IMG/VR virus record: IMGVR_UViG_3300036979_000267
Coordinates: 1 to 61,078 of that record
Direction: 5' to 3' (one strand)
Length of the DNA stretch: 61,078 bases
DNA from: a virus
Both the position numbers and the translations under genes were made by a program. Numbering within the stretch: position 1 is the stretch's first letter; each line of letters opens with the position of its first letter. Below are positions 1 through 61,078 of this stretch, piece after piece. Under the pieces are notes generated by a model. That model saw nothing but the letters and a program-made list of their open reading frames with translations. It was not told the DNA's origin and made no database searches.

Positions 1-127
1 CCATACACGTCGGGGTTGTACTGGGCTTGGCCCGTGTCGAACTCGTCACCCGTTTGTTTCAGGAATTCTTCGGCCGCTGACCCCGCCGGGGCAGCAAACT
101 GCGCGGCGCGCACACCCATCTGGGGGA
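1..127. repeat. Terminal direct repeat, left copy (contig overlap)
   Basis: These 127 bases are identical to 60952-61078. An exact overlap of 127 bases is what a de Bruijn assembler with k=127 leaves at the ends of a circular contig. It is therefore most likely an assembly overlap showing that the genome is circular or circularly permuted, rather than a true short terminal repeat. Confidence 0.93.
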
Positions 128-611
128 TGTCTTTCACACCTTGCCAGATTTGGCTGCCCACTTCTGAGGCGGCGGAACCGAACCCGCGCTTGACGCCTTC
201 GGCCTGCAGGTAGTTCTTGATCTGCGAGGCGCGTACCCGGGCGACGCCGGGCGGCAACTTGTCGGTATTGTCGATGTCCAGATACCCGGCCTTCATGGCC
301 GCGTCGATCTCGCTCAGGTTGGAGCCGCTGAACTTCTGGCCACCCGACAGGTACATGCCAGATGCTGTGTCGTACCCGATGATGGGGTCCGCGTTCGCGG
401 CCGCTGGGGCAGGTGCGGGCGTGCGGGGCGCGCGCAGCGCGTTGAGTTGTTGTGCATACGCCTCTGGGTTGGCCATGGGGTCTTGCGCAGCCACACGGGA
501 CCGGGGCATGCTGAGTCCTGCCCGGGGGACAGTGCCCATGGCAGCCTCTGCTTTTGCGCCGCCCATAAGGGCCTCGTCAGAACGCGTGTTTGAATCGAAC
601 AAATTAGCCAT
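1..611 (-). CDS. Giant internal virion protein, N-terminal part (continues at 60951 down to 55347)
   Basis: The ATG at 611-609 opens a frame that runs off the left end and is in phase with the long frame ending at 55347, once the 127-base overlap is removed. The joined gene is 2072 codons, giving 2071 residues. This piece supplies residues 1 to about 203: a disordered-looking, Ala/Pro-rich start followed by a segment leading into the internal Met at residue 165 (base 119, equal to 61070). A GGGG stretch about 8 bases upstream is a possible ribosome site. The lytic transglycosylase gene (658-2274) ends 46 bases upstream. See the 55347-61078 entry for domains. Confidence 0.9.
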   Translation of the reverse strand, partial: MANLFDSNTRSDEALMGGAKAEAAMGTVPRAGLSMPRSRVAAQDPMANPEAYAQQLNALRAPRTPAPAPAAANADPIIGYDTASGMYLSGGQKFSGSNLSEIDAAMKAGYLDIDNTDKLPPGVARVRASQIKNYLQAEGVKRGFGSAASEVGSQIWQGVKDIPQMGVRAAQFAAPAGSAAEEFLKQTGDEFDTGQAQYNPDVY

Positions 612-657
612 ACGCAACCCCAGAGTTAACTGAGGGTATTGTATAGCGGCAGGGGAT

Positions 658-2274
658 TTATGACCCCATTTTTACCGGGACCATGGAAGACTCCGACATG
701 CCCACAGGAGTCATGACCCCGGGAATGTACCGCAGCACCTGATTGCCTCGGGTTACGAAGATGGTTTTGCCATCGTCCGGGGAGACAATCTTCAGTCCCT
801 CGGTACCCCCGAAGATTTTCGCAGCCTCTGCAATCGCCTTCTGCTGCTCCAGCATCCGGGCGTTCACGCCTTGGGCATCTGCCACAGCGATTTCCCCTTC
901 GGCCTTGAGCGCAACCTTCCGGCGTTCGGCGGCGGCGGCCTGTGCCCGGGCACGTTCTTGTTCGCTGATTTGGGCGTACTCCGTGTCGCTGAGTTTGTCT
1001 TGGGCATACAAATTGGCGAAGTGGGCTTCCCGCACGGAGTACAGCAGGTCCGCGTATGAGTCCTGATACTGCTGAAGCTGCTTGGGATCGTTGGTTACCT
1101 GCGCAAGCTGCTGGATTTGTTGCATCTTGAACTGGGCCATGCGCCCCTGTTGCCCGGCCATGTTCGACAACTGCTCGGGAGTGAACCCGCCAGAGGCGAT
1201 AACGCGAGAGATGGGAGTCTCGGGAGCGGCAGCGGTGGGAGCGCCGGGCACTTGTTGCGCAGGAGCCCCGCCAGCCGCTTGCTGCCCGGTTACCTTGGCG
1301 ACATAGTTGCGGGTCTCGGCGGGCATTTGGGCAAGGTTTGCGCCGCTGGCCTTCCACCGGTCGTAGTTGCCCGGACCCCAGTTGTAGGCAGCAGCAGCCT
1401 CTGCTTCATTGCCGTATCGGTTCAGCATGGCTTGGGCGTAGTCGCGCCCAACACGGGACCGTTCTTCCACAGAGTTATTTTGCGCAGGACGAACGCCGTA
1501 GCCGGGGTCTCCGCTGGTCCTGTCCATCACCTGCATGTCGCTCTTGGCTGTGCCTTGGCCCGGCACATTTGGGCCAATGGCCGCCATGTTCCCACCGCTC
1601 TCCGCTTGCCGGATACGGGAGATGAAGTCGGTGCCCGGGGTAGGGGTAGGGGTAGGGGTAGCCGCACGACGTGCCTGTGCAGCCGCTTGGTCGGCCGCGC
1701 CGCCAGTCCGCGCCGCTTCTTCGCTACGCAGGGCATCCATCCGAAGTTGCTCTGGCGTAGCTTTAGCCTTGGGGGATTGCAATCCGTACCCGGGGGCGCT
1801 TATAAGGTGTTTTGCTCCGGAGGCTATAAGGTTGGGCACGAAAGCCAAAGCCTTGCCCACACTCTCGCCATACGGTGTATTTAGGTTTGGGTCAGACCCC
1901 TCCGCGTGCCATAGGTGCGTGCGCTCGGGCTCGGGCTTCGTGGGCGGGATAGCTGCTTTACGGCCGGTACCAGCCCGAGGGACATACGCGCCCATGTTTC
2001 CAGCGTCGGCTACTGGTTTCGCAGCGGCAGCCGGTGCAGCCACAGTGGACGCAGTGGACGCAGGCCCACCCGTGGTTCCCCACTGAATCCGCGACGTGTC
2101 GGGCAATGCTTCCTGTGTGGGCATGCGGCGAAGAATCTCGGCCTGTCTCAGTTTTTCCATGCGCGCCTGTGCGGCGCCAGTGTCTGCCACCACCTGACGT
2201 TGTCGGGCCAGCGCTTGGTCATCAAGGGTGCGCTCGGTTCCCCGCGCGGTACCGTATTCAGCTAAGAATCCCAT
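658..2274 (-). CDS. Virion-associated lytic transglycosylase (SLT domain)
   Basis: The 538-residue protein has a Pro/Ala-rich N-terminal half, a Thr-Pro repeat linker at about residues 205-214, and then a soluble lytic transglycosylase-like domain at about 215-330. The motif RQAESGG holds the expected catalytic Glu at residue 225, and the later AAAAYNWGPGNYDRW matches the AYNxGxG core of the goose-lysozyme/SLT fold. The C-terminal 150 residues are helical and Gln/Ala-rich. In podoviruses such enzymes are ejected with internal head proteins and cut peptidoglycan for genome entry. It lies between a Gly-rich structural protein and the giant internal protein, which fits that role. Domain call from motif reading; ejection role is inferred. 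Confidence 0.85.
   Translation of the reverse strand: MGFLAEYGTARGTERTLDDQALARQRQVVADTGAAQARMEKLRQAEILRRMPTQEALPDTSRIQWGTTGGPASTASTVAAPAAAAKPVADAGNMGAYVPRAGTGRKAAIPPTKPEPERTHLWHAEGSDPNLNTPYGESVGKALAFVPNLIASGAKHLISAPGYGLQSPKAKATPEQLRMDALRSEEAARTGGAADQAAAQARRAATPTPTPTPGTDFISRIRQAESGGNMAAIGPNVPGQGTAKSDMQVMDRTSGDPGYGVRPAQNNSVEERSRVGRDYAQAMLNRYGNEAEAAAAYNWGPGNYDRWKASGANLAQMPAETRNYVAKVTGQQAAGGAPAQQVPGAPTAAAPETPISRVIASGGFTPEQLSNMAGQQGRMAQFKMQQIQQLAQVTNDPKQLQQYQDSYADLLYSVREAHFANLYAQDKLSDTEYAQISEQERARAQAAAAERRKVALKAEGEIAVADAQGVNARMLEQQKAIAEAAKIFGGTEGLKIVSPDDGKTIFVTRGNQVLRYIPGVMTPVGMSESSMVPVKMGS
1637..1660 (+). repeat. Four tandem GGGGTA units
   Basis: Four exact copies of the hexamer GGGGTA occur on the plus strand. 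In the coding (minus) strand they encode the Thr-Pro linker of the lytic transglycosylase. The G-runs could fold as a quadruplex on the non-coding strand, but the simplest explanation is a low-complexity linker. Confidence 0.8.
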
Positions 2275-2275
2275 A

Positions 2276-3283
2276 TTACACTCCTACTTGCGTTTCGGCT
2301 TTTTTCTTGGACAAGCCCAGCACGTCCTCGTACAGGGAGTATGCACCACCTGTGGTGTCCCCGGTATCGCTCGCCGTGCCCAAGCCGGTAACATAACTCG
2401 AATCGTACTGCGGGGTAGCCTGCGGCACGTACTGGATCCCGCTGAGTCCTACACGACGAGTTCCCTCTGCGCCAGAACGGGCAACCTCGGCAGCGGTCGT
2501 AGCCCCGGTAGTTGCGCCCACCATGCCCCGACGCTTGTCGGCCGCCACAGTAGCGGCGCTGTGGCCCCTACCGGCCGCTTCTGTGGCGGCCTTCTGTGCC
2601 TGCCCAGAGATACGACTCAGTGTGCCCGCGTACGCCTGCCTGCCCGCCCGCTGGGGGTCTATGGCCAAGTAGTCCGACACCTGTTGGTCCACCAGTGCGT
2701 TCTTTTTGCTCACATTCGCAGCATTCGCAGCCGTGGCCGCGTCGGCCTGACCCCGGTATTGCTCGTTGTACGCTTGGACAGGGGCAGCGGCCGCGCGCTT
2801 TGCTTGATTGCCGAGGTACGCAGAAACGCCCTTGCCCACCAAACGCACACCCTCATTTTCTCCGGCCCATTCCCGTATCTTGCCGAGGCCCGCATTGACC
2901 TTGTTCATCATAGTGCCGCCGGTATCCCCAGTGACCCCGGTATTCCCAGTCGTCCCCGTATAGCCGCCGTACCCGCCCACAGCGGTTTCTCCCGGTTTGC
3001 CCATATCTACCCCGGTGCCCATGGTGGCTGCCGAAGAGACTGGCGTTGCCGCAGGCATACCGGCGACAGGGGCTGTAGGGGATGCTGCTGCTTGGTTGTC
3101 CCAGTTGCCAGCAACATAATTGGCTCCGGCGCCCAGCGCAGCGCCAAGGCCCATGGCCTGCAGATCGCCCTCGCTCTTGCCACCAGTCAGGCGGTGGACT
3201 ACCAGTCCTGCTCCCGCACCAGCTATCTCAGGGTTGGACTGCGCCCAATCCCACGCACTGTTTACATAGTCCATGAAATCCAT
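2276..3283 (-). CDS. Gly/Ala-rich structural protein, possible internal virion protein
   Basis: The 335-residue protein begins with an acidic/aromatic segment (MDFMDYVNSAWDWAQ), followed by Gly/Ala-rich stretches that could be membrane-active, a Thr-Gly-rich collagen-like patch at about residues 105-125, and a helical Ala-rich region. No enzymatic motif was seen. Its stop is one base before the start of the transglycosylase gene, so the two are probably co-translated. The position among ejected proteins suggests an internal virion protein; that is inference. Confidence 0.6.
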   Translation of the reverse strand: MDFMDYVNSAWDWAQSNPEIAGAGAGLVVHRLTGGKSEGDLQAMGLGAALGAGANYVAGNWDNQAAASPTAPVAGMPAATPVSSAATMGTGVDMGKPGETAVGGYGGYTGTTGNTGVTGDTGGTMMNKVNAGLGKIREWAGENEGVRLVGKGVSAYLGNQAKRAAAAPVQAYNEQYRGQADAATAANAANVSKKNALVDQQVSDYLAIDPQRAGRQAYAGTLSRISGQAQKAATEAAGRGHSAATVAADKRRGMVGATTGATTAAEVARSGAEGTRRVGLSGIQYVPQATPQYDSSYVTGLGTASDTGDTTGGAYSLYEDVLGLSKKKAETQVGV

Positions 3284-3285
3284 GA

Positions 3286-4917
3286 TTAAGCCTCCGCTTT
3301 CGGAACTTCCGAATACCGACGCAAGAGCGCGTCAAAAAAGTCACGACCCTTGGCACGGACTACGTGCTCGGGTATCACATACTCGCCGTTGGACACCTTG
3401 ACCGGCCCGCCCGTGGACAGGTTCTGTGTACCGATGGAATCGCTGCGCCCGGTGCCCGGCCCCTGCAGCATACCGCCATCTGGTCCGCCCGTGGGGTTGA
3501 CCATCTGCGCCTGCGATGTCGGTGGGATTTGTCCGGCAGGTGTGGGTTGCCCTTGGCCCGGCTGCGCCATGCCGCCACCTGACTGCTCCAGCGCCCGTGT
3601 AACGGACAGGATTTTGATGATAGTCATGGGGTCGTACGATGGGGGCAGCGGGGACATGCCCTGTGCAGCAACAAACTGGCGAAGCTGTGGGTATAGCTTG
3701 GGGTTCTGCATGCTGGCCATAGCAATCTGGCCCATCACAGTTATCTCCTGCGGTGTCAATTCGCCAGACTGCAGCAGGGGCTGCATGGTCTCCATGATTT
3801 TCTGGCGGAACTGGGGGTTGCGCGCCATCTGGTTCACGCGCATCTCGATCATCTGGGGCGACGTGTCTGCCCCCATGCCGGGACGGGACATACCGGGACC
3901 GCCCGTAGGGCCGCCGTTGGCAAAGCCCATGGCCAGAAGGGGACCGCCGCCGACCTCGCCGCCGTCAGCATAACCAGACATGGAGAGGCCCACCGGGCCA
4001 CCGTCTGCCATTCCGCCGCCAGACCATCCGCCTCCGGGATTTTCAGTGCTGGTACGACTTTCTGTATCAGAACTGGTGTCTGGGCCAGTGTCCGAAGTAG
4101 TGTCTGGGCCAGTGTCCGAAGTAGTGTCTGGGCTGGTATCGGCGCCGGGCGCGGAAAACGATTCGGTTCCTGTATCTGGATACCCATAATACCCACCGCC
4201 CATCGTGGCGGGGTCTTGCTGCATGGGGTTGGCCGCAGGCACATCGGCCAGCGGAGTGCCGAAGAATCCGCCAGACCCGAAGGCCGCGTTCTGCATGGAC
4301 CGGCCCACAGGGAACCCCGCGCCCACGTTGGCCGCCGTCTGCGCAGCCATGGAGCTATCAGGTCCAGTTACGCCAGTGTTATATCCTTGATACGCGTCGT
4401 ATGCAGCGCGTCCAGCACCCAACGCCAGACCGACTGGGCCGGGCAGAAAACTAGCGGCGCCGACCATCGCCTTGCCGTAGTTCTGGGCACCGATGTCTGC
4501 GCCAATCCCAGCGACTTTACCCGCAGTACCCACCGCGCGGGAAACTCCGAACAGCCCAGCGTCCCTCGTGCCAATAGCGACGGGGGCCAGCACATTGGAA
4601 ATACCCGAAGCTACCTTGGAAAAATCCTGCAGCGTACCGGGCGAACTAGGTGTGGTTTGGAAAAGTCCTGCGCCCGGCGACTGGGTATCGTTGTCGAGTG
4701 TATCTAGTCCGGGGGTAATGTTCCCAGACGATCCGCCAGGGGAATCTCCCGACCGGCCGCCCGAAGGCATCGCCTGTTCTGGGGGCAGTATTTCGGGGGC
4801 CGCGGCGTTTACCCCCGGAACGGGTATGGACACGGGTGGCGTAGCAAAATAGTTCCCTACGCTGCTAGACGCACCGCGTGCCCCACCGAGAGATTTCCGT
4901 GTTTTCTGTGTTGCCAT
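3286..4917 (-). CDS. Large Gly/Pro-rich structural protein with Thr-Ser-Asp-Thr repeats
   Basis: The 543-residue protein is rich in Gly, Pro, Ser and Met. Residues about 260-280 form tandem TGPDTTSD-type repeats, encoded by a 24-bp DNA repeat. The C-terminus carries the motif STGGPVKVSNGEYVIP followed by VRAKGRDFFDALLRRY. A GEYVIPxxVV-type motif is common near the ends of phage structural proteins such as tape-measure-like proteins, but no enzymatic domain is visible. The ATG is followed by a basic stretch. It sits 2 bases upstream of the next gene in the late operon. Function not assigned. Confidence 0.6.
   Translation of the reverse strand: MATQKTRKSLGGARGASSSVGNYFATPPVSIPVPGVNAAAPEILPPEQAMPSGGRSGDSPGGSSGNITPGLDTLDNDTQSPGAGLFQTTPSSPGTLQDFSKVASGISNVLAPVAIGTRDAGLFGVSRAVGTAGKVAGIGADIGAQNYGKAMVGAASFLPGPVGLALGAGRAAYDAYQGYNTGVTGPDSSMAAQTAANVGAGFPVGRSMQNAAFGSGGFFGTPLADVPAANPMQQDPATMGGGYYGYPDTGTESFSAPGADTSPDTTSDTGPDTTSDTGPDTSSDTESRTSTENPGGGWSGGGMADGGPVGLSMSGYADGGEVGGGPLLAMGFANGGPTGGPGMSRPGMGADTSPQMIEMRVNQMARNPQFRQKIMETMQPLLQSGELTPQEITVMGQIAMASMQNPKLYPQLRQFVAAQGMSPLPPSYDPMTIIKILSVTRALEQSGGGMAQPGQGQPTPAGQIPPTSQAQMVNPTGGPDGGMLQGPGTGRSDSIGTQNLSTGGPVKVSNGEYVIPEHVVRAKGRDFFDALLRRYSEVPKAEA
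4077..4139 (-). repeat. 24-bp in-frame tandem repeat (about 2.6 copies)
   Basis: Two exact copies of a 24-base unit (4077-4100 and 4101-4124) and a partial third lie inside the 543-residue structural gene. Because the unit is a multiple of three, copy number changes would add or remove eight residues (a TGPDTTSD-type unit) without breaking the frame. Confidence 0.85.
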
Positions 4918-4918
4918 A

Positions 4919-5266
4919 TTACCGCCTCATGTTTTCAAGGAGCGCATTGAACGCATTCTGTATTTTAGCCACGTCAGCGGCTAACTGCTGCACATCGTTG
5001 AGCAGTTTGTAGTAGTCCGCCAGAGTTGGAGAGCCATTGGCCGCTAACTGCGTGGTGTTATAGTTCGCATCGCCCCGGGCGGAAAGCTGCGTCATCACCT
5101 GTAAATTCTGGGGGGTTACGCCCACCGAGTCATTTGAGATGCTGCGCCCGGGGCCGCGCTGGCCCATCATGATCTCTATGTTTTCCTTGAACGCCGCCAA
5201 CAGGTCATACTGCCACTGCGGAATCTTCTCATTGGGTATGGACGGTATGCCCTGAAACTTTGGCAT
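4919..5266 (-). CDS. Small structural protein, coiled-coil C-terminus
   Basis: The 115-residue protein starts MPKFQGIPSIPNEKIPQWQY and ends in a helix with heptad-like hydrophobics (LLNDVQQLAADVAKIQNAF). It overlaps the stop of the upstream tail gene by one base. The layout, a short Pro-rich anchor then a coiled coil, would suit a trimeric adaptor or fibre-attachment protein, but the family was not recognised. Confidence 0.55.
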   Translation of the reverse strand: MPKFQGIPSIPNEKIPQWQYDLLAAFKENIEIMMGQRGPGRSISNDSVGVTPQNLQVMTQLSARGDANYNTTQLAANGSPTLADYYKLLNDVQQLAADVAKIQNAFNALLENMRR

Positions 5267-7311
5267 TACACGCCTCGCAGTCCGGACACAGTCTCGGCCA
5301 AGTGTATGGCCCGCACGCGCGCCGTGGTGGCGACCCGCACCTCGAAGGTGTCAGACCGGTACCCCGTGGGCAGTCGGAACGGTTGGTCGTTCGTGATGAT
5401 GTTGGTGTACACCAATTGCTTGTTCACAAAGAATTGGAACGTGGCGTTGAACTCGGGCACCGTCAGGGGGGTCAACCGCGAGCCGTTCAGTGATAATTCG
5501 TTGGCCTCGTCCTCGCCCATGGCGCCCCCTTCGGTGGTCGCTGAAAGTATCAGGGCGTTAGCTGCCACGATGGCCGCATTCTCGGCAATAAGGGCTGCCT
5601 CACCCTCGGGCGTGGAATAATCCGCGATGACCCGGGCAGCGCCGAAGTTGACAAACTGCTTGGTGGTAAATACCTTCGATTTCCAATCCAGTGTCGTTGG
5701 CCCCACGTTGGGCGAATTCCACAGATGCACCTTGCCGCTGTCCACGTAGTAGAACGAGTCGGTGGCGGGTAGGTAATACGCAGCGGTAAAAATCACGTCG
5801 GTGCGAACAAGGTGGCCGCCCACTTGGTCATTGCGCTCAAACAGGAAAGTGTTGGTGCTGTCAGAGCCAAAGTACCTGCCCCGGTAGTATTCGCCGATCA
5901 CCCCGGCCGGTGTAACCGCTTGTGGCCATGTAGTCCAGCTATGGACGTTCTTGGTGATGTAATCCGTGCCGATTGTCGTGGAGTAGACCGCCATGCCGCC
6001 CGTCGAGGACCACATAACACCAAATCCGATGTTGACGATGGACCGCTTGGACACGCAGGGCAGCACGTAGTCGGTGCGGGCCAACGAGACAGCCTCGGGG
6101 TTGTTGCCGTCCACCTTCCACGGTGTCCGGTCTGTCAGCACGATCAGCGTAGTGCCGAACGCGCCCAGTCCCACAATGGTGGAGTCAATCTGCTGGCGGT
6201 ACTTGATGGGCCACGCGTGTGGCTTGCCCGGCTCGCAGAAGCACAGGGTGTTGCCGAAGAACCCCACAATCATGGAATTGTGGATGGTCAGCATACCGGC
6301 CATGTTGGTCTCGGGCTGGTCGTAGTCCAATGACTCCAGCAGGGTGTCCGCGTCGAGCGTAGAAACGTCGATGTCGTCAACAAAGGATGTAGTGCCCAGC
6401 GTGACCTCGCCAACCCGGTAATACTCCGTGCCGCTGACGCCCAGCACAGTGCGGTATATCCGCACCTTCATGCCGGATGTCTGGTATCCAGCGCCGTGGG
6501 TCCACGAGGCGGGCAGCCCAGTGACGGTGACGGTCTGGCCTTCCTTGACGAACACAGCAGCGCTGGGCTCGGAGGGGACGGATTCCTCTTCCCACGCGGT
6601 GTAGTACGTGAACACGTAGGTGCGTGGTTCGATGGTGCCTGCGAGGTTTACCTTACCCAGCGGGGCCGTTATCTCAGTGGTCGTAGCCTCGGCCGCGCCA
6701 AACGTGAAGTACGTGAATGTGGTGGCGTTGACTACGGTAACCGGAGCGTTGGTCAGGTTGTACCCTGTACCGTCAATATCGGTCGTGGTGACATAATCGC
6801 CTGTGGTCAGCCCATGGGCCGCCGTGGTGCCGATGGTAGCCGTGCCGCCCGAGTCCCGCGCCCGCGAGGACACGGTTTTTTCCGCAAACGCCGTTGCCGT
6901 AGCAATCGGCGTAGCTGCTGGCAGGGGCAGGCCCAGCGTGTAGCTAGTCGTCGGAAACTCGGCGCCGGATGTCGCCATGGTGAAATTCGTGACCTTGGGC
7001 ACGCCGTCGCCCGTGTAATAAATGCGCTGGGTGGTGTCACCCTCAATCTGGGCAGTGGCCACATCCACATCGGTAATCCAGTGGAGCCACTTGAGGCTGC
7101 CGTCGCCGGGGTCCGTCATTGGGTAGATGGTCTTGACCGTGCCGACCTTGTCCAGCGTGGTCATTTCTTCATTGCGCCGGTACGGCAGCAAATCCCCCGA
7201 CGACAAGTCGAGATTGAACGCGTACTGCGCTACCGTTTCCGGTAACAGTTCAGGGCTGATCTTGGGAGCCTCGCCCAAGAACCGAACAATTTTTAGCGCA
7301 GTACCTGCCAT
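5266..7311 (-). CDS. Large beta-rich tail or neck protein (propeller-like)
   Basis: The 681-residue protein is mostly beta strand, with repeated Tyr/Trp-Asp turns (for example YYTGDGVPKVTNF and TDRTPWKVDGNN) that resemble blades of a propeller. Such proteins in podoviruses form the tail tube or stabilise the portal vertex (P22 gp10 and T7 gp12 are functional analogues). The start MAGTALKIVRFLGEAP follows a short spacer after the upstream small gene. No catalytic motif was found. The role is inferred from fold impression and position in the late operon. Confidence 0.6.
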   Translation of the reverse strand: MAGTALKIVRFLGEAPKISPELLPETVAQYAFNLDLSSGDLLPYRRNEEMTTLDKVGTVKTIYPMTDPGDGSLKWLHWITDVDVATAQIEGDTTQRIYYTGDGVPKVTNFTMATSGAEFPTTSYTLGLPLPAATPIATATAFAEKTVSSRARDSGGTATIGTTAAHGLTTGDYVTTTDIDGTGYNLTNAPVTVVNATTFTYFTFGAAEATTTEITAPLGKVNLAGTIEPRTYVFTYYTAWEEESVPSEPSAAVFVKEGQTVTVTGLPASWTHGAGYQTSGMKVRIYRTVLGVSGTEYYRVGEVTLGTTSFVDDIDVSTLDADTLLESLDYDQPETNMAGMLTIHNSMIVGFFGNTLCFCEPGKPHAWPIKYRQQIDSTIVGLGAFGTTLIVLTDRTPWKVDGNNPEAVSLARTDYVLPCVSKRSIVNIGFGVMWSSTGGMAVYSTTIGTDYITKNVHSWTTWPQAVTPAGVIGEYYRGRYFGSDSTNTFLFERNDQVGGHLVRTDVIFTAAYYLPATDSFYYVDSGKVHLWNSPNVGPTTLDWKSKVFTTKQFVNFGAARVIADYSTPEGEAALIAENAAIVAANALILSATTEGGAMGEDEANELSLNGSRLTPLTVPEFNATFQFFVNKQLVYTNIITNDQPFRLPTGYRSDTFEVRVATTARVRAIHLAETVSGLRGV

Positions 7312-7312
7312 A

Positions 7313-7549
7313 TCAGCACTTCCAAGCCTTGAGGGCCAACGCCTTGCGAGTGGGTTGCCCCTTCTCGTCGGTCATCGGACCTTTGACCCCGCCCATGCGC
7401 GCGCAAAACGAGGCTTTGCGGCCTGCGTCTGCTTTGGTCTTGGGGTTGGGTGCGGGGGGTTTCAGGTTGGCACCTTCGGTGCGCTTGTAGTGCGCACGTC
7501 CGGCAGCGTTGAGACCACCCTTCGGGTCTTGGAAAGCCTTCTTTGGCAT
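7313..7549 (-). CDS. Small basic Cys-containing phage protein (DUF6321-like)
   Basis: The chosen start is the ATG at 7549 (MPKKAFQDPKGGLN), two bases after the preceding gene ends, which gives 78 residues; a longer in-frame start at 7573 would overlap that gene. The protein contains LNAAGRAHY, a PPAPNPKT segment, and RKASFCARMGGVKGPM, ending in WKC. This pattern is familiar from small phage proteins of unknown function encoded near other Lys-rich virion proteins. The strong positive charge suggests association with packaged DNA; this is inference. Confidence 0.65.
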   Translation of the reverse strand: MPKKAFQDPKGGLNAAGRAHYKRTEGANLKPPAPNPKTKADAGRKASFCARMGGVKGPMTDEKGQPTRKALALKAWKC

Positions 7550-7551
7550 GG

Positions 7552-7758
7552 CTACTTGACCTTGCCGCCGCACATGTACGGTGTGGACTTGGGGGTCATT
7601 TTGACCATACCGCCGTTCTTGTACTTCAGGGAGGCGTCGTACGCTTTGGTGTTGGCCTTCTGCATCTTGATGTCGGCAGCTTCGGCGCGGGCAGCGCGTT
7701 CAGCCTTGTCCATCGGAGCGGATGCGGCTTTGCGAGGAATGAGGGGTTTCTTTTCCAC
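7552..7758 (-). CDS. Small Lys/Ala-rich protein
   Basis: The 68-residue protein starts at a GTG (7758) that has a strong ribosome site, TAAGGAG, eight bases upstream. It is basic and helical, ending with CGGKVK. No family was recognised. It is one of three consecutive small basic proteins between the lysis genes and the tail protein, and may be a minor virion or DNA-condensing protein. Confidence 0.6.
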   Translation of the reverse strand: MEKKPLIPRKAASAPMDKAERAARAEAADIKMQKANTKAYDASLKYKNGGMVKMTPKSTPYMCGGKVK

Positions 7759-7768
7759 GGGATTCTCC

Positions 7769-7930
7769 TTACTTCTTGCCGAACTTGGGGGCCATTTTGG
7801 AGGTGGACTTGCCGCCCTCCATCTTCTCGCCCTTGGCGTAAGCAGCCTTGCCCATTTTCTTCTCGGCGGCCTCTTCCTTCTTGGACTCTTTGCCCTTGAA
7901 CAGGAAAGCGGGTTTTTTCGATGTTGCCAT
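7769..7930 (-). CDS. Very small Lys-rich protein (53 aa)
   Basis: An ATG at 7930 with GGAG six bases upstream opens a 53-codon frame ending in TAA at 7771-7769. The product is highly basic (many KK and KGK pairs) with a start MATSKKPAFLFKGK. Its clear ribosome site, tight spacing to the next gene and similarity of composition to its two neighbours support it as real. Function unknown. Confidence 0.65.
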   Translation of the reverse strand: MATSKKPAFLFKGKESKKEEAAEKKMGKAAYAKGEKMEGGKSTSKMAPKFGKK

Positions 7931-7973
7931 GAATATCTCCAAACAAATTGTGGTAGGGGAGATTCTACCGGCG

Positions 7974-7992
7974 TAGCGACGCGTTGTCGCTA
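7974..7992 (-). terminator. Hairpin at the end of the endolysin gene
   Basis: A 7-bp perfect stem TAGCGAC/GTCGCTA with a 5-base loop overlaps the stop codon of the M15 peptidase gene. It lacks a downstream T-run on the minus strand, so it may be only a weak terminator or an mRNA-stabilising hairpin. Confidence 0.35.
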
Positions 7993-8349
7993 GACTTTGC
8001 GCTCAAAGTGGGGCGCGTCAACAAAACTACTTTTGCCAGAATCCACCAGCCCTCGCCAGTTGCCGCCCCAGCGGTTCAGCGGCCCTTGGGCTTCCCACCA
8101 GTCGCCCAGCGGCTTGATTTGCGCCCGGGTGCAGACGTTGCCCCCCATGAGCAAAACAAGGTCTACCGCGCACTTCTTGATGTGGGCAGAGTCCATGGTC
8201 TTGCTGCGCCCAGTGCGGACGTAGATTTCTTGCATCTCCAGAGGGCGTTGCACCTCTCCGAGGCGCACTGCATATCCCATGGCCCATGCCTGTTGTACCA
8301 GCGCAACCATGTCGCGCGCGAAGGCTTCTTGGTGCTCGCCGAGGGTCAT
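7990..8349 (-). CDS. Endolysin, M15-family peptidase (VanY/L-Ala-D-Glu type)
   Basis: The start used is the ATG at 8349, which overlaps the stop of the holin-like gene as ATGA and gives 119 residues; an upstream in-frame Met at 8439 would lie inside that gene. The motif SAHIKKCAVDLVL followed by DAPHFE supplies the zinc-binding His, Asp and His expected of M15 peptidases, which cleave the peptide cross-bridges of peptidoglycan. It lies directly after the holin-like membrane protein in a compact lysis cassette, and its size is typical of single-domain Gram-negative phage endolysins. Confidence 0.85.
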   Translation of the reverse strand: MTLGEHQEAFARDMVALVQQAWAMGYAVRLGEVQRPLEMQEIYVRTGRSKTMDSAHIKKCAVDLVLLMGGNVCTRAQIKPLGDWWEAQGPLNRWGGNWRGLVDSGKSSFVDAPHFERKV

Positions 8350-8861
8350 TTCATACCCCCAGCCATGCGGGCCAGACTGTCCGTCTTTTCCTTGGAGCCG
8401 CTGGAACTGCCCCGGTGGTAATTCAAAATCGTGCCGCACATGGTCACCAGCGAGCCGAAGGCGGCGTAGGCCAGTTCCTTATTTTCCGCTGGGATGGCGT
8501 GGAAGAACAGCAGTGCCGCGAGTCCGACAGTGGCCGACACAATGATGCCGTCCAGCACGTAAGGGAAGTTTTTGGCCGCCCAAGAGGCTTGGGCGCTCTC
8601 TTGGATGCGGGTATTGGAGTCCCGGGCGCCCTGTGTGTTAGCGATGTCCAGCTTGCGGGCTTCCAGCGCGTTGGTGAGCAGAAACTCCTCGTGGTCAAGT
8701 TCCATCTGGCGAAGTTGCTGAAGCCCTTCAGGAGTCTGGGTCAGCGCCTCAAGGTCCACCCCCAATTTATCCTCGATGGCCTCTTTGCCCTTGGCGAGCA
8801 CTGCATTACCCAGCAGCCCAAGACCTTGTGCCAGCAGCGTGGCTACGAATGGGGGAATCAT
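8346..8861 (-). CDS. Holin-like membrane protein (3TM holin family)
   Basis: The 171-residue protein begins with a hydrophobic segment (residues 5-25), has a charged helical middle rich in Glu/Gln, then two hydrophobic segments at about 100-120 and 130-148, and ends with a Ser/Gly/Lys tail. This matches the gene-transfer-agent-type 3TM holin pattern. It overlaps the downstream endolysin by ATGA and the upstream gene by 4 bases, so it is translationally coupled within the lysis cassette. Family assignment is by architecture, not by search. Confidence 0.7.
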   Translation of the reverse strand: MIPPFVATLLAQGLGLLGNAVLAKGKEAIEDKLGVDLEALTQTPEGLQQLRQMELDHEEFLLTNALEARKLDIANTQGARDSNTRIQESAQASWAAKNFPYVLDGIIVSATVGLAALLFFHAIPAENKELAYAAFGSLVTMCGTILNYHRGSSSGSKEKTDSLARMAGGMK

Positions 8862-9256
8862 TTGTCGGCCTTTCCGTCGAGGCCCGTATGGATGGCCTGC
8901 ATTAGTTCGATGTGCCGCTGCGTGCTTTGTTGGGAGTGGATATTGAGTGCGTCGCGGAAGGCAGCCCGGTCCTTTTCTGCGTTCTCAAACAACTTCTCGA
9001 TATGCGTGTTTAGCTTGTCAATGCGTTTGCCGTGCTCAGTGCGGACTTCATCGACCTTCTCGTCCACACGCACCATTACCTTGTCATTCAAGGTAGAGTA
9101 CCCGCTCGATTGGTTAGTCCGCAAAGTTTCCTGTGTAGATCGCAGCATGTCGTGCTCCTTCTCATTGCGGTTCCATGCCCAAGCGATAAGACCCATCACA
9201 GGTGCCCACAGCCATTTCAGAATGAAGTCGAAGATGTCGTTATCTGGTGGAGTCAC
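8858..9256 (-). CDS. Membrane-anchored coiled-coil protein of the lysis cassette
   Basis: The 132-residue protein has one N-terminal transmembrane segment (about residues 10-27) followed by a long charged coiled coil (about 30-125). The layout resembles an inner-membrane spanin or a holin accessory protein. It overlaps the holin-like gene downstream and the next membrane protein upstream by 4 bases each. No outer-membrane spanin lipoprotein was recognised beside it, so the spanin reading is tentative. Confidence 0.5.
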   Translation of the reverse strand: MTPPDNDIFDFILKWLWAPVMGLIAWAWNRNEKEHDMLRSTQETLRTNQSSGYSTLNDKVMVRVDEKVDEVRTEHGKRIDKLNTHIEKLFENAEKDRAAFRDALNIHSQQSTQRHIELMQAIHTGLDGKADK

Positions 9257-9555
9257 AGTACGGCCTTGATGTGTGGGGATTTGGTAACCCGATTGATTTT
9301 TAATGCAATCTGGCGCATGAGATTGTAGTCTGGGTCGAAGCTGTTGAACGGATGTGCCAAGCGCTCCAGCGTGTCGCTCACAGTGAACTCACCCGCCTTC
9401 GGCCAACCACCGGTGACCAGCGCCCATGTGGTGTGCGCAATGATGATGTCCACGAACCAAGCAACGATGGCGATGGGGGCCAAGTACCAGTATCGCTTGG
9501 GATTGTCCGCGCAAGCCACCGCAGGCCGCAGGAGGAGGATCAATAGGTCGATCAT
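9253..9555 (-). CDS. Small integral membrane protein
   Basis: The 100-residue protein has a hydrophobic start (MIDLLILLLRPAVACA) and a second membrane segment (YLAPIAIVAWFVDIIIAHTTWALV), followed by a soluble tail. Proteins with this layout commonly sit beside phage holins. Function is not known; it could be a second holin or a holin regulator. Confidence 0.55.
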   Translation of the reverse strand: MIDLLILLLRPAVACADNPKRYWYLAPIAIVAWFVDIIIAHTTWALVTGGWPKAGEFTVSDTLERLAHPFNSFDPDYNLMRQIALKINRVTKSPHIKAVL

Positions 9556-9821
9556 GGCTTTGGATACTGCGCCTTAACCGCTAGGCAGGCATCCTTGTAC
9601 GCCTGCACTTGTGCCATATCATCTTTGGCCAAACCGTCGAGTAATTCCGTAATCGGTGGGTATGCCGCCCGACGCAGATCGGCGTACGTTGGCGCGGGTG
9701 GGGCCGGGCGCAGGGCTTCGGCCTCCTCGTCCGTAATCGGAACCGACCCCGGGGGCAGAAGGTGCTCGAACCCCGCAGCGTCGAGGTAGTGGAGAGAATT
9801 GTCGGGGGCTTTGTAACGCAT
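9552..9821 (-). CDS. Small conserved phage protein, tail-fibre-associated
   Basis: The 89-residue protein starts RYKAPDNSLHYLD and includes an acidic segment (ITDEEAEALR) then AAYPPITELLDGLAKDD and a C-terminal AVKAQYPKP. The AYPPxxELLDGL pattern is widely seen in short proteins encoded next to phage tail fibres, often described as tail-fibre assembly or XkdW-like. It lies between the fibre gene and the lysis genes. Assignment to assembly is inferred. Confidence 0.55.
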   Translation of the reverse strand: MRYKAPDNSLHYLDAAGFEHLLPPGSVPITDEEAEALRPAPPAPTYADLRRAAYPPITELLDGLAKDDMAQVQAYKDACLAVKAQYPKP

Positions 9822-9830
9822 TACGTTTCC

Positions 9831-11147
9831 TTATCGAAGTTCGGCCCATGTTGAAATTGCGGCTGAGTAGGTGACCACATAAGACGCACCAATAGGCACT
9901 ACAAAAGTAATGCCCCGCTGTTCTGCGTTACTCGCTGTACCACCAACTACAGAAATTCCGTTCACTACAGCACCATAACTGCCAGACGTTGCACATCCAC
10001 CGTTTACACCGACCTCGATGGGTTTTCCCGTTGTATTGTAGTAGGTTGTGCCAGATGTTCGACTACCTGTCACGTTCTGCCAAGTCTGCCCGTACCCAAG
10101 GCCGGAAGGCCCGGAGTGTGTCATCCACCCGGCACCACTGTAGTTGATAAGCGTCAGGGAATCTCCCAGCCCCATAGCGACAAGAGAGGTAGTTGTCGAG
10201 GTACCATTCGCGTACAGTATCTGACTCCCCTGTGTGGCTATGGTTATGGTACCAGCCGTATGGCAATAAAGCGTTATGACCTTGCCAATATTTGCAACAT
10301 CCGCGACGGGCAACGTCAACGTCATCGTCCCAGACACATAGAAGTGTTTGTTGTAATCTGCGGATGACAGGGTGGTATTCGCGGAAAAACCTGTCCCGGC
10401 GGAATATCGCGTATCGCCTGATCCCCAAGTAGGTGGCGCGTCGCCATTGGATTTCAGTACCTGCCCGGCCGTTCCGTAGTTGGCCCCACCGATACCCCAA
10501 GCCCCTGTAGTATTAATCCGAAATCTCTCCGAGCCGTTCGTATGGAACGCCATGGGAAGGTAAGTGCCGGTTCCAACAATCCCCGCCTCAAGAGTCGATA
10601 GCGTTCCGTTAACGCCGACATATGTGTATGAAGCGTTTGTCGCCCCGGAGGAGTTCAGAAACACTGCCCCGGCCGTCGGGCTCGTCCCGTTTGGGATAAC
10701 CCCTACTTGTGTGTATCCGTTTAGGGTGCTGCTCTGGAAACTTACCCGGTTGGCGACTGTTGTGTTGCTGAAGTCGCCAGTAATGCGGTTGCCGGTACCC
10801 GTAAAAATTAGGTCTTCCGGGTATGTTCCGGCCACTGCTGCAGCCATGACATCTGTAATCGCTGCCGCATTAAATCGCAGCGCGAAGGTGTCCCCAGCGT
10901 TCCACGCCGCTGCAGTGGTACCGTCTTGCGCGCGCGCAACTGTGAGGGTATCCCCTGTACGCGCGGTAACTTTTACAATCTCTCGTACCAGCGCAGCGTT
11001 CTCAATCGTGGCGTAAAAATACTCCCCCGCGGTGAGCGCGGGAAACAATGCCCCAGAGGCCCCGGTGATGGTGATGGTCGTTGCCCCGGTGGAAATTCCC
11101 ACCGTCAGTTTGGACCGTGCGAAGTTGGTGAATTTGATATTTGCCAT
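9831..11147 (-). CDS. Tail fibre protein
   Basis: The 438-residue protein is almost entirely Ser/Thr/Gly/Asn-rich beta structure. An N-terminal domain (about 1-110) with repeats such as TITITGASGALFP resembles virion-attachment domains. The middle has the HTNGSERFRINTTGAWGIG pattern that recurs in many phage fibres. The C-terminal part is a possible receptor-binding head. It is the last of a run of fibre-type genes before the lysis cassette. Confidence 0.75.
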   Translation of the reverse strand: MANIKFTNFARSKLTVGISTGATTITITGASGALFPALTAGEYFYATIENAALVREIVKVTARTGDTLTVARAQDGTTAAAWNAGDTFALRFNAAAITDVMAAAVAGTYPEDLIFTGTGNRITGDFSNTTVANRVSFQSSTLNGYTQVGVIPNGTSPTAGAVFLNSSGATNASYTYVGVNGTLSTLEAGIVGTGTYLPMAFHTNGSERFRINTTGAWGIGGANYGTAGQVLKSNGDAPPTWGSGDTRYSAGTGFSANTTLSSADYNKHFYVSGTMTLTLPVADVANIGKVITLYCHTAGTITIATQGSQILYANGTSTTTSLVAMGLGDSLTLINYSGAGWMTHSGPSGLGYGQTWQNVTGSRTSGTTYYNTTGKPIEVGVNGGCATSGSYGAVVNGISVVGGTASNAEQRGITFVVPIGASYVVTYSAAISTWAELR

Positions 11148-11155
11148 GTGTTACC

Positions 11156-11848
11156 TTACGCGAACGGCCGCATCTGCACGGCTTGACTATCAGTATTGTA
11201 TTCTTGCCCAGCCCGGATTGTGGCTTGGGAAAGTAAGTATGTCCACTGTTTGCCGTGGTAATCCGCCAGTTTGGGGTTAGACCAACTGCGTTCCGGCATG
11301 GCCATTAGCTCGTGTAACGTGCCGTGAAACAGTTCGCGTTGAAACTCGGCATAAAGCCATGTGGGCAACTCGGTCGCTGAGGTCGTCGGGCGCATGTACG
11401 CCTTGATGTAGACACTGCCTACGGCGTCGGGAACCGGCACAAACGAGGCATAGCCCGTCATGTTGGTGGTGATGAACTGCGGCCGTCCAGCGTCGTCCTG
11501 CGGCCACGAGGGGTGCCCCGCGCGAACGGCTTTGTATGGCTTCCACGTAATCGGGGTCTTCTTCCCCTCGGAGTCGATCAGATAAGCGTCAAAAATGTCA
11601 ATCACCTCTGCATAACTTACAGCGGATACAAGTTCGTATGTGGGCTCGGCAATCACTAGGGATAGCGGGATCAGGTCCAACGTCCACACCCTCCCGCGCT
11701 GGCACAGGTCAGTAGCCATTTTGCGCACTGTGCGTTCAATGGCAAGGTCTGGGCAGCCGGGTAGGAACGCGGAAAACTCTGGCGTCACCGTGGAAAAACT
11801 GGTGGTGGGGATTGCCGCGGATACCGCGGGGGTGATGATGATGGGCAT
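11156..11848 (-). CDS. Phage adaptor-like or tail-associated protein
   Basis: The 230-residue protein starts MPIIITPAVSAAIPTT and has a mixed alpha/beta body with ITWKPYKAVRAGHPSWP and a C-terminal helix around FQRELFHGTLHELM. The pattern of an N-terminal helical part followed by an annotated value or state-like beta segment resembles gp6-type adaptor proteins that plug onto the portal, but it is encoded among fibre genes. Function is uncertain. Confidence 0.5.
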   Translation of the reverse strand: MPIIITPAVSAAIPTTSFSTVTPEFSAFLPGCPDLAIERTVRKMATDLCQRGRVWTLDLIPLSLVIAEPTYELVSAVSYAEVIDIFDAYLIDSEGKKTPITWKPYKAVRAGHPSWPQDDAGRPQFITTNMTGYASFVPVPDAVGSVYIKAYMRPTTSATELPTWLYAEFQRELFHGTLHELMAMPERSWSNPKLADYHGKQWTYLLSQATIRAGQEYNTDSQAVQMRPFA

Positions 11849-11849
11849 G

Positions 11850-12320
11850 CTAATTCTCCTCGCCAGTGGATTCGACCCATGTACCTTCGCGCACAGCCTT
11901 GATCTTTAGGTCGAGCGCCTTGACGCGCTGGTAGCCGAAGTTTGTAGCCAAGGACTCCGCAGGGATGCTGGACTCTAGGAACAGCAGCATGAACTCGCGG
12001 GTGGCACGGGGCAGTAATGTCTCGCGTTCTAGCTGGGCGACGCGGGCATTTATCGCGGAGAGCTTAATAGCCGCGACTACCTCCGGGTCTTTGGGCGTAT
12101 TGATGATGGTGCGAACTGCACCCACCAAAATATCGCTCACCCAGAAGTACCGGCTGTCTTCCGGCGTTCCCACGGTGATTACTTCCTCCAGCCCAAGATC
12201 AATTTTATCCTGTGGAGTAGACAGGTTCAACCAGTTGGCCGGGTATTGGGTGTCTGCAATGGTGAAGGGGTTGCCCTCGGAGAGATGCCGCGCAGAGGCG
12301 GCGTGGTAGTAGGTTGTCAT
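11850..12320 (-). CDS. Hypothetical fibre-cluster protein
   Basis: The 156-residue protein has an N-terminal beta-type part and a helical C-terminus (residues about 80-150). It overlaps the lectin-like gene upstream by 4 bases and ends 1 base before the next gene. No family was recognised. Its position among fibre genes suggests a fibre chaperone or connector. Confidence 0.5.
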   Translation of the reverse strand: MTTYYHAASARHLSEGNPFTIADTQYPANWLNLSTPQDKIDLGLEEVITVGTPEDSRYFWVSDILVGAVRTIINTPKDPEVVAAIKLSAINARVAQLERETLLPRATREFMLLFLESSIPAESLATNFGYQRVKALDLKIKAVREGTWVESTGEEN

Positions 12321-13687
12321 GGGTTAGCCTTGGCAAGTTGTTTGCGGAATGCGGATTTGCTGGCGGGCGTCAGCACTGTGGCGGTCCAAGTGTTTGTGCC
12401 AGCAGCGTTGTAGCTGGCCGAGGCCGTGCGCAGCTTGAAACCGTTGGCGAGCTTGTCTGCGTGTGTGCCAAACGTCACAGCGTTGCCGTTAATGGTCAGA
12501 GTCTCGGGCGCTCCGTTCATCCACACGAAGGGGCCATCTGCCAGAGCATTACCCGTGAAGCTGCCAGAGGTGGTGACGGTATCGCTGGTCAGGTTGCCCG
12601 TGTGCAGGAGTTGATACCCCGGTGTAATTGCGTTGGTGAACGGGCGCTGCCCGAAGTTGTAATCGCCAGCCGCAGAAGGGAACGCAGCCGGTGGCGTCCA
12701 ATTCTTGGTCACGCCGCTGATCTCAAAATACCAATTGCCCAAAGTTGGGATGATGGTGGGTAAATCAGTCGTTCCTGAAGCGGTTAGATTTCCATTAGTA
12801 AGCGTTGACGCCGTAGGAGAAAGCGGATTCAACGTGGCGTAATTCCCCCGCCCATTACCCCCATCAGAGTAGCGCGTAGGCACATCCAGCATGGAGTCGT
12901 AGGTTTCCCCGGCTGTGATGCTGATACCTGCGGGTGTCCAGTTGTTTGCGTTACCAGACCTGTCAAGACACAGGTTGGCCGTGCTGCTTGGGTCAGAGAA
13001 GTCGAGGTAAAAGCCGTTGGTTCCGTATGTTCCCGCGTAGGCGATGGGCGACCACTGGCCGGTCGCAGGGTCAGTCATACCGAAACTGGCGGGGGTCAGG
13101 GCTTGGCCGTCTACGAAGTTGACCTCGGAGAGGTAGCCGTCGAGGTGAGACCACACCGCGCCGTTATCGACTGCGCCCATCCGATGAATGTAGCTGGAGG
13201 AATTTACGGCCAACTCGTCATTCTGAGCCGTGTTGAGCGTGTTGGTAGAGAACGAAGTTATTCGTATGCCGTTTACATACAGCTTGAATCTGTCCTCCGC
13301 AGCCGCCAATGTTGTGTTCGTAGCAACCAGTACATGATACCAAGCGGACGGGTCGCGGTACGTCGCCGTAGTAACCTTGTCACTCCGTATGGCGTAATCC
13401 CAAAAGTCTGTAATTCTTAGAGCTGACTCCTCCGTGAACGAAAAATGCACCTGATTTATGGCGTCTCCAATCGACGGCAATGCGTAGAACAGGGTGTGCC
13501 ATTTCAACTTGCCCCGCTTCGCCCACCCACTCCACGTCCACGTTCTGCGGTCCCCCAGAATTGAAGCCGTTCTCTCAAGGTACGCTGTTGCGCTTGCACG
13601 AAAACGCAGGCTGCGCTTGATCTGGTACTCGGTACTCCCTCCTGCGCTACTCTCCAGCAACAATGGCGATGCGCTACCGGGGATCAT
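12317..13687 (-). CDS. Lectin-like (concanavalin/LamG-type) tail protein
   Basis: The 456-residue protein contains an N-terminal LamG/laminin-G-like jelly roll at about residues 30-190: the pattern WTWSGWAKRGK, WYHVLVATNTT and KLYVNGIRI followed by YLSEVNFVDGQ is typical of concanavalin-like domains in phage tail spikes. Later segments (NWYFEISG and PGYQLLHTGN) resemble a second sugar-binding beta sandwich. It probably contributes to host surface binding. It overlaps its neighbours by 4 bases on both sides. Confidence 0.75.
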   Translation of the reverse strand: MIPGSASPLLLESSAGGSTEYQIKRSLRFRASATAYLERTASILGDRRTWTWSGWAKRGKLKWHTLFYALPSIGDAINQVHFSFTEESALRITDFWDYAIRSDKVTTATYRDPSAWYHVLVATNTTLAAAEDRFKLYVNGIRITSFSTNTLNTAQNDELAVNSSSYIHRMGAVDNGAVWSHLDGYLSEVNFVDGQALTPASFGMTDPATGQWSPIAYAGTYGTNGFYLDFSDPSSTANLCLDRSGNANNWTPAGISITAGETYDSMLDVPTRYSDGGNGRGNYATLNPLSPTASTLTNGNLTASGTTDLPTIIPTLGNWYFEISGVTKNWTPPAAFPSAAGDYNFGQRPFTNAITPGYQLLHTGNLTSDTVTTSGSFTGNALADGPFVWMNGAPETLTINGNAVTFGTHADKLANGFKLRTASASYNAAGTNTWTATVLTPASKSAFRKQLAKANP

Positions 13688-15009
13688 TTCACGTCCCCTA
13701 TCAGTTTGGTCGTGATGCGCGTGGCGCTCTCGACGTAGTACACCAGCACATCCACGGCATTGGCAGTTGTGGTCAGCGAGGGTGCTGTACCCGCCGCAAA
13801 CTTCCAGTAACTGCCATATGCCAGCGTGCGTGAGCCAGTGGCGTCCTGTGTGATGACGATGGAGCCGGACTGCCCTGCCACAACATTGGTCGGGTTCGCC
13901 AGTGTGCGGTTGCCCCCGATGGTGAGCCTGAAGTTATTGCCGAGCGCGAGGTTGGTGGCGACGCTTGCTGCATCCGTCAGGGCCACCGGCGTGCCGCGTT
14001 GGGCCGCAGTGAAAGATTGTGGTACACCCGTGTCGCTCGTGCTACTATTTTTCCACAGCCCGGTGGCCGCGTCATACTGCAAAAGTTGCTTGTTTACCGG
14101 AGTTGTAATCAGCACGTCGTGCAGTTCGCCGATCTCGAACCCATTTTGGACGTGCACGAAGATAGAGCCGTTGCTGGGGTTGCTGATAACGCACCAGCCC
14201 AGAAGTACACCATGGTTGGGCGCCGTGGGTCGCACGTTGGTAACCGCGCCTGCCGTCGATGCCGATAGCCACAACGCATCGCCTTCGGCGAACGCAGCGG
14301 TGTTCACGTCACGCAGAAGGCCGGACGTAGTAGCGAAGCCCTCAGCATTGTTGCCTATGGGTTCCGCCACGAGTGCGAAGGTGCGGCTGGATGTCGCGTC
14401 GGACGTGGCCAATGCCAGCGCCGCACTCAGGCGCTGCCCCTGTGCCCCAATGACGTAGACCGCCTGCATCTTGGTAAACGCCACACCGGTCTTGTTGATG
14501 ATGTGTGTGACGCTCTCCTGCCCCACCTGCAACGTGACATTGCCGCCCTTGAGGCGCAAGTCAGCAGTGCCGTCCGTGTCGTTCCATGTGAACCGCCCCA
14601 CTGCGTTGGCCGCCGGGGCGGTGGTAGAAAGCTGCACCCCGGTGAATCCGCCCAGCGCGGGGGTCGTGCCCCCGATGGGAGTGCTATCCATGGTACATAG
14701 GGTAATCCCTACCCCAGTGATGTCGTCGTCCACCAAATCCGTTGGGTCCTCAAAGAGGACATCGGTAAGTACCGCCGAGTTGTACCCGACCTTGGCTACA
14801 GTAATGTCGTAGCGCCCGTCCGCCGCGTAAAACTCAATCAGGCCAGTGATACTGCTCTGAAAGGGGTTTGTCTTGGCTAAACCTGCGTTGGTGCTGTATA
14901 TGCTGGCCAGTGTGGCCGTACCAGCGAGCGTAACGGTGACGGTGGCGGTGGACAATACCTCCAGCGCGCTGCCATTGGTAGTGGCTACAAAGTCGGAATA
15001 TTTTCTCAT
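13684..15009 (-). CDS. Tail fibre or spike protein
   Basis: The 441-residue protein starts MRKYSDFVATTNGSALEVLS, with a first domain (about 1-85) like the carboxypeptidase-regulatory-type fold often used to anchor fibres (FYAADGRYDITVAKVGYN). The rest is Thr/Ala/Gly-rich beta, including a repeated NRTLANPTN-type strand turn near the C-terminus, common in phage fibres. It directly follows the adaptor gene in transcription order, so it may be the virion-proximal part of the fibre. Confidence 0.7.
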   Translation of the reverse strand: MRKYSDFVATTNGSALEVLSTATVTVTLAGTATLASIYSTNAGLAKTNPFQSSITGLIEFYAADGRYDITVAKVGYNSAVLTDVLFEDPTDLVDDDITGVGITLCTMDSTPIGGTTPALGGFTGVQLSTTAPAANAVGRFTWNDTDGTADLRLKGGNVTLQVGQESVTHIINKTGVAFTKMQAVYVIGAQGQRLSAALALATSDATSSRTFALVAEPIGNNAEGFATTSGLLRDVNTAAFAEGDALWLSASTAGAVTNVRPTAPNHGVLLGWCVISNPSNGSIFVHVQNGFEIGELHDVLITTPVNKQLLQYDAATGLWKNSSTSDTGVPQSFTAAQRGTPVALTDAASVATNLALGNNFRLTIGGNRTLANPTNVVAGQSGSIVITQDATGSRTLAYGSYWKFAAGTAPSLTTTANAVDVLVYYVESATRITTKLIGDVK

Positions 15010-15653
15010 TGGATTACCTCTTCAGGGGGTAGTCCGGCGGTGCCCACATCGGTAATGCGCCGGGAAGTCAGGCCAGCAGACAAGCCGGACATAAAGGAGT
15101 CTTGGTGCATCTTGGCGCTGCCGGATTCCACATGCTCGGCGTCGATAGACTCCATAAGCCACACGGTGCCGTCTGTGATGACGGGGGAGTACACGTCCTG
15201 CATCACGATGGTGTCCGTGTAGGTCAGGGTAGCCGGGCAGCGCGCATATGTGATGGTGAGCGTGTCTACCGCGGTGGCCGCCGGGTACACATAGAAACGG
15301 TTGGGGTCTCGGGGGTATCGCATCCAGTTGATTGCTGGCCCGGACGCGAGGGCTTCCCACGTGGGCACCATCATGTCCAGCACCTCCTGAGATACTTCCT
15401 TGATCGCCCGACCGTTCGTGTTGGACAGCGCATCCAGAAGGCGAATGGAGTCGGTGGGGGCAGTCTGTAGGCTGCCCGCCGCACAGGTGAGAGACTCCAC
15501 AACGACAAAAAGGTCAGGGCGCAGGATGGCCGCGCGGCGCATGACTTGGTTCAGCTTGCGGACGATAAACCCATCGCTGTAACGATACGGGATCACGGTA
15601 TCCTGTATCTCGTCACGAACGTCCGCGACTATCTCAGCGACGGTAAAGCTCAT
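15006..15653 (-). CDS. Head-tail adaptor protein (P22 gp4/DUF6682-like)
   Basis: The 215-residue protein starts MSFTVAEIVADVRDEIQDT, with a YRYSDGFIVRKLNQVMRRAAILRPDLF segment split across two helices. The pattern of regularly spaced helices, a substrate-independent beta hairpin (NRFYVYPAATAV) and a C-terminal helix with HVESGSAKMHQDSF is typical of phage adaptor proteins that bind under the portal. It overlaps the following fibre gene by 4 bases. Assignment by pattern recognition. Confidence 0.7.
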   Translation of the reverse strand: MSFTVAEIVADVRDEIQDTVIPYRYSDGFIVRKLNQVMRRAAILRPDLFVVVESLTCAAGSLQTAPTDSIRLLDALSNTNGRAIKEVSQEVLDMMVPTWEALASGPAINWMRYPRDPNRFYVYPAATAVDTLTITYARCPATLTYTDTIVMQDVYSPVITDGTVWLMESIDAEHVESGSAKMHQDSFMSGLSAGLTSRRITDVGTAGLPPEEVIQ

Positions 15654-15868
15654 GGCAGGCCTCGGCTCGCTTCTTCGGAGATCATGGCGTCATCAACAGC
15701 TACGACTTCTGCCTTGGGCTTCGCCCGGCGGGGCGCGCGGACCTCAGGGTCAGGAATTACCCGGGCCTCCACATTGATAATTTCCTCGAAGTCTGGGCGT
15801 TGCGCAAATACGTCTTGGTACACGTACAGGACGCCGGAGGGGATGTGTCGAAGCATTCGGTCAGCCAT
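15650..15868 (-). CDS. Small structural protein (72 aa)
   Basis: The start chosen is the ATG at 15868, which has GGAG ten bases upstream; the longer frame back to 15904 would read through a terminator hairpin. The product starts MADRMLRHIPSGVLYVYQD and has a basic middle (RAPRRAKPK) and acidic C-terminus. The opening resembles small head-completion-region proteins. It overlaps the adaptor gene by 4 bases. Confidence 0.6.
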   Translation of the reverse strand: MADRMLRHIPSGVLYVYQDVFAQRPDFEEIINVEARVIPDPEVRAPRRAKPKAEVVAVDDAMISEEASRGLP

Positions 15869-15884
15869 GCGGGTCTCCAAAAGA

Positions 15885-15910
15885 AAAGGGGTGCCGTTGG
15901 GCACCCCTTT
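15885..15910 (-). terminator. Rho-independent terminator, probably bidirectional
   Basis: A perfect 8-bp stem GGGGTGCC/GGCACCCC with a 4-base loop is flanked by AAA and TTT, extending the stem to 11 bp. On the minus strand it is followed by TTTTCTTTT. It lies between the 155-residue head protein and the small structural gene, so it separates head from tail transcription. Confidence 0.85.
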
Positions 15911-15932
15911 ATTCTACGCCGGTTTTACGCGG

Positions 15933-16400
15933 TTAGGTAGCGGAGGCAGCTTCCAAGATGCGGCCGAACACGCGGACGCGATACTTGCCTGCGCCTGCGC
16001 CGCCAGTCAGCACTTGCAACTTGATAAATCCAGAAGCAGTGGTGTTGATCAGCGAGTTAGCCGCAGTAGCCAGTTTCACCAGCTTGGTACCCGCAGCAGC
16101 GTCAGCAGCCCATGCGGTCAGACCCGTGACGGCCGTACCGGCCGCAGCAGCGGCGCCAAGGGTGATACTGAATGTGGACGAAGCAGTACCAGCCTTGACG
16201 GTGGTAATGGCAGCGCCCTCAATGACGACGCCCGCGTATGCTGGGAACTCGAACAGGTCAGCAGTGTCGTTGGCCACGGTCGAACGCTTGCTGCCGTCAA
16301 ACTCATACTCGACGTAGAAGGTGCCGGGAGTGCCTTCAAAGTCGGTGCCAGCGGGGTTGATGCCCACGGTGCGCAGTTGCGCGATTGTGTAATTTGCCAT
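15933..16400 (-). CDS. Probable head decoration or fibre protein
   Basis: The 155-residue protein starts MANYTIAQLRTVGINPAG, is Ala/Thr/Gly-rich and beta-strand-like, and has no enzymatic motif. It has an AAGGAA-type ribosome site and its own terminator on each side. Being placed just after the major capsid gene with a separate hairpin upstream and downstream fits an abundant decoration protein. Role inferred from position and composition. Confidence 0.6.
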   Translation of the reverse strand: MANYTIAQLRTVGINPAGTDFEGTPGTFYVEYEFDGSKRSTVANDTADLFEFPAYAGVVIEGAAITTVKAGTASSTFSITLGAAAAAGTAVTGLTAWAADAAAGTKLVKLATAANSLINTTASGFIKLQVLTGGAGAGKYRVRVFGRILEAASAT

Positions 16401-16430
16401 GATGATTCCTTGAAAAAATGAACGTCAGAA

Positions 16431-16448
16431 AATGGGCCGAAGCCCATT
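16431..16448 (-). terminator. Terminator with TTCG tetraloop after the capsid gene
   Basis: On the minus strand, a 7-bp stem AATGGGC/GCCCATT encloses a TTCG loop and is followed by TTC. The UUCG tetraloop is unusually stable in RNA. The hairpin begins 4 bases after the major capsid stop codon and may be a partial terminator that tunes capsid relative to downstream expression. Confidence 0.8.
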
Positions 16449-16452
16449 CACT

Positions 16453-17370
16453 TCATTGACGGACGTAAAGGCGGGCCAGAGCCTCACCCTTGACCACTTT
16501 GTATCCGTACACCTGCAGGCCGCGGATGATGTTTCCGAAGGTGGATTCCGCACGGAGGCTTTCCATCTCGGTCATCTGCGAAGCGAATGTCAGACCCATC
16601 TTGTGGCCAGCAACGACGCTGAAGCACTTGAACGTGGAATCAGTCACGCTGTTCAGGTTGTGGCTGGAGTACAGGGTGAAGCGGTCGATCATGCCCAGAC
16701 GACCATTGCGCAGAACAGAAGAACTGTCGCCGGTCAGGGAAGCGTCCTTCAGGTCGGACTTCTTGATCATGCCTGCCATCCATGCAGGGATAACCATGAA
16801 GCGGCCAGACTCAGGACAGTTGGCTTCGTCCAACACGGTACCAGCGTCCACCAACAAGTCCAACACGTTGGTCTTGGTAACCTGCACTGGGGAACCAGTG
16901 GCGCCGAGGTTGATCGACTGGCTGATACGGCCTGCGGCAGTGCCGAGGTTGGTAGCAGCGATATCGGGCAACATGCCAGTCAGGATTTTGGCGTCGATCT
17001 GGATTTTCATCTTTTCAGATGCGTCCTTCGACCATGCGTCCATCAAGGCGATGTCTGACTGCACTTTGTCCACGTCTTCTTCGATGCAAGCGAAGTATTC
17101 GCCTTGGTCGATTTCCAGCGTGATCTTCGGCTTGTCAGGGCGTTCGACGGTCAGGTTCATACCTTTCTGGTATGGGCGGATGGTGACTTCAGGTGTCAGA
17201 CGAATCTGGACCTTGTCGCCGTGGGCCTTGATCTCGCCTTCGTAGTCAGTGTTCGAGATTGCTGCGAGCACGGTGGCGTCGTAGAAGTTCTCGATCAGTT
17301 TGGAAGACCAGATTTCTGGGATGAAATTGCCGGAGTAGTTTGCACCACCGGCTGCTACAGGAAATGGCAT
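16453..17370 (-). CDS. Major capsid protein
   Basis: The 305-residue protein starts MPFPVAAGGANYSGNFIPEIW and has the segments expected of HK97-fold capsid proteins: an N-terminal arm, WSSKLIENFYDATVLAAISN, a Lys/Thr-rich beta region (VQIRLTPEVTIRPYQ), DVDKVQSDIALMDAWSKDASEKM (spine-helix-like), and RFMVIPAWMAGMIKKSDLKDASL. It is preceded by the scaffold gene and followed by a strong hairpin, the classic arrangement for the most abundant virion protein. Length is typical of small T=7 capsid subunits. Confidence 0.88.
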   Translation of the reverse strand: MPFPVAAGGANYSGNFIPEIWSSKLIENFYDATVLAAISNTDYEGEIKAHGDKVQIRLTPEVTIRPYQKGMNLTVERPDKPKITLEIDQGEYFACIEEDVDKVQSDIALMDAWSKDASEKMKIQIDAKILTGMLPDIAATNLGTAAGRISQSINLGATGSPVQVTKTNVLDLLVDAGTVLDEANCPESGRFMVIPAWMAGMIKKSDLKDASLTGDSSSVLRNGRLGMIDRFTLYSSHNLNSVTDSTFKCFSVVAGHKMGLTFASQMTEMESLRAESTFGNIIRGLQVYGYKVVKGEALARLYVRQ

Positions 17371-17390
17371 CTGAATTACCTCTTAAAAAG

Positions 17391-18425
17391 TTATGCGGCG
17401 CGTTGGACAACACGTCCTTCGCGCTGGGCCAGAAAAATGTCACGCTCGATTGCTGTCGCCTCGGCGGCACGGTCCTTGTACACGCCGCGCAGCTTGTCCC
17501 GATAGAACGCTGCGATGTCGGCTGGGGTGTACTGCTTCTCAGCTTTCTGTGAAGGGGCTGCAGTCGATGCGGATGCACGACCGGGGGCCACCTGCTTTTC
17601 GAGCTTCGAGGCATTGGACGGAACTGCCGGAGCGGCCGCTACGGGCGCGGTTTGAACTCCTGATTCACGTTTCCATGCTTGGAAAATGCTCACAACACGT
17701 TGGAGGTCTAGTGCCTGTTCAGCATCCGCGAGATAGGTCTGGCGCTGTAGTCCAGTCATATCATCGGGGGTCAGAAGCCAGTCGTGGAACCGGGAGTCAT
17801 CGTTGATACGAGTCCAATCCGGTACCGCACGTGTCAGCTTGTCCGCGAACGATTGCTCGGCCGTGGCTTGCTGGTTGGCTACGACACGCTGCACGGTGGG
17901 GGCCATACCTTGCAACTGCTCCATCCGACGGTTCAAATCGTGCAGGGCCTGCGCGATAGGAGCCATCTCTTCCCGCGTCACGCGCCGGGCAAAGTCCACC
18001 ATCTCCGAGCCGTACTCGGTGACATCGGTGTCCGTTACCAAACGGGACTGGGTGTGCTGCGCTTGTGGCGCAGCAGAAGCGTTCTGCAAAGAGGCGACCA
18101 GTTGCTCAAGGTTGGCGGTTCGTGCTTCGGATTCTTGCAACTTGCGGTTGACCGCGTTGACAATTCCTTGCTGCGAACGCCAGCGCTGTGCGTACGTGGG
18201 GCTGTTTTCGTCCTCCGCCGAGGTGGCGGTTTCTCCCTGCATGCGCGCAGGCTCTTGTTGCGTGGCAGCAACGGCTGCAGGTTCTGGAATGGCTTGCGCC
18301 GGGGCGGAACCTTCGACTTCGGTAGGGGTTGCTGGGTCAGCGGTTCCGGCATCAGGGCCGTAGTGCTGCTCAATAATCGCCTTGGCGTCGTCAACTTGCT
18401 TCTGGATTTGCGCGGGGAGTGTCAT
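17391..18425 (-). CDS. Capsid scaffolding protein
   Basis: The 344-residue protein is Ala/Gln/Glu-rich and predicted helical, with a disordered Pro/Ala N-terminal segment (residues about 20-70), coiled-coil stretches (about 90-125, 165-190) and a basic C-terminal helix that in scaffold proteins binds the capsid shell. It lies directly upstream of the major capsid gene in the same transcription unit. No protease motif was seen. Confidence 0.85.
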   Translation of the reverse strand: MTLPAQIQKQVDDAKAIIEQHYGPDAGTADPATPTEVEGSAPAQAIPEPAAVAATQQEPARMQGETATSAEDENSPTYAQRWRSQQGIVNAVNRKLQESEARTANLEQLVASLQNASAAPQAQHTQSRLVTDTDVTEYGSEMVDFARRVTREEMAPIAQALHDLNRRMEQLQGMAPTVQRVVANQQATAEQSFADKLTRAVPDWTRINDDSRFHDWLLTPDDMTGLQRQTYLADAEQALDLQRVVSIFQAWKRESGVQTAPVAAAPAVPSNASKLEKQVAPGRASASTAAPSQKAEKQYTPADIAAFYRDKLRGVYKDRAAEATAIERDIFLAQREGRVVQRAA

Positions 18426-18457
18426 TTTGTGTCCTTGCTCACTTGCTAAGGGGAAAG

Positions 18458-18649
18458 TCAGGGCCTAAGCTGCTGCAGGAATTCTGTCAGCATTTGCACC
18501 CGGCCTTTAAGGGTGCAGAAATTGTCGGGGTTCGTACGGGCCATCGCTTCCAACTCACTCTGACGCAGGCGAGACACTAACTCGACGAACTGTCGGTTGT
18601 GTTGCCCTACTTGCGCGAATAGCGCAGCGTCGTCAGGAGCGAGAAGCAT
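18458..18649 (-). CDS. Small helical head-region protein (63 aa)
   Basis: The frame starts MLLAPDDAALFAQVGQHNRQ and is helical throughout, ending in LQQLRP. It lies between a small beta protein and the scaffold gene in the head operon. A short helical protein here may be a head-assembly accessory. Family not recognised. Confidence 0.5.
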   Translation of the reverse strand: MLLAPDDAALFAQVGQHNRQFVELVSRLRQSELEAMARTNPDNFCTLKGRVQMLTEFLQQLRP

Positions 18650-18655
18650 GGTGGG

Positions 18656-18976
18656 TTACGAGCCTTTGATAACCAAGAAGGTGTATGTGCCCGCAGTGGG
18701 GGTCAGCGGACCCGCAGTGGGATTCACGAATGTCAGGCGCAGGGTGTTGGCGGCCGATACTTCGGCGCCGGTCAACGCTACGGCGTTGGAAATGGGGTTG
18801 GTGAGGGCGATAACTGAGTCGCCTACGTTCAGGCCCGCAACGGTCAACGTCTGCTTGGCGGCCACAATAGTTGCAACGGCAGCAGGGGTCAACGAGAGCG
18901 ATACCAGCGAACCAGCGGCCACGGAGGTCACGGTAGGCATGTTGAGTTGCGTGGGGGTTAGAACTTCACGGGACAT
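18656..18976 (-). CDS. Small beta-sandwich head protein (decoration-like)
   Basis: The ATG at 18976 (MSREVLTPTQLNMP) has GGAG six bases upstream and gives 106 residues; an ATG 12 bases further upstream lacks that spacing. The sequence is Thr/Val/Ala-rich with strands such as SLVSLSLTPAAVATI and TLRLTFVNPTAGPLTP, suggesting an Ig-like fold typical of head decoration proteins. It ends 6 bases before the next gene. Confidence 0.6.
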   Translation of the reverse strand: MSREVLTPTQLNMPTVTSVAAGSLVSLSLTPAAVATIVAAKQTLTVAGLNVGDSVIALTNPISNAVALTGAEVSAANTLRLTFVNPTAGPLTPTAGTYTFLVIKGS

Positions 18977-19011
18977 AACGATCTCCAAAAATATAACGTA
19001 AATGTACTACT

Positions 19012-19587
19012 TCAACGTCGCCTGTCAATAGTAACACGAACCACAGCAGCAACTTCGGCGTCAGATAAATTGCGAATACCCTGCCCAACGGCATTCCCGT
19101 GGGCAGAAAACGACGTAAATGCGGCCAGAGAGGCCCGCCCGGCGGCCACGGACGCGGGACGGTTCCCCGAAGTAGCGTTTCGGTTACGCGCGCAAGCCGC
19201 CGTGGCACCCCCCGCAGAATCCGTTGGGGACACGCGCGTGCGTCCCATGCACCCCACTACTGTCATAACCGCATAACCCTTGGCCCGAAGCGCGCGAACC
19301 TTGGACGTGGCTCGGGTCGGTACGCACATCACGGCACCCGACATCATCGGCATTGCGTGCGGAACTACTGCTCCTTTGCCCGTGGCGGAGCGCGCGTGGG
19401 TCAGTGCCTTGGCCGACAGAACCATGGCCCGGCCGTCCTTGATGCGCTGCAGCTTCAGGGTGTTGGTAGACTTGGGGCGGCGCGTTGTACCACCCCCGAC
19501 GATGTAGTCCAGTAGACCTTGCGTGGCTAGCTGAATAGCCGAGAACCCTATACCCTGTATGGCTACGACGCGGGCGTTCAGGCTCAT
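19012..19587 (-). CDS. Hypothetical basic head-operon protein
   Basis: The 191-residue protein has an N-terminal segment LDYIVGGGTTRRPKS followed by an Arg/Ala-rich body. It overlaps the upstream gene by 4 bases. No catalytic motif or family was recognised. In the late operon it may be a head-tail joining factor, but nothing in the sequence decides. Confidence 0.5.
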   Translation of the reverse strand: MSLNARVVAIQGIGFSAIQLATQGLLDYIVGGGTTRRPKSTNTLKLQRIKDGRAMVLSAKALTHARSATGKGAVVPHAMPMMSGAVMCVPTRATSKVRALRAKGYAVMTVVGCMGRTRVSPTDSAGGATAACARNRNATSGNRPASVAAGRASLAAFTSFSAHGNAVGQGIRNLSDAEVAAVVRVTIDRRR

Positions 19588-20273
19588 ACGAGGTCCACAG
19601 TGGTCGTTATGCCGTCAGTTGCCAGTGTCTGGGAGACCGTGCCCGCGACGCGTGTGATGTCTGTGGTTACCAGAGGCACGGTGAGCCCGTGGATGGCCGC
19701 CAGCGCGTCGATCCAGTCCGATAGATCGCCTTGCAACACATCACTGGCCACAGTGGTGATGGTCACCGTATCGGTGCCCGAGATAGTCTGGACTACGTTG
19801 CCCGCGCTACGCCCGGTAGCTGAAACGGTCAGGGGGTTGCCCGGAACCAGCCCATGCAATAGGGCTATTTCGTAGATCAAATTTGCGCGTCCTGCACTCA
19901 CTACTACGGGAGACTGGACCACTCCGAGGGAAGCCAGCGTATCTCCGATGTCCGTGTACGCGAGGGAGGCACCCACAAGCACGCTCGCCTGCCCTGCCCC
20001 TGTATCGGCTGCATCCGTGCCTGCCAGTGTCCCTGTGACGGGCGGAAATACGACAGTGCCAGCAGCGGATACTGTATCCCCCGCCTCAGAACCCGTGCCT
20101 GTGGCCGATACGAGAATCTTCGCACTGGAAACTATCGTGTCGCCTGCATCCGGGCGGGCCAGCGTGGCCGACAGTGCAACGCCTGCTACCGCCGTGGCTG
20201 TGTCATTGTCCTCCGCAATAGACGCGGTGGCAGTAACCCCACCCTCTAAAAGCGAGCGCAGGAGCAGCAGCAT
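19584..20273 (-). CDS. Beta-rich structural protein
   Basis: The 229-residue protein has repeating Asp-Thr turn segments such as ARPDAGDTI, GSEAGDTVS and TDAADTGAG, spaced about 20-25 residues apart, and a C-terminal alpha/beta part. The repeated GDT unit suggests stacked strands as in surface-exposed virion proteins. It overlaps the next gene by 4 bases. Function not assigned. Confidence 0.55.
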   Translation of the reverse strand: MLLLLRSLLEGGVTATASIAEDNDTATAVAGVALSATLARPDAGDTIVSSAKILVSATGTGSEAGDTVSAAGTVVFPPVTGTLAGTDAADTGAGQASVLVGASLAYTDIGDTLASLGVVQSPVVVSAGRANLIYEIALLHGLVPGNPLTVSATGRSAGNVVQTISGTDTVTITTVASDVLQGDLSDWIDALAAIHGLTVPLVTTDITRVAGTVSQTLATDGITTTVDLV

Positions 20274-20276
20274 GGG

Positions 20277-20441
20277 TTAGGCCAGCGTATTGAGCTTGTC
20301 GATGGTGGTTTGGGTTTCGGCGATAAGTGCCGATACGCGCTGCATGTCGTCAATCTTGCCGCCGATGTAGGCGGTTGAATACTCGCTATTCAGCGCCGTT
20401 ATGCGGTTACTGGCAAGCCGAATGAGCTCTTGAATCGTCAT
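20277..20441 (-). CDS. Small helical protein (54 aa)
   Basis: An ATG at 20441 overlaps the stop of the upstream 537-residue gene as ATGA and opens a 54-codon frame ending TAA at 20279-20277. The product starts MTIQELIRLASNRITALNSE and is helical throughout with regularly spaced hydrophobics. Translational coupling and the tight fit between neighbours support it. Function unknown; small helical proteins in this place often bridge virion parts. Confidence 0.65.
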   Translation of the reverse strand: MTIQELIRLASNRITALNSEYSTAYIGGKIDDMQRVSALIAETQTTIDKLNTLA

Positions 20442-22051
20442 ACCAATACCACCATTTCTTGCGCCACTGTGGACAGGTGCGATTGCAGCAAAACCACGTC
20501 ATAAACATCCGTGCCGTCCAAGGCTGCATAACAGGCTATGCGCTTGCCTGCTGTGGCGGTGCCCGACTGAATAAAGTCAGTTGGCGTAAAAGGGGACAGA
20601 ACACGGTTTTGCACGTCGAAACGATGCATTTGGTTGTACGCCGATGCCGCGTAGACGTTGACATAAAACATGCGGCCCTCATTGTCGAACGGGGCATATC
20701 CGCCGCAAGTGCCGACCGTCAACGTCAACGCACCATCATACGTAATCGTACCCGTCCAAGTGCCCGTGATGCTTCCGGCAATATCCAACACGTCCAGATT
20801 CTGTGCACTGCCTCGGAAAAAGTAGCAAAAGCTGTGGCGTGCGTTTTTGTCGTCGTCAGGCTGGATTCCGAACGACGGTGCCCACATGCCGCCCGAAGCA
20901 TTGGCCGCTGGAGCGACCCCAAAGTAAGTGGTGGACCATGCATTAGTCAAGATGCTGTTGGTGCCGTTGTTGATGGTGGCGTCACCATAATTGTAGGTAT
21001 AGACCGTTGTAGTGCCAGAGCTGCGCATCAGCATCAAGTTCGGCAACTCAATCACAAATTTGGCGCTTGTGGAGGGCGTAACTGCCCATGCTGTGCCCAG
21101 CGTATAGACCGCGCTTGGGCCTGCCGTGTGGCTTGCAATCACGCGACGCTGGCCCACCGCTGTGGTGTTCACCGTGTCCTGAACAATCCGAATCTGAAAA
21201 TTTCTGTATTCGTTTGCCAGAACCGTTGCGTCGCCCAACGTAGCCTGCCCGGTCAGCGTGGCGGCCCCTGCCGCCGTTGCCGCCAGCGCATACCTAGACG
21301 ATAGTCCAGCGTCATACAAGAATGCGCCTTTAACCATGCCTTCGCCAGGCACACAATCAAATGGCGTATATTGCTCGTCAAGCACCATAATATCGCTGTC
21401 AGTGGCGACGGTAACGGGCAAGCCTGTGGTCGATAGGCCAGTCGACAACGTGTTGCTGGAAACTTCAAAGCTGCGCCAAATATTGGCTGCGGTGGTTCCC
21501 GCGCTCAGCATGAACACGCGGCCTGCAATGATTTCGTAACGCGCACCAGTGGCCGGGGTGAAAGAAAATGCAGAGAGCACCCGCAGTTTTGGAGTGGTTC
21601 CGCCGCTGTTGCCGATGATGTACCGTTCTTCGGTTTTGCCCGCTACGGTGTCGGTGATGCGCAACTTAAAACCATACTCTCCGCTTCCGCCCCGGTTAGC
21701 CAACATGTTGACGCCTACCGCCGTAGGCAGCGCGGTCGACAGCGTTACGCTCGATGTGGTGGAGCCCGCTGCAATAACCCCAACCAGGCCCAAGGAAGGC
21801 GCAAATACCATAGCCGCGCCCGTACCAAATGTGCCTGCTAGTGCGGGAGACTGCACAAAACTCCATGCTTTTGTGACGATGTTGAATCGGTTTAGCACTG
21901 TGGAACCTGCCAGACTGTAGACGAACGGATTGCGCGACACATCAGAACGTAAATCAGATGCCAGACATGTTGCTGTTGCAGATGCGTTAGGGGCAGGCGA
22001 GACTTGCGCCCACATCAGACGGTCGATTACTTTTTTAAATGTATTTGCCAT
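20438..22051 (-). CDS. Large beta-rich structural protein (possible decoration or tail protein)
   Basis: The 537-residue protein starts MANTFKKVIDRLMWAQVSP. It is dominated by beta strands with recurrent turns (PALAGTFGTGAAM, SLGLVGVIAAG, RVFMLSAGTTAANIW) that resemble propeller blades. Homologous-looking proteins are typical of phage virion surface or tail components. No enzyme motif was seen. It follows a conserved small structural protein and precedes a coupled small helical gene. Confidence 0.55.
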   Translation of the reverse strand: MANTFKKVIDRLMWAQVSPAPNASATATCLASDLRSDVSRNPFVYSLAGSTVLNRFNIVTKAWSFVQSPALAGTFGTGAAMVFAPSLGLVGVIAAGSTTSSVTLSTALPTAVGVNMLANRGGSGEYGFKLRITDTVAGKTEERYIIGNSGGTTPKLRVLSAFSFTPATGARYEIIAGRVFMLSAGTTAANIWRSFEVSSNTLSTGLSTTGLPVTVATDSDIMVLDEQYTPFDCVPGEGMVKGAFLYDAGLSSRYALAATAAGAATLTGQATLGDATVLANEYRNFQIRIVQDTVNTTAVGQRRVIASHTAGPSAVYTLGTAWAVTPSTSAKFVIELPNLMLMRSSGTTTVYTYNYGDATINNGTNSILTNAWSTTYFGVAPAANASGGMWAPSFGIQPDDDKNARHSFCYFFRGSAQNLDVLDIAGSITGTWTGTITYDGALTLTVGTCGGYAPFDNEGRMFYVNVYAASAYNQMHRFDVQNRVLSPFTPTDFIQSGTATAGKRIACYAALDGTDVYDVVLLQSHLSTVAQEMVVLV

Positions 22052-22061
22052 ATTTTTTTAC

Positions 22062-22463
22062 TCAGGTTATGCGAGCGCGAACGCAGGCTTGCCATGCTGA
22101 TAAGTTTTGACCGTTGACCAGTAGCTGTGCTTGAATGCCGCCAATGTTGGATTGGTTGTTGACGGTGTTGACGGCGGTGATGGTGCCTTGGGTGATAGTT
22201 TCAATAACAGTTGTCTGACGGTAGCGCCCTAGTGACTTGTCGTAACCAACCGGGGCACCAAGCATATTCAGCAACCTCACAAACAGCGTAATCAGCGGGC
22301 CGGATTCGGCTACGGGTATGGGGTTGCTGGCGCTAACGTCTCCGTCATTTACGCCATCAGCGCCTAGGGTCAACTTGACGCGCTGATACTTTACGCCGTC
22401 GATGTCGTCAGCAGCGGCAGTGTCGCCGCCTACGCCGGGGTTGAGGGTAGTGTTATCTGCCAT
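22062..22463 (-). CDS. Small conserved structural protein (MADN..LNPGVGG type)
   Basis: The 133-residue protein starts MADNTTLNPGVGGDTAAADD with a following DGVKYQRVKLTLGADG, a signature seen in many short phage structural proteins from metagenomes and in receptor-region proteins. The C-terminus is helical. It probably forms part of the virion surface or tail hub. Function unassigned. Confidence 0.6.
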   Translation of the reverse strand: MADNTTLNPGVGGDTAAADDIDGVKYQRVKLTLGADGVNDGDVSASNPIPVAESGPLITLFVRLLNMLGAPVGYDKSLGRYRQTTVIETITQGTITAVNTVNNQSNIGGIQAQLLVNGQNLSAWQACVRARIT

Positions 22464-22466
22464 GGT

Positions 22467-22868
22467 TTATGTGTTCGCTGCGGTTATGGCGAAACTGGTG
22501 ACGGTGATCGCCTGTCCTGCCGTGATTGTGCCATCGACCGAAAGGTCTCCAGAACCAATACCGGCAGTTCCCTGTATGTGGCAGACGGTGCCGCCCGCGT
22601 TCCAGATGCGGAAGTGCGTGGGAGTCGCACCAAAACCCGAGGAAGCGGTGCCAGTCCACGTACCCAGCAGGGTTTTCGTGGTACCAGAGGCTGGGTTCAT
22701 CCAGTCGGTCGGAAGGGTTATTGTAGCCAGCAACGTGCCAGAGTCAGCAGCAGCGCAATTGGCGGGAATAGCCCCGGAAAAGATGCGCAAAAGGGGTGCG
22801 GTGCCCGCAGACACCTCGATCTGGTCTAGGCGGGCGAGGTAAATCGAGGCGGAGTATTGCAAAGCCAT
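22467..22868 (-). CDS. Small beta-sandwich structural protein
   Basis: The 133-residue protein starts MALQYSASIYLARLDQIEV and consists of strand-forming segments (TAPLLRIFSGAIPAN, LLATITLPTDWMNPAS, TTKTLLGTWTGTASS). The sequence pattern fits a jelly-roll minor virion protein. It ends 3 bases before the next gene. No specific family recognised. Confidence 0.55.
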   Translation of the reverse strand: MALQYSASIYLARLDQIEVSAGTAPLLRIFSGAIPANCAAADSGTLLATITLPTDWMNPASGTTKTLLGTWTGTASSGFGATPTHFRIWNAGGTVCHIQGTAGIGSGDLSVDGTITAGQAITVTSFAITAANT

Positions 22869-22876
22869 GGGTGTTC

Positions 22877-23293
22877 CTAATCGATCACAAATACACCGTC
22901 GGCCGCGGTGGCCTCTGGGAAGATTACCTCAAACGGGCCATTCGTGGAGGATGTTTTTTGCGCCAGCGCCACAACGCCCACGGCGCGGTTGCCCTTGGAC
23001 GCGTTGTAGACCAGCCCCGCCACTACATCCTTGAGCGTGGCGCGCTCCCAGCGCACGTCGTCAAACGTGAGCACTGCGGCCTCGCCGTCCTCAATAACCT
23101 CAAAACCCTTGAGCATCGTGCCACCTGCCTTGTATCCGGGGCCCGTATTCTCCCCTTTGGGCGTGTACGTTTGTACGTAGCACGTCAGGTCGGCCGACTC
23201 GGTGTACAGCGCGAGCATGTACCGGTCATCTTCACTATGCACGCCGCGCATGATGTCCGCTTTATACCCGACGCAGAAGCAGGGGCGAATCAT
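22877..23293 (-). CDS. Hypothetical structural protein
   Basis: The 138-residue protein includes an N-terminal Cys pair (MIRPCFCVGYKAD) and alternating strands such as YMLALYTESADLTCYV and PFEVIFPE. It overlaps the portal gene by 4 bases, so it is translated with it. No conserved catalytic motif is visible. Probably a virion component. Confidence 0.5.
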   Translation of the reverse strand: MIRPCFCVGYKADIMRGVHSEDDRYMLALYTESADLTCYVQTYTPKGENTGPGYKAGGTMLKGFEVIEDGEAAVLTFDDVRWERATLKDVVAGLVYNASKGNRAVGVVALAQKTSSTNGPFEVIFPEATAADGVFVID

Positions 23294-25374
23294 GCTCCAC
23301 CCCCGCCTGTTTGCCGGTTGCTCATGACGTTGGACTCTTTACCGCCCATGCGGTTGCCGTCCGGTGCCGTAGGGTTGCTTTGGGACTCGCCTTGGCGTAC
23401 CACAACTTCCTGCGGTGCCTGACCCGCTTGGGCCGCCATGGCCTCCTGCTGCCGCTTGACTTCCGCTTGGATGTCCAGCTTCTCGTCGGATGGCACGATG
23501 TCGTCCACGGGCATCGCCAGACCCTTGGCCACTTCGCGCAGGATGGCCGCGCGGCCCGGGATTCCGACGATCTCTGCGTCGATTGGGTTGGCCGTCGCTT
23601 GCAGGAACTCGACACGGCGCACGTTGAGTTGGTCGCGGTTGGCCAGCGTGACAGCGCCACGGGGGATGATTTCGCAATCGCCCTTGATATCTTCGCGGTC
23701 CACGTACTGCATGTTCCAATTGTACTGGGCGGTGACGGTGGGGCCGATGACCTCAAAGTCGGTGTGCATCACGACTTGGCGAATACCCTTACCGGCGGAA
23801 CCCATGAGCATGGACAAGCCGGAAGCGGTGCGGCCTGCGCCACCCACTTGGCCGTCGCCGTACACGTAGGCTGGAACGCCAGACTGCTCATCTGCCATGC
23901 GCGCGAAGTTCTGGTATACCGACATGAGCGGTGCACTGCGGTCGTCTGGCTGGTTGAACCGGATGGCTGGCTGCCCGGAACCCATGGGGTCACTGAGCGT
24001 CTGCCAGATTTTCCACGGGTACATGCTGCTGACCTTGGCGCCCTGTGGCAGCCGGTCGGTCGTGACCTCTACCTGCGGGCCGGAGGCGATACCCATATTG
24101 TTGGCCAGTGCGCGCGCGGACGCGTTGCACATGCCCTGCACGTCTTCGATCAATTCCGGGATGCCGGAGCCCCAGAACGAGCCGGGGCGCTTCACGAAGC
24201 TGGTGCACCGATAGGGCTTGTCACCCAATGGGTCGTAGTTCAGCGTGGCCTTGATGACCCAGCGGCCTACCAGCCACACGTTCGCGTCGTACATCTTGGC
24301 CGTGTCTGGCACCTCGGTATCGTCCAAGCCCCACTCGCGCAGCAGCTTGCCGCTCACACGGCCCCAGAACTCCAGCGCGTCGTACTTGTTGGAGTCGCTA
24401 CGCCAGATGTTGTATTTGTTTTCCAAGTCGCTCTTGACGTACTCGGCGGACCACAACCACTCGGAGTTGCTGCCCTCGTCCAGCACCGCGCGCACGGCGG
24501 CTTCGTCATACCCCGGAACCCCGATGAGATCGCTCAGGTCGGCGTCAGACAGCCTGTGGTGCTCGATGGTGTATCCGTCCTGCAGGCGGGTGATGCCCGG
24601 CTCGACGTAGAACCGGAACGGGTCAACGCGGGCGTATGTGGGGGCCAACTTCTCGGCTACCTCTGGGGCGAACGAGCCGTCGGGCTGCTTGGCCCAATCC
24701 AGCGTACGCACCCGGCGCACGGTAGGGCCTTTGAGAATGGCCAGCGGGTAGGTGGTCAGGTCCGACAGGAAAGCGTCGAAAGCATCAACCATGCCACCCT
24801 CGACGAACTGGTCCGTTATGAACTGCTGGTGGCGCTCGGCCCGGTCGGACGCGTCCTTGATGACACTTTGGCGCGCGTCGTCCTTGGCTTGCTCTTCCAT
24901 TTGCTTCATGACCATCTGGTCGATGGGCATTCCGCTCTGGATGATGCCAATGACCTTCTGGGCGATGGCGGCCGTGACGGTCTGGACAAAGTCCGGCGGC
25001 ATCTCTGGGTCTGGCGTGGGTTTGATGGCGAAGGGCACCATGCCCTCGTCCAGCAGGATGTCCCGCAGCCATGACTCCGCGCCGCGGCACTTGGTCTCGG
25101 TGATCATCATGAAAATCTCGGATCCACCGGCTTCCTTGATCTGGTTCAGCTTCTCCGGCTCGTACTCACCCTTGCGCTGGCGCAGGGCTTTGAGCATCCC
25201 GCGCTCGATGGGTTGTTTGGCGTCGCGCGCCGATTCCCAGCACTTGCGGACGTGGGAGGCGAGGGACAAAATGTACGGGGTTGACTGGCGATCTTGCGCG
25301 GCGCGCTGTGCAGCGCGTTCGGCGTCCTGCGCGTCCAGCGTCCCGTTGGATGTAAAATTGACAAGACCGGCCAT
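23290..25374 (-). CDS. Portal protein (P22 gp1-like)
   Basis: The 694-residue protein fits the podovirus portal family in length and composition. It has an N-terminal helical clip, a hinge with DPFRFYVEPGITRLQDG, a long wing region with WLVGRWVIKATLN, and the characteristic PGSFWGSGIPELIEDVQ followed by an N-to-Ala-rich crown helix. The C-terminal 60 residues are Gln/Ala-rich and disordered, as usual for the barrel. It lies next to terminase, as expected for the DNA-packaging vertex. Confidence 0.88.
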   Translation of the reverse strand: MAGLVNFTSNGTLDAQDAERAAQRAAQDRQSTPYILSLASHVRKCWESARDAKQPIERGMLKALRQRKGEYEPEKLNQIKEAGGSEIFMMITETKCRGAESWLRDILLDEGMVPFAIKPTPDPEMPPDFVQTVTAAIAQKVIGIIQSGMPIDQMVMKQMEEQAKDDARQSVIKDASDRAERHQQFITDQFVEGGMVDAFDAFLSDLTTYPLAILKGPTVRRVRTLDWAKQPDGSFAPEVAEKLAPTYARVDPFRFYVEPGITRLQDGYTIEHHRLSDADLSDLIGVPGYDEAAVRAVLDEGSNSEWLWSAEYVKSDLENKYNIWRSDSNKYDALEFWGRVSGKLLREWGLDDTEVPDTAKMYDANVWLVGRWVIKATLNYDPLGDKPYRCTSFVKRPGSFWGSGIPELIEDVQGMCNASARALANNMGIASGPQVEVTTDRLPQGAKVSSMYPWKIWQTLSDPMGSGQPAIRFNQPDDRSAPLMSVYQNFARMADEQSGVPAYVYGDGQVGGAGRTASGLSMLMGSAGKGIRQVVMHTDFEVIGPTVTAQYNWNMQYVDREDIKGDCEIIPRGAVTLANRDQLNVRRVEFLQATANPIDAEIVGIPGRAAILREVAKGLAMPVDDIVPSDEKLDIQAEVKRQQEAMAAQAGQAPQEVVVRQGESQSNPTAPDGNRMGGKESNVMSNRQTGGGGA

Positions 25375-25384
25375 GTTGGGCGGC

Positions 25385-25612
25385 TCAGTAAAGGGCGACG
25401 ATCAGTGTGGCAGTCGCAGCAGTGACGAGGTAGCACTGCACCGGTAGCAGCGTGTGATTCCCGACATCAAAGACCACTGTGCTGGCGTCTTCGCGGTTGC
25501 ACTGCACGGTGACCGTACCGGCGCCCCCGATCCAGAGTGCCCGGGCTACGCCGTTGGCACAGGGAGTACCGGGGGTGACAGCGCGTGCGGTAGTTGCGGG
25601 AGGGACGAGCAT
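25385..25612 (-). CDS. Small spike-base-like conserved protein
   Basis: The 75-residue protein contains the pattern VARALWIGGAGTVTVQC and ends LPVQCYLVTAATATLIVALY. A short protein with this spacing of Gly/Val strands and a terminal VxALY is common beside phage portal and packaging genes and resembles small spike-base proteins of gene-transfer agents. It precedes the portal in transcription order. Assignment by pattern only. Confidence 0.6.
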   Translation of the reverse strand: MLVPPATTARAVTPGTPCANGVARALWIGGAGTVTVQCNREDASTVVFDVGNHTLLPVQCYLVTAATATLIVALY

Positions 25613-25667
25613 GGGGGACTCCAGTGTAATTACCGCGCCATTCTACTACCAGCGCAGCCACATGTCA

Positions 25668-28070
25668 CTACGTCCACGCGCCGATATTGACTCTCTCGAC
25701 TTCCCGGACGGTATTGCCCATGTACGCCCCGGACTGCTGGCCGTCCGCGTGAAGCGCTAGATACTGGAGTGCGTCACAGTTGCTCACCAGCACGCCGTTG
25801 GCATAGTACGCCCCAGCCCCCTCAACGGCTATCGCGTAGACGCAGGCGGGCTGCGCTAATGGCAGCACCTGCACACACCTTAGAGCATGTTTTTGTTTTC
25901 CGGTACTTGTTCGCTTGGAACTCTGTACCGCAAACCACGCACGTGCGCGTTTCGTCATCAACTCCGCTGGCGACTCGGGCCATGCCCTGACAACTGGGGG
26001 AGCAGAACCCCCGCTTGCGGGCTCCGGCAAAGCCGTCGTACAGCTTACCGCACTGTGTGCAGACATGCTGTTGCTTTTCCCGCCCAATCCACGTAGATTT
26101 CCCGTGCTCCCGGTGCCAAGCCAGTCCATCAGGGCTACCATGCCACTGCGCAGCGGCGAGCCGGGCCGCTGCCAGATGCTCGGGCATACCGAACGTACCG
26201 TCGGCGATGCGTTCGAGGGCATGTTGCCTGCTGTGGTCGGTGCCGAGCATGAGGGCAAGGTTTTCAAGGCGGTTGTCGCTGGTGTTTCCATTGTCGTGGT
26301 GCACGTGGTGCTTGGGGGGTATTGGCCCGTTGTGGAACTCCCACACGTACCGGTGCATGTAGACCGTGCGGCGGCCAGACTCCTCATAACCAGCTTTGTA
26401 GTACCCCCGGCCTTTGCGATAGAACCGAATGCCGTTGAAAATCTGAACCGGATGTTTTGTAGCCATGGAGCGCTCCGAGTGTGGATGCTGTCCAGTATAT
26501 CAGAATACTGGAGTGCGTCAAGCGCAACCCACCCCCGTTGTGTGAGTATGGGATGGTCGGGCGTCCCCTCAAGCACCAGCCCGTCGGACAATTCCGCGCG
26601 CACCACGGGCGCAACACGGCTGTGGACCGCTGTGACCCTCCGGGGGCCAATCGGAGTCTCCACCAAGTCCCCCACGCGCAAAAGGTCCACGTCCGTCGCG
26701 CCATCCGGGGTAGCGACGCGCGTACCAGCCACAAAGCAGATGTGAGAGGCCATGTTTTTCTCCGGCTCGTCGTCCATCTCGCCCGTTTTCTTGGCCTTGT
26801 ACCGGTACTTGCCGCGCAAACCCCCAATCAAATTTAAGCACTTGTTGTCCACAAGGAACCCCGCGCCGCCGTCCACCTGTCGGTTGAGGAACTGGTCCAC
26901 CGCCCCGATGCGGGCAATCAGGGAGTTGGTGTGGGCCGAGATAGCCGTAAACCCCTCGGCTTTCAAGATGTCGTACACCGTTTTCTCGTCGGTCTGCACC
27001 CGCGAGCGTCCAGCGGGGTCGCCGATAACGAGTATGGGCGCCCCGGGAAAGTTCTGCGCCAGTAGTGGTTTCAGTATGGTACGCACGAACCGGAGCACGC
27101 CCATGCCGTCCGAGGTGGCCTCGCCCATGACCAGCAGCCTGCCCTGCATGTCAAGCTGCCCGATGACCGCACTGGGGTTCAACCCGAAGTCCATGCCGAT
27201 GAGCACTGGCCGTACCCCGTTCAGTATGGGTCGCAGCGCGCCCTTGGCGATGTGAAAGTCGGAGTCGAACGATTTCCACACGGGCTGGCCAGACAGGCTC
27301 TTGCCGAACTTCGCGTGGATGTAAATATCTATGTATTCCTCGGATTTCCCAGTTGCGAGCGTTTCATAGTACCCTGAAGGAAGCAGGTGGAGCCAGTCTG
27401 CTTCCGGGCTCGTCCCGCTAGGTTGAATTGTCACGTGTGTGTTCGATGGGGGGTTCGTCAGCAGGCCCTCGAAGTACGTGTCCATATCGGGCGGATTCGA
27501 GGCGCCCCATAGCCGGGCATTGGGGGTTCCGTCGTCCATGACACAGCCCATGCGCGGGTTACCCTTGTCGTCCGTCCCCCATTCCGGTTTGTGGGGCACC
27601 ATCATGCCATCGGGGTATCGACCCAATCGGGCCTGCAGGGCCTCGAAGATGTCCTTGTTGAGTTCGCGGAACTCGTCAATGATGGCAAAGCTCGCTTGGA
27701 GCGACAGCAGCCGCCGTACGTCTTGGGCGTCGTCAAGGCCGCGGAACAGCACATCGCACCGAATGTCACCAACAGACAGCTCAAAGCGCATCTCGGACTT
27801 GTAGTAGGTACCCGCCTCACCGTCCGGGAACCATTTTAGGAAGTCGGGAATGCTCGTGTCACGAAGTTGTTCACGTGTGTTGCGTACGAAAATGCACCGC
27901 GAGCGGCGAAAGCCATCCTTGGCCCGGGCCATGTGCCCAGCGTGGTAAAGCAGCTTCACGATCGCGGAAGTTGTCTTTGAGCTGCCTACTGGTCCACAGA
28001 TGAACGAGATGAACTTTTCCGAGGTAAAGAACGCCTCGGTGCTCGGAACTGGGGTGAAGATCAGGCTCAT
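25668..28070 (-). CDS. terL: Terminase large subunit precursor containing an intein
   Basis: The precursor is 800 residues; removal of the intein (residues 445-764) would leave a 480-residue terminase. The ATPase part has a Walker A GPVGSSKTT at 26-34 and Walker B with FAIIDEFREL (Asp132, Glu133). The RNase H-like nuclease part includes LIGMDFGLNP and ILVIGDPAG. The intein sits after Ile444, and the Cys after it is followed directly by the DALQY motif, whose Asp is the third metal ligand of TerL nucleases. The unspliced precursor should therefore be nuclease-defective. It overlaps the small subunit gene by 4 bases. Between residues about 540 and 740 the frame is a low-complexity Ser/Thr/Pro-rich out-of-frame reading of the nested endonuclease gene. 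Confidence 0.92.
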   Translation of the reverse strand: MSLIFTPVPSTEAFFTSEKFISFICGPVGSSKTTSAIVKLLYHAGHMARAKDGFRRSRCIFVRNTREQLRDTSIPDFLKWFPDGEAGTYYKSEMRFELSVGDIRCDVLFRGLDDAQDVRRLLSLQASFAIIDEFRELNKDIFEALQARLGRYPDGMMVPHKPEWGTDDKGNPRMGCVMDDGTPNARLWGASNPPDMDTYFEGLLTNPPSNTHVTIQPSGTSPEADWLHLLPSGYYETLATGKSEEYIDIYIHAKFGKSLSGQPVWKSFDSDFHIAKGALRPILNGVRPVLIGMDFGLNPSAVIGQLDMQGRLLVMGEATSDGMGVLRFVRTILKPLLAQNFPGAPILVIGDPAGRSRVQTDEKTVYDILKAEGFTAISAHTNSLIARIGAVDQFLNRQVDGGAGFLVDNKCLNLIGGLRGKYRYKAKKTGEMDDEPEKNMASHICFVAGTRVATPDGATDVDLLRVGDLVETPIGPRRVTAVHSRVAPVVRAELSDGLVLEGTPDHPILTQRGWVALDALQYSDILDSIHTRSAPWLQNIRFRFSTAFGSIAKAGGTTKLVMRSLAAARSTCTGTCGSSTTGQYPPSTTCTTTMETPATTALKTLPSCSAPTTAGNMPSNASPTVRSVCPSIWQRPGSPLRSGMVALMDWLGTGSTGNLRGLGGKSNSMSAHSAVSCTTALPEPASGGSAPPVVRAWPESPAELMTKRARAWFAVQSSKRTSTGKQKHALRCVQVLPLAQPACVYAIAVEGAGAYYANGVLVSNCDALQYLALHADGQQSGAYMGNTVREVERVNIGAWT
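25761..25776 (-). repeat. 16-bp direct repeat, extein copy
   Basis: The coding-strand sequence TGACGCACTCCAGTAT, which encodes the start of the TerL nuclease motif DALQY, is repeated exactly at 26505-26520 inside the intein, where the intein also reads DALQY. The spacing between copies is 744 bases, a whole number of codons, and encloses the nested HNH gene and intein C-terminus. Confidence 0.9.
25822..26466 (-). CDS. HNH homing endonuclease nested out of frame in the TerL intein
   Basis: A 214-residue frame, offset by two bases from terL on the same strand, starts at an ATG with GGAG six bases upstream and ends TGA. Residues about 36-75 form an HNH_3-type module: MHRYVWEFHNGPIPPKH, then HHDNG at 56-60 and NRLENL. 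Two zinc ribbons follow, CTQC/CSPSC at 136-159 and CVVC/CSKVC at 176-198. These are definite coding signatures, whereas the intein frame over the same bases is low complexity. The gene probably makes the intein mobile by cutting intein-less terL. The last 30 or so bases also encode intein block F in the other frame, so that segment is under double constraint. Confidence 0.9.
   Translation of the reverse strand: MATKHPVQIFNGIRFYRKGRGYYKAGYEESGRRTVYMHRYVWEFHNGPIPPKHHVHHDNGNTSDNRLENLALMLGTDHSRQHALERIADGTFGMPEHLAAARLAAAQWHGSPDGLAWHREHGKSTWIGREKQQHVCTQCGKLYDGFAGARKRGFCSPSCQGMARVASGVDDETRTCVVCGTEFQANKYRKTKTCSKVCAGAAISAARLRLRDSR
26505..26520 (-). repeat. 16-bp direct repeat, intein copy
   Basis: This copy matches the extein DALQY-coding sequence at 25761-25776 exactly. 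It lies 39 bases upstream of the nested HNH start codon, at the end of the N-terminal splicing segment (GWVALDALQYSDIL). Confidence 0.9.
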
Positions 28071-28666
28071 GGGGTGAGCCTCCCAAACTCAATTTCAAAG
28101 GCCTCCGCGTTGTGGTGCAGGGCCGTATCGGTGTCAGGTTCAGGGAACATTGTGAGGCGCGGGAGGGTTTCCGGGGGTGCTTTTTGGACCTTTTCGGGGA
28201 GAATTACCCCCTGAAACTTCGGTTTTTCCTCGTTTTCTAGGGTGATTTGGGTGCTTTTCGGGGCACCGTTGAGGCTAATTGTGATGCTGTAACCGGGTCC
28301 AGAGGCGATGTCGGCGGTGTGTTTCGGGGCTAATTTGCCCCAATCTACGAGGTTTTCGAGCGTTTTTACCCTCATGGCGGCCGGTGTATCGGTGTCTTTT
28401 GCCATACGGTAGATGTCGGCAAGAAGGTCTTCGGCCAGCACACGGGCTTTTGCGGAGAAACTGAAGCCGTTCTCCGTAAGGTCTGCCTTGAAGTCCTTCA
28501 GGTACCGCTGATACTGGGGGTTTTTGGCTATCGCCTCGTACTCCGGCAGCGTCAGGCACTCGTGAGAGAGGAAAACGGACAGGGGTTCCCCGGGGCCAAG
28601 CGCATTCCGGGCTTCGGACAGGGCAAGCTCTCGTAGGTTTTGGTCGGCGGCAATGGATGGGTGCAT
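28067..28666 (-). CDS. terS: Terminase small subunit (probable)
   Basis: The 199-residue protein precedes terL with a 4-base overlap, the canonical position. It has an N-terminal helical part with an ALSEARNALG helix and SHECLTLPEYEAIAKNPQYQRYL, consistent with a DNA-binding helix-turn-helix, a central helical domain (LAEDLLADIYRMAKDTDTPAAM) for oligomerisation, and a C-terminal segment (about 150-199) with Pro/Glu-rich character that usually contacts the large subunit. The initiating ATG is 28666. Assignment by position and pattern. Confidence 0.78.
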   Translation of the reverse strand: MHPSIAADQNLRELALSEARNALGPGEPLSVFLSHECLTLPEYEAIAKNPQYQRYLKDFKADLTENGFSFSAKARVLAEDLLADIYRMAKDTDTPAAMRVKTLENLVDWGKLAPKHTADIASGPGYSITISLNGAPKSTQITLENEEKPKFQGVILPEKVQKAPPETLPRLTMFPEPDTDTALHHNAEAFEIEFGRLTP

Positions 28667-28875
28667 GAAATCTACTAAGCCTTCGCAGCTTGTGGAATAG
28701 CGGGGAATGTAACACGAACGGGGCTGGCGGGGAATACTAAATCACGTGACTGAGTAAAAGGTTAGATGTCTAAAGTGAAAAATGGGCGGAAAATTTTTAG
28801 ATAGGGGGAAACACTGTATAAAAACACAGGGAGATGAAAAAATGGGGCGCGTGTTATGGTGAAGGGATAACTACC

Positions 28876-28912
28876 CGAGGGGGAGGGGGGCCTATGGACG
28901 GGTGGGTGGGGG
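28876..28912 (+). other. G-rich tract, possible quadruplex
   Basis: Five or more runs of three to six G residues occur within 37 bases on the plus strand, enough for a G-quadruplex. It is outside any gene and immediately left of the repeat cluster, so it could affect origin melting or transcription direction. Folding is not tested. Confidence 0.55.
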
Positions 28913-28920
28913 TACTGCCC

Positions 28921-29042
28921 TACTATCATCTTTCGGCGCCTCCTCCAACCCCGGCCTGCCCACGGCGCAGCGCTCAACTACTATCACAAGGCTAGGCTCC
29001 AGTATGCGAGTGGCCCGGCGAAGACGCGCGCGACTACTATCA
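28921..29042 (+). repeat. Three TACTATCA iteron-like repeats
   Basis: The octamer TACTATCA occurs at 28921-28928, 28979-28986 and 29035-29042, spaced 58 and 56 bases apart, mostly within ACTACTATCA. A fourth lies at 30105-30112 and two variants, TACTGTCA, at 30152 and 30179. Regularly spaced short repeats in a divergent spacer suggest binding sites for a replication initiator or regulator. Confidence 0.65.
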
Positions 29043-29055
29043 CCTTTCAGGGGCC

Positions 29056-29071
29056 TAATCCTGCGGAATTA
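29056..29071. repeat. Degenerate 16-bp palindrome
   Basis: TAATCCTGCGGAATTA differs from the repeated palindrome TAATCCC-NN-GGGATTA at two arm positions. It lies just upstream of the -35 box of the promoter for the 228-residue early gene, where a bound protein could regulate it. Confidence 0.6.
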
Positions 29072-29081
29072 CGTGGCGCAC

Positions 29082-29108
29082 TTGTCGTTCACGTACCTAT
29101 GTTATAAT
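29082..29108 (+). promoter_or_regulatory. Sigma70-like promoter for the first early gene
   Basis: TTGTCG at 29082-29087 and a perfect TATAAT at 29103-29108 are separated by 15 bases. The -10 box is consensus; the spacer is short. Transcription would start near 29115 and read into the gene at 29184. Confidence 0.6.
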
Positions 29109-29183
29109 TCAGTCGTGGCCGGATTACTGGCCTACCGTCCCAGCGGGTTTATTGGGCAACTTGATTATTAGGAGTTTCATACC

Positions 29184-29870
29184 ATGGCTAAAAACCAAAA
29201 GTCTATCGATACCGTTATCGTCGCCACCCCTGCGGTCGTGACCCTTATCAATGCGGCCGGTAAAGCCGCGGGCACAATGTACAGCAAGACGCTAGAAGCA
29301 GCGAAGCTAGCATCCGCGGAGTTAAACGGGGCTAAGCCGATGGCCGAGCGTATTTCTGAGGTTGTCACCCGGTACGCTGATACATTTAAGGCTCTCAAGA
29401 CGAACGCGAACAACGTCAGGTCAATTTTCGTTGACGCCCTCACACTGCACGCATGTGCAGGCGACCAGGTGACGATTGTCGGAGCGGATAAGTCACAGCA
29501 AACATTGTCTGCATCCGCTGCCGTGGCCACACTGGCTAAGAACCCAATGAGGGAAGCAGCAAAGCAGGTAAGGGAAACACACGACATGGGCCGGAAAACA
29601 AAGCCGAAGGAAGTCATCATCAAACCCGCTATTGATACCGCAGGGCTTCAACGCGAAACGCTGGCCGAAGTTGCCGATCATATGGCAAGCCCTGATTTCG
29701 TGGCAAAACTTGTCGCCCTGATGGATGTCGCCGGATACATTCTGCAGGCAAAGGCGAAGCTAGCAAATCAGGCGCCCGCGAAGCCCGCGAAGCCAGCAAA
29801 GCTCGTGACCATGGCAAGCCTACCGGTTCACCGGGTAACTGGTGCCGTGAACCTGCCCGCGCCACTGTAA
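29184..29870 (+). CDS. First rightward early gene, Ala/Lys-rich protein
   Basis: The 228-residue protein starts MAKNQKSIDTVIVATPAVVT with TTAGGAG upstream. It is helical and Ala/Lys-rich. The C-terminal part carries a PAKPAKPAK repeat before the end. No motif identifies it. Being the first gene transcribed after entry from a consensus -10 promoter, with its own downstream hairpin, it may act in host takeover or defence evasion. This is inference from position. Confidence 0.65.
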   Translation: MAKNQKSIDTVIVATPAVVTLINAAGKAAGTMYSKTLEAAKLASAELNGAKPMAERISEVVTRYADTFKALKTNANNVRSIFVDALTLHACAGDQVTIVGADKSQQTLSASAAVATLAKNPMREAAKQVRETHDMGRKTKPKEVIIKPAIDTAGLQRETLAEVADHMASPDFVAKLVALMDVAGYILQAKAKLANQAPAKPAKPAKLVTMASLPVHRVTGAVNLPAPL

Positions 29871-29877
29871 TAACCCA

Positions 29878-29895
29878 GAGCCCCCATGGGGGCTC
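29878..29895. terminator. Perfect 8-bp hairpin after the first early gene
   Basis: GAGCCCCC and GGGGGCTC form an 8-bp stem around the two bases AT, 8 bases after the stop codon. There is no T-run, so it may be an mRNA 3'-end stabiliser rather than an intrinsic terminator. Confidence 0.5.
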
Positions 29896-29912
29896 GCACT
29901 GGAGAATCTATT

Positions 29913-30059
29913 ATGCTTATCAATTCCACATCCCGAACATACTGGTTTTTAGTCTGCCCATTGTCCCGCGTGGGAGTGTTGCGAGTGTATGCGGCACGTG
30001 TCGAACAGGACTACACGACGTGGGTTCACGTGCTCCCATGCTGGGCACCAGCACCCTAA
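29913..30059 (+). CDS. Small ORF (48 aa), early region
   Basis: ATG at 29913 with GGAG eight bases upstream, inside the recurring ACTGGAGA leader, opens 48 codons ending TAA just before a strong terminator. The product starts MLINSTSRTYWFLVCPLS and is Trp/Cys-containing. The ribosome site and the terminator directly after it support a real gene. Function unknown. Confidence 0.55.
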   Translation: MLINSTSRTYWFLVCPLSRVGVLRVYAARVEQDYTTWVHVLPCWAPAP

Positions 30060-30063
30060 CCCC

Positions 30064-30091
30064 AAGGCCCCACACGGGGCCTTTTATTTTT
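30064..30091 (+). terminator. Rho-independent terminator
   Basis: An 8-bp stem AAGGCCCC/GGGGCCTT with an ACAC loop is followed by TTATTTTT. It lies 5 bases after the 48-codon gene and closes the first early transcription unit. Confidence 0.88.
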
Positions 30092-30140
30092 CCCAAGGGG
30101 TAACTACTATCACCTCGCTCTGGCCGCTCTGCGGCCTTTC

Positions 30141-30188
30141 GGCCTTCCCACTACTGTCATGCGACGGGGCCTTCCCACTACTGTCATG
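30141..30188 (+). repeat. 21-base tandem repeat, period 27
   Basis: The 21 bases at 30141-30161 recur exactly at 30168-30188. Each copy contains the TACTGTCA variant of the iteron, so the tandem duplication doubles that site. Confidence 0.85.
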
Positions 30189-30210
30189 GATCGGCGCGGG
30201 GCTGGGCGGC

Positions 30211-30226
30211 TAATCCCGCGGGATTA
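30211..30226. repeat. 16-bp palindrome, copy 1 (centre CG)
   Basis: TAATCCCGCGGGATTA is a perfect palindrome, intergenic, immediately after the tandem iterons. Confidence 0.9.
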
Positions 30227-30648
30227 GGTACGGTAGTTGCCACGTACACAGAGATAAGAGGGACAGAAATCTAAGAATTAACTAATTAGCGCCCACAAAA
30301 AATCGTAGCGTGGCGAAGCCCCTGTTTATGCGGGTTTCGACGACTAATTCGTTTCTGTCTCGGGTAACGTGGTTGGCACAGAGTACGATAGATATTTGAA
30401 TGCGTAAGTGCTTGATTCCATTGGGTTTTCTACCGACCGGCATATGGAGTAGTTATATATAGTTTTTATTTCATTTAATCATCATTTCTAAAGAGTCGTG
30501 TGGCAAAATGTTTTCCCCTGACCCCCTCCAAATTGCGATCCCCAAATACTCCTTCCACGGTGACTCTCTTGGGCGGATTTCCAATCTAATTAACTACCGC
30601 TTCGTAACTACATGATTCCAAAGAATAAAGTCGTAGATGGCCCAATAA

Positions 30649-30671
30649 TATAATGAACTAAGGTGTATAAT
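30649..30671 (+). promoter_or_regulatory. Two TATAAT boxes before the 286-residue gene
   Basis: TATAAT occurs at 30649-30654 and again at 30666-30671, 32 bases before the start codon. No good -35 box was seen at the right distance, so only the -10 elements are proposed. Confidence 0.45.
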
Positions 30672-30702
30672 TTCCCCACCTAAAACCAACTAAGGAACCC
30701 CG

Positions 30703-31563
30703 ATGACCAAATTTATCAATGACCTGCCTGAGTTAGAAGCCACGTATCTGCACGAGCAGCTCAAGTACGACCCCGAGACTGGCGCGCTGGTGTGGATCGT
30801 CAAGCGCCAAGGCGTTACCTGTGGGGCTGTTGCTGGGCTGCGTCGCTACGAAGGTGACTCCATCCACATCGGCCTTCGTAAATTCCAGTACCCTGCCGAG
30901 CTACTCGTGTGGGTAATGCGCCGGGGCTCGTGGCCTTCGCACATACCGTACCACATGGACCAAAACCGAAGTAATAATCTAATTGCGAATCTGGCGCTGC
31001 CCGTGGGCGCGCACCAGATAAAACCCCCACGCCAAAGGCGCATGCAGGTCGTGCTGGCACGGCTAGACGCAACCCCTGTCCCCGACACCTTTGCCGCCGC
31101 CCTTGCACCCACCATCAGCCTCGACCTTGCACGGTTAGGCACGACAGCCCCTGCCGACGCCTTTGCCCCAGACACCAAGCGGAACAACCGGGGGCGCAAG
31201 CACGCGCTGGTATCCATTCGACTACCCGCCAAGGCGCCGGAGCCCACTGCGCTGGAGGCCATGCAGTCGCTAATAATAAAGGCGCGCGTCGAACTGGCAC
31301 ACGAGCAGGGCAACCCCCCGGACATGAGCCCAGCACCGGAGAACATCGCAGGGCGCGCCGCCGTGATCGAGTACACCCGCAAGCTGGCCAGCTTGGAGGA
31401 GCGCATCCGCGGTATGCAACGCAAGATCGCCACCATGGAGGAGCAGGACGCCCAGAACCCCATGACCTCAGACACGGCCACACACCAGCCCATCAAAGGG
31501 TTGTCCACACTGCAGGGCCTGTTCGCCAAAGCCCTTGGAGGCACACCCCACAAAATCACGTGA
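30703..31563 (+). CDS. Protein with degenerate HNH_3-like N-terminal domain
   Basis: The 286-residue protein begins with a segment (about residues 18-105) resembling HNH_3 homing endonucleases: LKYDPETGALVWIVK, LLVWVMRRGSWP and YHMDQNRSNNLIANL. The last of these matches the HxDxNxxNN...NL core, but the preceding metal-binding residues look altered. The remaining 180 residues are Ala/Pro/Arg-rich with a coiled coil near 225-255. It could be an endonuclease domain reused for DNA binding. A ribosome site, AAGGAA, lies 8 bases upstream. Confidence 0.6.
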   Translation: MTKFINDLPELEATYLHEQLKYDPETGALVWIVKRQGVTCGAVAGLRRYEGDSIHIGLRKFQYPAELLVWVMRRGSWPSHIPYHMDQNRSNNLIANLALPVGAHQIKPPRQRRMQVVLARLDATPVPDTFAAALAPTISLDLARLGTTAPADAFAPDTKRNNRGRKHALVSIRLPAKAPEPTALEAMQSLIIKARVELAHEQGNPPDMSPAPENIAGRAAVIEYTRKLASLEERIRGMQRKIATMEEQDAQNPMTSDTATHQPIKGLSTLQGLFAKALGGTPHKIT

Positions 31564-31574
31564 ACCACTACCTA

Positions 31575-31603
31575 TTGACAAGTACCCCAAAACCTGTTAC
31601 AAT
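31575..31603 (+). promoter_or_regulatory. Sigma70 promoter
   Basis: A consensus TTGACA at 31575-31580 is followed, after exactly 17 bases, by TACAAT at 31598-31603. It is one of the clearest promoters in the window and drives the gene cluster beginning at 31711. The 16-bp palindrome lies 50 bases downstream, within the leader. Confidence 0.85.
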
Positions 31604-31653
31604 ATACCCAGTGAGTCAGAAAGCGTCTAGGTTTTCACTCACTGCCCCTCGCT

Positions 31654-31669
31654 TAATCCCGCGGGATTA
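31654..31669. repeat. 16-bp palindrome, copy 2 (centre CG)
   Basis: A perfect TAATCCC-CG-GGGATTA lies in the leader between the promoter at 31575 and the gene at 31711. Confidence 0.9.
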
Positions 31670-31710
31670 GGTTCTCAACTTGTTACTTTGTTCTTATTAG
31701 GAGATTCGCT

Positions 31711-32040
31711 ATGTCCAACCACGTATTCAACGAACTCAACGCGTTCAACGCACTCAACGCACTCCATGAGGAGCGGGCATTGCTCCAGGCGGAGTTGGCC
31801 TTACTACGAGAGGACAACGCAGCCCTCAATGCTGCACTGCAGGACTACACCGCACCCCGCACCGTGGGCCAGCTTCTCGACGACCTCGACCACTACCCGA
31901 CCTGCGAACTTATGGCGGCCCTGCACGGCGCGGTGCTGCACTCCAACGGCCTCGACTTTTGTGAGCGTGACACCATGCTGGAACTGGCCGCCATGCTGCG
32001 CATGGAAGCTGTGCGCCGGGGCAGCACAGCCGCTCTCTAA
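31711..32040 (+). CDS. Coiled-coil hypothetical protein
   Basis: The 109-residue protein starts MSNHVFNELNAFNALNALHE and has a Leu/Ala/Glu coiled coil at about residues 17-45. The remainder is helical, with a YPTCELMAALHGAVLHSNG segment. It has GGAG ahead of the start. Its TAA stop is the first three bases of palindrome copy 3. Function unknown. Confidence 0.65.
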   Translation: MSNHVFNELNAFNALNALHEERALLQAELALLREDNAALNAALQDYTAPRTVGQLLDDLDHYPTCELMAALHGAVLHSNGLDFCERDTMLELAAMLRMEAVRRGSTAAL

Positions 32041-32053
32041 TCCCACGGGATTA
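32038..32053. repeat. 16-bp palindrome, copy 3 (centre AC)
   Basis: The TAA of the palindrome is the stop codon of the coiled-coil gene. Confidence 0.9.
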
Positions 32054-32089
32054 CGGTATTCTCATTCACTTAATTACTTAGGATTTCAT

Positions 32090-32248
32090 ATGCCTCTCTT
32101 CAACACATTTCGCAAGGGTCTCCAGCTCTTCATGATCTACACCCGCGACGGTCACCCCGTCGGTATGCTGTGGGCCGGTTCATCGGAAGCAGCCAAGGGT
32201 CGTGCCGACCGGCTCGGTGGCGCAGGCTCCACAGTGGAAAGGGCGTAA
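32090..32248 (+). CDS. Small hypothetical protein (52 aa)
   Basis: ATG at 32090 with AGGAT six bases upstream opens 52 codons. The product starts MPLFNTFRKGLQLFMIYTRD and is basic at the end. It lies between palindrome copy 3 and the next gene with no overlap. Function unknown. Confidence 0.55.
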   Translation: MPLFNTFRKGLQLFMIYTRDGHPVGMLWAGSSEAAKGRADRLGGAGSTVERA

Positions 32249-32252
32249 CACC

Positions 32253-32510
32253 ATGGCCGCACAACTCTGGGCAACAGTCAACGGGACACTGCACGAGGCC
32301 AAGGCCGCGCCACTGTGGTGGCAGGATGCGTGCCTGTCACAGACCGCGTCGGGGTACGGCGACAAGCTGACCACACGCTACATGGTACTGCTGGACAAGC
32401 GGTGGCGCCGCATCTATTGCTACCAGCACAGCAACATCGGCACGCTGTTCATCGGCAAGAGCGTGGCCAAGGGCACCATCGTCACTTACATCGGCACGGA
32501 GGCACCATGA
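32253..32510 (+). CDS. Hypothetical protein (85 aa)
   Basis: The ATG at 32253 begins MAAQLWATVNGTLHEAKA. The protein has alternating strands with basic and aromatic residues (RYMVLLDKRWRRIYCYQ), which suggests a small SH3- or OB-like fold. It overlaps the next gene by 4 bases (ATGA). An in-frame start upstream would run into the preceding gene. Confidence 0.55.
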   Translation: MAAQLWATVNGTLHEAKAAPLWWQDACLSQTASGYGDKLTTRYMVLLDKRWRRIYCYQHSNIGTLFIGKSVAKGTIVTYIGTEAP

Positions 32511-32800
32511 TCGCCAAAACCATTCCCCCTAATCCCACGGGATTAGCTTTCACCGAGACCAAGCTGCTGCTGCCTGCGCACTGGGCATGCGCATTGATCA
32601 ACGGGGATTACACGGGCTTCGACATCACACCCAGTGACGCCCACGAGATCAGCATTATTTGTGAGGTTCAACGGCTCTACGGTTCCTGCGTTGCCGCCTC
32701 TGACTACCCCGAGTTCGCATGGACTCACGACGCGACAGCCGACGGCGTACTGGCCGCTGACTGCCTGACATTCACATTCATCGAGCAGCATCATGACTAA
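32507..32800 (+). CDS. Hypothetical protein containing palindrome copy 4
   Basis: The start ATG overlaps the preceding stop. The first codons run through the 16-bp palindrome, which is read as NPTGL here. The remaining 80 residues include aromatic and acidic segments (WTHDATADGVLAAD) without a recognised family. The next gene starts 8 bases before its stop. Confidence 0.55.
   Translation: MIAKTIPPNPTGLAFTETKLLLPAHWACALINGDYTGFDITPSDAHEISIICEVQRLYGSCVAASDYPEFAWTHDATADGVLAADCLTFTFIEQHHD
32530..32545. repeat. 16-bp palindrome, copy 4 (centre AC)
   Basis: It lies within the coding sequence of the preceding entry, near its start codon, and encodes NPTGL. Confidence 0.9.
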
Positions 32801-33380
32801 AACAAATTCAGAAGTGGCGCAAGCCTTTGTGTCCGGCGGCGAAGCCTGCAAGGGCAGCAACACGTTGTACGACCGCATGGAGCTCCCACGCATTCCGTTA
32901 GTGGTGCGGACATTCACATCGTATTCCACGCTGGTGGCGGTGATCGCCGAGGGCACGCTATGGTGGAATGACTACCGCTCCAATTCTACGCAACGACAAC
33001 TCAGCTACATGCATGCCGCATGGCGGACCGCGAGCGTCGGCACGGATGCTCTGAGCATGTGTGTGGAGCGTCCGCTAGAGGGGGCATCGGACAGCAACGT
33101 GTGCAGCTACGTGGTGAAGGCCGAGGACACCCTGCAAAAACTCCTGAAGCCGCGCATCCGAAACACGACCAAGGCAAACCACTGGGGCGAATTCTTGTCG
33201 CTGGTGGACCGCACCGAGCTACTGCTGACCCTGCCCTGCTACTCGTCGGCGCCAAGCAAAACTGTCATGAAACGCCTGGACACCCTGCGCCGCATCCGCG
33301 ACTCGAACGCCTCTAATCCCGTGGGATTAGACCGCGTCATCACCAATGTACGTGCGATACACGCACTGGAAGGAAAGTAA
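32793..33380 (+). CDS. Hypothetical accessory protein
   Basis: The 195-residue protein starts MTKTNSEVAQAFVSGGEAC, with a middle helix and a Lys/Arg-rich segment (LLKPRIRNTTKANHW). Palindrome copy 5 lies in frame near the C-terminus and reads NPVGL. No family recognised. It is one of a run of overlapping early genes. Confidence 0.55.
   Translation: MTKTNSEVAQAFVSGGEACKGSNTLYDRMELPRIPLVVRTFTSYSTLVAVIAEGTLWWNDYRSNSTQRQLSYMHAAWRTASVGTDALSMCVERPLEGASDSNVCSYVVKAEDTLQKLLKPRIRNTTKANHWGEFLSLVDRTELLLTLPCYSSAPSKTVMKRLDTLRRIRDSNASNPVGLDRVITNVRAIHALEGK
33314..33329. repeat. 16-bp palindrome, copy 5 (centre GT)
   Basis: Perfect arms, inside a coding sequence and read as NPVGL. Confidence 0.88.
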
Positions 33381-33381
33381 T

Positions 33382-33579
33382 ATGGACTTCAATATCACCA
33401 TCACCGAGATCGCCCTGATCATCTGGGGCGTCATCGCATCAGGCATAGCCCACCACCAGTACAACCAGCACCTCGAAGCGGCACGGCTCATCTACCGCCT
33501 GCTCGGCGACGAGTTCCTGCGGGACCAGATGGTGCAGGCTCACGCCCGGTTCCACGCGGCGCAAGGAGAAGAGAAATGA
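33382..33579 (+). CDS. Small membrane protein (65 aa)
   Basis: The product starts MDFNITITEIALIIWGVIAS, one membrane segment, followed by a charged helical tail. A GGAAGGAAAG ribosome site lies upstream. It overlaps the next gene by 4 bases. Function unknown; a small inner-membrane protein of the early region could act on the host envelope. Confidence 0.6.
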   Translation: MDFNITITEIALIIWGVIASGIAHHQYNQHLEAARLIYRLLGDEFLRDQMVQAHARFHAAQGEEK

Positions 33580-33893
33580 AAGTCAAAGTAAACGAAGCAG
33601 TCGGCCCTGTGCTGAACTGGATGGTGGGTTGCGCACTGGACGAGTACAGCCCAAGCGCAGTACCTGAATATTCAACCGACTGGGCACAAGGCGGGCCGAT
33701 CATTGAGTGGGAGAAGATTGATCTGTACCAGTCCACTGGACGCACCTGTGCCGCGATGTGGGAGAACCTACCCGGAGGTGGAAGGCTGATCGCAGAGGCT
33801 AAAGACTGCCCCACCCCATTGATCGCGGGCATGCGCTGCTACGTTTCTTCCCGCTTAGGCGACACCGTAGAGGTTCCAGATGAGCTGGCCTAA
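33576..33893 (+). CDS. DUF2591 family protein
   Basis: The 105-residue protein matches the DUF2591 phage family: a KVNEAVGPVLNWMVGCAL start, a central WEKIDLYQS segment and a tail PLIAGMRCYVSSRLGDTVEVPDEL. Families of this kind occur in many phages without known function. Its last 17 codons are part of a duplicated junction: another, different copy of the same tail lies about 490 bases downstream in frame with the neighbouring endonuclease gene. The ATG overlaps the upstream stop by 4 bases. Confidence 0.85.
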   Translation: MKVKVNEAVGPVLNWMVGCALDEYSPSAVPEYSTDWAQGGPIIEWEKIDLYQSTGRTCAAMWENLPGGGRLIAEAKDCPTPLIAGMRCYVSSRLGDTVEVPDELA

Positions 33894-33906
33894 GACACCC
33901 ACTAAG
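33843..33906 (+). repeat. Left copy of a duplicated gene junction
   Basis: This 64-base stretch covers the DUF2591 tail, its stop and the first codons of the endonuclease gene. It aligns without gaps to 34336-34399, which covers the endonuclease tail, stop and first codons of the next gene. Identity by eye is about two thirds, with many differences at third codon positions, so the copies are old or of different origin. Confidence 0.8.
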
Positions 33907-34386
33907 CACGGCCATGCAACACGGGCAAAGGGAATTAGCCCTACATACCGGACTTGGCAGGCCATGAATACCCGCTGCACAAATGTTTCGGTCAAGTCCT
34001 ACGAAGACTACGGTGCACGGGGCATATCAGTGTACGCAGGGTGGCTCGTGTTCGAGAACTTTTTTGCCGACATGGGCGAGAAGCCTGCAGGCACAACGCT
34101 TGAGCGCATCGACAACGAGAAAGGCTACGGACCTGACAACTGCAAGTGGGCGACCAAGACGGAGCAAGCACGAAACACTCGGGCTAACAAGTTCGTCAAC
34201 TACAAAGGAAAACGTATGACGCAAGCTGAATTCGGAGAAGTCATTGGGCATAACCAATCTACAGTCAGCTACCGACTACGTGCTGGCTGGACACCTGAGC
34301 AAGTAGCCAACACACCAGCACATACAGGGAACCGTGTGGTGTCCAAGTTGGGCGAGGAAGTGGAGGTGCCTGATGAACTCGTCTAA
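33880..34386 (+). CDS. HNH-like homing endonuclease inserted at a gene junction
   Basis: The 168-residue protein contains YRTWQAMNTRCTN, a DYGARGISVYAGW segment and LERIDNEKGYGPDNCKWAT followed by EQARN, a signature shared with the endonuclease at 49637 and with many phage HNH-like endonucleases. A C-terminal helix-turn-helix-like segment (TQAEFGEVIGHNQSTVSYR) may read DNA. Its final residues, SKLGEEVEVPDEL, are a DUF2591 tail, and its first residues, MSWPKTPTK, resemble the start of the next gene (MNSSKTPPKK). It therefore uses host sequence for both start and stop. Confidence 0.85.
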   Translation: MSWPKTPTKHGHATRAKGISPTYRTWQAMNTRCTNVSVKSYEDYGARGISVYAGWLVFENFFADMGEKPAGTTLERIDNEKGYGPDNCKWATKTEQARNTRANKFVNYKGKRMTQAEFGEVIGHNQSTVSYRLRAGWTPEQVANTPAHTGNRVVSKLGEEVEVPDELV

Positions 34387-34399
34387 AACTCCGCCCAAG
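34336..34399 (+). repeat. Right copy of the duplicated gene junction
   Basis: This copy corresponds to 33843-33906 and probably is the original junction between the DUF2591 gene and the gene starting at 34373. Confidence 0.8.
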
Positions 34400-34630
34400 A
34401 AACTCGTTGGGGACTTCAAAACGCTGCGGGAAACACGTGACGAGGCCAACAGGCTGGTGATAAACGTCACGTCACACCCCGAGGCCACACAGGAGCAGAT
34501 ACTGCGGGCACGGGATAGCGGCCTGCGTATCGGCGCACGATACAAAGAGATTCGGGCCGATCTTCGGGAGATTTACCCAAACCAAAGTTACTGGCGGACT
34601 TACCCATGGAATGATAAGGAGGAATCATGA
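34373..34630 (+). CDS. Hypothetical protein displaced from the DUF2591 gene
   Basis: The ATG at 34373 sits within the DUF2591-type tail sequence, so before the endonuclease insertion this gene would have overlapped the DUF2591 gene directly. The 85-residue protein starts MNSSKTPPKKLVGDFKTL and is charged and helical, with EATQEQILRARDSGLRIG. It overlaps the next gene by 4 bases. Family not recognised. Confidence 0.6.
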   Translation: MNSSKTPPKKLVGDFKTLRETRDEANRLVINVTSHPEATQEQILRARDSGLRIGARYKEIRADLREIYPNQSYWRTYPWNDKEES

Positions 34631-35232
34631 GCGACACATACAGAACGGATACCCGAGAGGCGCCATGCGGTACGCGATACCGCGTGGACTGGGAGTACGA
34701 CAACGACTACGGTATGCCGGAGAAGGAGTCCGATGGGCATGGGGTAGTTGTGGAGTTGGTTGAGGACCCAGCGGACTACATGGATCAGTTCGACGAAGAC
34801 GACGATCCCGACATGGAAGAGGTCATCCGGCACAAGATGATGCGGCGCTTGTCGGGGTATCACCACACACATAGACACGGGCAGGTGAAGTATTACGACG
34901 TGTGGGAAACACGGAAGAGGGCCGCGGCCGAGGGCTGGGGGGTCGATAATCCCATGGGATTAAGCCCCGAGGAGATCATCGACGCGGCCATTGATGCGGA
35001 CTTCAAGTACCTGCGTGGTTGGTACAACGACAACTGGCACTGGTGCGGCATCACGGTGACCCTGCTGGCCGAGGACGAGGATGGCGACGACGAGGATACC
35101 GAGTGGGATAGCAGTCTATGGGGGGTCAACTCCGAGGACGATGCGCACCACGAGGAAGTTATTGCCGAGTTGCTGGCGGATGTGCTAGGTCGCCGAGCCG
35201 AAGCAACAACTGTCATAACCGCTACCGCTTGA
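34627..35232 (+). CDS. Acidic hypothetical protein with DUF-like phage signature
   Basis: The 201-residue protein has an N-terminal WEYDNDYGMPEKESDGHG segment and an acidic run (DQFDEDDDPDMEE). A second half includes YLRGWYNDNWHWCGITVTLL and WDSSLWGVNSEDD, a pattern known in several phage proteins of unknown function. Palindrome copy 6 lies in frame and reads NPMGL. AGGAGG precedes the start. Confidence 0.6.
   Translation: MSDTYRTDTREAPCGTRYRVDWEYDNDYGMPEKESDGHGVVVELVEDPADYMDQFDEDDDPDMEEVIRHKMMRRLSGYHHTHRHGQVKYYDVWETRKRAAAEGWGVDNPMGLSPEEIIDAAIDADFKYLRGWYNDNWHWCGITVTLLAEDEDGDDEDTEWDSSLWGVNSEDDAHHEEVIAELLADVLGRRAEATTVITATA
34947..34962. repeat. 16-bp palindrome, copy 6 (centre AT)
   Basis: Perfect arms with an ATG in the centre; read in frame as NPMGL within the acidic protein. 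Confidence 0.88.
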
Positions 35233-35276
35233 CTATTCATGTACAATACGGACTTAACAAACTGTAAAGGATTTTT

Positions 35277-35885
35277 ATGTACAACCCAACAATAGCACCG
35301 CTCACTGCACGCGACCTAGAAATGTATGAGTTGCTGCTCGCGGGCACTACCTTAGCGGACACGGGGCGCAAATACGGGGTGAGCCGACAGCGAGTGAAGC
35401 AGGTGGTAAACAAACTATCCGCATGGGGCAAGCCGACAAACGCAAAAGCAGTACGCGATGCATCTAAGCATGCGGGGTACTTAGAGCAGAAAGTTTCCAA
35501 GTTTGGAGCGTCGTACTCTGAGATTGCAGCGAGCCCAGAACTACTAGCCCTTCTAAAAAAGCGGATAACACTGAAACGCAACCACGCGATGCAGAACGGG
35601 GTACCTTTTGACCTTACGATATCTGATCTATACCCGCTACCAGAAGTATGCCCTGTACTAGGTATACCGATTCACTACGGGACAGGCCACACGGGGGCTG
35701 CGGACAACGCTATGTCGATAGACCGGATTGATCCCAGCAAGGGCTATGTCCGAGGGAATATACAACTAATGTCGATGCGCGCCAACCGCATAAAGAACAA
35801 CGCAACCCCGGACGAATTGCGGCGGGTAGCGGACTTCTACGCCCTCTGCGCTTTACATTCGGAAAAAGTACCGCTTGACAAATAG
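35277..35885 (+). CDS. HNH-like endonuclease with N-terminal helix-turn-helix
   Basis: The 202-residue protein begins with a helix-turn-helix-like segment (LLAGTTLADTGRKYGVSRQRVKQVV). The C-terminal half has LPEVCPVLGIPIHYG and SIDRIDPSKGYVRGNIQLMS followed by RANRIKNNAT, a pattern common to phage endonucleases with a His-Me-type core. AAAGGA lies upstream. It is a plausible freestanding homing endonuclease in the early region. Confidence 0.75.
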   Translation: MYNPTIAPLTARDLEMYELLLAGTTLADTGRKYGVSRQRVKQVVNKLSAWGKPTNAKAVRDASKHAGYLEQKVSKFGASYSEIAASPELLALLKKRITLKRNHAMQNGVPFDLTISDLYPLPEVCPVLGIPIHYGTGHTGAADNAMSIDRIDPSKGYVRGNIQLMSMRANRIKNNATPDELRRVADFYALCALHSEKVPLDK

Positions 35886-35902
35886 TTTGTTTCTGCTATA
35901 AT
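35875..35902 (+). promoter_or_regulatory. Sigma70 promoter
   Basis: A consensus TTGACA at 35875-35880 and TATAAT at 35897-35902 are separated by 16 bases. The start of the signal overlaps the last codons of the preceding endonuclease gene. It should drive the gene block from 35981 onward. Confidence 0.88.
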
Positions 35903-35952
35903 AGAGTCTCAGGTGGTAATTCACCTGTGTTTTTTCTTATTAACTTGTTAGC

Positions 35953-35968
35953 TAATCCCACGGGATTA
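35953..35968. repeat. 16-bp palindrome, copy 7 (centre AC)
   Basis: It is located between the promoter at 35875 and the ATG at 35981, 12 bases ahead of that start codon. Confidence 0.9.
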
Positions 35969-35980
35969 AGAAAGTACCTC

Positions 35981-36217
35981 ATGAAATCGATTGTAGTTCT
36001 GACCAACGGATGGGTGTTTTGCGGGACCTATGTTCCAGGGACCAAAGTAGCCCGTATCGACGACGCGGCATGTGTGCGCCGCTGGGGCACCACTGCCGGA
36101 TTGGGCCAGCTTGCCCTGGAAGGGCCGACCAAGGAAACGGAACTCGACCCCTGTGGAACGGTGTTGCTGACCCAACCCGCTGCGGTACTGTTCGTAATAC
36201 CGGCACCCGCGCTGTAA
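35981..36217 (+). CDS. Hypothetical protein (78 aa)
   Basis: The start is taken as ATG 35981 (MKSIVVLTNGWVFCGTYVPG) because it follows palindrome copy 7 and an AAGAAAG ribosome-like site. The protein has alternating strands (YVPGTKVARIDDAAC, GTVLLTQPAAVLFVIP), possibly an SH3-like barrel. It ends one base before the repeat protein gene, so the two are coupled. Function unknown. Confidence 0.6.
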   Translation: MKSIVVLTNGWVFCGTYVPGTKVARIDDAACVRRWGTTAGLGQLALEGPTKETELDPCGTVLLTQPAAVLFVIPAPAL

Positions 36218-36218
36218 C

Positions 36219-36536
36219 GTGTCTAATATAGATGGCAACGGCTACGGCAACGGCAACGGCTACGGCAGCGGCTACGGCTACGGCGACGGCTACGGCTACG
36301 GCGACGGCGACGGCGACGGCAGCGGCGACGGCAACGGCAACGGCGACGGCGACGGCAACAGCCACGGCAACGGCAACGGCAACGGCAGCGGCTACGGCAA
36401 CGGCAAAGGCGGCGGCTACGGCAAAGGCTACGGCAACGGCAACGGCAACGGCAACGGCATACAACCCTTCGTGGTCTCGGATTACACCGGCGACAGCATG
36501 GCATCGGCTGTGCTGGTTTCACAACTTGTTACCTAA
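36219..36536 (+). CDS. Gly-Asn/Tyr/Asp dipeptide-repeat protein
   Basis: The 105-residue frame starts at GTG (36219), one base after the preceding stop. Residues 5-82 alternate Gly with Asn, Tyr, Asp, Ser or Lys (for example GNGYGNGNGYGSGYGYGDG). The last 25 residues, PFVVSDYTGDSMASAVLV, form a more ordinary domain. The bias for GGC at Gly and a mix of aromatic and acidic residues resemble phase-separating or surface-adhesive repeat peptides, but nothing proves a function. The stop TAA is from palindrome copy 8. Confidence 0.7.
   Translation: MSNIDGNGYGNGNGYGSGYGYGDGYGYGDGDGDGSGDGNGNGDGDGNSHGNGNGNGSGYGNGKGGGYGKGYGNGNGNGNGIQPFVVSDYTGDSMASAVLVSQLVT
36231..36459 (+). repeat. Tandem GGCNNC repeat tract
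   Basis: About 38 consecutive hexamer units of the form GGC plus NAC or NGC run without interruption. In frame 36219 they give Gly-X dipeptides. Such a tract is prone to slipped-strand expansion and contraction, always in whole codons. Confidence 0.9.
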
Positions 36537-36549
36537 TCCCACGGGATTA
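36534..36549. repeat. 16-bp palindrome, copy 8 (centre AC)
   Basis: Its first three bases are the stop codon of the repeat protein, and the ATG of the DUF3150-like gene is 11 bases after it. Confidence 0.9.
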
Positions 36550-36560
36550 AGAAAGTATTT

Positions 36561-37439
36561 ATGTCAATCAAAAACAATTCACTGATCGTGTCTCTTACGG
36601 TGCGTAAGCCCCAGTTGTCGGCTAAAGACGACAAGGCTACGTTCGACGCCGAGGTGGCCAACAACGCCGCTGGTGCGGGCAAGTACACCAAGGACTTGTA
36701 CCCCAAGAGCCTGATCGCCCCCATCATTGCCGTCGAGTCGGCGGCCCGGGCATACATTGAGCGCAACACGTACCCATGGGGTAGGAGCCGGGGCTCTGAC
36801 CTGCTGCCCATGACCAAGTTCATGGGCTTCACCAGCCGTGTCGGCGAGTTCGAGATTCAGTTCTCGCAGGCTGTGACGGTGTTCCTGAACAACTGGACCA
36901 ACGTGATGATCGAAGCGCAGCGCAGGCAGGGAGCACTCTTTGATGCGGCTGCGTACCCAGACGTGAGCGACCTCAAGGCCCAGTTCGCCTTCGAGATCAG
37001 CTACCTGCCAGTCACGGACATGAGCGACTTTCGTGTGGCGGCCAGCGAGGCAGAGACCGACATTCTCAAGGCGTCCGTGGAGCGTGATGTGCTGCGTGCC
37101 CAAGAGGCGCTGATTGAGGCGCCCCTGCAGCGACTGCGTGATGCCGTCGAGAAGCTGGCCACGGTGACTGGCGCGAGCCGCACCAAGGTCAACAAGAAGA
37201 CTGGCGAGACCGAGATGGTGGCTCCCATCTTCCGCGACACCCTGATCGACAACCTGCTGCACGAGGTGTCCATGATCGCCGAGTTTGCAGACCTGCTGCC
37301 CGACAACGTCAAGGCTGTGGCTGCGCAGGCCAAAGACATTGCACCGCATCCTGACGCGCTGCGTGTGGACCCGGACCTTCGCACCAAGACGCACGCTGCG
37401 TCGAAGGCACTGCTGGCCGCTATCGGGGAGATGATGTGA
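36561..37439 (+). CDS. DUF3150-like protein
   Basis: The 292-residue protein is helical and Ala-rich, with segments typical of DUF3150: KYTKDLYPKSLIAPIIAVES, SAARAYIERNTYPWG and LPMTKFMGFTSRVGEFE. In phages and plasmids DUF3150 proteins are encoded beside MoxR-type ATPases and VWA-metallopeptidases, as here (38299 and 39835). They may form a chaperone-like complex. It overlaps the next gene (TGATG). The ATG follows palindrome copy 8. Confidence 0.7.
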   Translation: MSIKNNSLIVSLTVRKPQLSAKDDKATFDAEVANNAAGAGKYTKDLYPKSLIAPIIAVESAARAYIERNTYPWGRSRGSDLLPMTKFMGFTSRVGEFEIQFSQAVTVFLNNWTNVMIEAQRRQGALFDAAAYPDVSDLKAQFAFEISYLPVTDMSDFRVAASEAETDILKASVERDVLRAQEALIEAPLQRLRDAVEKLATVTGASRTKVNKKTGETEMVAPIFRDTLIDNLLHEVSMIAEFADLLPDNVKAVAAQAKDIAPHPDALRVDPDLRTKTHAASKALLAAIGEMM

Positions 37440-37705
37440 TGGCAACTAAAGCTGCGGACAAACCGCTGATCGACCCGAACGACCCCATGGTTGTCGTGAG
37501 CAACAACGGATTTGCGTCCCTGATGCTGCCCATGAGCAAGGCCAAGGAATTGGTGACGCTCGTGATGTTTGCGGAGAAGGTCGAGTGGGACTACACTCCG
37601 AAGACTTGGAGGCCCTCGGGCTATGAAAACAACTGCGAGATCAAGCAGGTGTCGCTGGCGCAGTATGTTGCGTACCAGATGGCAAAGGCTGAGAAGCAAA
37701 CCTAA
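37439..37705 (+). CDS. Small hypothetical protein of the MoxR block
   Basis: The ATG at 37439 shares one base with the TGA of the DUF3150-like gene, so the genes are coupled. The 88-residue product contains VVVSNNGFASLMLPMSKAKEL and AEKVEWDYTPKTW. The stop TAA is supplied by palindrome copy 9. Function unknown. Confidence 0.65.
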   Translation: MATKAADKPLIDPNDPMVVVSNNGFASLMLPMSKAKELVTLVMFAEKVEWDYTPKTWRPSGYENNCEIKQVSLAQYVAYQMAKAEKQT

Positions 37706-37718
37706 TCCCACGGGATTA
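37703..37718. repeat. 16-bp palindrome, copy 9 (centre AC)
   Basis: The first TAA ends the preceding gene. Confidence 0.9.
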
Positions 37719-37750
37719 ACACCGATACGCATATGCGTATACAATGGGGC

Positions 37751-38227
37751 ATGACAACTGATATGACCCAAGAGCTGCTGCGCAGCATCCTCCAATACGA
37801 CCCGCTCACCGGCGTGTTCGTATGGTTAGTTGATAGCGGCGCGCGAAAGTGCAAAGGGAATGCGGCGGGTACGCCCGGCATGGAGCGCCCCTGCATATAC
37901 ATCAGCTACAAACGGCGCAAGTACCTTGCGCATCGACTGGCTTGGCTGTATATGCAGGGCGTGTGGCCAGAGGATACGGTTGACCATCGGGATGGCAATC
38001 CAGCGAACAATCGGTGGAGCAATCTGAGGCTGGCCACCCGTTCGCAGCAACGGCAGAACCAGCATCGCCCGAGGGGCGCGAACCCCTTCGTGGGGGTGTA
38101 CCCGTCGAAGGAACAGTACGTTGCGAAGATCGACAATCGGCACCTTGGGTATTTCCCCACGCCGGAGTTGGCCAGCGAGGCATATCAGGCGGAGAAGGCG
38201 AGGGTGCACACGCATCTTCCTGAGTAA
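37751..38227 (+). CDS. HNH_3 homing endonuclease with AP2-like C-terminus
   Basis: The 158-residue protein has an N-terminal LQYDPLTGVFVWL motif, then YLAHRLAWLYMQGVWPEDT and VDHRDGNPANNRWSNL (His79), the HNH_3 core. A C-terminal AP2-like DNA-binding segment (NPFVGVYPSKEQYVAKID, HLGYFPTPELASEAYQ) follows. The start is uncertain between ATG 37751 and ATG 37733; the former is used. It sits between the DUF3150-like and MoxR-like genes and is probably an insertion. Confidence 0.85.
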   Translation: MTTDMTQELLRSILQYDPLTGVFVWLVDSGARKCKGNAAGTPGMERPCIYISYKRRKYLAHRLAWLYMQGVWPEDTVDHRDGNPANNRWSNLRLATRSQQRQNQHRPRGANPFVGVYPSKEQYVAKIDNRHLGYFPTPELASEAYQAEKARVHTHLPE

Positions 38228-38236
38228 GTACCGGCT

Positions 38237-38253
38237 CCACAGCGGCCCTGTGG
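38237..38253 (+). terminator. Weak terminator hairpin after the endonuclease
   Basis: CCACAG and CTGTGG form a 6-bp stem with a 5-base loop 10 bases after the endonuclease stop codon, followed by TATTTGTT. The T-run is interrupted, so termination would be partial. Confidence 0.4.
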
Positions 38254-38298
38254 TATTTGTTAACTGGGGATTTAGTTACCCCGCACTGGAGATATATT

Positions 38299-39312
38299 TT
38301 GAGAATTGGACACATCACACCCCTCATCGCCAAGCGTTACACCAACGAGGCAACCCGCAAGCGCGCCATGTTCATCGTGGGCAAGTCAGGTATCGGCAAG
38401 TCCGAGTGCGTGTATCAGGCCAGCGAGTTGCTGGGCCAGCACATCGAGGGATGGCAAGGTGTCGTGGACCTGCGCTTGTCGCAGATGGAACCCACGGACC
38501 TGAAGGGTATCCCGGTGCCCAACCACGAGGCAGGCACAACTGTCATGTACCGCCCCGACACGATCCCCCAGACCGGCTCGGGCATTTTGTTCCTCGACGA
38601 GATCACGTCTGCTCCCCCCAGCATTCAGGCTGCGGCATACGAGATGGTGCTGACACCTGAGCACTACGGTATCCCGAAAGGTTGGATGGTTGTGGCTGCT
38701 GGCAACTTGCAGAGCGACCGCGGTGTGACATTCCAGATGGCCGGACCACTACTCAACCGCTTCAACAAGATTGAGGCTGTGACCACACTGGACGACTTCA
38801 TTGACCACGCAGTGACCCGCGACATCGCCCCCGAGGTGACATCGTTCCTCAAGTCCCGCGCGGACTACCTGCACAAGTTTGAAGGCACTGGTGTGATTGA
38901 TTCCTTTCCCAGCCCACGCTCGTGGTTCGCTGTGTCTGACTCGCTGTCGCTGGACCTGCGCCCCGCTGACCGTGTGGAGTCCTTCAAGGGTGATGTAGGC
39001 CACGAGGCTGCTGTTGCATTCGAGGCGCACCTGCGTGTCTGGGAGTCGATGCCCAGTCTGGACGCTATTCTGGCCGGTAAGGACATTGACGTGCCCGAGA
39101 AGATGGATGTGCGGTACTGCATCGCCATGGGCTTGGCTGCCCGTGTGAACGAGAAGAACTTCGATGGCGCATGGAACTTCCTCCAGAAGATGCCCAAGGA
39201 CATACAGACACTGACCGTCAAGCTGTCGTACAGGAGATGCAAGCAACTTGTATTAAGTTCGTCGTTCACTACATGGGCTGCGGCAAACCAGTCAGCTTTT
39301 AAGCGTGGCTAA
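38299..39312 (+). CDS. MoxR-like AAA+ ATPase
   Basis: The start is placed at TTG 38299 because GGAG lies seven bases upstream within the recurring ACTGGAGA leader and the frame upstream shows no other site. The 337-residue protein has Walker A GKSGIGKS (residues 28-35), Walker B GILFLDEITS with Asp100 and Glu101, and a sensor-type NLQSDRG segment. MoxR ATPases act as chaperone-like activators of VWA-domain partners, and such a partner is encoded at 39835. The stop TAA is part of palindrome copy 10. Confidence 0.85.
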   Translation: MRIGHITPLIAKRYTNEATRKRAMFIVGKSGIGKSECVYQASELLGQHIEGWQGVVDLRLSQMEPTDLKGIPVPNHEAGTTVMYRPDTIPQTGSGILFLDEITSAPPSIQAAAYEMVLTPEHYGIPKGWMVVAAGNLQSDRGVTFQMAGPLLNRFNKIEAVTTLDDFIDHAVTRDIAPEVTSFLKSRADYLHKFEGTGVIDSFPSPRSWFAVSDSLSLDLRPADRVESFKGDVGHEAAVAFEAHLRVWESMPSLDAILAGKDIDVPEKMDVRYCIAMGLAARVNEKNFDGAWNFLQKMPKDIQTLTVKLSYRRCKQLVLSSSFTTWAAANQSAFKRG

Positions 39313-39325
39313 TCCCATGGGATTA
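39310..39325. repeat. 16-bp palindrome, copy 10 (centre AT)
   Basis: TAATCCCATGGGATTA supplies both the stop of the MoxR-like gene (TAA) and, in its centre, the likely ATG of the next gene at 39317. Confidence 0.9.
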
Positions 39326-39559
39326 GAGTGGCGCAGCACGGGGAGCAACAAGGCATATGCAATGTGTCGCCGGGATATGCCGAAACCCCGCGGTAGGTAT
39401 GTCTCGGAGCCTGACAACTGGGTCGTCTTCGGCCGTGTTGAGCCGGACATTACTGGCAAACTGGTGGCCTCGGCCACCTCATTCGACCACGTCAAGTACG
39501 TGGATAGCATGGAAGACGGACGTTTACATGTGGAGGCAATATGGGCATTGGAACAATAG
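39317..39559 (+). CDS. Small hypothetical protein starting in the palindrome
   Basis: The start is the ATG in the centre of palindrome copy 10, or less likely the GTG at 39305 in the same frame. The 80-residue product starts MGLEWRSTGSNKAYAMCRRD and has a strand-rich middle (YVSEPDNWVVFGRVEPD). It overlaps the next gene by 19 bases. Function unknown. Confidence 0.55.
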   Translation: MGLEWRSTGSNKAYAMCRRDMPKPRGRYVSEPDNWVVFGRVEPDITGKLVASATSFDHVKYVDSMEDGRLHVEAIWALEQ

Positions 39560-39813
39560 TCTGCGGGCGGGGGGTAACGCCCCCGATGACCCACCCGGCG
39601 GGCAACATCGAAGGGTGGTACAGCCCATGGCCCGGTTCTCCCGAGCTTGTGTTGTACGTGAAGGGCGTACCGTTGGGTGAGGTGTACCCGATCAGCGCGT
39701 ACGAGCTTGACGGAGAGTGGCAGGCGCGGATAATGCCTCATGTGGGAAACGCGTACTCGACGCAGAACGAGGCGATGCTGTTCTTGGAAGCTATCGCAGC
39801 CCTCGGGGTTTAA
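39541..39813 (+). CDS. Hypothetical protein (90 aa)
   Basis: The product starts MGIGTIVCGRGVTPPMTHPA and includes PELVLYVKGVPLGEVYP. It is not recognised. It overlaps the previous gene and precedes the metallopeptidase gene with a 21-base gap holding the ACTGGAGA leader. Confidence 0.5.
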   Translation: MGIGTIVCGRGVTPPMTHPAGNIEGWYSPWPGSPELVLYVKGVPLGEVYPISAYELDGEWQARIMPHVGNAYSTQNEAMLFLEAIAALGV

Positions 39814-39834
39814 CTTTTTTACTGGAGATTTACT

Positions 39835-40968
39835 ATGAGTTTCGAGCAACGTATTGACCTTGCTGCAAGCAAGCTGGGTTTGCGGGAGCCGTTCATTGCG
39901 GCTGTGGTTGCGGCCATGCCGCGCATCATCGTGAGGGGCGACGCAGGGTTCACTGCGAGCACCAACGGTACGTGGATGAAGTTCGGCGAGGAGTGGGGTT
40001 CGCAGTGGAACGACGAGCAATTGTTCGGGTTGTACATGCACGAAGCCCTGCACGTCATCCTCATGCACATGTGGCGCCGGGGTGACCTTGACGCTGGCCT
40101 GTGGAATACCGCGAACGATGCCATCATCAACCGCATGATCCTCAACAAGGGGTACCAACTGCCTTCCGGGGGCGTGGACATTCCGTGGGTCAAGGAGAGT
40201 CATGACTCTGACGACGTGTATCGCAAGCTGGCGGGGGAAGCGTCCGAGCAGCCCAAGGGCGGCGAGGGTACGCCCAACCCCAACGGTGGCTGGGATGACA
40301 AGGGTGATCTGGAGGACGCCCCGGACGAGGCGACCAAGGCTGACGTGGAGGCCCGCATCATTACCTCCGCGAAGATGGCCCGTGAGTGCGGCGATGGCTC
40401 TGCGCTGATTGCCCGCATCCTCGGCGAAGTGGGCAAGGCGTCGGTGCGGTGGCAGGACGAGATGCGTGCGGTGATGATGATGACGGCCCGCAACGACTTC
40501 AGCTATGCGCGGTTCTCCCGCCGGTACATCGGACGTGGCATGTACTTCCCCACGTTGCGCAGCGAGGAGATGGGTGGGCTGGCCATTGGTTTCGACGTGT
40601 CGGGCTCTGTGTCGCAGCAGATGGCGGACCAACTGTGCGCAGAGATTCAGGGCATCGTGGACGATACCAACCCAGAGTGGGTCGAGGTGGTGTACTGCAC
40701 CGATGTCATCACTGGTGTGCAGCGCTTCATGCGGGGTGATCCTCTGGCGCTCAAGGTGGTGGGTACTGGCGGCACACGGTTCAAGCCGGTGTTCGACCAC
40801 TTCCAGCGTGTTGCTGAGACCGACCGTGTGGCGGCGTTCATCTACCTGACGGACATGGAGGGCAACCTCGGTGAGTGCGCCGAGCCCGAGTGGCCTGTGA
40901 TCTGGGGCAATGTGGGCAGCCGCGACTATGACGCGCCGTTCGGCAAAGCTGTGAAGGTGCGACTATGA
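39835..40968 (+). CDS. VWA-like protein with metallopeptidase motif (DUF2201-type)
   Basis: The 377-residue protein has an N-terminal zinc-peptidase-like motif, HEALH at 69-73, with downstream WNTANDAIINRM resembling the family's metal-binding helix. A Gly/Asp-rich linker (about 120-160) leads to a von Willebrand A-like domain with a MIDAS-type DVSGS (Asp254). DUF2201 proteins have this order and are partners of MoxR-like ATPases. Together with the DUF3150-like and MoxR-like genes this is likely a phage-encoded protein-remodelling or proteolytic set. TACTGGAGA leads the gene. Confidence 0.85.
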   Translation: MSFEQRIDLAASKLGLREPFIAAVVAAMPRIIVRGDAGFTASTNGTWMKFGEEWGSQWNDEQLFGLYMHEALHVILMHMWRRGDLDAGLWNTANDAIINRMILNKGYQLPSGGVDIPWVKESHDSDDVYRKLAGEASEQPKGGEGTPNPNGGWDDKGDLEDAPDEATKADVEARIITSAKMARECGDGSALIARILGEVGKASVRWQDEMRAVMMMTARNDFSYARFSRRYIGRGMYFPTLRSEEMGGLAIGFDVSGSVSQQMADQLCAEIQGIVDDTNPEWVEVVYCTDVITGVQRFMRGDPLALKVVGTGGTRFKPVFDHFQRVAETDRVAAFIYLTDMEGNLGECAEPEWPVIWGNVGSRDYDAPFGKAVKVRL

Positions 40969-41174
40969 GCCTGTCCGAATCGTTGTATATTTCATGGCAG
41001 CGATTTTGTGCCATCGAGCTTGGGCGCCCACTGGACATGAACTCCATTGAGCCCGGCTTGGTGTCGCACGTTGTGCCCGATGGGCAGCCACCCTTCCGCT
41101 GTGCGGATGGAACGGTGCGCAAACTTTCTATGGCTTACGAACTTGAGGACTTACACAATGAATTTCCAAACTGA
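40965..41174 (+). CDS. Small hypothetical protein (69 aa)
   Basis: The frame overlaps the upstream stop by 4 bases and starts MSLSESLYISWQRFCAIELG. It is mixed, with two Cys. It ends within the start region of the next gene. Function unknown. Confidence 0.55.
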   Translation: MSLSESLYISWQRFCAIELGRPLDMNSIEPGLVSHVVPDGQPPFRCADGTVRKLSMAYELEDLHNEFPN

Positions 41175-41421
41175 AGTATTGAACAAACTGACCCGCCTTG
41201 AGAGCAAGGTAGTGCGAGGCTTCGAGGAACTTGGTGCCGACACAGACGTGGACCCGAACTGGTTGAGTGTCGATGAGGCATCACGTGTCATCTACGTGTC
41301 CACACTCGGGCGCTCATTCAAGATCATGCACAGCGTGGCAATACAAAAAGGCGCCAAGCAATTTGGCAAAGAGTACGACATCGTCCACAAAGGCGATGTC
41401 GTTGGAACCGTAACCCTGTAA
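41158..41421 (+). CDS. Hypothetical protein (87 aa)
   Basis: ATG 41158 is inside the previous gene and begins MNFQTEVLNKLTRLESKVVR, a short coiled-coil followed by a strand segment (RVIYVSTLGRSFKIMHS). Palindrome copy 11 begins 2 bases after its stop. Function unknown. Confidence 0.6.
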   Translation: MNFQTEVLNKLTRLESKVVRGFEELGADTDVDPNWLSVDEASRVIYVSTLGRSFKIMHSVAIQKGAKQFGKEYDIVHKGDVVGTVTL

Positions 41422-41422
41422 C

Positions 41423-41438
41423 TAATCCCGTGGGATTA
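41423..41438. repeat. 16-bp palindrome, copy 11 (centre GT)
   Basis: Perfect arms, lying two bases after the preceding stop and 10 bases before the small lipoprotein ATG. Confidence 0.9.
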
Positions 41439-41447
41439 AGGAAAAAT

Positions 41448-41564
41448 ATGAAGACCACTATCATCGTCGCCCTGTGCGCCCTGCTTGGAGGATGCGCCAC
41501 CGCAGAAACCATTCAGGTGCTCGACAACATCATCACGTACGTCAACCATGCGCCGAGCAATTAA
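41448..41564 (+). CDS. Small lipoprotein (38 aa)
   Basis: ATG 41448 with AAGGAAAAA upstream opens 38 codons. The product starts MKTTIIVALCALLGGC, a short signal peptide with a lipobox LGGC, giving a mature chain of about 23 residues after lipid attachment. It is one of the smallest lipoproteins possible and overlaps the next small ORF. Its early position argues against a lysis role. Confidence 0.7.
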   Translation: MKTTIIVALCALLGGCATAETIQVLDNIITYVNHAPSN

Positions 41565-41622
41565 CTACCTACTGCTGTTCATCAACATAGCCCTTCTGTG
41601 GCTACTTGCTTACTGGAGATAA
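41548..41622 (+). CDS. Tiny membrane peptide (24 aa)
   Basis: ATG 41548 overlaps the lipoprotein gene in another frame. The product starts MRRAINYLLLFINIALLWLL, one positive-inside membrane span. Its stop includes the leader of the next gene. Proposed only because it fits the overlap pattern of neighbours. Confidence 0.45.
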   Translation: MRRAINYLLLFINIALLWLLAYWR

Positions 41623-41623
41623 C

Positions 41624-41800
41624 ATGACACCACTACCAGAGGACGAAGACCTCAACAACCCGTTCACACTCGACTACGTGATGGGCTGGATCATCAACCT
41701 ACTCGCAGCTATTGGCGCTGTGGCATTTGCGGGCCTGCTGGGGCTGTACTTCAGCGGGTTTTTTCATTGGCTTTTTGAGCGCGCAAGCGCGGGGGGATAG
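41624..41800 (+). CDS. Small membrane protein (58 aa)
   Basis: The ATG follows the ACTGGAGA leader. The product is acidic at the start (LPEDEDLNNPFTLDYVMG), then a long hydrophobic span (WIINLLAAIGAVAFAGLLG). Together with the two previous entries it makes a cluster of three membrane-associated peptides. Function unknown. Confidence 0.65.
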   Translation: MTPLPEDEDLNNPFTLDYVMGWIINLLAAIGAVAFAGLLGLYFSGFFHWLFERASAGG

Positions 41801-41803
41801 GGG

Positions 41804-42199
41804 ATGACTACATACACACAAGCAGAGCGCGAAAAAATGATCACAGAATTAACCGTTGCGGCTGGACTGCTCAGTGTTGGGCAAGTGCGCGATTTTGATG
41901 ACCTTTCAGAAACACTCGCATGCGCTGCCAACATGCTGGCCGCACCAAGCACCATTCCCGAGGTAATTAGGGCTCAAGAGGTCGTGTACCACGTTTGTCT
42001 AGAAAAATGGGGCGCAGAAAATGGCGTAACTATTGATGCACTGTTGGTGCTTGACCACCTCAAAACCGCACCAAGCCCCAGCCAGCCGCTGACACCGCAT
42101 GAAATTGGGGCATTTGTCGGAACTCACGAATTTGGGCCTGAACAGCTTAAGTGGTTCCGCCTTGGCGAAGCAGCCCACGGTATCAAAGGAGGTGCGTGA
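41804..42199 (+). CDS. Hypothetical protein (131 aa)
   Basis: The frame starts MTTYTQAEREKMITELTVAA and is helical in the first half. The end includes PHEIGAFVGTHEFGPEQ. It shares its final base with the start of the next gene. No family recognised. Confidence 0.55.
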   Translation: MTTYTQAEREKMITELTVAAGLLSVGQVRDFDDLSETLACAANMLAAPSTIPEVIRAQEVVYHVCLEKWGAENGVTIDALLVLDHLKTAPSPSQPLTPHEIGAFVGTHEFGPEQLKWFRLGEAAHGIKGGA

Positions 42200-42582
42200 T
42201 GAGCGCAGAACTTGAAATGACTGATCTAGAAATAGACAAAGCCCTCGCGCTGGCGATTGGGTGGACGGTAACCCGCATTGACGAAAACGGTTGCATTGGC
42301 CCCGATGTGGCGATTGGGTGGCCTATACGGACTGTACTTGCCTATCCAGATACTACTGGCTGCTGGGTCTGGACTGATGGCAACTGGCGCATCTTCTCTC
42401 ACCTTGACTGGAACGTCATCGGGCCGATTGCGGAACGGTACGACTGCTTTCCGTTTCAGATTCGCAGCAAGGAGGAGGACTTCGGGAAGTGGAACGTAAT
42501 CAGGTGCGGAGAGAACGACATCATGGATGCAAGCCCACAACGAGCCATAGCACTGGCGGTGATTCAAGGAGCAAAGACATGA
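42199..42582 (+). CDS. Hypothetical protein with phage DUF pattern
   Basis: AAAGGAGGTG lies directly upstream of ATG 42199 (MSAELEMTDLEIDKALAL), a very strong ribosome site. The 127-residue protein includes WPIRTVLAYPDTTGCW and IGPIAERYDCFPFQIRS, then SPQRAIALAVIQ, a pattern seen in short phage proteins near DUF2591-type genes. It overlaps the next gene by 4 bases. Confidence 0.6.
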   Translation: MSAELEMTDLEIDKALALAIGWTVTRIDENGCIGPDVAIGWPIRTVLAYPDTTGCWVWTDGNWRIFSHLDWNVIGPIAERYDCFPFQIRSKEEDFGKWNVIRCGENDIMDASPQRAIALAVIQGAKT

Positions 42583-42722
42583 AGCTCCGACACCGCCGCA
42601 AACAGTTCTGGTGGACGTGGCACCACTGCACGCAACTGTACCCCTACTACTCCAAGCTCTACGGCATGTTCGATTGGGGCGTAGGCCGTATCAACCACCA
42701 ACACAAGGGCGTAACGAAATGA
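42579..42722 (+). CDS. Small basic Trp/His-rich protein (47 aa)
   Basis: The ATG at 42579 overlaps the previous stop. The product starts MKLRHRRKQFWWTWHHCTQL and is rich in aromatics, His and basic residues. It overlaps the next gene by 4 bases. Function unknown. Confidence 0.55.
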   Translation: MKLRHRRKQFWWTWHHCTQLYPYYSKLYGMFDWGVGRINHQHKGVTK

Positions 42723-42910
42723 AACTCAACGAAGCCCTCACCGCCCTGTGCAAAGCCGTCGAAGGCACAGAGATTGCTGTCAATGTAGACGCTGACGACG
42801 TGCAAATTCACTGGTTCGGCGTCACGCAAATTACCTGCTCCGCTGCTGTCGCTGCGAAGGTGATACCTGCGCTCAAGCAGCTTGAAATGTTCGGAATGAA
42901 GGACTGCTGA
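42719..42910 (+). CDS. Small hypothetical protein (63 aa)
   Basis: ATG 42719 overlaps the preceding stop as ATGA. The product starts MKLNEALTALCKAVEGTEIA with an alpha/beta pattern and ends GMKDC. Function unknown. Confidence 0.55.
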   Translation: MKLNEALTALCKAVEGTEIAVNVDADDVQIHWFGVTQITCSAAVAAKVIPALKQLEMFGMKDC

Positions 42911-42911
42911 A

Positions 42912-43094
42912 ATGACAACACCACTACCCACACCCGACTGCGGGGTCCACTACACCGAGGAGCAGATTCAAGCCTACGGCAAGGCTGAGTACGAGCGCGC
43001 CCTGCTCGACGCTATGAACGCCACGCGCGCCTTCGGCAAGACAGGCGAAGTGATCGCTGTGATTATTGCAGCACTGAAGGAGAAGAAAGAATGA
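42912..43094 (+). CDS. Small hypothetical protein (60 aa)
   Basis: The frame begins MTTPLPTPDCGVHYTEEQIQ and is helical toward the Lys/Glu-rich end. It overlaps the next gene by 4 bases. Function unknown. Confidence 0.5.
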   Translation: MTTPLPTPDCGVHYTEEQIQAYGKAEYERALLDAMNATRAFGKTGEVIAVIIAALKEKKE

Positions 43095-43291
43095 CATCCT
43101 ATCAAGCAGGCCCCGAGGGCGGCGAGTTCATCTACCCGCACATCGACAAGCGCTGGCCGGAGCCGGGGGCCAAGGTGTCCCTGCTCACCAAGGGCGGCAT
43201 CCATACCACCGGCCCGTGGGACGCATCGTTCTGCGTGGCTTGGCTACCACTACCGAAACGCAACAAGGACAAAGAAGATGCCAAGACATAA
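43091..43291 (+). CDS. Small hypothetical protein (66 aa)
   Basis: The product contains PEPGAKVSLLTKGGIHTTG and FCVAWLPLPKR, a short beta-type protein. It overlaps the next gene by 14 bases. Function unknown. Confidence 0.5.
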   Translation: MTSYQAGPEGGEFIYPHIDKRWPEPGAKVSLLTKGGIHTTGPWDASFCVAWLPLPKRNKDKEDAKT

Positions 43292-43547
43292 TGCTCGCAC
43301 TTGCAAGTGCCCACCGGACTCCCCGTTCCACTGGCAAACCGCGATAGATTCCCGCTCGTTCACCCCAGTCGAGTTGCGTGCGCGGCACAGTGCAGCAGCT
43401 AGTGCGACAGTTGAGACCAAGCGCGCGGAAGGTAAGGACTACGGCCAGATTGCCGGGCTGTCCAAAAACAGCGAAGCGTACATGGACCGGATGCAGGGAA
43501 ACTTCGCGCCAAAGAGGACTCGTCGTGCCAAGACCAAAGCCGCCTGA
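43278..43547 (+). CDS. Hypothetical protein (89 aa)
   Basis: The start MPRHNARTCKCPPDSPFHWQ carries a Cys pair and His, and a basic C-terminal tail (PKRTRRAKTK). The next gene begins inside it at GTG 43525. A small nucleic-acid-binding protein is possible but not shown. Confidence 0.5.
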   Translation: MPRHNARTCKCPPDSPFHWQTAIDSRSFTPVELRARHSAAASATVETKRAEGKDYGQIAGLSKNSEAYMDRMQGNFAPKRTRRAKTKAA

Positions 43548-43785
43548 GAAACTGTTCGAGCGATGCGTGCGACTGACGGACGCGCAGTGGGCAGAGCTAC
43601 ATAGAAGGGGCGGAGTGTCGTGGTTACGTGCAGACCTTGGTGGGTCTCACAGCCTTGAGCAGTGGCGCATGGAGCGTAACCAAGGTATAAAGGATGCGCA
43701 CAGCCGGGGCGACAAACCCCTTGTGTTGGCGAACCAGTATGGTTTGCATATTTCCCACGTCCATCGAATTTTGAAAGCGCCCTGA
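43525..43785 (+). CDS. Probable helix-turn-helix DNA-binding protein
   Basis: A GTG at 43525 with AGAGGA ten bases upstream opens 86 codons. The product begins with PRPKPPEKLFERCVRLTDAQ. The C-terminus, SRGDKPLVLANQYGLHISHV, fits a helix-turn-helix followed by HRILKAP. It could be a phage transcription regulator of the early region. The helix-turn-helix reading is by pattern. Confidence 0.55.
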   Translation: MPRPKPPEKLFERCVRLTDAQWAELHRRGGVSWLRADLGGSHSLEQWRMERNQGIKDAHSRGDKPLVLANQYGLHISHVHRILKAP

Positions 43786-43787
43786 CC

Positions 43788-43967
43788 ATGGCACATACCG
43801 CAGATACCCCCACATACTCTACGTGGGAACGACAACCACTTGTGGACGAGGCCACACGGCTATACAACTTGTTGCTGGAGAAACAGCATGAGATCGAGTG
43901 TTTGAAACTCGACATCAAAACCCGCCGCGAGGCATACCGTAAATTTATTGTGGAGACTAGCAAATGA
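43788..43967 (+). CDS. Small coiled-coil protein (59 aa)
   Basis: ATG 43788 opens 59 codons ending at TGA 43965-43967, overlapping the next start by 4 bases. The product starts MAHTADTPTYSTWERQPLVD and has a heptad-rich helix (LLLEKQHEIECLKLDIK). Function unknown. Confidence 0.55.
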   Translation: MAHTADTPTYSTWERQPLVDEATRLYNLLLEKQHEIECLKLDIKTRREAYRKFIVETSK

Positions 43968-44185
43968 GCGCAGCGAAAAAGAAACAGGTCGGGGGCGAGC
44001 ACTACAGGTCCAAGACCGTGCAGCCGTGGGATGTCATCGACTCCTGCATGAGCAAAGAAGAGGCCGTGGGCTTCTACCGGGGAAACGTCATCAAGTACAC
44101 CATGCGATGCAACGACAAGGGTGGCGTCGAGGACTTGCGCAAGGCGCAGCACTACATGGAAAAGTTGCTGGAGGTGTTGTCGTGA
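43964..44185 (+). CDS. DUF3310 family protein (SaV-like)
   Basis: The 73-residue protein has the DUF3310 pattern: QVGGEHYRSKTVQPWDVID, GFYRGNVIKYTMRCNDKGG and EDLRKAQHYMEKLLEVL. These small phage proteins are often described as nucleotide-metabolism-associated, without proven activity. It overlaps both neighbours by 4 bases. Confidence 0.85.
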   Translation: MSAAKKKQVGGEHYRSKTVQPWDVIDSCMSKEEAVGFYRGNVIKYTMRCNDKGGVEDLRKAQHYMEKLLEVLS

Positions 44186-44580
44186 GCGGCCCGGTATTTA
44201 ACCCCGACGCATACAGGGACGCCCTCGTCGGCGGCGGACTTTCGACGTACACCAAGCGCGATTGGTTGCCGGAAAACACAGCAGCACGGCAGGCACTGGA
44301 CCGAATACCGACGGCTTCAGCGCTCCCGGTGGCCCTTTTTGTGCGGAATATTGAAAATGGGTATGTGGTAGTGCACAAGGGGGCAGAGTATTTTTGCGAA
44401 GACTTTGAAAAAGTCGCGGCGCGTGTCGTGGCAATACTGGCTGCCGATGCCATGGACAGAACAAACCAGCCGCGCCCGGTGCAAGATCAGGCTGCGGATG
44501 CTATGCGGTACATGTTGTCCGCGTACCCCGACATTATTCAGCCGTATGGCCACGCACTCCACATAACAGGAGCTACTTGA
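44182..44580 (+). CDS. Hypothetical protein before the DNA polymerase
   Basis: The start is taken as GTG 44182, which overlaps the preceding stop; the product is 132 residues. It starts with SGPVFNPDAYRDALVGGG and is an alpha/beta-type chain with KVAARVVAILAADAMDR. Its stop overlaps the polymerase start. Family not recognised. Confidence 0.55.
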   Translation: MSGPVFNPDAYRDALVGGGLSTYTKRDWLPENTAARQALDRIPTASALPVALFVRNIENGYVVVHKGAEYFCEDFEKVAARVVAILAADAMDRTNQPRPVQDQAADAMRYMLSAYPDIIQPYGHALHITGAT

Positions 44581-46427
44581 TGCAGACCATATACGTGGAT
44601 TTTGAGACCTACTACTCTGCGGACTACTCGCTGTCAAAGATGCAGACCGATGCGTACATCAAGGATTCCCGGTTTGAAGTTATTGGTGTGTCGGTAGGGG
44701 TCATGGATGCGAAGCCTGTGTGGTACACGGGCTCTATGTTGGAGATAGCCGGGTGGCTGCACAGTACCTTCGACTGGGGGAATTCGGCGGTCTGCTGCCA
44801 CAACACGTTGTTCGATGGCTTCATCCTGGCGCACCATTTCGGCATTAAACCGAAGTTGTGGATGGATACACTGGCGATGGCGCGCATGATTTGGCCATAC
44901 CTCCCGTCGCACTCGCTGGCCAATATTGCCAAGCATCTCAAACTGCAGGACAAGGGCACGGAGGTCGCTAATGCCATGGGATTAAGGAAGGCGGACATGA
45001 GCCCGCAATTTCTGGCCTCGTACGCCGCGTACTGTGTGGGGGACACGGAGATTTGCCGAGACATTAGCCGCGCGACGCAGCCGTTGGTGCCCGCCATTGA
45101 GTTGAAGCAGATCGACATGATTGTGCGGATGTTTACCGAGCCCCAATTCCACGGGGACATAGAGCTACTAAAGCAGCAGTATGTGACGGAGGTGGAGCGC
45201 AAGCGGGAGTTGCTGGAAAAGGCGGAGTTGCAGAAGGACATCATCATGTCCAACGACAAGTTCGCGGAGCACCTGCGCAATCTGGGTGTGGTGCCGCCGA
45301 CCAAGGTGTCCGCCAAGACCGGCAAGGTTGCGTTCGCGTTTGCCAAGACCGACAAAGAATTTCAGGCGCTACTGGAGGACGACAACGAGGAGGTAGTGGC
45401 TGCAGTGTCCGCGCGGCTCGGCGTGAAGACCACGATTGCGGAGACTCGTGTGCTGCGCATGGTGGAGATGGCCGAGCGTGGTCCGCTGCCGGTGTACCTG
45501 AATTTCTGGGGCGCGAAAACAACCGGCAGGTTGTCTGGTGGTAATGGACTTAACTGGCAAAACCTGCCAGCGCGTGGTCCGTCAGCGGGCATTCGCAAAG
45601 GCATCATCGCGCCCGAGGGGTATAAAATTCTCGTGGGGGATTCGTCCAACATCGAGTTGCGCGTGGCCATGGCGGCGGCAGGGCAGGATGATGTGGTGCA
45701 CAAGCTGGCCAGTGGTATCGACCTGTACTGCGACTTCGCGTCGAAGCTGTTCGGGCGGGTGGTGACCAAGGCCGACAAGAAGGAGCGCATGCTGGGCAAG
45801 ATCGCCATGCTTTCGCTGCAGTACGGTGCGGGCTGGGTGAAGTTTAAGGAGATGGTGCGCATCCAGTCGGGGGACATACTTCCAGACGACACCGCGCGGC
45901 GCATTGTGGACCTGTATCGGGCTGTGCATGGAAACGTGATGGACTTGCATCGGTACTGCAACGATGTGATTTTGCCCGACATAGCGCAGGGATGCTCACT
46001 GCTGCCGGTGGACCGCCACGCTTGGGCCATCACGTCGAACGAGGGCTACGGGACCGCTGCGCAGCCCGGGGTTAAGTACCACAACCTGCGGCAAGAGTTG
46101 ATGATGCGGGACGGCCGACAGGAGTTGACGTGGGTTTACACCATGGGCCGGGAGAAGGTGAAAATTTATGGCGGCAAGGTGGTAGAAAATCTTTGCCAAT
46201 ACCTTGCAGGACGCATCGTGATGTGGCAAACTGCACGCTTCAATCAGCGGTATCCGGTAGCTCTATCGGTACACGATGAAGTAGTGTGCGTAGTGCGAGA
46301 TGATCAGTTGGCGGAGGCGCAAGCCTATTTGGAGGAGTGCCTTTCTTTGGCGCCTCCGTGGTGCCGGGGGACTATTCCCTTGGCGTGTGAGACAGATTTT
46401 GGGCAGAGCTACGGCGACGCCAAGTAG
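44580..46427 (+). CDS. Family A DNA polymerase with 3'-5' exonuclease domain
   Basis: The 615-residue protein starts at ATG 44580 with GGAG eight bases upstream and overlaps the preceding stop. The first 180 residues are a DnaQ-like exonuclease: YVDFETYYS holds the two metal-binding Asp/Glu (Asp7, Glu9), with later motifs CHNTLFDGF and YCVGDTEICRD. The polymerase part has a motif A-like GDSSNIELRV (Asp354; usual Tyr replaced by Ser), motif B in RMLGKIAMLSLQYGAG and motif C VHDEV (566-567 Asp/Glu). No 5' nuclease domain. Phage replicative polymerase. Near-palindrome copy lies inside its 5' half. Confidence 0.92.
   Translation: MQTIYVDFETYYSADYSLSKMQTDAYIKDSRFEVIGVSVGVMDAKPVWYTGSMLEIAGWLHSTFDWGNSAVCCHNTLFDGFILAHHFGIKPKLWMDTLAMARMIWPYLPSHSLANIAKHLKLQDKGTEVANAMGLRKADMSPQFLASYAAYCVGDTEICRDISRATQPLVPAIELKQIDMIVRMFTEPQFHGDIELLKQQYVTEVERKRELLEKAELQKDIIMSNDKFAEHLRNLGVVPPTKVSAKTGKVAFAFAKTDKEFQALLEDDNEEVVAAVSARLGVKTTIAETRVLRMVEMAERGPLPVYLNFWGAKTTGRLSGGNGLNWQNLPARGPSAGIRKGIIAPEGYKILVGDSSNIELRVAMAAAGQDDVVHKLASGIDLYCDFASKLFGRVVTKADKKERMLGKIAMLSLQYGAGWVKFKEMVRIQSGDILPDDTARRIVDLYRAVHGNVMDLHRYCNDVILPDIAQGCSLLPVDRHAWAITSNEGYGTAAQPGVKYHNLRQELMMRDGRQELTWVYTMGREKVKIYGGKVVENLCQYLAGRIVMWQTARFNQRYPVALSVHDEVVCVVRDDQLAEAQAYLEECLSLAPPWCRGTIPLACETDFGQSYGDAK
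44969..44984. repeat. Near-perfect 16-bp palindrome inside the polymerase gene
   Basis: TAATGCCATGGGATTA differs by one base from the palindrome and is read in frame as NAMGL. It may be a decayed or convergent copy, as this is the only one in a core replication gene. Confidence 0.6.
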
Positions 46428-46447
46428 TTTATTTACTGGAGATTCCT

Positions 46448-46648
46448 ATGAGTGAATTCGTAGTATCGACGTGGGCGCAGCTTGCGGCCGCACTTCTGGC
46501 TGCGGCGTGCAGTACCTATGACGAGGCCCGGCGCAATCCGTTCGTGGTCAAGTTCAGCACCTGCACATACACGTTCAAACACGGGCTGCACGAAGCCCGT
46601 GCGAACAGCATGGCGCGTGAAATTCGGAGGACGCACCGTGGCCGATAA
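46448..46648 (+). CDS. Small hypothetical protein (66 aa)
   Basis: The frame follows the ACTGGAGA leader, starting MSEFVVSTWAQLAAALLAAA and ending in basic residues. It overlaps the next gene by 11 bases. No function assigned. Confidence 0.55.
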   Translation: MSEFVVSTWAQLAAALLAAACSTYDEARRNPFVVKFSTCTYTFKHGLHEARANSMAREIRRTHRGR

Positions 46649-47345
46649 ACTCATGCCACTATCATATAGTCGGCTTTCGACGTACGAGTCGTGCCCGCGC
46701 AAGTTCGAGTACCTGTACGTGCTGAAGTCCATCAAGGACGAGGGCAGCACCGCTACGGAGTACGGAACCCGCGTGCACAGTGCGCTGGAAAATTACGGCA
46801 AGGCGCTGGTAGACCAAGACATCCCTGTGCTGGAAGGCCTCATGGAGTTGGAGAGCGAAGCGAAGGCTTGGTTCCCCATGGTCAAGAAAATCTGTGGCCG
46901 CTCGGGCAAAAAACTGTTCGAGCATCAGATGGCCATTCGCCGCGACAAGACCCCGTGCGGCTGGTTCGACGCTGACGTGTGGCTTCGCTCCATCGCGGAC
47001 GTGCTGATCGTGGACGGCAAGAAGGCGTACTGCCTCGACTGGAAGACTGGCAAGAAGAAGGACAACCCCACGCAGATGCAACTGTTTGCGGCCATGGTGT
47101 TCCTGCACTTCCCAGAGGTCGAAGAGGTGGTGACCAGTTTCGTGTGGTTGGTTGCAAACGACATGACCAATGTGGTGTATCAGCGCCGCTACGCAGACAG
47201 CTTGTGGGTGGCCATTGAGCCGCGACTGGTGGCGGTGCAGGAAGCTGTGGACCTCGGCGTATTCGCGGCCAAGCCCTCGGGCCTGTGCCCATGGTGCCCT
47301 GCACAAGACATCTGCGGCGACGCAAAGAAGGGAAAACGGAAATGA
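46638..47345 (+). CDS. PD-(D/E)XK nuclease, Cas4/AddB-like
   Basis: The start is GTG 46638, seven bases after GGAGG, giving 235 residues. The sequence starts ADKLMPLSYSRLSTYESCPRKFEY, the usual opening of PDDEXK_1 proteins. The active site is VLIVDGKKAYCLDWKTGKK, supplying the D-xK residues, followed by TQMQLFAAMVFLHF. Cysteines in CPRK and in LCPWCPAQDIC could bind a 4Fe-4S cluster as in Cas4 and AddB. It probably processes DNA ends during replication or recombination. It overlaps the next nuclease gene by ATGA. Confidence 0.88.
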   Translation: MADKLMPLSYSRLSTYESCPRKFEYLYVLKSIKDEGSTATEYGTRVHSALENYGKALVDQDIPVLEGLMELESEAKAWFPMVKKICGRSGKKLFEHQMAIRRDKTPCGWFDADVWLRSIADVLIVDGKKAYCLDWKTGKKKDNPTQMQLFAAMVFLHFPEVEEVVTSFVWLVANDMTNVVYQRRYADSLWVAIEPRLVAVQEAVDLGVFAAKPSGLCPWCPAQDICGDAKKGKRK

Positions 47346-47665
47346 AAAACGAAAAAGATGTGAAGGCTGCTGTGAAGGCGATCATGGGCCGCCCCGTGGA
47401 CTTCCTGTGGTACTACATGCCTGCGGCCAATGGCTTCGGCACGCCGGGCATCCCGGACTTCATGGGAATCTGCTACGGCCGCGCGTTTGCCATCGAGACC
47501 AAGTTCGGTGCCGGTAAGCGCACTGCATGGCAGGAGAAGCAAGCGGACGCAATCAACTGGGCCGGAGGGCAATACTGGCTGGTGAACGAGAAGAACGTGG
47601 AGGACTTCGCTGTTTCGTTTTCGCAGTTCGCACGCGAATGCGCAGCCCGCAACGGGATCATGTAA
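47342..47665 (+). CDS. VRR-NUC domain nuclease
   Basis: The 107-residue protein has the VRR-NUC pattern: GTPGIPDFMG, then AIETKFGAG and Q-rich WQEKQADAINWAGG. Phage VRR-NUC proteins are small Holliday-junction-resolving or flap-type nucleases that often sit next to a SNF2-type helicase, exactly as here; the next gene starts one base before its stop ends. Start ATG 47342 overlaps the previous stop. Confidence 0.88.
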   Translation: MKNEKDVKAAVKAIMGRPVDFLWYYMPAANGFGTPGIPDFMGICYGRAFAIETKFGAGKRTAWQEKQADAINWAGGQYWLVNEKNVEDFAVSFSQFARECAARNGIM

Positions 47666-49662
47666 TGCTCGTAGTCCCGGCTTCCCGCAAACTCGTCATC
47701 GACTCACCCAGCTATGCGCAGGTGGCGTCGGTGATTCCCCACGCGAAGGCATTTACCCATGCTGGGCAGAACCTACTTGCGCTGCACCACGGCGTTGAAG
47801 AGTCACTGGTGCTTAAAAACTTTGGCTTTAGTGTGCCTGCGCCTATCTTGTCCTACTACTCGTGGCCTGCACGCTTTACGGCTATGGAGCATCAAAAGGA
47901 CACGGCAGCGTTTCTGACGATGAACAAGCGGGCGCTGGTGCTGAACGCGCCGGGCACTGGGAAGACCCTATCGGCCATCTGGGCTGCGGACTTCCTGCTG
48001 GACGAGGGAGTGGCCAAGCGTATTCTGATCGTGGCGCCGCTATCTACCCTGACTGTGGTGTGGGGCCGGGAGTTGTACCACCACTTACCCCACAGGGCTT
48101 TCAAGGTAGTCACAGGAGATCGGAAGAAGCGGGAAGAGTTGCTGGCCACACCCGGGTGTCAATACTTCATCATCAACCACGATGGCTTCACGAACATGCA
48201 GGACGCCCTGAAGGATTTCGACATCGTGATCTATGACGAGGCCACCGCACTAAAGTCGCCAAGCTCACAGCGGTACAAGATATTTGCGAAGTGGATGTCG
48301 AAGCACGACCCATGGCTGTGGATGCTGACGGGGACACCCATCTCCCAGAGCCCTGCGGACGCATGGACACTTGCGCGCCTTGTGAATTCACCGGCGTGCC
48401 CGAAGAGCTACACCACGTTCAAGGATATGGTGATGCAGAAAATTACGACGTTCAAGTGGGCCGCGCGGCCGGACGCCCTGACGACATGCAAGAAGATTTT
48501 GCAGCCGTCGATTCGCTTTTCGCTGGACGAGTGCAAGGACTTGCCAGACACGAATTTTGTGGGGCGCAAGACCACGCTGACGCTGCAACAGAAGAAGGCG
48601 TTCAAGGAGATGCAGGAGAAGGCGGTGACGTTTTTCTCTGGCGCGGAGGTATCCGCACCGAACGCTGCAGTGGTGCTGGCCAAGCTATTACAAATCTGCT
48701 GCATAGCGGGCGATACGGATGTGCTAACCGGGAGGGGGTGGGTGCCCATACAGACCGTTACTCCGTTGGACATTGTGTGGGATGGGGCGGAGTGGGTAAC
48801 CTGCGCCGGGTCTGCGCTACAAGGGTATAAGACTGTGGTGGACTGCGCGGGTGTGTTCATGACGCCCGACCACAAAGTCCTTTCGACAGCAGGGTGGGTA
48901 GAGGCGAGGGAGTTTTTGTATGGCGAATCACGCAGTAGACCTACTAGGGCAGACGTTCGGGTTCCTGACGGTGCTGTCCCGAGCAGAGCCACCCACGGGG
49001 AAATCCAAGACCGCCCGAATTTCCCGCGGGGACCCGGACCCACTGCGGCGGGTCCGGTAGCTGTGTATGACGTGCTGAACTGTGGCCCGAGAAATCGTTT
49101 TGTGGTGCGCGGACGCAACGGGGAACTAAGCATCGTGCACAACTGTGGCGTAGTTTATTCTGACACAGATCGAGTTGAAATAGATGCCAGTGACAGGTAT
49201 AATACGTTCACCGAATTGCTCGATGAAATAGGCGGCAAGGTAATAGTGTTTTGCCCTTTACGGGGAGTGCAGGATTGGTTGGAAACGTCATTGCGCAAAG
49301 GTGGCTACGATGTGGCATCTGTGCATGGCGGTGTGAGTAAGACAGCGCGTAATCAGATATTTAATGACTTTCAGCATACAAGCGGCATTCAGGTTTTGCT
49401 GGCACACCCCAAGGTGGCCGCGCACGGACTGACGCTGACGGCGGCGAAGGACATTATCTGGTTTGCCCCTATCTACTCACTGGAGCAGTATGAACAAGCC
49501 TGTGCTAGAATACGTAGGCTGAGTACAGAAGGCAAGACGACGGTGTGGCATTTGTACGCAACACCATTTGAGGCGGAGCTTTACAGGCGACTCCACCAGA
49601 AACGAAAAGTGCTTGGGGACTTTTTGGACTTAGTAAATGGAACGAACGACGACTCTGATTGA
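47665..49662 (+). CDS. SNF2/DEAD-type helicase precursor containing a mini-intein
   Basis: The 665-residue precursor has motif I LNAPGTGKTLSAIW (about 93-106), motif II IYDEAT, motif III MLTGTP and motif VI-like QACARIRRLSTEGKT near the end. The intein occupies residues 346-493 (148 residues) after LLQIC, so the mature enzyme is 517 residues. It is a superfamily 2 phage helicase of the kind found beside VRR-NUC nucleases. The start ATG 47665 overlaps the preceding stop codon by one base. The 3' end overlaps the next endonuclease gene. Confidence 0.9.
   Translation: MLVVPASRKLVIDSPSYAQVASVIPHAKAFTHAGQNLLALHHGVEESLVLKNFGFSVPAPILSYYSWPARFTAMEHQKDTAAFLTMNKRALVLNAPGTGKTLSAIWAADFLLDEGVAKRILIVAPLSTLTVVWGRELYHHLPHRAFKVVTGDRKKREELLATPGCQYFIINHDGFTNMQDALKDFDIVIYDEATALKSPSSQRYKIFAKWMSKHDPWLWMLTGTPISQSPADAWTLARLVNSPACPKSYTTFKDMVMQKITTFKWAARPDALTTCKKILQPSIRFSLDECKDLPDTNFVGRKTTLTLQQKKAFKEMQEKAVTFFSGAEVSAPNAAVVLAKLLQICCIAGDTDVLTGRGWVPIQTVTPLDIVWDGAEWVTCAGSALQGYKTVVDCAGVFMTPDHKVLSTAGWVEAREFLYGESRSRPTRADVRVPDGAVPSRATHGEIQDRPNFPRGPGPTAAGPVAVYDVLNCGPRNRFVVRGRNGELSIVHNCGVVYSDTDRVEIDASDRYNTFTELLDEIGGKVIVFCPLRGVQDWLETSLRKGGYDVASVHGGVSKTARNQIFNDFQHTSGIQVLLAHPKVAAHGLTLTAAKDIIWFAPIYSLEQYEQACARIRRLSTEGKTTVWHLYATPFEAELYRRLHQKRKVLGDFLDLVNGTNDDSD
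48700..49143 (+). mobile_element. Helicase mini-intein (148 aa)
   Basis: Block A is CIAGDTDVLTGRGWVPI beginning at Cys346 (codon 48700-48702). Block B is VFMTPDHKVLS with TxxH. Block F is VYDVLNCGPRNRFVV and the end is SIVHN before Cys+1 (TGT 49144-49146). All four catalytic positions (Cys1, TxxH, terminal His-Asn, Cys+1) are intact, so splicing is likely. Between block B and F only about 45 residues are left where an endonuclease would be, and these coincide with an out-of-frame endonuclease remnant. Confidence 0.9.
48920..49060 (+). pseudogene. Truncated out-of-frame endonuclease remnant inside the helicase intein
   Basis: In the plus-one frame relative to the helicase, ATG 48920 (with GGGAG eight bases upstream) opens 46 codons ending TAG. 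The start, MANHAVDLLGQTFGFLTVLS, matches the opening of the endonuclease at 49637 (DLAGQRFGALQV) and of many phage endonucleases with the pattern LxGQxFGxLTV. The zinc-binding and catalytic parts are missing. It is read as the surviving 5' end of a nested homing gene, the rest of which was deleted while the intein frame stayed open. Confidence 0.8.
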
Positions 49663-50224
49663 CCTCGCGGGGCAGCGGTTTGGGGCGCTACAAGTGTGGT
49701 GCCGCCTACCGAATCGGGGGCGCGCCGTGTATTGGTTTTGTGTATGCGACTGCGGCGCTACTGCAGAGTGCTCGTCTGGTAACTTGCGCGGCGGCAAGTC
49801 TCGTAGCTGCGGATGCGTCCGCACAAGGCACGGCGGCTGGAAGAGCAAAGAGTATGCGAGTTGGCGACACATGCGCCAACGATGCGACAACCCAGAGCAC
49901 GCGGCGTACCGCAACTATGGTGGTCGGGGCATAACGTACTGCGCCGCTTGGGATGACTTCGCAGTGTTCTTGTCGGACATGGGTGCTGCGCCAGCGGGTG
50001 GGACACTGGAGAGAATCGACAACAACAAAGGGTATGCCCCCGATAACTGTCGGTGGGCCACGAAGAAAGAGCAAGGGCGCAACCGGCGTACGAATACGCT
50101 GAATACCGATACCGCGCGGCAAATACGCGCAGCGGACGGAGACCAGCAGGGGATTGCGAAACGCTTCGGTGTTTCGCAAGCGACAGTGAGTAGGGTTAAA
50201 AATTGTAAACAGTGGAACTATTAA
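49637..50224 (+). CDS. HNH-like endonuclease adjoining the helicase gene
   Basis: The 195-residue protein starts inside the last codons of the helicase gene. It has DLAGQRFGALQV, a zinc-binding CVCDCG and CGCVR pair, then YASWRHMRQRCDNPEH, NYGGRGITYCAAWDDF and LERIDNNKGYAPDNCRWAT with EQGRNRR, the same core as the 33880 protein. The C-terminus is a helix-turn-helix-like segment (GDQQGIAKRFGVSQATVSR). A complete member of the family whose remnant lies in the neighbouring intein; it may now serve that intein's mobility. Confidence 0.85.
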   Translation: MERTTTLIDLAGQRFGALQVWCRLPNRGRAVYWFCVCDCGATAECSSGNLRGGKSRSCGCVRTRHGGWKSKEYASWRHMRQRCDNPEHAAYRNYGGRGITYCAAWDDFAVFLSDMGAAPAGGTLERIDNNKGYAPDNCRWATKKEQGRNRRTNTLNTDTARQIRAADGDQQGIAKRFGVSQATVSRVKNCKQWNY

Positions 50225-50235
50225 GGAGAAATCAA

Positions 50236-50628
50236 TTGAACTTTGAACAAGCAGGCGAAAAATATATCGCCCTTCGCAATGAGGTAGCAGCCATTGAAGC
50301 CGAGGCCAAGACCGCTGTGGCCGAGAAAAAGGCCACCATGCTGGACCTCGAAAACTGGTTTACTTTGCGCGCCCAAGAAGAGGGCATGGTGAAGATTCCA
50401 ACATCAGTGGGGACCGCGTATTGGTCCACACACAATGCCGCAACAGTTGCTGACCGCAATGCGTTGTTCGAGTTCTGCAAAGAAAACAACACGTGGGATT
50501 TGATTGAATCCCGCGCGTCAAAAACCGCCGTGAAAAGTTATGTTGAAGGCCACGGTGTACCCCCGCCCGGAGTGAATTTCTCTTCCGTGCAAGTCTTCAA
50601 TTTCCGTAAAACCACCTCAAAGGAATAA
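50236..50628 (+). CDS. Conserved phage protein beside the ssDNA-binding protein
   Basis: The TTG at 50236 has AAGGAG seven bases upstream, giving 130 residues. The N-terminal half is a coiled coil (YIALRNEVAAIEAEAKTAVAE split by a turn). The C-terminal half contains VGTAYWSTHNAATVADR and PPPGVNFSSVQVFNFRK, a pattern seen beside phage ssDNA-binding proteins. It probably belongs to the replication complex, but no activity is assigned. Confidence 0.65.
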   Translation: MNFEQAGEKYIALRNEVAAIEAEAKTAVAEKKATMLDLENWFTLRAQEEGMVKIPTSVGTAYWSTHNAATVADRNALFEFCKENNTWDLIESRASKTAVKSYVEGHGVPPPGVNFSSVQVFNFRKTTSKE

Positions 50629-50633
50629 GTCTC

Positions 50634-51563
50634 ATGACTACAACCGCAATCACACAAGTACCCGCGCACATCGCGTCCCGTATCGCCGCTCGTCAGGCCG
50701 CTGGCAACGGCAAGTCCGATGCCATGAAAGCCATCCTCGGCGACGGTGGCCTATCGTTCCCCAAGATCAGCATTCGTGCTGGCCGCTACCGGTTGGTGGA
50801 AGACGGCGTCGAGACCCCCGTGGGTATCACGCTGGACGCCATCATCGTGGGCGTCAACCCCCGCACCAGCAAGGTGTTCTATGCCAAGGCGTACGACCAG
50901 AGCGCGGACAACACCCGCCCTGACTGCTTCTCGAATGACGGCCTCAAGCCTGACGCCTCTGTCACTGCCCCTGTGGCGAACGGCTGCGCCAACTGCCCCA
51001 ACAATGTGCTGGGCTCCAAGATTTTGCCGTCGGGTGCCAAGTCCAAGATGTGTAACGACCATCGCCACCTCGCGGTGATCCCTGCGTCTGACCCCAGCAA
51101 GGTCTATGGCATGACTGTTCCCGTGTCCGGCATGAAAGCGCTGCGGGAATATTTCAAGGACTTAGACAATTTCGGCATGAACCCGGAGGAAACCATAACC
51201 GAATTGGGCTTTGACGACACCGCCAGCTACCCCAGGATCACGTTCACACGCAAGGGTTTCGTGCCTGAGAAGCACATCACCAAAATTGATAGCATCGCGG
51301 GCAGTGATGCCGTGAAGGTGGCAGTACGCCTCATGGCACCCACAGGCTCAACGCAGGCCGCAATTGCCGCTCCTGCGGCGAACGCAGCCTTGGCCGCACC
51401 TACCCCCGCGGCTCCGCCGAAGCCTGCCGTGGACGACGCATACGAGGACGACGCTGCTCCGGCCGCTGCGGCCCCGGCTCCTGCGCCATCTAAACCAGTA
51501 GCGGCTCCTGTGAAGGCGTCGTCAGAATTAGAAGCGAAGCTCGACAACCTGTTCGGCGACTAA
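50634..51563 (+). CDS. Putative single-stranded DNA-binding protein
   Basis: The 309-residue protein has a beta-rich core (about 40-220) with two Cys/His pairs, CANCPN and CNDHRH, that could bind zinc. The C-terminal 80 residues are a Pro/Ala-rich linker ending with an acidic tip, LDNLFGD, as in SSB-type proteins that recruit partners through their C-terminus. Located between the helicase and the primase-helicase in the replication block, with its own terminator. No annotated homologue was searched. Confidence 0.7.
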   Translation: MTTTAITQVPAHIASRIAARQAAGNGKSDAMKAILGDGGLSFPKISIRAGRYRLVEDGVETPVGITLDAIIVGVNPRTSKVFYAKAYDQSADNTRPDCFSNDGLKPDASVTAPVANGCANCPNNVLGSKILPSGAKSKMCNDHRHLAVIPASDPSKVYGMTVPVSGMKALREYFKDLDNFGMNPEETITELGFDDTASYPRITFTRKGFVPEKHITKIDSIAGSDAVKVAVRLMAPTGSTQAAIAAPAANAALAAPTPAAPPKPAVDDAYEDDAAPAAAAPAPAPSKPVAAPVKASSELEAKLDNLFGD

Positions 51564-51586
51564 TATACTGGCCTTCCGATTTCTCA

Positions 51587-51608
51587 CCCCGGCAGCGCCG
51601 GGGTTTTT
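51587..51608 (+). terminator. Rho-independent terminator
   Basis: A 7-bp GC stem CCCCGGC/GCCGGGG with an AGC loop is followed by TTTTT, 24 bases after the putative ssDNA-binding gene stop. Confidence 0.92.
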
Positions 51609-51625
51609 CATTCTGAGGGGTATGC

Positions 51626-54583
51626 GTGGACACAAAAACTTTCTTTACTCGCGTGTTGTCCCCCACTGACGAAGTTGTAATCTGCACTCACAAACCAGAC
51701 CCGACCGGAGGTAACCCGAAGGGGTTCTTCTGGGACAACGGCTCATTTGCAGATTTAGACGATGCGGTCGCGGCGGTACAACGATTTGATAAACAGGCCG
51801 ACATGACGGTCTACTACTCAGTGGGCAAATTCGCCAACCACGAGTACACAAACGACAAGGGCAAAGTCCGGCACCATCGTTACAAACACTTGGCTACTTC
51901 GTTCAAGGCACTGGCATTCGATCTGGACTGCGGCGCGGGTAAACCCTATGCTACGCAGAAAGAGGGCTGGGCGGCGCTGAAGGTGGGGTTGCTTGCCATC
52001 GGGTTCCCCATGCCCATGGTGGTGTCTTCCGGCAACGGGATTCACTGCTACTGGCCGCTCACCGCCAGCGTCAAAGCCGAGCATTGGGAGAAAGCCTCCA
52101 TTGCCCTGCGCCTTGCGTTGGACGAACACAAGGTGGAAATTGATGTCTCGAAAATCCACGACACGTCGATGGTCCTGCGGCCCGTGGGCGCGCACCACAA
52201 GAAGCAGACACCGTGGAAAGAAGTGCGCTGTGTGGCCGACTGCCCAGACTACGACCCAGCCATGCTGTTCGGGTTGCTCAAGCCATGGTTCGGCAAGATA
52301 GCCGCCTCCGCGACGCGGCCGATACGAGTGGGTGGCACCAAGGGGCGCTCCTCGGTCATGTCCGCGCTGCTGGATACCGGCGACATCGTGCTGGACGCCG
52401 TGGTGCAAGGGTGTGCGCAGCTTGCCGCCATTGTTGCCTCCGGCGGAGTGAGCGATGCGGCGGGGCGCCCGGTGACCGAGCCTATGTGGCGGGCCACCAT
52501 CGGGTTTGCAAAGTATTGCACAGACGTGGACGGGGCAGTGGTGGCCATGGCCGGGAAGTATCCGGGCTTTGACCTTGCCGACTCCAAAGCGAAGATGCTG
52601 AACTGGAAGGCCACGGGGCCAACTACCTGTGTCGAGTTCGAGAAGCATTGCTCAAGCGGGTGCGCAGGCTGCCCGCGCAAGGGCACTATCACAAGCCCAG
52701 CCGGACTGAACAAAGTCATCGACATCGTGCCTCCGCCCGGTGTGGTGGCGATCAGCCTGCCGGGCGACTACTTCATGGACGGCGGCAAGATTTGGATGGA
52801 CGTGGAGAAGGAGATCAGCACTACGGCCTCAGACGGCAAGAAGCTGAAAGCGATGGTGACGGAGAAGACACTGGTGTGCCCACTGGAGATGTACATAACC
52901 GGCATCTTCACGGACCACTCGTACTCCAGCACCACCGCTACCCTGCATGTGAAGTATCCGCTGGGGAATTGGAAAGAGCACGAACTGCCGCTGGGCAAGT
53001 TGTCGAGCCCCAAAGACCTGAGCGACTATCTCATCAACAAGCAAATTTTTATCACTCAACAGGCCGTGCAAGAACGGACAAGGATTTACCTCATGAACTA
53101 CTTGGAAATGGTACAGCAACAGGCACCCTCTGGCGCGGACTTCGTGGCCTTCGGATGGCAAGACGACGGCTCGTTCCTATGCGGGGAAACCCTCATCAAC
53201 TCACCCACAGGCAATGTGGCCCGGCGCCTCAAGGGTCCAGCGTCCCGCTACGCTGACATCATCTGCATGAAGGGCGACCGCGAAGCGTGGGCGGATGCCA
53301 CGGCGATGCTGGACATCCCGCAGGCCAACAACGTGGCTGCAGCTATCCTGCTGTCCGGCGTGGGCATCCTCGGCCCGGTGGCGGGCAATGCCACGGCAGT
53401 GATTTCGTTCTACTCCCCCAAGACCACCACGGGCAAGACAACCTGCCTGTATGCGGCCAACAGCACGTTCGGGCACCCCAAGGCGCTGCTCATGCGCTCG
53501 AAGGACACCAGCAATGCCACGTACAAGATGCGGGGTGTGCTCAACAACATGCCGGGTACCGTGGACGAGTTGACCATGCTGCCGCCCGAGCAGGCCACAG
53601 AAATGGCATACAGTTTCAGCGAAGGCCGGGAGAAGATTGCCATGACCAAGGACCGCGAACTGCGCGAGCCTGCTGTCTGGGCAGGACCGACCATGGTGTC
53701 GTGCAACATCTCCCTGATTAGCAAGTACAGCGAAGTCCTGTCGCAGAGCGACCCAGTGCGAATTCGCACGCTGGAGTTCCTGCAGGACGACAACTACTTT
53801 GCCAAGCTGGCGGTGCGTGGTGCCCACGACTTTTTCAACGCCATCGAGCACAACCATGGGTTCTTCATCCCGGAAGTGGTCGAGGCGGTTGTGGCCATGG
53901 GCGGGGCGCGCAAGGTGTGGGAAGACGGCGCTGCTGCGTTCGACAAGAAGTTTGCTTTTGCGTTCGAGACAGAGGAGCGGTTCTACAAGACCAACGTGGT
54001 GGCGGCGTGGATTGTCGGGCTCATCGGCAAAAAGCTGGGGATTGTCCGGTTCGACGTGACCCGCGTTATCCAGCACATGATGGACCGCATCGTGGCGCTG
54101 CGCGCGCAGGCCGTGGCCACCGCGTCAGACGCCTTCGACACCATCGGCCAGTTCCTGCAGGAGCACGCTGACATGCTGCTGGTAGCCAGCGAGGAGTACA
54201 TACAGGGCGGCAAGGGCAAGGAAGTGCCCCAGTACCCGCTGCCCCTCAAGGCGGTAGCCCGCATGACCTTGGTGTTCGACGCCCAGAACCCTGTGCTACC
54301 CGGCAGCCGCATGGCCATCAACACCGCCCTCCTCAAGCGATGGCTCACACGGTCCAAGGATTCACTGGACCGCATCACAGAGGAACTGGGCGCGGCCGGG
54401 GCACTGGTCTCGGTCAACCAGCGGGTAACAATCTACAAGGGCTGCCACGGGCAGAACCCTGCACAGGCATGGTGTCTGGTCCTGAACATGAACCACCCCC
54501 GGTTCGCTCAGGCCATCACCGGCGCGAAGTCTTACCAACCCAGCCCAGTGGCCCTAAGCATGGTCGCCGGGGCTACAATCTAG
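51626..54583 (+). CDS. Primase-helicase (PrimPol-like plus DUF927/D5-like helicase)
   Basis: The 985-residue protein begins at GTG 51626 after GAGGGG. The N-terminal third resembles an archaeo-eukaryotic primase: ALAFDLDCGAGKPY (Asp99, Asp101), VVSSGNGIHCYW (His140) and HDTSMVLRPVGAHHKK. A Cys-rich patch (CSSGCAGCP) links to a DUF927-type helicase with Walker A SPKTTTGKTT (about 596-605) and Walker B GTVDELTMLP (Asp647, Glu648). The combination supplies primer synthesis and unwinding in one chain. Very likely the replicative primase-helicase. Confidence 0.88.
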   Translation: MDTKTFFTRVLSPTDEVVICTHKPDPTGGNPKGFFWDNGSFADLDDAVAAVQRFDKQADMTVYYSVGKFANHEYTNDKGKVRHHRYKHLATSFKALAFDLDCGAGKPYATQKEGWAALKVGLLAIGFPMPMVVSSGNGIHCYWPLTASVKAEHWEKASIALRLALDEHKVEIDVSKIHDTSMVLRPVGAHHKKQTPWKEVRCVADCPDYDPAMLFGLLKPWFGKIAASATRPIRVGGTKGRSSVMSALLDTGDIVLDAVVQGCAQLAAIVASGGVSDAAGRPVTEPMWRATIGFAKYCTDVDGAVVAMAGKYPGFDLADSKAKMLNWKATGPTTCVEFEKHCSSGCAGCPRKGTITSPAGLNKVIDIVPPPGVVAISLPGDYFMDGGKIWMDVEKEISTTASDGKKLKAMVTEKTLVCPLEMYITGIFTDHSYSSTTATLHVKYPLGNWKEHELPLGKLSSPKDLSDYLINKQIFITQQAVQERTRIYLMNYLEMVQQQAPSGADFVAFGWQDDGSFLCGETLINSPTGNVARRLKGPASRYADIICMKGDREAWADATAMLDIPQANNVAAAILLSGVGILGPVAGNATAVISFYSPKTTTGKTTCLYAANSTFGHPKALLMRSKDTSNATYKMRGVLNNMPGTVDELTMLPPEQATEMAYSFSEGREKIAMTKDRELREPAVWAGPTMVSCNISLISKYSEVLSQSDPVRIRTLEFLQDDNYFAKLAVRGAHDFFNAIEHNHGFFIPEVVEAVVAMGGARKVWEDGAAAFDKKFAFAFETEERFYKTNVVAAWIVGLIGKKLGIVRFDVTRVIQHMMDRIVALRAQAVATASDAFDTIGQFLQEHADMLLVASEEYIQGGKGKEVPQYPLPLKAVARMTLVFDAQNPVLPGSRMAINTALLKRWLTRSKDSLDRITEELGAAGALVSVNQRVTIYKGCHGQNPAQAWCLVLNMNHPRFAQAITGAKSYQPSPVALSMVAGATI

Positions 54584-54592
54584 GAGATAGCG

Positions 54593-55090
54593 ATGAAAGT
54601 TACACAGCAACAAGTTATGGACGCCGTGAAGGGCACCACATACACCATCCTGCCGGACGGTATTACCACGATCTGCCAACTCACGCTGGCCAATGGGTAC
54701 ACGGTGCATGGGGAGAGCGCTTGCGCAGACCCGGCCGAGTTCAACAAGGCCGAAGGCGAGAAGTGGGCATGGGAGGCGGCCCTGCGCAAGGTGTGGCCGC
54801 TACTCGGCTACGCTCTGAAAGAGAAGTTGCACACAGGTATGGGCACGAACTTTGGGGAAGCCCTTCTCGCGCTCAAGGGCGGCAATCGCGTTGCGCGGTC
54901 CGGGTGGAACGGTGCAGGGCTGTGGCTGACGCTACAGGTGCCGGACGCCCACAGCAAGATGACGCTACCCTACATTTACATGAGCTATCCCCACGACGCG
55001 AAAAACACCCCCGGCGCCCGCGTGCCTTGGCTGGCCTCGCAGACCGACCTTCTTGCGGAAGACTGGGCGCTGGTCACGCCCGGGGCGTAG
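54593..55090 (+). CDS. Phage gp49/66 plus DUF2829 fusion protein
   Basis: The first half of this 165-residue protein fits the Phage_gp49_66 pattern: TICQLTLANGYTVHGESAC and WAWEAALRKVWPLLGYALK. The second half fits DUF2829: GEALLALKGGNRVARSGWNG and LPYIYMSYP followed by LAEDWALVTP. Both families are common but usually separate in phages, so this is a fusion. Its stop codon is directly adjacent to the stop of the convergent gene. Function unknown for both. Confidence 0.82.
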   Translation: MKVTQQQVMDAVKGTTYTILPDGITTICQLTLANGYTVHGESACADPAEFNKAEGEKWAWEAALRKVWPLLGYALKEKLHTGMGTNFGEALLALKGGNRVARSGWNGAGLWLTLQVPDAHSKMTLPYIYMSYPHDAKNTPGARVPWLASQTDLLAEDWALVTPGA

Positions 55091-55345
55091 TTACTTCATC
55101 CCGCCGTTCTTGGTGCGGGCAAACGAGCGGTTCTGGGATGCCGGGACCGCTCGGAGATTGGAGGCCCCGTTGCCTCCACCCTTGACGATGGGATGTTTGT
55201 GATCGACATCCTTGCCGTCCCCCTTCTTCACTACCCCCTTCTTCACCATCTCCGCCCGTGCGGAGTTGCGGGCCGCGCGGTTTTTCTTCTGCTCCTCGGT
55301 GCCTTGGTAGTTGGCGTATTCCTTGGCGTAGTTACGTGTTGCCAT
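55091..55345 (-). CDS. Small HNH-like protein at the end of the late operon
   Basis: The start is ATG 55345 with AAAGGAG eight bases upstream, giving 84 residues; an in-frame ATG at 55402 lies inside the giant gene. The core is KDVDHKHPIVKGG followed by NGASNLRAVPASQNRSF, matching a short HNH motif with Asp-His and Asn. Basic elsewhere. Small HNH proteins are common in packaging regions, where they may assist terminase, but this copy lies at the far end of the late operon. Confidence 0.7.
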   Translation of the reverse strand: MATRNYAKEYANYQGTEEQKKNRAARNSARAEMVKKGVVKKGDGKDVDHKHPIVKGGGNGASNLRAVPASQNRSFARTKNGGMK

Positions 55346-55346
55346 C

Positions 55347-58300
55347 TCATTCTCCTTTGAGTTCTCTGATCCGCTCGTCCCTGCGCTGCAGGAGTTCGTC
55401 ACGGCGGGCGTTGAAGGCTATTTGAGCCTCCGCCAAGTCCTTATACTGGGACGATAGCCGCCTCATTTTAGCCACTTCTTTGTCGAACTCCGCATTGATA
55501 CCCCGCGCGACCATGGCCTGAACTGCACCGGCTTCGATGGTGTTGAACGAGTGCACCTGCAACCCGAGGAACTTCTGAGCGGCGTCCAGATTGCCCACGG
55601 GGTTGCCGGTGATGCCCAGTTCGGGTTTACCCTGCCCGCCCATAGCCTTGGTAGCCACGTCCGCAGCGGTGGGTGCCCACGGGGGTGTGAAGGTCTGTGC
55701 CATGAACTTGGCCCGGTCGCCTACTTCCTCCCATGTGCTATCCGTGGGCGCAGAGAGTGGTTTGCCTGTGTAGGGGTCCACACCGCCCATGAGTCCGATG
55801 ATGGCGTTGGTGAACGGGCCGCCGGGGGATACAGGCTGTGGCCAGTTGTTGATGCCGAGGAAGCCCTGTGGCTGCTTATCAAACCAGTTACCGGTGGGTA
55901 CATACGCACCCAGCTTGTAGTACACAGGGTTCTGGTCGTCGCCCAGACCGGGCAGGCGGATGTAGGCGTGCGGGCCGACGCCCCACAGACGGGACTGGAA
56001 TTTCTCCGGGCCGCCTTTGCGCACCTCGTCGTCCTCGTCCCCGCCCATGGCAGCGTCCAGAATGGAGTAGGCCAGCAGCACGTTGACCAGTTTCCACGGC
56101 TTGTGCAGGGCGATGTGCCCCAGCACCGGCATGATGGCGTAAGACCATGACACAAAGGGCAGCACAGATTGGCGCATAACCTTGACGGCCTTGGAGTCGA
56201 TGTCGTAGTCGAGGAAGGCAAAGCGGGCGTAATCCCCGGCTTTCTTGAACTCGGCGGGGGTCAGGTATGTCTTGCCCTTGGTCGTGGCAATCTCGCCCGC
56301 TTTGGACAGGAAGGCAGCCAGCCGGAACGCGTTGTCCTCTGCAGCGTAGAAGGCCGTGATGCGGTCGTCGGTCTTGCCGCCCTCCTTGACCCACTTGGCC
56401 AGCTTGTCTCGCTTGGCCAGTTCCGTGCTCGCCCAGCCGCGCAATTTGTCGTACACGCCAGTGGGCTCGTTGGTTGCGGCCGATGCTTTGTACGCCTCGT
56501 ACAGGGAACGCTTGACCTCGATGCTGGAGAAGTCGCCCAGCATGGCCCCGGAGTTCATGAACGCGTGCATGACGCGGCGCTCCTCGAGGGCCATGGCGTC
56601 CGGGTTCCTGGCGTAGTTGAACAACATGGCTGTGGCCTTGCCCACGGTAACCATAGGGATGTCGTGCATCATGGCCAACGTGGTATTGCTGGCGATGTTG
56701 GTCAAGTGCGTGCCGGGGTTGTAAATCGTCTTGGCCTTTTTGAACAGGCGCATGGTGTCGTGCAGGGCGCTAATGTCGTGGATGGGGCGGCGATCCGTCA
56801 TGTCCTGCACAGCAGCCCAGACATCGGAGCGGACCAGCTTGCCTTGCAGCGCGCCGTACGTGCCCACGGGCACCGAGACCACCTTCCCATCTATCTCCAC
56901 CTCGATGTCCCCCTTGGCGGGAATCTGCACCCATTGATGCTTGCTGCGGTATATACCCTGCAGCTTGGGGGACTTCGCCTCCGGGTCGGACAGGTTCAGG
57001 ATGGAGTTGGGGAGCACTGTGATGTCGAGCGCCTTGTTGAGTTGCTTGACGTTGTCGAAAACCACGCTGTCGGCGTCGCCCGACTTGCTCGCAATGGCAT
57101 CTGTCAGGTTGTTAGATGCGTAGCTGGCCGCCAGAATCGCCATGGTATTGCGAAGCGCGTTGGCCACGGAGTCTGCTTTGCCCTCGTCGATGGCGGCTTT
57201 GGCGTCCCGGTACGCTGTAAAAACGTATGTGTCGGCTTCGACCGCCTTGCCCTCGAACGTCCAGATGAGGCCATCGTTGGCCGGAAACGTGTCCGCAGGG
57301 AGGCTATCCCACCGGGACTCGTGGACAAACCCAGCGGGTATAGGCTCCTTGGTGGGGTTTACTGGGTCGGTCTGCATGAGTTGCTTATACCGGCCGCCCG
57401 GTGTGGGCTTGCCCATGTTGTCCAGTGGCCCGTAGATGTTGTCGCTCATGGACTTGAGCGTCTTTTGCGCGGCCAGTTCGTTCAGCTTGCGGGCGCCCAG
57501 TGCGTTGCTGGACACTTGGTCGGCGCTGGTGGCGAACACCATGGACTCGGAGAATTTCAGGTCGCGGAAAAATGCTTTAGCCTTGGGGCTGCGCAGCGCG
57601 GCAATGTACCGTGCCCGGTGCTCCAGCATCATGTCGGCCAGCTCCTTGGCTTCGACTTGGGCCTTGTCGCCGACGCGGATTTCTTTCACATCGCCGTCGA
57701 GGTATCTGATAATTTCCAGCACGATAGGCGCATCGAACGAAGCGATCTTGTTGGCCAGCGCGTCAGTCACGATGGCACTGGTGTGCTTGTCGGTCTTGAA
57801 CGTCTGGAACCACTCGCGCATCGGCACAGGCACACCGAACGTGGGGTTGACGTAGGAGATGTACTTGGACAGGGCTGGGGATTTGTCCTTGATGTAGTTG
57901 GCGACTTTGCCTGCGGTCTTTTGGAATGATCCCTCCTGCATTTCCAGTTCACCCTTGTCGTTCATCACCTCCTGCCCTGACAACTTCGTCCACCCCATCG
58001 CCCGGAACAGGTGCTCGGTGATGATGTTGGGAATCAGCTTCTTTGTGAACTGGGTGAGGTCGAGCGACTGGGGCTGCCCCGGCTGCGCAGCGTTGGAGGC
58101 GGGAGTGGAGGAGGTGACGGCGGCATTGAGCGTACTCCCACGCTTCACCACGTTTTCTCCAAACGCTTTGGCGCGGTCGTTGACCGTGGACTCTTCTAGT
58201 AATCGGGCGGTGGCGTCCATGACATCGTTGGCCACGGTGTTCGACACACCAAGGAAGCGCTGGAGTAGCTTGGCGAACATGTCGTACAGCTTGTTGGCCA

Positions 58301-61078
58301 GCGAAGCGAACTTCTGGTCCTGTGTGCTGGGTATCTGGCGCAGCGCGGCGACAAAGTCGGGCATGGTCATGCCGTAGGACACCAGTTCCAGCAGGGCAGC
58401 GTTGATGTCCCCCGGTTTGTCGGACTTGGCCAGCCCAGCAATGATGTCGTAGGCGGCCTTGGCGTTCGGGCTCTTGAGTTTGGAGCGGTCGTAGGCCACC
58501 ACGTCCTTGACGGCTTGGCGCAGACGCGCGACGCTCGGGTTGTTGGGCTGTGTGTACACAAGCCACTGCAGGGCAGCGTGAAGCGCCTCGTGCAGCGTTA
58601 CCTCGGCAGATGCGGTTTTAGACAGGTGGATGGTGTCTGTCGCAGGTGTGTAGCTGGCGTGCTCGCCCTCTGCCACGTCGAAAACGACCTTGGGTTTCTT
58701 GGTCTGGCCGCGCATAGCCCGCGACAACGCCGATGCCAGCATGCGTTCGTACGACGTGTTGCCGTGCGCCCACAGGTAGTTGAGTACGCCTTGGAATCCC
58801 TTTTCTTTGGCACCCTTCGTGTGCCCTGCGTAACCGTTTTCTGCGGCGGCGACCAGCGGCTCCTCTGCAGCGCCTTTCTTCTGGATTTCCCACGCGTTGC
58901 GCTTCTCGCCCGTGGAGAGATTGACAAGGTTCTCGGTATTCTCCAACTGCCCGTCGTTGAACATTTTCCACGCGCGACTGAGATTCACGTCCATGGAGGT
59001 CCAGTATGCGCCCTTATCGGTGTCGGTGGTTTTCTTGGCCATCTCGGTCTGCACGCGGGTCTTGAACGCCGCCACGAGGGCGTTGGCGTTGGCCGCCGAG
59101 CCGGATGCAGCAATCAATTCTTCGACGGCGTTGCGCAGTTGCTGCTGGGCTAGTTGTCGAGCCTCGGTGTATTGGGTAGCCTGCAGCGTTCGGGTGCCCG
59201 CGGACTTAGAGATGCTCCCTTCTGACCGCAGCGTGTTGCTCGCCAGATTTGACAACTTCTCGTACGCCTTGGCCACCTTTAGCGCGGCGTCGCGCATGCC
59301 GGTCATCTGTGTAGCGTACTTCTTGGTCAGGTCTTTGTCGGTCTTGGCCGTGCCCTCGACGTAAATCAATGGGGTAGCTGGGGCATTGGTGTCAGGGTTG
59401 AACGGCTTGCGCAGTGCGCGCACGATACCTGCCATGATGTTGCGGCCGATGGTGATACGCCCCTTGGGTTTGCCGCCCGGCAGGGATTGCACGGCAGACT
59501 CCAGTGCCTTGTTGGTCATGGACATACCGGCACCAGAGGCCATAGCGTCCGCAACTGCCTGCGCTAGTTCGGACTCGGGTGTGGATTCGTCGAAGGGTTC
59601 GGCAACCGTTGCCGTTGCTTTGGGTGCCTTTGGACCCTTGGTCGGGGCGGGCTTGGCCGGGGCGACAGGTGCGACAGGCTCTTTACCCGCGATCTTGTCG
59701 TCGATCATCCCCAGAATTTGCGCCTTGGTGGGCTTGCCAGTGATCTGGATGCCCATGTCCTGCGCGGTACGCGCGATGTCGCTGCGGGTCTGCCGGGCGA
59801 GTTTCTGGCGGTCAAAAGGCTCCGCAGGAGTTTGTGGCTCCTGCGGAGTAACTGAGGGGGCGACCGCAGAAGAAACTCCCTCAGAAGGAGACAGAGGTGA
59901 TTCTACCCCGAAAGCACCCGATACGGCTGCGATGCGTTGCTCGACGAGGTCTTCTTTGCGGGCTTGTTCGGCTGCGATGCGTTCTTGCTCGGCCATGGCC
60001 GCCGCACGTTGCTCCTCCAGTGACCCATATCCGCCTTCGAGCGTGGGCTGCGACTGGGGCATACCCTGCCATTCGACACCCGCCTGCCCAGCAGACACAG
60101 GAGCCACTTCCCCTTGGGGAGCGCCTTGGAGTCCCACCATGCTCAGTGGTCCCATGTCGGACGGGGTCATGCCCTGCCACTCCTGTCCGGCGGTAGTAAT
60201 TGGGGTGGATGCTGGGTTGTATCCCATGGGGATAGCGGTGCCCGCGAATATATCTGGCTGGTCCATAACGCGAGGGTCGGCGGACTGCATTTGCGGGGTA
60301 GGGGGATACATTGCAAACTCTCCGCGCCCGCCGAACATATCGGATGTCGGGCCTTCGGAAACTGGCGCGTACTCCTGCGCCGGAGCCGCTGTCTCGGGGG
60401 CCTGTGGCAGCGCTCCCTTCGGGCGGTTCGCATACCCGGCGGCCACGCCAAACGGGGCCATGAGCGCGGACATACCGAGGCCAACTTTCGCACCCTCGAC
60501 GCCTGCGGCGAACGGGTCTCCGGTGGTGATCCCGGCATCGCGCTCCACGGCGGTCTGCCCGTAGGCTTGACCGAATTCTGTACCAGCCTGCACACCGGCG
60601 TTGGCCAGCAAGTCCACAGCCACGCGTTTGCCCTGCCCCATCTGCACGCCCTTGGCCATGGCGGAAAGACCCTTGCCAGCGCCAGTAATCAGCCCGAGAC
60701 CCAGCCGGTCGCCAATAAGTTCTCCACCCGCCTCGATAGCGCCGGTCTTCAGGGCCGCAGCCTTGGCATCCTCTTGGCTCAGGCCCGCTTTAAGACCTCG
60801 CTCGTAGGTGTCGGACGCTGTGGAACCGAAAAACAGTCCACCGGCTACGCCTGTGCCCACGATGGGAGCCGCCATCATTGCGGCGCCCGCAGCCACAGAA
60901 GGGGCAAGGGACCGGCCGCCCTTGATGAGCGCAGAGGCGACTTCGCCCCGACCATACACGTCGGGGTTGTACTGGGCTTGGCCCGTGTCGAACTCGTCAC
61001 CCGTTTGTTTCAGGAATTCTTCGGCCGCTGACCCCGCCGGGGCAGCAAACTGCGCGGCGCGCACACCCATCTGGGGGA
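55347..61078 (-). CDS. Giant internal virion protein, main part (full length 2071 aa across the join)
   Basis: This part runs from residue about 165 (Met at 61070) to the stop at 55347; the frame begins at 611 on the other side of the join. Residues about 218-246 are an Ala/Gly-rich hydrophobic segment, followed by long disordered Pro/Gln-rich linkers. A zinc-peptidase-like LHEALHAALQWL lies at 990-1001 (His991, Glu992, His995). Further on, TIYNPGTHLTNIASNTT at about 1610 and a two-span membrane-like region near 1795-1840 resemble large polyvalent-protein-associated domains of ejected phage proteins. It probably enters the host with the DNA and forms the ejection channel or modifies host proteins. 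Evidence is by pattern and context. Confidence 0.8.
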   Translation of the reverse strand, partial: PQMGVRAAQFAAPAGSAAEEFLKQTGDEFDTGQAQYNPDVYGRGEVASALIKGGRSLAPSVAAGAAMMAAPIVGTGVAGGLFFGSTASDTYERGLKAGLSQEDAKAAALKTGAIEAGGELIGDRLGLGLITGAGKGLSAMAKGVQMGQGKRVAVDLLANAGVQAGTEFGQAYGQTAVERDAGITTGDPFAAGVEGAKVGLGMSALMAPFGVAAGYANRPKGALPQAPETAAPAQEYAPVSEGPTSDMFGGRGEFAMYPPTPQMQSADPRVMDQPDIFAGTAIPMGYNPASTPITTAGQEWQGMTPSDMGPLSMVGLQGAPQGEVAPVSAGQAGVEWQGMPQSQPTLEGGYGSLEEQRAAAMAEQERIAAEQARKEDLVEQRIAAVSGAFGVESPLSPSEGVSSAVAPSVTPQEPQTPAEPFDRQKLARQTRSDIARTAQDMGIQITGKPTKAQILGMIDDKIAGKEPVAPVAPAKPAPTKGPKAPKATATVAEPFDESTPESELAQAVADAMASGAGMSMTNKALESAVQSLPGGKPKGRITIGRNIMAGIVRALRKPFNPDTNAPATPLIYVEGTAKTDKDLTKKYATQMTGMRDAALKVAKAYEKLSNLASNTLRSEGSISKSAGTRTLQATQYTEARQLAQQQLRNAVEELIAASGSAANANALVAAFKTRVQTEMAKKTTDTDKGAYWTSMDVNLSRAWKMFNDGQLENTENLVNLSTGEKRNAWEIQKKGAAEEPLVAAAENGYAGHTKGAKEKGFQGVLNYLWAHGNTSYERMLASALSRAMRGQTKKPKVVFDVAEGEHASYTPATDTIHLSKTASAEVTLHEALHAALQWLVYTQPNNPSVARLRQAVKDVVAYDRSKLKSPNAKAAYDIIAGLAKSDKPGDINAALLELVSYGMTMPDFVAALRQIPSTQDQKFASLANKLYDMFAKLLQRFLGVSNTVANDVMDATARLLEESTVNDRAKAFGENVVKRGSTLNAAVTSSTPASNAAQPGQPQSLDLTQFTKKLIPNIITEHLFRAMGWTKLSGQEVMNDKGELEMQEGSFQKTAGKVANYIKDKSPALSKYISYVNPTFGVPVPMREWFQTFKTDKHTSAIVTDALANKIASFDAPIVLEIIRYLDGDVKEIRVGDKAQVEAKELADMMLEHRARYIAALRSPKAKAFFRDLKFSESMVFATSADQVSSNALGARKLNELAAQKTLKSMSDNIYGPLDNMGKPTPGGRYKQLMQTDPVNPTKEPIPAGFVHESRWDSLPADTFPANDGLIWTFEGKAVEADTYVFTAYRDAKAAIDEGKADSVANALRNTMAILAASYASNNLTDAIASKSGDADSVVFDNVKQLNKALDITVLPNSILNLSDPEAKSPKLQGIYRSKHQWVQIPAKGDIEVEIDGKVVSVPVGTYGALQGKLVRSDVWAAVQDMTDRRPIHDISALHDTMRLFKKAKTIYNPGTHLTNIASNTTLAMMHDIPMVTVGKATAMLFNYARNPDAMALEERRVMHAFMNSGAMLGDFSSIEVKRSLYEAYKASAATNEPTGVYDKLRGWASTELAKRDKLAKWVKEGGKTDDRITAFYAAEDNAFRLAAFLSKAGEIATTKGKTYLTPAEFKKAGDYARFAFLDYDIDSKAVKVMRQSVLPFVSWSYAIMPVLGHIALHKPWKLVNVLLAYSILDAAMGGDEDDEVRKGGPEKFQSRLWGVGPHAYIRLPGLGDDQNPVYYKLGAYVPTGNWFDKQPQGFLGINNWPQPVSPGGPFTNAIIGLMGGVDPYTGKPLSAPTDSTWEEVGDRAKFMAQTFTPPWAPTAADVATKAMGGQGKPELGITGNPVGNLDAAQKFLGLQVHSFNTIEAGAVQAMVARGINAEFDKEVAKMRRLSSQYKDLAEAQIAFNARRDELLQRRDERIRELKGE
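60952..61078. repeat. Terminal direct repeat, right copy (contig overlap)
   Basis: It is identical to bases 1-127. The giant gene frame is continuous through the join when one copy is removed, confirming circular closure. Confidence 0.93.

Follow-up and report, generated by a model that had tools for sequence, protein, structure and literature searches.

The usual view of homing genes outside introns and inteins is that they are intergenic or gene-breaking. Another layout is known from fungal mitochondria, where mORFs occur in atp6, atp9, cox2 and nad3 (Allomyces macrogynus, Glomus): an endonuclease ORF of the LAGLIDADG or GIY-YIG type lies within the 3' part of a gene, preceded by a foreign replacement end and followed by the native one, and in atp6 the inserted and native ends are 63.5% identical, the native one matching a close relative (PMC3630166). 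In the phage literature searched, homing genes overlap or split genes, to which is added the 11-residue mimic of ShiLan, a hidden HNH insertion in phage methylases that is read through in the host gene's own frame, carries its HNH in another frame and begins with 11 residues resembling the 11 residues after the insertion site (PMC11855218). T4 mob genes and the HNHEs of lactococcal Skunavirus encode HNH-family enzymes and have no intron or intein; the mob and seg genes of T4 are either intergenic or gene-splitting, Aeh1 mobE lies inside a gene, the starts of several T4 homing genes overlap the upstream gene, and a replacement gene end is absent from the review (PMC2988022, PMC12724721). No phage homing gene with a replaced gene end was found in the open-licence literature searched, and earlier reports elsewhere are possible.

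We analysed a viral stretch of 61,078 nt (IMG/VR record IMGVR_UViG_3300036979_000267, positions 1-61,078; the whole stretch is called the window), in which an endonuclease ORF lies in the coding sequence of a DUF2591 gene and is followed by a second copy of that gene's end. As between mORF copies, nucleotide identity between the two ends is approximately 64% and the protein is conserved. In contrast to mORFs, the enzyme belongs to a phage HNH family, and the putative native end is kept as the C-terminus of the endonuclease, where it would still drive the next gene. Judged by this analogy, the element works like an mORF without being filed as one. It shares with the T4 and Skunavirus genes the HNH family and the lack of an intron or intein, with Aeh1 mobE its position inside a gene, with several T4 homing genes a start that overlaps the upstream gene, and with the ShiLan insert a non-splicing HNH element within phage coding sequence; unlike the latter, its copy contains a stop codon and restores a complete host gene. 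We consider it likely that an HNH homing-type gene was inserted into the conserved DUF2591 3' end together with a diverged replacement, and that the displaced native end became the C-terminus of the endonuclease.

The DUF2591 gene end on both sides of an HNH gene

The host gene of the insertion (33576-33893, + strand, 105 aa) was assigned to the DUF2591/P22 NinX family by PF10765 (1.1e-10; 42.2 bits, above the gathering score of 22.6) and phrog_4389 (1.1e-19), and its protein ends in RLGDTVEVPDELA before the stop. The HNH-family endonuclease gene follows (33880-34386, +, 168 aa, running from MSWPKTPTK to RVVSKLGEEVEVPDELV; family-specific part approximately 33904-34329), and then the next gene (34373-34630, +, 85 aa, starting MNSSKTPPKK). 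Both junctions are 14-nt overlaps at GATGAR, and about two thirds of the DUF2591 genes in the loci examined overlap their next gene.

The stretch 33843-33906 recurs without gaps at 34336-34399, at an offset of 493 bp and with 41/64 identical positions, against 33/64 for the next-best window position of the left copy on both strands, so the coordinates of the duplicated 64-base ends reported in the initial annotation hold. The last DUF2591 codons, VSSRLGDTVEVPDELA, reappear before the stop of the endonuclease as VVSKLGEEVEVPDELV, and the joint pattern GARGTNCCNGATGARYTNGYNTAARACNCC has exactly two matches in the window, where shuffles give an expectation of 0. In a search limited to 172 HNH ORFs, relatives of the endonuclease, the endonuclease tail was recognised as DUF2591 by profile (E=0.0003), and nearly all of these ORFs had no tail of this type. 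Within the coding part, identity between the copies is 76%, 76% and 41% at codon positions 1, 2 and 3; the low value at the third position explains why exact-seed repeat finding detected no direct repeat at the two copies, and the pattern argues for old or foreign, long-separated alleles under protein-level constraint rather than a fresh target-site duplication.

On sequence grounds, we regard the homology of the copies as firm from approximately 33846 as far as the DUF2591 stop codon (33893). The initial annotation had let the duplication run on into the beginning of the next protein (KTPxK); the DUF2591 tail to the stop stands, and the extension beyond it (9/13 nt after the stop, with nothing comparable in the related prophage locus L255 described below) is weakly supported. 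Its reading of the silent differences as the sign of a recoded, cleavage-resistant left copy is plausible at most, since any distant donor allele would show equal synonymous divergence.

The left copy (33843-33893, +), which contains the start codon of the endonuclease (33880), would be the imported replacement, and the right copy (34336-34386, +), the in-frame C-terminus of the endonuclease, the displaced native end. Each carries a Shine-Dalgarno-like site: AGAGGTT for the endonuclease, within DUF2591 codons (33869-33875, +; duplex -6.5 kcal/mol, the median for ATGs in the window being -3.1), and GGAGGTG for the next gene, within the right copy (34362-34368, +; -10.6 kcal/mol). Because the Shine-Dalgarno-bearing tail codons are duplicated, there is a second ribosome-binding site and start, so that both downstream genes have one.

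The endonuclease gene has a start and stop codon of its own and lies outside any intron or intein; no Rfam match to a group I intron or other RNA element was obtained at 33000-35300. Residues 20-158 match PHROG 3377 (HNH endonuclease, 2.8e-48), but no Pfam or NCBIfam HNH model matched. An AlphaFold2 model (pLDDT 87) was confident in the core and not in the tail, and a Foldseek search with it returned no solved nuclease fold at a significant score.

Several other homing-type genes were observed in the window. A terminase-like ORF with a Hint (intein) domain (25671-28070, -) carries, in its intein region, an out-of-frame HNH_3 gene on the same strand (25825-26466, -), an idea resembling the ShiLan hidden HNH. 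An SNF2-type helicase ORF (47527-49662, +), seemingly with a short intein-like insert (CIAGDTDVLTG...VVHNC), overlaps with its end the beginning of another HNH gene from the family described here (49637-50224, +). With an HNH-type endonuclease ORF (HNH_3) near the endonuclease (30703-31563, +) and an endonuclease VII-like HNH-type ORF with a helix-turn-helix start (35277-35885, +), the region is rich in homing-type genes.

Tail-bearing relatives and the identity of the native copy

The 172 HNH ORFs of this kind came from viral contigs, phages and one prophage; among them, DUF2591 tails occur in just three distinct ORFs: that of the window, that of a Janthinobacterium prophage (L255; DUF2591 profile E=8e-6) and KLEP17-4 gp48, whose profile match is weak (E=0.05) and whose likeness is clear by eye. 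All three tails are fused at one point of DUF2591, directly before the xSKLG/xAKLG codons. A FastTree tree of 123 cores groups the window and L255 endonucleases as sisters (0.94), the former without the N-terminal domain present in the latter, and places the KLEP17-4 enzyme elsewhere, in a separate lineage; thus, the DUF2591 end was seemingly hit at least two times. Whole-genome searches with the L255 endonuclease yielded no further DUF2591 tails. The degenerate pattern R-[IV]-x-[SA]-KLG found just three ordinary DUF2591 genes in viral contigs and only L255's own match in 369 bacterial genomes, which indicates that tail chimeras at this junction are rare, in a non-exhaustive scan whose pattern leaves out the window's own VVSKLG variant. 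In KLEP17-4 gp48 (L090:2435-2974), a DUF2591-like start and a DUF2591 tail surround the HNH part, with no adjoining separate DUF2591 gene; it looks as if a later deletion joined the host-gene start to the endonuclease. Two Pseudomonas phages with the same next gene provided no clean empty site for KLEP17-4.

The prophage L255 has the order DUF2591, HNH, native-type tail, next gene. In L139, which is syntenic with L255 on both sides, and in the same allele in genome G835, a single DUF2591 gene overlaps that next gene. The L139 DUF2591 end matches the right copy of L255 at 37/45 nt (76/90 through the next-gene start) and the left copy at only 32/44 nt, with gaps, which makes the right copy of L255 the native one and the left copy foreign. 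The initial annotation had placed an insertion between DUF2591 and the next gene, the left-hand end being a foreign replacement and the right-hand one the original, together with the next-gene start; this pair, with the same gene family and fusion point, bears it out. The DUF2591 body of L255 is only 41% identical in amino acids to that of L139, against approximately 70% nucleotide identity in the flanks, so that the imported stretch may extend well upstream of the tail; the import may, from these alignments, cover more of DUF2591 than its tail in general. The gene after DUF2591 in L139 and L255 (RRLLGLTDGRLITLDG, then a glycine repeat) is similar in make-up to a low-complexity GNG/GYG repeat protein encoded in the window (36219-36536, +).

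For the window itself, the phage collection contained no close relatives of the phage, and neither relatives of the next gene nor an empty site for the phage or that gene were found. EBPR siphovirus 1 (gp24/gp25) has the window's left junction, including the endonuclease residues MSWPKTP..HGHA, without an endonuclease, and is alone in this among 202 DUF2591 junctions examined. This match ties the left copy to the endonuclease and, by elimination, points to the right copy as the native end of the window. As a clean empty site EBPR siphovirus 1 was ruled out, since gp25 keeps MSWPKTPEHGHA, probably the remnant of a lost endonuclease.

Flanking gene-end copies at other phage HNH loci

The stretches of DNA on the upstream and downstream side of every HNH core were compared in all same-strand frames (threshold score >=48). 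Of 136 non-redundant HNH loci, 11 had flanking copies; in the fetched loci, the neighbouring genes had them in 18 of 769 cases (odds ratio 3.7, p=0.0018). The excess at HNH genes over control genes is clear but moderate; an estimate from permuted pairs (11 observed, 0.13 expected) was too optimistic and was superseded by this real-neighbour control. A few of the 11 cases (L017, L006) are less certain. The host genes concerned include a DnaB-like helicase, a phiKZ042 homologue, a ParB-like gene and an exonuclease. L296 and L039 reproduce the 3' layout of the window with other host genes: the HNH start overlaps the imported end with its stop, and the start of the next gene overlaps the native end with its stop.

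A mirror image, with insertion at the 5' end of the exonuclease gene exo, is given by L281 and L282 (occupied) and the isolate Synechococcus phage S-CBS4 (empty), in which exo starts MKFPRYEPNRLQINKKRYYVSED. The left copy in L281, RYEPNRLQINKKRY, is in frame with the HNH gene and matches the native exo start of S-CBS4 at 14/14 aa and 36/42 nt, whereas the start of the L281 exo gene is diverged from the native one (23/42 nt) and rejoins the native gene straight after the diverged copy, the break being the exact point where both copies cease to match. With an isolate phage as empty site, this case upholds the general mechanism of insertion with a replacement end. Relatives free of the insertion, which the initial annotation had proposed to compare, were thus available for L255 (L139) and, mirrored, for L281 (S-CBS4), the window phage having yielded none. 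These two pairs parallel the match of the native mORF copy to a close relative, and insertions at gene starts are an addition to the mORF layout. The downstream gene's 5' end, in place of the upstream gene's 3' end, was observed on both sides of the HNH gene in L281, L282, L299 and L311.

Proposed mechanism, rival explanations and significance

In the mechanism we propose, a free-standing HNH homing-type gene would enter the DUF2591 3' end directly before the VASKLG codons and supply, as the left copy, a diverged replacement for the severed end, so that DUF2591 would stay complete. The last codons of the left copy would hold the Shine-Dalgarno sequence and overlapping start codon for the endonuclease; the displaced native end, the right copy, would be read in frame as approximately the last 17 endonuclease residues and would retain the signals of the next gene, its Shine-Dalgarno sequence and overlapping start. 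Since each copy keeps these elements, both gene junctions would survive. We infer that the protein has the uninterrupted DUF2591 end as its cleavage target and that the element came from a donor phage by break repair; the foreign left copy would escape cutting, the target thereby being removed from the occupied allele. Homing into a gene end with a co-transferred replacement end, as in fungal mitochondrial mORFs, would be the simplest account. Counting against it are the failure to find an empty site for the window phage or its next gene, the distant DUF2591 body of L255, the missing N-terminal domain in the window's HNH and the Foldseek result.

Two tandem DUF2591 paralogues could have given a similar arrangement if the endonuclease had taken the place of the second one's body and left its tail as its own C-terminus. 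DUF2591/NinX genes are tandemly duplicated at 17 of 182 loci, with up to three copies (L160, L102-L108, L081, L135 and others), which keeps this explanation alive for the window itself; KLEP17-4 gp48 combines a DUF2591-like N-terminus (MTGVKTAELAG) with the tail, and the distance between the upstream DUF2591 body of L255 and L139 is what a paralogue would show. We nevertheless consider it unlikely, since the window and L255 endonucleases have no DUF2591 N-terminus, that of L255 bearing the family's own full-length N-terminal domain, a single DUF2591 gene occupies the syntenic empty site (L139), and a paralogue is superfluous where the host gene is another one (L281/S-CBS4, L296, L039).

More improbable still is mosaic recombination at a short conserved stretch, by which an unrelated HNH gene was joined to a DUF2591 end kept solely for the next gene's ribosome-binding site, with no homing involved. 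The strong Shine-Dalgarno site in the tail codons, the frequent overlap of DUF2591 genes with their next gene and the role of short conserved stretches as recombination points in phage genomes agree with such an origin, but it does not account for the identical fusion point in two endonuclease lineages, for a mirror-image case in which the displaced end is in frame with the HNH gene and the break falls exactly where the match of the copies ends, or for a flanking-copy excess specific to HNH genes. As the duplicated stretch is short (approximately 17 residues), chance or convergent likeness of the two ends was also weighed; we give it almost no credence in view of the two exact pattern matches where none is expected, the profile E-values of both tails (3e-4 in the window, 8e-6 in L255), the absence of the tail from the endonuclease's relatives and the contradicting L255/L139 pair.

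Homing into the gene end with a replacement end thus remains the preferred reading. Known from fungal mitochondria, the layout seems, from the independent cases described here, to be used by phage HNH genes as well. With a replacement end, a homing gene can occupy conserved coding sequence without damage to either neighbour, and self-protection could be a second role of the foreign end. The layout explains odd C-termini of phage HNH proteins, makes flanking gene-end copies a simple sequence signature for locating homing sites, and yields a directly testable prediction of the target, in which the uninterrupted gene end is cut and the carried copy spared. Whether phage HNH homing genes commonly invade first or last codons, carrying a diverged substitute for exactly the severed end, we regard as evenly balanced; if they do, this would be a general, splicing-free way of life for selfish genes inside coding sequence, by which gene ends and junctions would be rewritten and native ends fused to the endonuclease.

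Follow-up and report, generated by a model that had tools for sequence, protein, structure and literature searches.

Intein classes were given in a review as full-length inteins with an embedded endonuclease domain, mini-inteins and split inteins only (PMC7765530), and in a phage genome paper a mismatch in reading frame was taken to exclude inteins (PMC3185647). Hidden out-of-frame HNH insertions that leave the host frame open were reported in 2025 for the ShiLan domain and for Pacc40 gp60 (PMC11855218). Such an out-of-frame HNH without a splicing element is the closest precedent that we found in the literature. The ShiLan and Pacc40 inserts lack an intein or intron splicing element, and inspection of the Pacc40 insert showed no intein blocks. 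In our tree, the HNH of Pacc40 gp60 (L194, from a Mycobacterium phage, at an offset of +2) belonged to the same broad family as the nested intein genes described below.

Two GenBank entries hold a polymerase intein overlapped by an HNH gene that is read in a different frame, as in the locus studied here: P45/P46 of Hamiltonella phage APSE-1 and gp38/gp39 of Sodalis phage SO-1. They are annotated merely as overlapping genes, SO-1 as an intron, and a description of this arrangement as an intein class was not found in the literature searched. The nested HNH in the SO-1 polymerase intein (L003) was annotated as a type I self-splicing intron, which is probably a misannotation. Free-standing HNHs of phrog_374, such as orf78 of phage D3, belong with the nested genes in one broad family but lie outside splicing elements and outside the nested clade.

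In this study, we analyzed a 61-kb IMG/VR virus record (61,078 nucleotides, called the window) in which a helicase gene carries a mini-intein and, within it, the remnant of an HNH gene in a shifted frame. Canonical full-length inteins resemble this system in their Hint domain, in endonuclease DNA between blocks B and F, in precise insertion and in decay to mini-inteins. Their endonuclease is a fused in-frame domain, whereas here it is a separate +1-frame gene and therefore cannot be part of the precursor protein. In contrast to the ShiLan and Pacc40 inserts, the present insert has all intein blocks; because it is an intein, splicing is predicted to restore the host protein. We found that a mobility gene nested in a shifted frame is widespread among inteins and little described in the literature found.

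The helicase mini-intein and its insertion site

The features of the locus and of the terL intein used for comparison are listed in Table 1. The true start of the helicase gene may lie downstream of 47527. The uninvaded helicase of Pseudomonas phage Rollin is 38% identical to the window helicase. In uninvaded helicases the two flanks are joined without a gap, as KLLQLSLGAIY in Rollin and KLLQVATGWVY in Rhizobium phage RHph, compared with KLLQIC/CGVVY in the window (the slash marks the insertion point). The insertion is precise and uninvaded homologs exist, as expected of an intein.

Table 1. Features of the helicase locus and of the terL intein in the window
Feature	Position	Strand	Basis
SNF2-type phage DNA helicase, intein host gene	47527..49662	+	phrog_62 E=6.8e-91; Pfam SNF2-rel_dom and Helicase_C
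Mini-intein, 148 aa, Cys1...His147-Asn148, Cys at +1	48700..49143	+	in frame with helicase
Intein block B, GVFMTPDHKVL, with T55 and H58	48850..48882	+	T55/H58 invariant in alignment A3
Shine-Dalgarno-like AGGGAG, 7 nt 5' of remnant ATG	48907..48912	+	sequence
Remnant of nested HNH-family gene, 46-codon +1-frame ORF	48920..49060	+	profile homology, L102 alignment
8-bp inverted repeat CCGGACCC/GGGTCCGG, putative junction region left by deletion	49034..49057	+	sequence
Intein block F, VYDVLNCGPRNRFVV	49063..49107	+	intein alignment
Intein block G and +1 Cys, LSIVHN/C	49126..49146	+	sequence, intein alignment
Free-standing complete HNH gene (P0003), phrog_374 family	49637..50224	+	phrog_374 E=2e-55
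terL intein, 320 aa, comparison element	25779..26738	-	sequence
Complete nested HNH_3 gene, 214 aa, +2 frame of terL intein	25822..26466	-	Pfam PF13392 E=1.8e-15

A first-pass annotation had described the splicing residues as intact, and this was borne out. C1, T55, H58, D124, H147 and N148 are invariant across the window and same-site inteins, and the +1 Cys is present. Block B contains TPDH and block F reads VYDVLNCGPRNRF. The mini-intein is 41-54% identical to same-site full-length inteins. An AlphaFold2 model gave a Hint fold with a mean pLDDT of 74, above 80 in most of the splicing domain. Most of residues 1-74 and 120-148 was modeled with good confidence; the segment at residues 80-116, which is coded by the remnant DNA, was predicted to be disordered. 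All PDB matches of high probability to the model were inteins, with DnaB mini-inteins first (best E 6e-4). By its residues and its modeled fold, the insert is a class 1 mini-intein, and it is predicted to splice. Homology to an endonuclease was found in the +1 frame only and not as an in-frame domain of a full-length intein.

The inteins of related helicases (L012-L091) occupied three neighboring points a few codons apart, K/CLQ, LQF/CNG and LLQIS/CG. The polymerase inteins in the same range likewise occupied GGK/CVEN, GGKL/CEN and EN/C[VT]Q. Both sets lay nearly always before a Cys, which looks like site sliding inside one target region.

A remnant of an HNH gene in the +1 frame

The remnant begins with an ATG at intein codon 74, ends with TAG and is translated as MANHAVDLLGQTFGFLTVLSRAEPPTGKSKTARISRGDPDPLRRVR. 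The ribosome site assigned to it in the first-pass annotation is present (Table 1). The length of the open frame is expected by chance (P 0.65-0.81) and was rejected as evidence for an endonuclease; an ATG at this position was also unremarkable under resampling (P 0.44). Against PHROGs, phrog_374 (HNH endonuclease) was the sole match, and a weak one (E=0.21), over profile positions 192-215; the match of P0003, a complete member of the family, starts there as well. Searches against Pfam and NCBIfam gave no match to the remnant.

A custom profile was then built from 64 non-redundant nested relatives. The remnant scored 15.7 bits against it (E=6e-4) and ranked third among 1500 six-frame segments of the window, outscored by only two genes, both full HNHs of the family. 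The family profile is matched by residues 1-26, which carry its N-terminal motif D-L-x-G-Q-x-F-G-x-L-T-V (14.6-15.7 bits) and are followed by unrelated codons before the TAG. Homology likely extends to about residue 33. As a null, the DNA was recoded with the intein protein unchanged, by 3000 synonymous resamplings and 3000 permutations. The remnant score was reached in neither set (0/3000 each), with maxima of 8.6 and 7.4 bits, and 0/3000 recodings reached it when the profile was made from relatives outside the helicase group alone. These results agree with the earlier proposal that 46 codons between blocks B and F encode the start of an endonuclease, whose homology is clear in a profile search. 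The zinc-ribbon cysteines and the HNH catalytic region, present in intact relatives, are missing, and therefore the remnant is not an endonuclease.

Nested HNH genes in related inteins

With only the mini-intein as query, one locus was recovered, and an alignment query was needed to find more. The intein-alignment search of IMG/VR gave 241 stretches encoding relatives, of which 80 were fetched; the relatives counted in IMG/VR came to 506. In 80/80 of those fetched, the intein contained a +1-frame ORF of 100 codons or more, although this set over-represents intact nested genes because it was found with full-length queries. The HNH marker motif was present in nearly all, about 78 of the 80 (77 rows and the two-segment L070). 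Intact nested ORFs typically had 180-240 codons; their starts lay downstream of block B, near intein codons 61-76, and they stopped inside block F or shortly past it. The hosts were mostly helicases and family A DNA polymerases. The longer same-site helicase inteins anticipated by the first-pass annotation do exist. Such orthologs (among them L024, L025, L028, L031, L033, L084, L102, L140 and L168) have KLLQIS, KLLQVS, KLLQLS or KLLQIC, then C...HN, then CG, and each holds a complete +1-frame HNH of roughly 205-245 codons.

Among isolated phages, a +1 nested gene was found in Caulobacter GB2A, Hamiltonella APSE-1 and Shewanella SFCi1, and a +2 nested gene in Sodalis SO-1, Vibrio 97.13, Salmonella S55 and Pseudomonas MR14. 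Fifteen loci were on bacterial genome contigs, many with the nested gene. The viral contigs of L084, L019, L032, L038 and L077 each had two inteins with a nested out-of-frame HNH in both. Of 71 relatives, only 32 had a Shine-Dalgarno-like motif ahead of the nearest start, and for many relatives it is uncertain which codon is the start. By its PHROG annotation, the nested family is a putative nuclease family. A Foldseek search of the nested HNH model against the PDB gave no significant fold match, and no sequence relative of the family with a solved structure was found.

We examined the two reading frames of the nested stretch. Over about 210 HNH codons, the intein frame had no stop in 63/63 non-redundant full-length relatives, compared with a mean of 7.1 per sequence expected from synonymous permutation of HNH codons, and a readable intein frame was partly built into the relative search. 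In all 910 of 910 pairs, conservation was higher in the HNH frame than in the intein frame read from the same DNA; the pairs are non-independent but unanimous in direction. Mean pairwise identity was 0.56 in the HNH frame, 0.30 in the intein-frame linker and 0.54 in the splicing block, and substitutions in the nested stretch piled up at HNH third positions. On the simplest reading of these patterns, the HNH would be the selected product, and the intein-frame reading would be a spacer that needs only to stay open.

The terL intein of the window was compared with the helicase intein. The first-pass annotation had reported two inteins in one genome with nested genes of two HNH families, and both were found, as a phrog_374 remnant and an HNH_3 gene. 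It had also placed the two nested genes at the same position. This holds for the compartment, after block B and before the C-terminal blocks, but not for the frame, +2 in terL, or for the start, at intein codon 91 in terL and 74 in the helicase. With this frame and a different HNH family, an identical architecture was rejected. In the nested region of the terL relatives L196/L197 (71% identity), the HNH frame was 86% identical and the intein frame 61%. An identical terL intein was present in IMG/VR contig 3300036978_000113 (L195).

In a tree of 59 HNH sequences, the +1-frame phrog_374 HNHs of helicase and polymerase inteins formed one clade (SH-aLRT 99) with all sampled members except L077, a long branch whose placement is unsure. 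The +2-frame HNHs of other polymerase inteins formed a separate clade (SH-aLRT 100), and the free-standing HNHs, including the two of the window, fell outside the +1 clade. The second of these two (33880-34386, + strand) is an HNH of the same broad family without the N-terminal domain, matching profile positions 81-216 only. The start codon of P0003 lies within the 3' end of the helicase gene that carries the intein; from its place outside the nested clade, its origin as a relocated nested gene was unsupported. The tree suggests that the +1-frame nested HNHs of helicases and polymerases came from one capture. Together with the separate +2 polymerase clade and the terL HNH_3, this suggests at least three captures, the exact number being uncertain with the long branches and quick search of this tree. 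The repeated mode of intein invasion proposed in the first-pass annotation is thus retained in a modified form, since all +1-frame phrog_374 HNHs appear to count as one capture.

Probable decay of the nested gene and alternative explanations

The nearest relative of the window intein is L102, which is inserted at the same site, has a complete HNH and is 61% identical over the splicing domain. In a splicing-domain tree, mostly of weak support and used solely to place the window intein, the window was sister to L102 (support 87/85) among full-length same-site inteins. The DNA of the two aligned without a gap over the first 287 nt, a stretch that takes in the HNH start, and aligned once more over some 88 nt at the end, with a net in-frame loss of 474 nt, a multiple of three, in the window. 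A clear 5' limit came from L102 only; in global DNA alignments with more distant relatives the breakpoints were inconsistent. Since the window intein lies among full-length same-site inteins, loss is the simplest origin for the remnant. At least eight other mini-inteins had significant N- or C-terminal pieces of a +1-frame HNH (L096/L097, L099, L118, L121, L126, L128, L151 and L169), and no such fragment was detected in the mini-inteins L009, L114, L127, L163 and L186. By these fragments, other mini-inteins show the same decay, and the helicase intein fits the decay stage proposed for it in the first-pass annotation.

We consider it very probable that the mini-intein derives from an intein of about 306 aa with a separate +1-frame HNH homing gene, and that the remnant is a fossil of its deletion. 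In the ancestor, the homing-endonuclease gene would have lain between blocks B and F, and the HNH of the intact form would be translated from a start codon of its own within the intein. We infer that the expressed HNH would cleave helicase genes that lack an intein, whose repair would insert a copy of the intein along with its nested gene. The intein would protect the host protein by splicing itself out, and the nested stretch, read in the intein frame, would be a linker free of stops that separates the halves of the splicing domain. About 474 nt net would have been deleted in the window; this would have removed the zinc-ribbon and nuclease parts with the splicing frame kept and left the first 26-33 HNH codons as a fossil. 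Loss of the nuclease would be tolerated because splicing is predicted to be unaffected.

Several other explanations were weighed. That the +1-frame similarity arose by chance, or as a by-product of the conserved intein-frame motif RADVRVPDG, would agree with the short match, its weak PHROGs score and the chance-expected open run and start codon. However, none of the 6000 intein-preserving recodings reached the remnant score, same-site orthologs have full genes at the same place, and the intein frame of the nested stretch is more variable than the HNH frame, so that we regard this origin as extremely improbable. We give the same small weight to the idea that the mini-intein represents gene capture at an early stage, with no more than the 5' part of the HNH ever acquired, since the window intein nests among full-length same-site inteins with L102 as its sister, and other mini-inteins keep both HNH ends, as internal deletion predicts. 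The GenBank note on SO-1 gp39 raises a self-splicing intron with an HNH gene as another reading of the insert. Yet the insert is open in frame with all intein residues and a Hint fold, and no Rfam match, including a group I ribozyme core, was obtained across 47500-50400 even at E=1; the intron reading is refuted for this locus, and its probability is close to nil.

The 46-codon ORF could also encode a functional small protein, for example a regulator retained after the deletion, as it has kept a start codon and a Shine-Dalgarno-like site. This is very improbable, because the zinc-ribbon and nuclease residues invariant in alignment A4 are all gone, homology was undetected in the tail past about residue 33, and different fragments are kept by other mini-inteins. 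Less readily dismissed, though still unlikely, is that the intein continues to home in trans through P0003. Free-standing endonucleases that target an intron site are a known mode; P0003 is a complete phrog_374 HNH and overlaps the 3' end of the invaded gene, and such a gene was not annotated beside the uninvaded helicases checked. On the other hand, P0003 lies outside the clade of intein-nested HNHs, in the same-site orthologs covered by a profile scan no free-standing family member turned up immediately downstream, and such genes are common across phages.

Decay of a nested homing gene is thus the reading that we prefer for the window intein. More broadly, it is likely that phage inteins repeatedly took up an endonuclease as an overlapping shifted-frame gene, that the +1 HNH type spans helicase and polymerase inteins, and that many mini-inteins are its deletion products with fossils inside. 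Should inteins often carry their endonuclease as an overlapping gene of its own, their mobility would be under-annotated. The nuclease could then change and disappear with the splicing domain left unaffected, and past mobility could be read from the hidden frames of mini-inteins. Inteins with a nested HNH would also provide a natural example of dense dual coding in phages that lends itself to testing.
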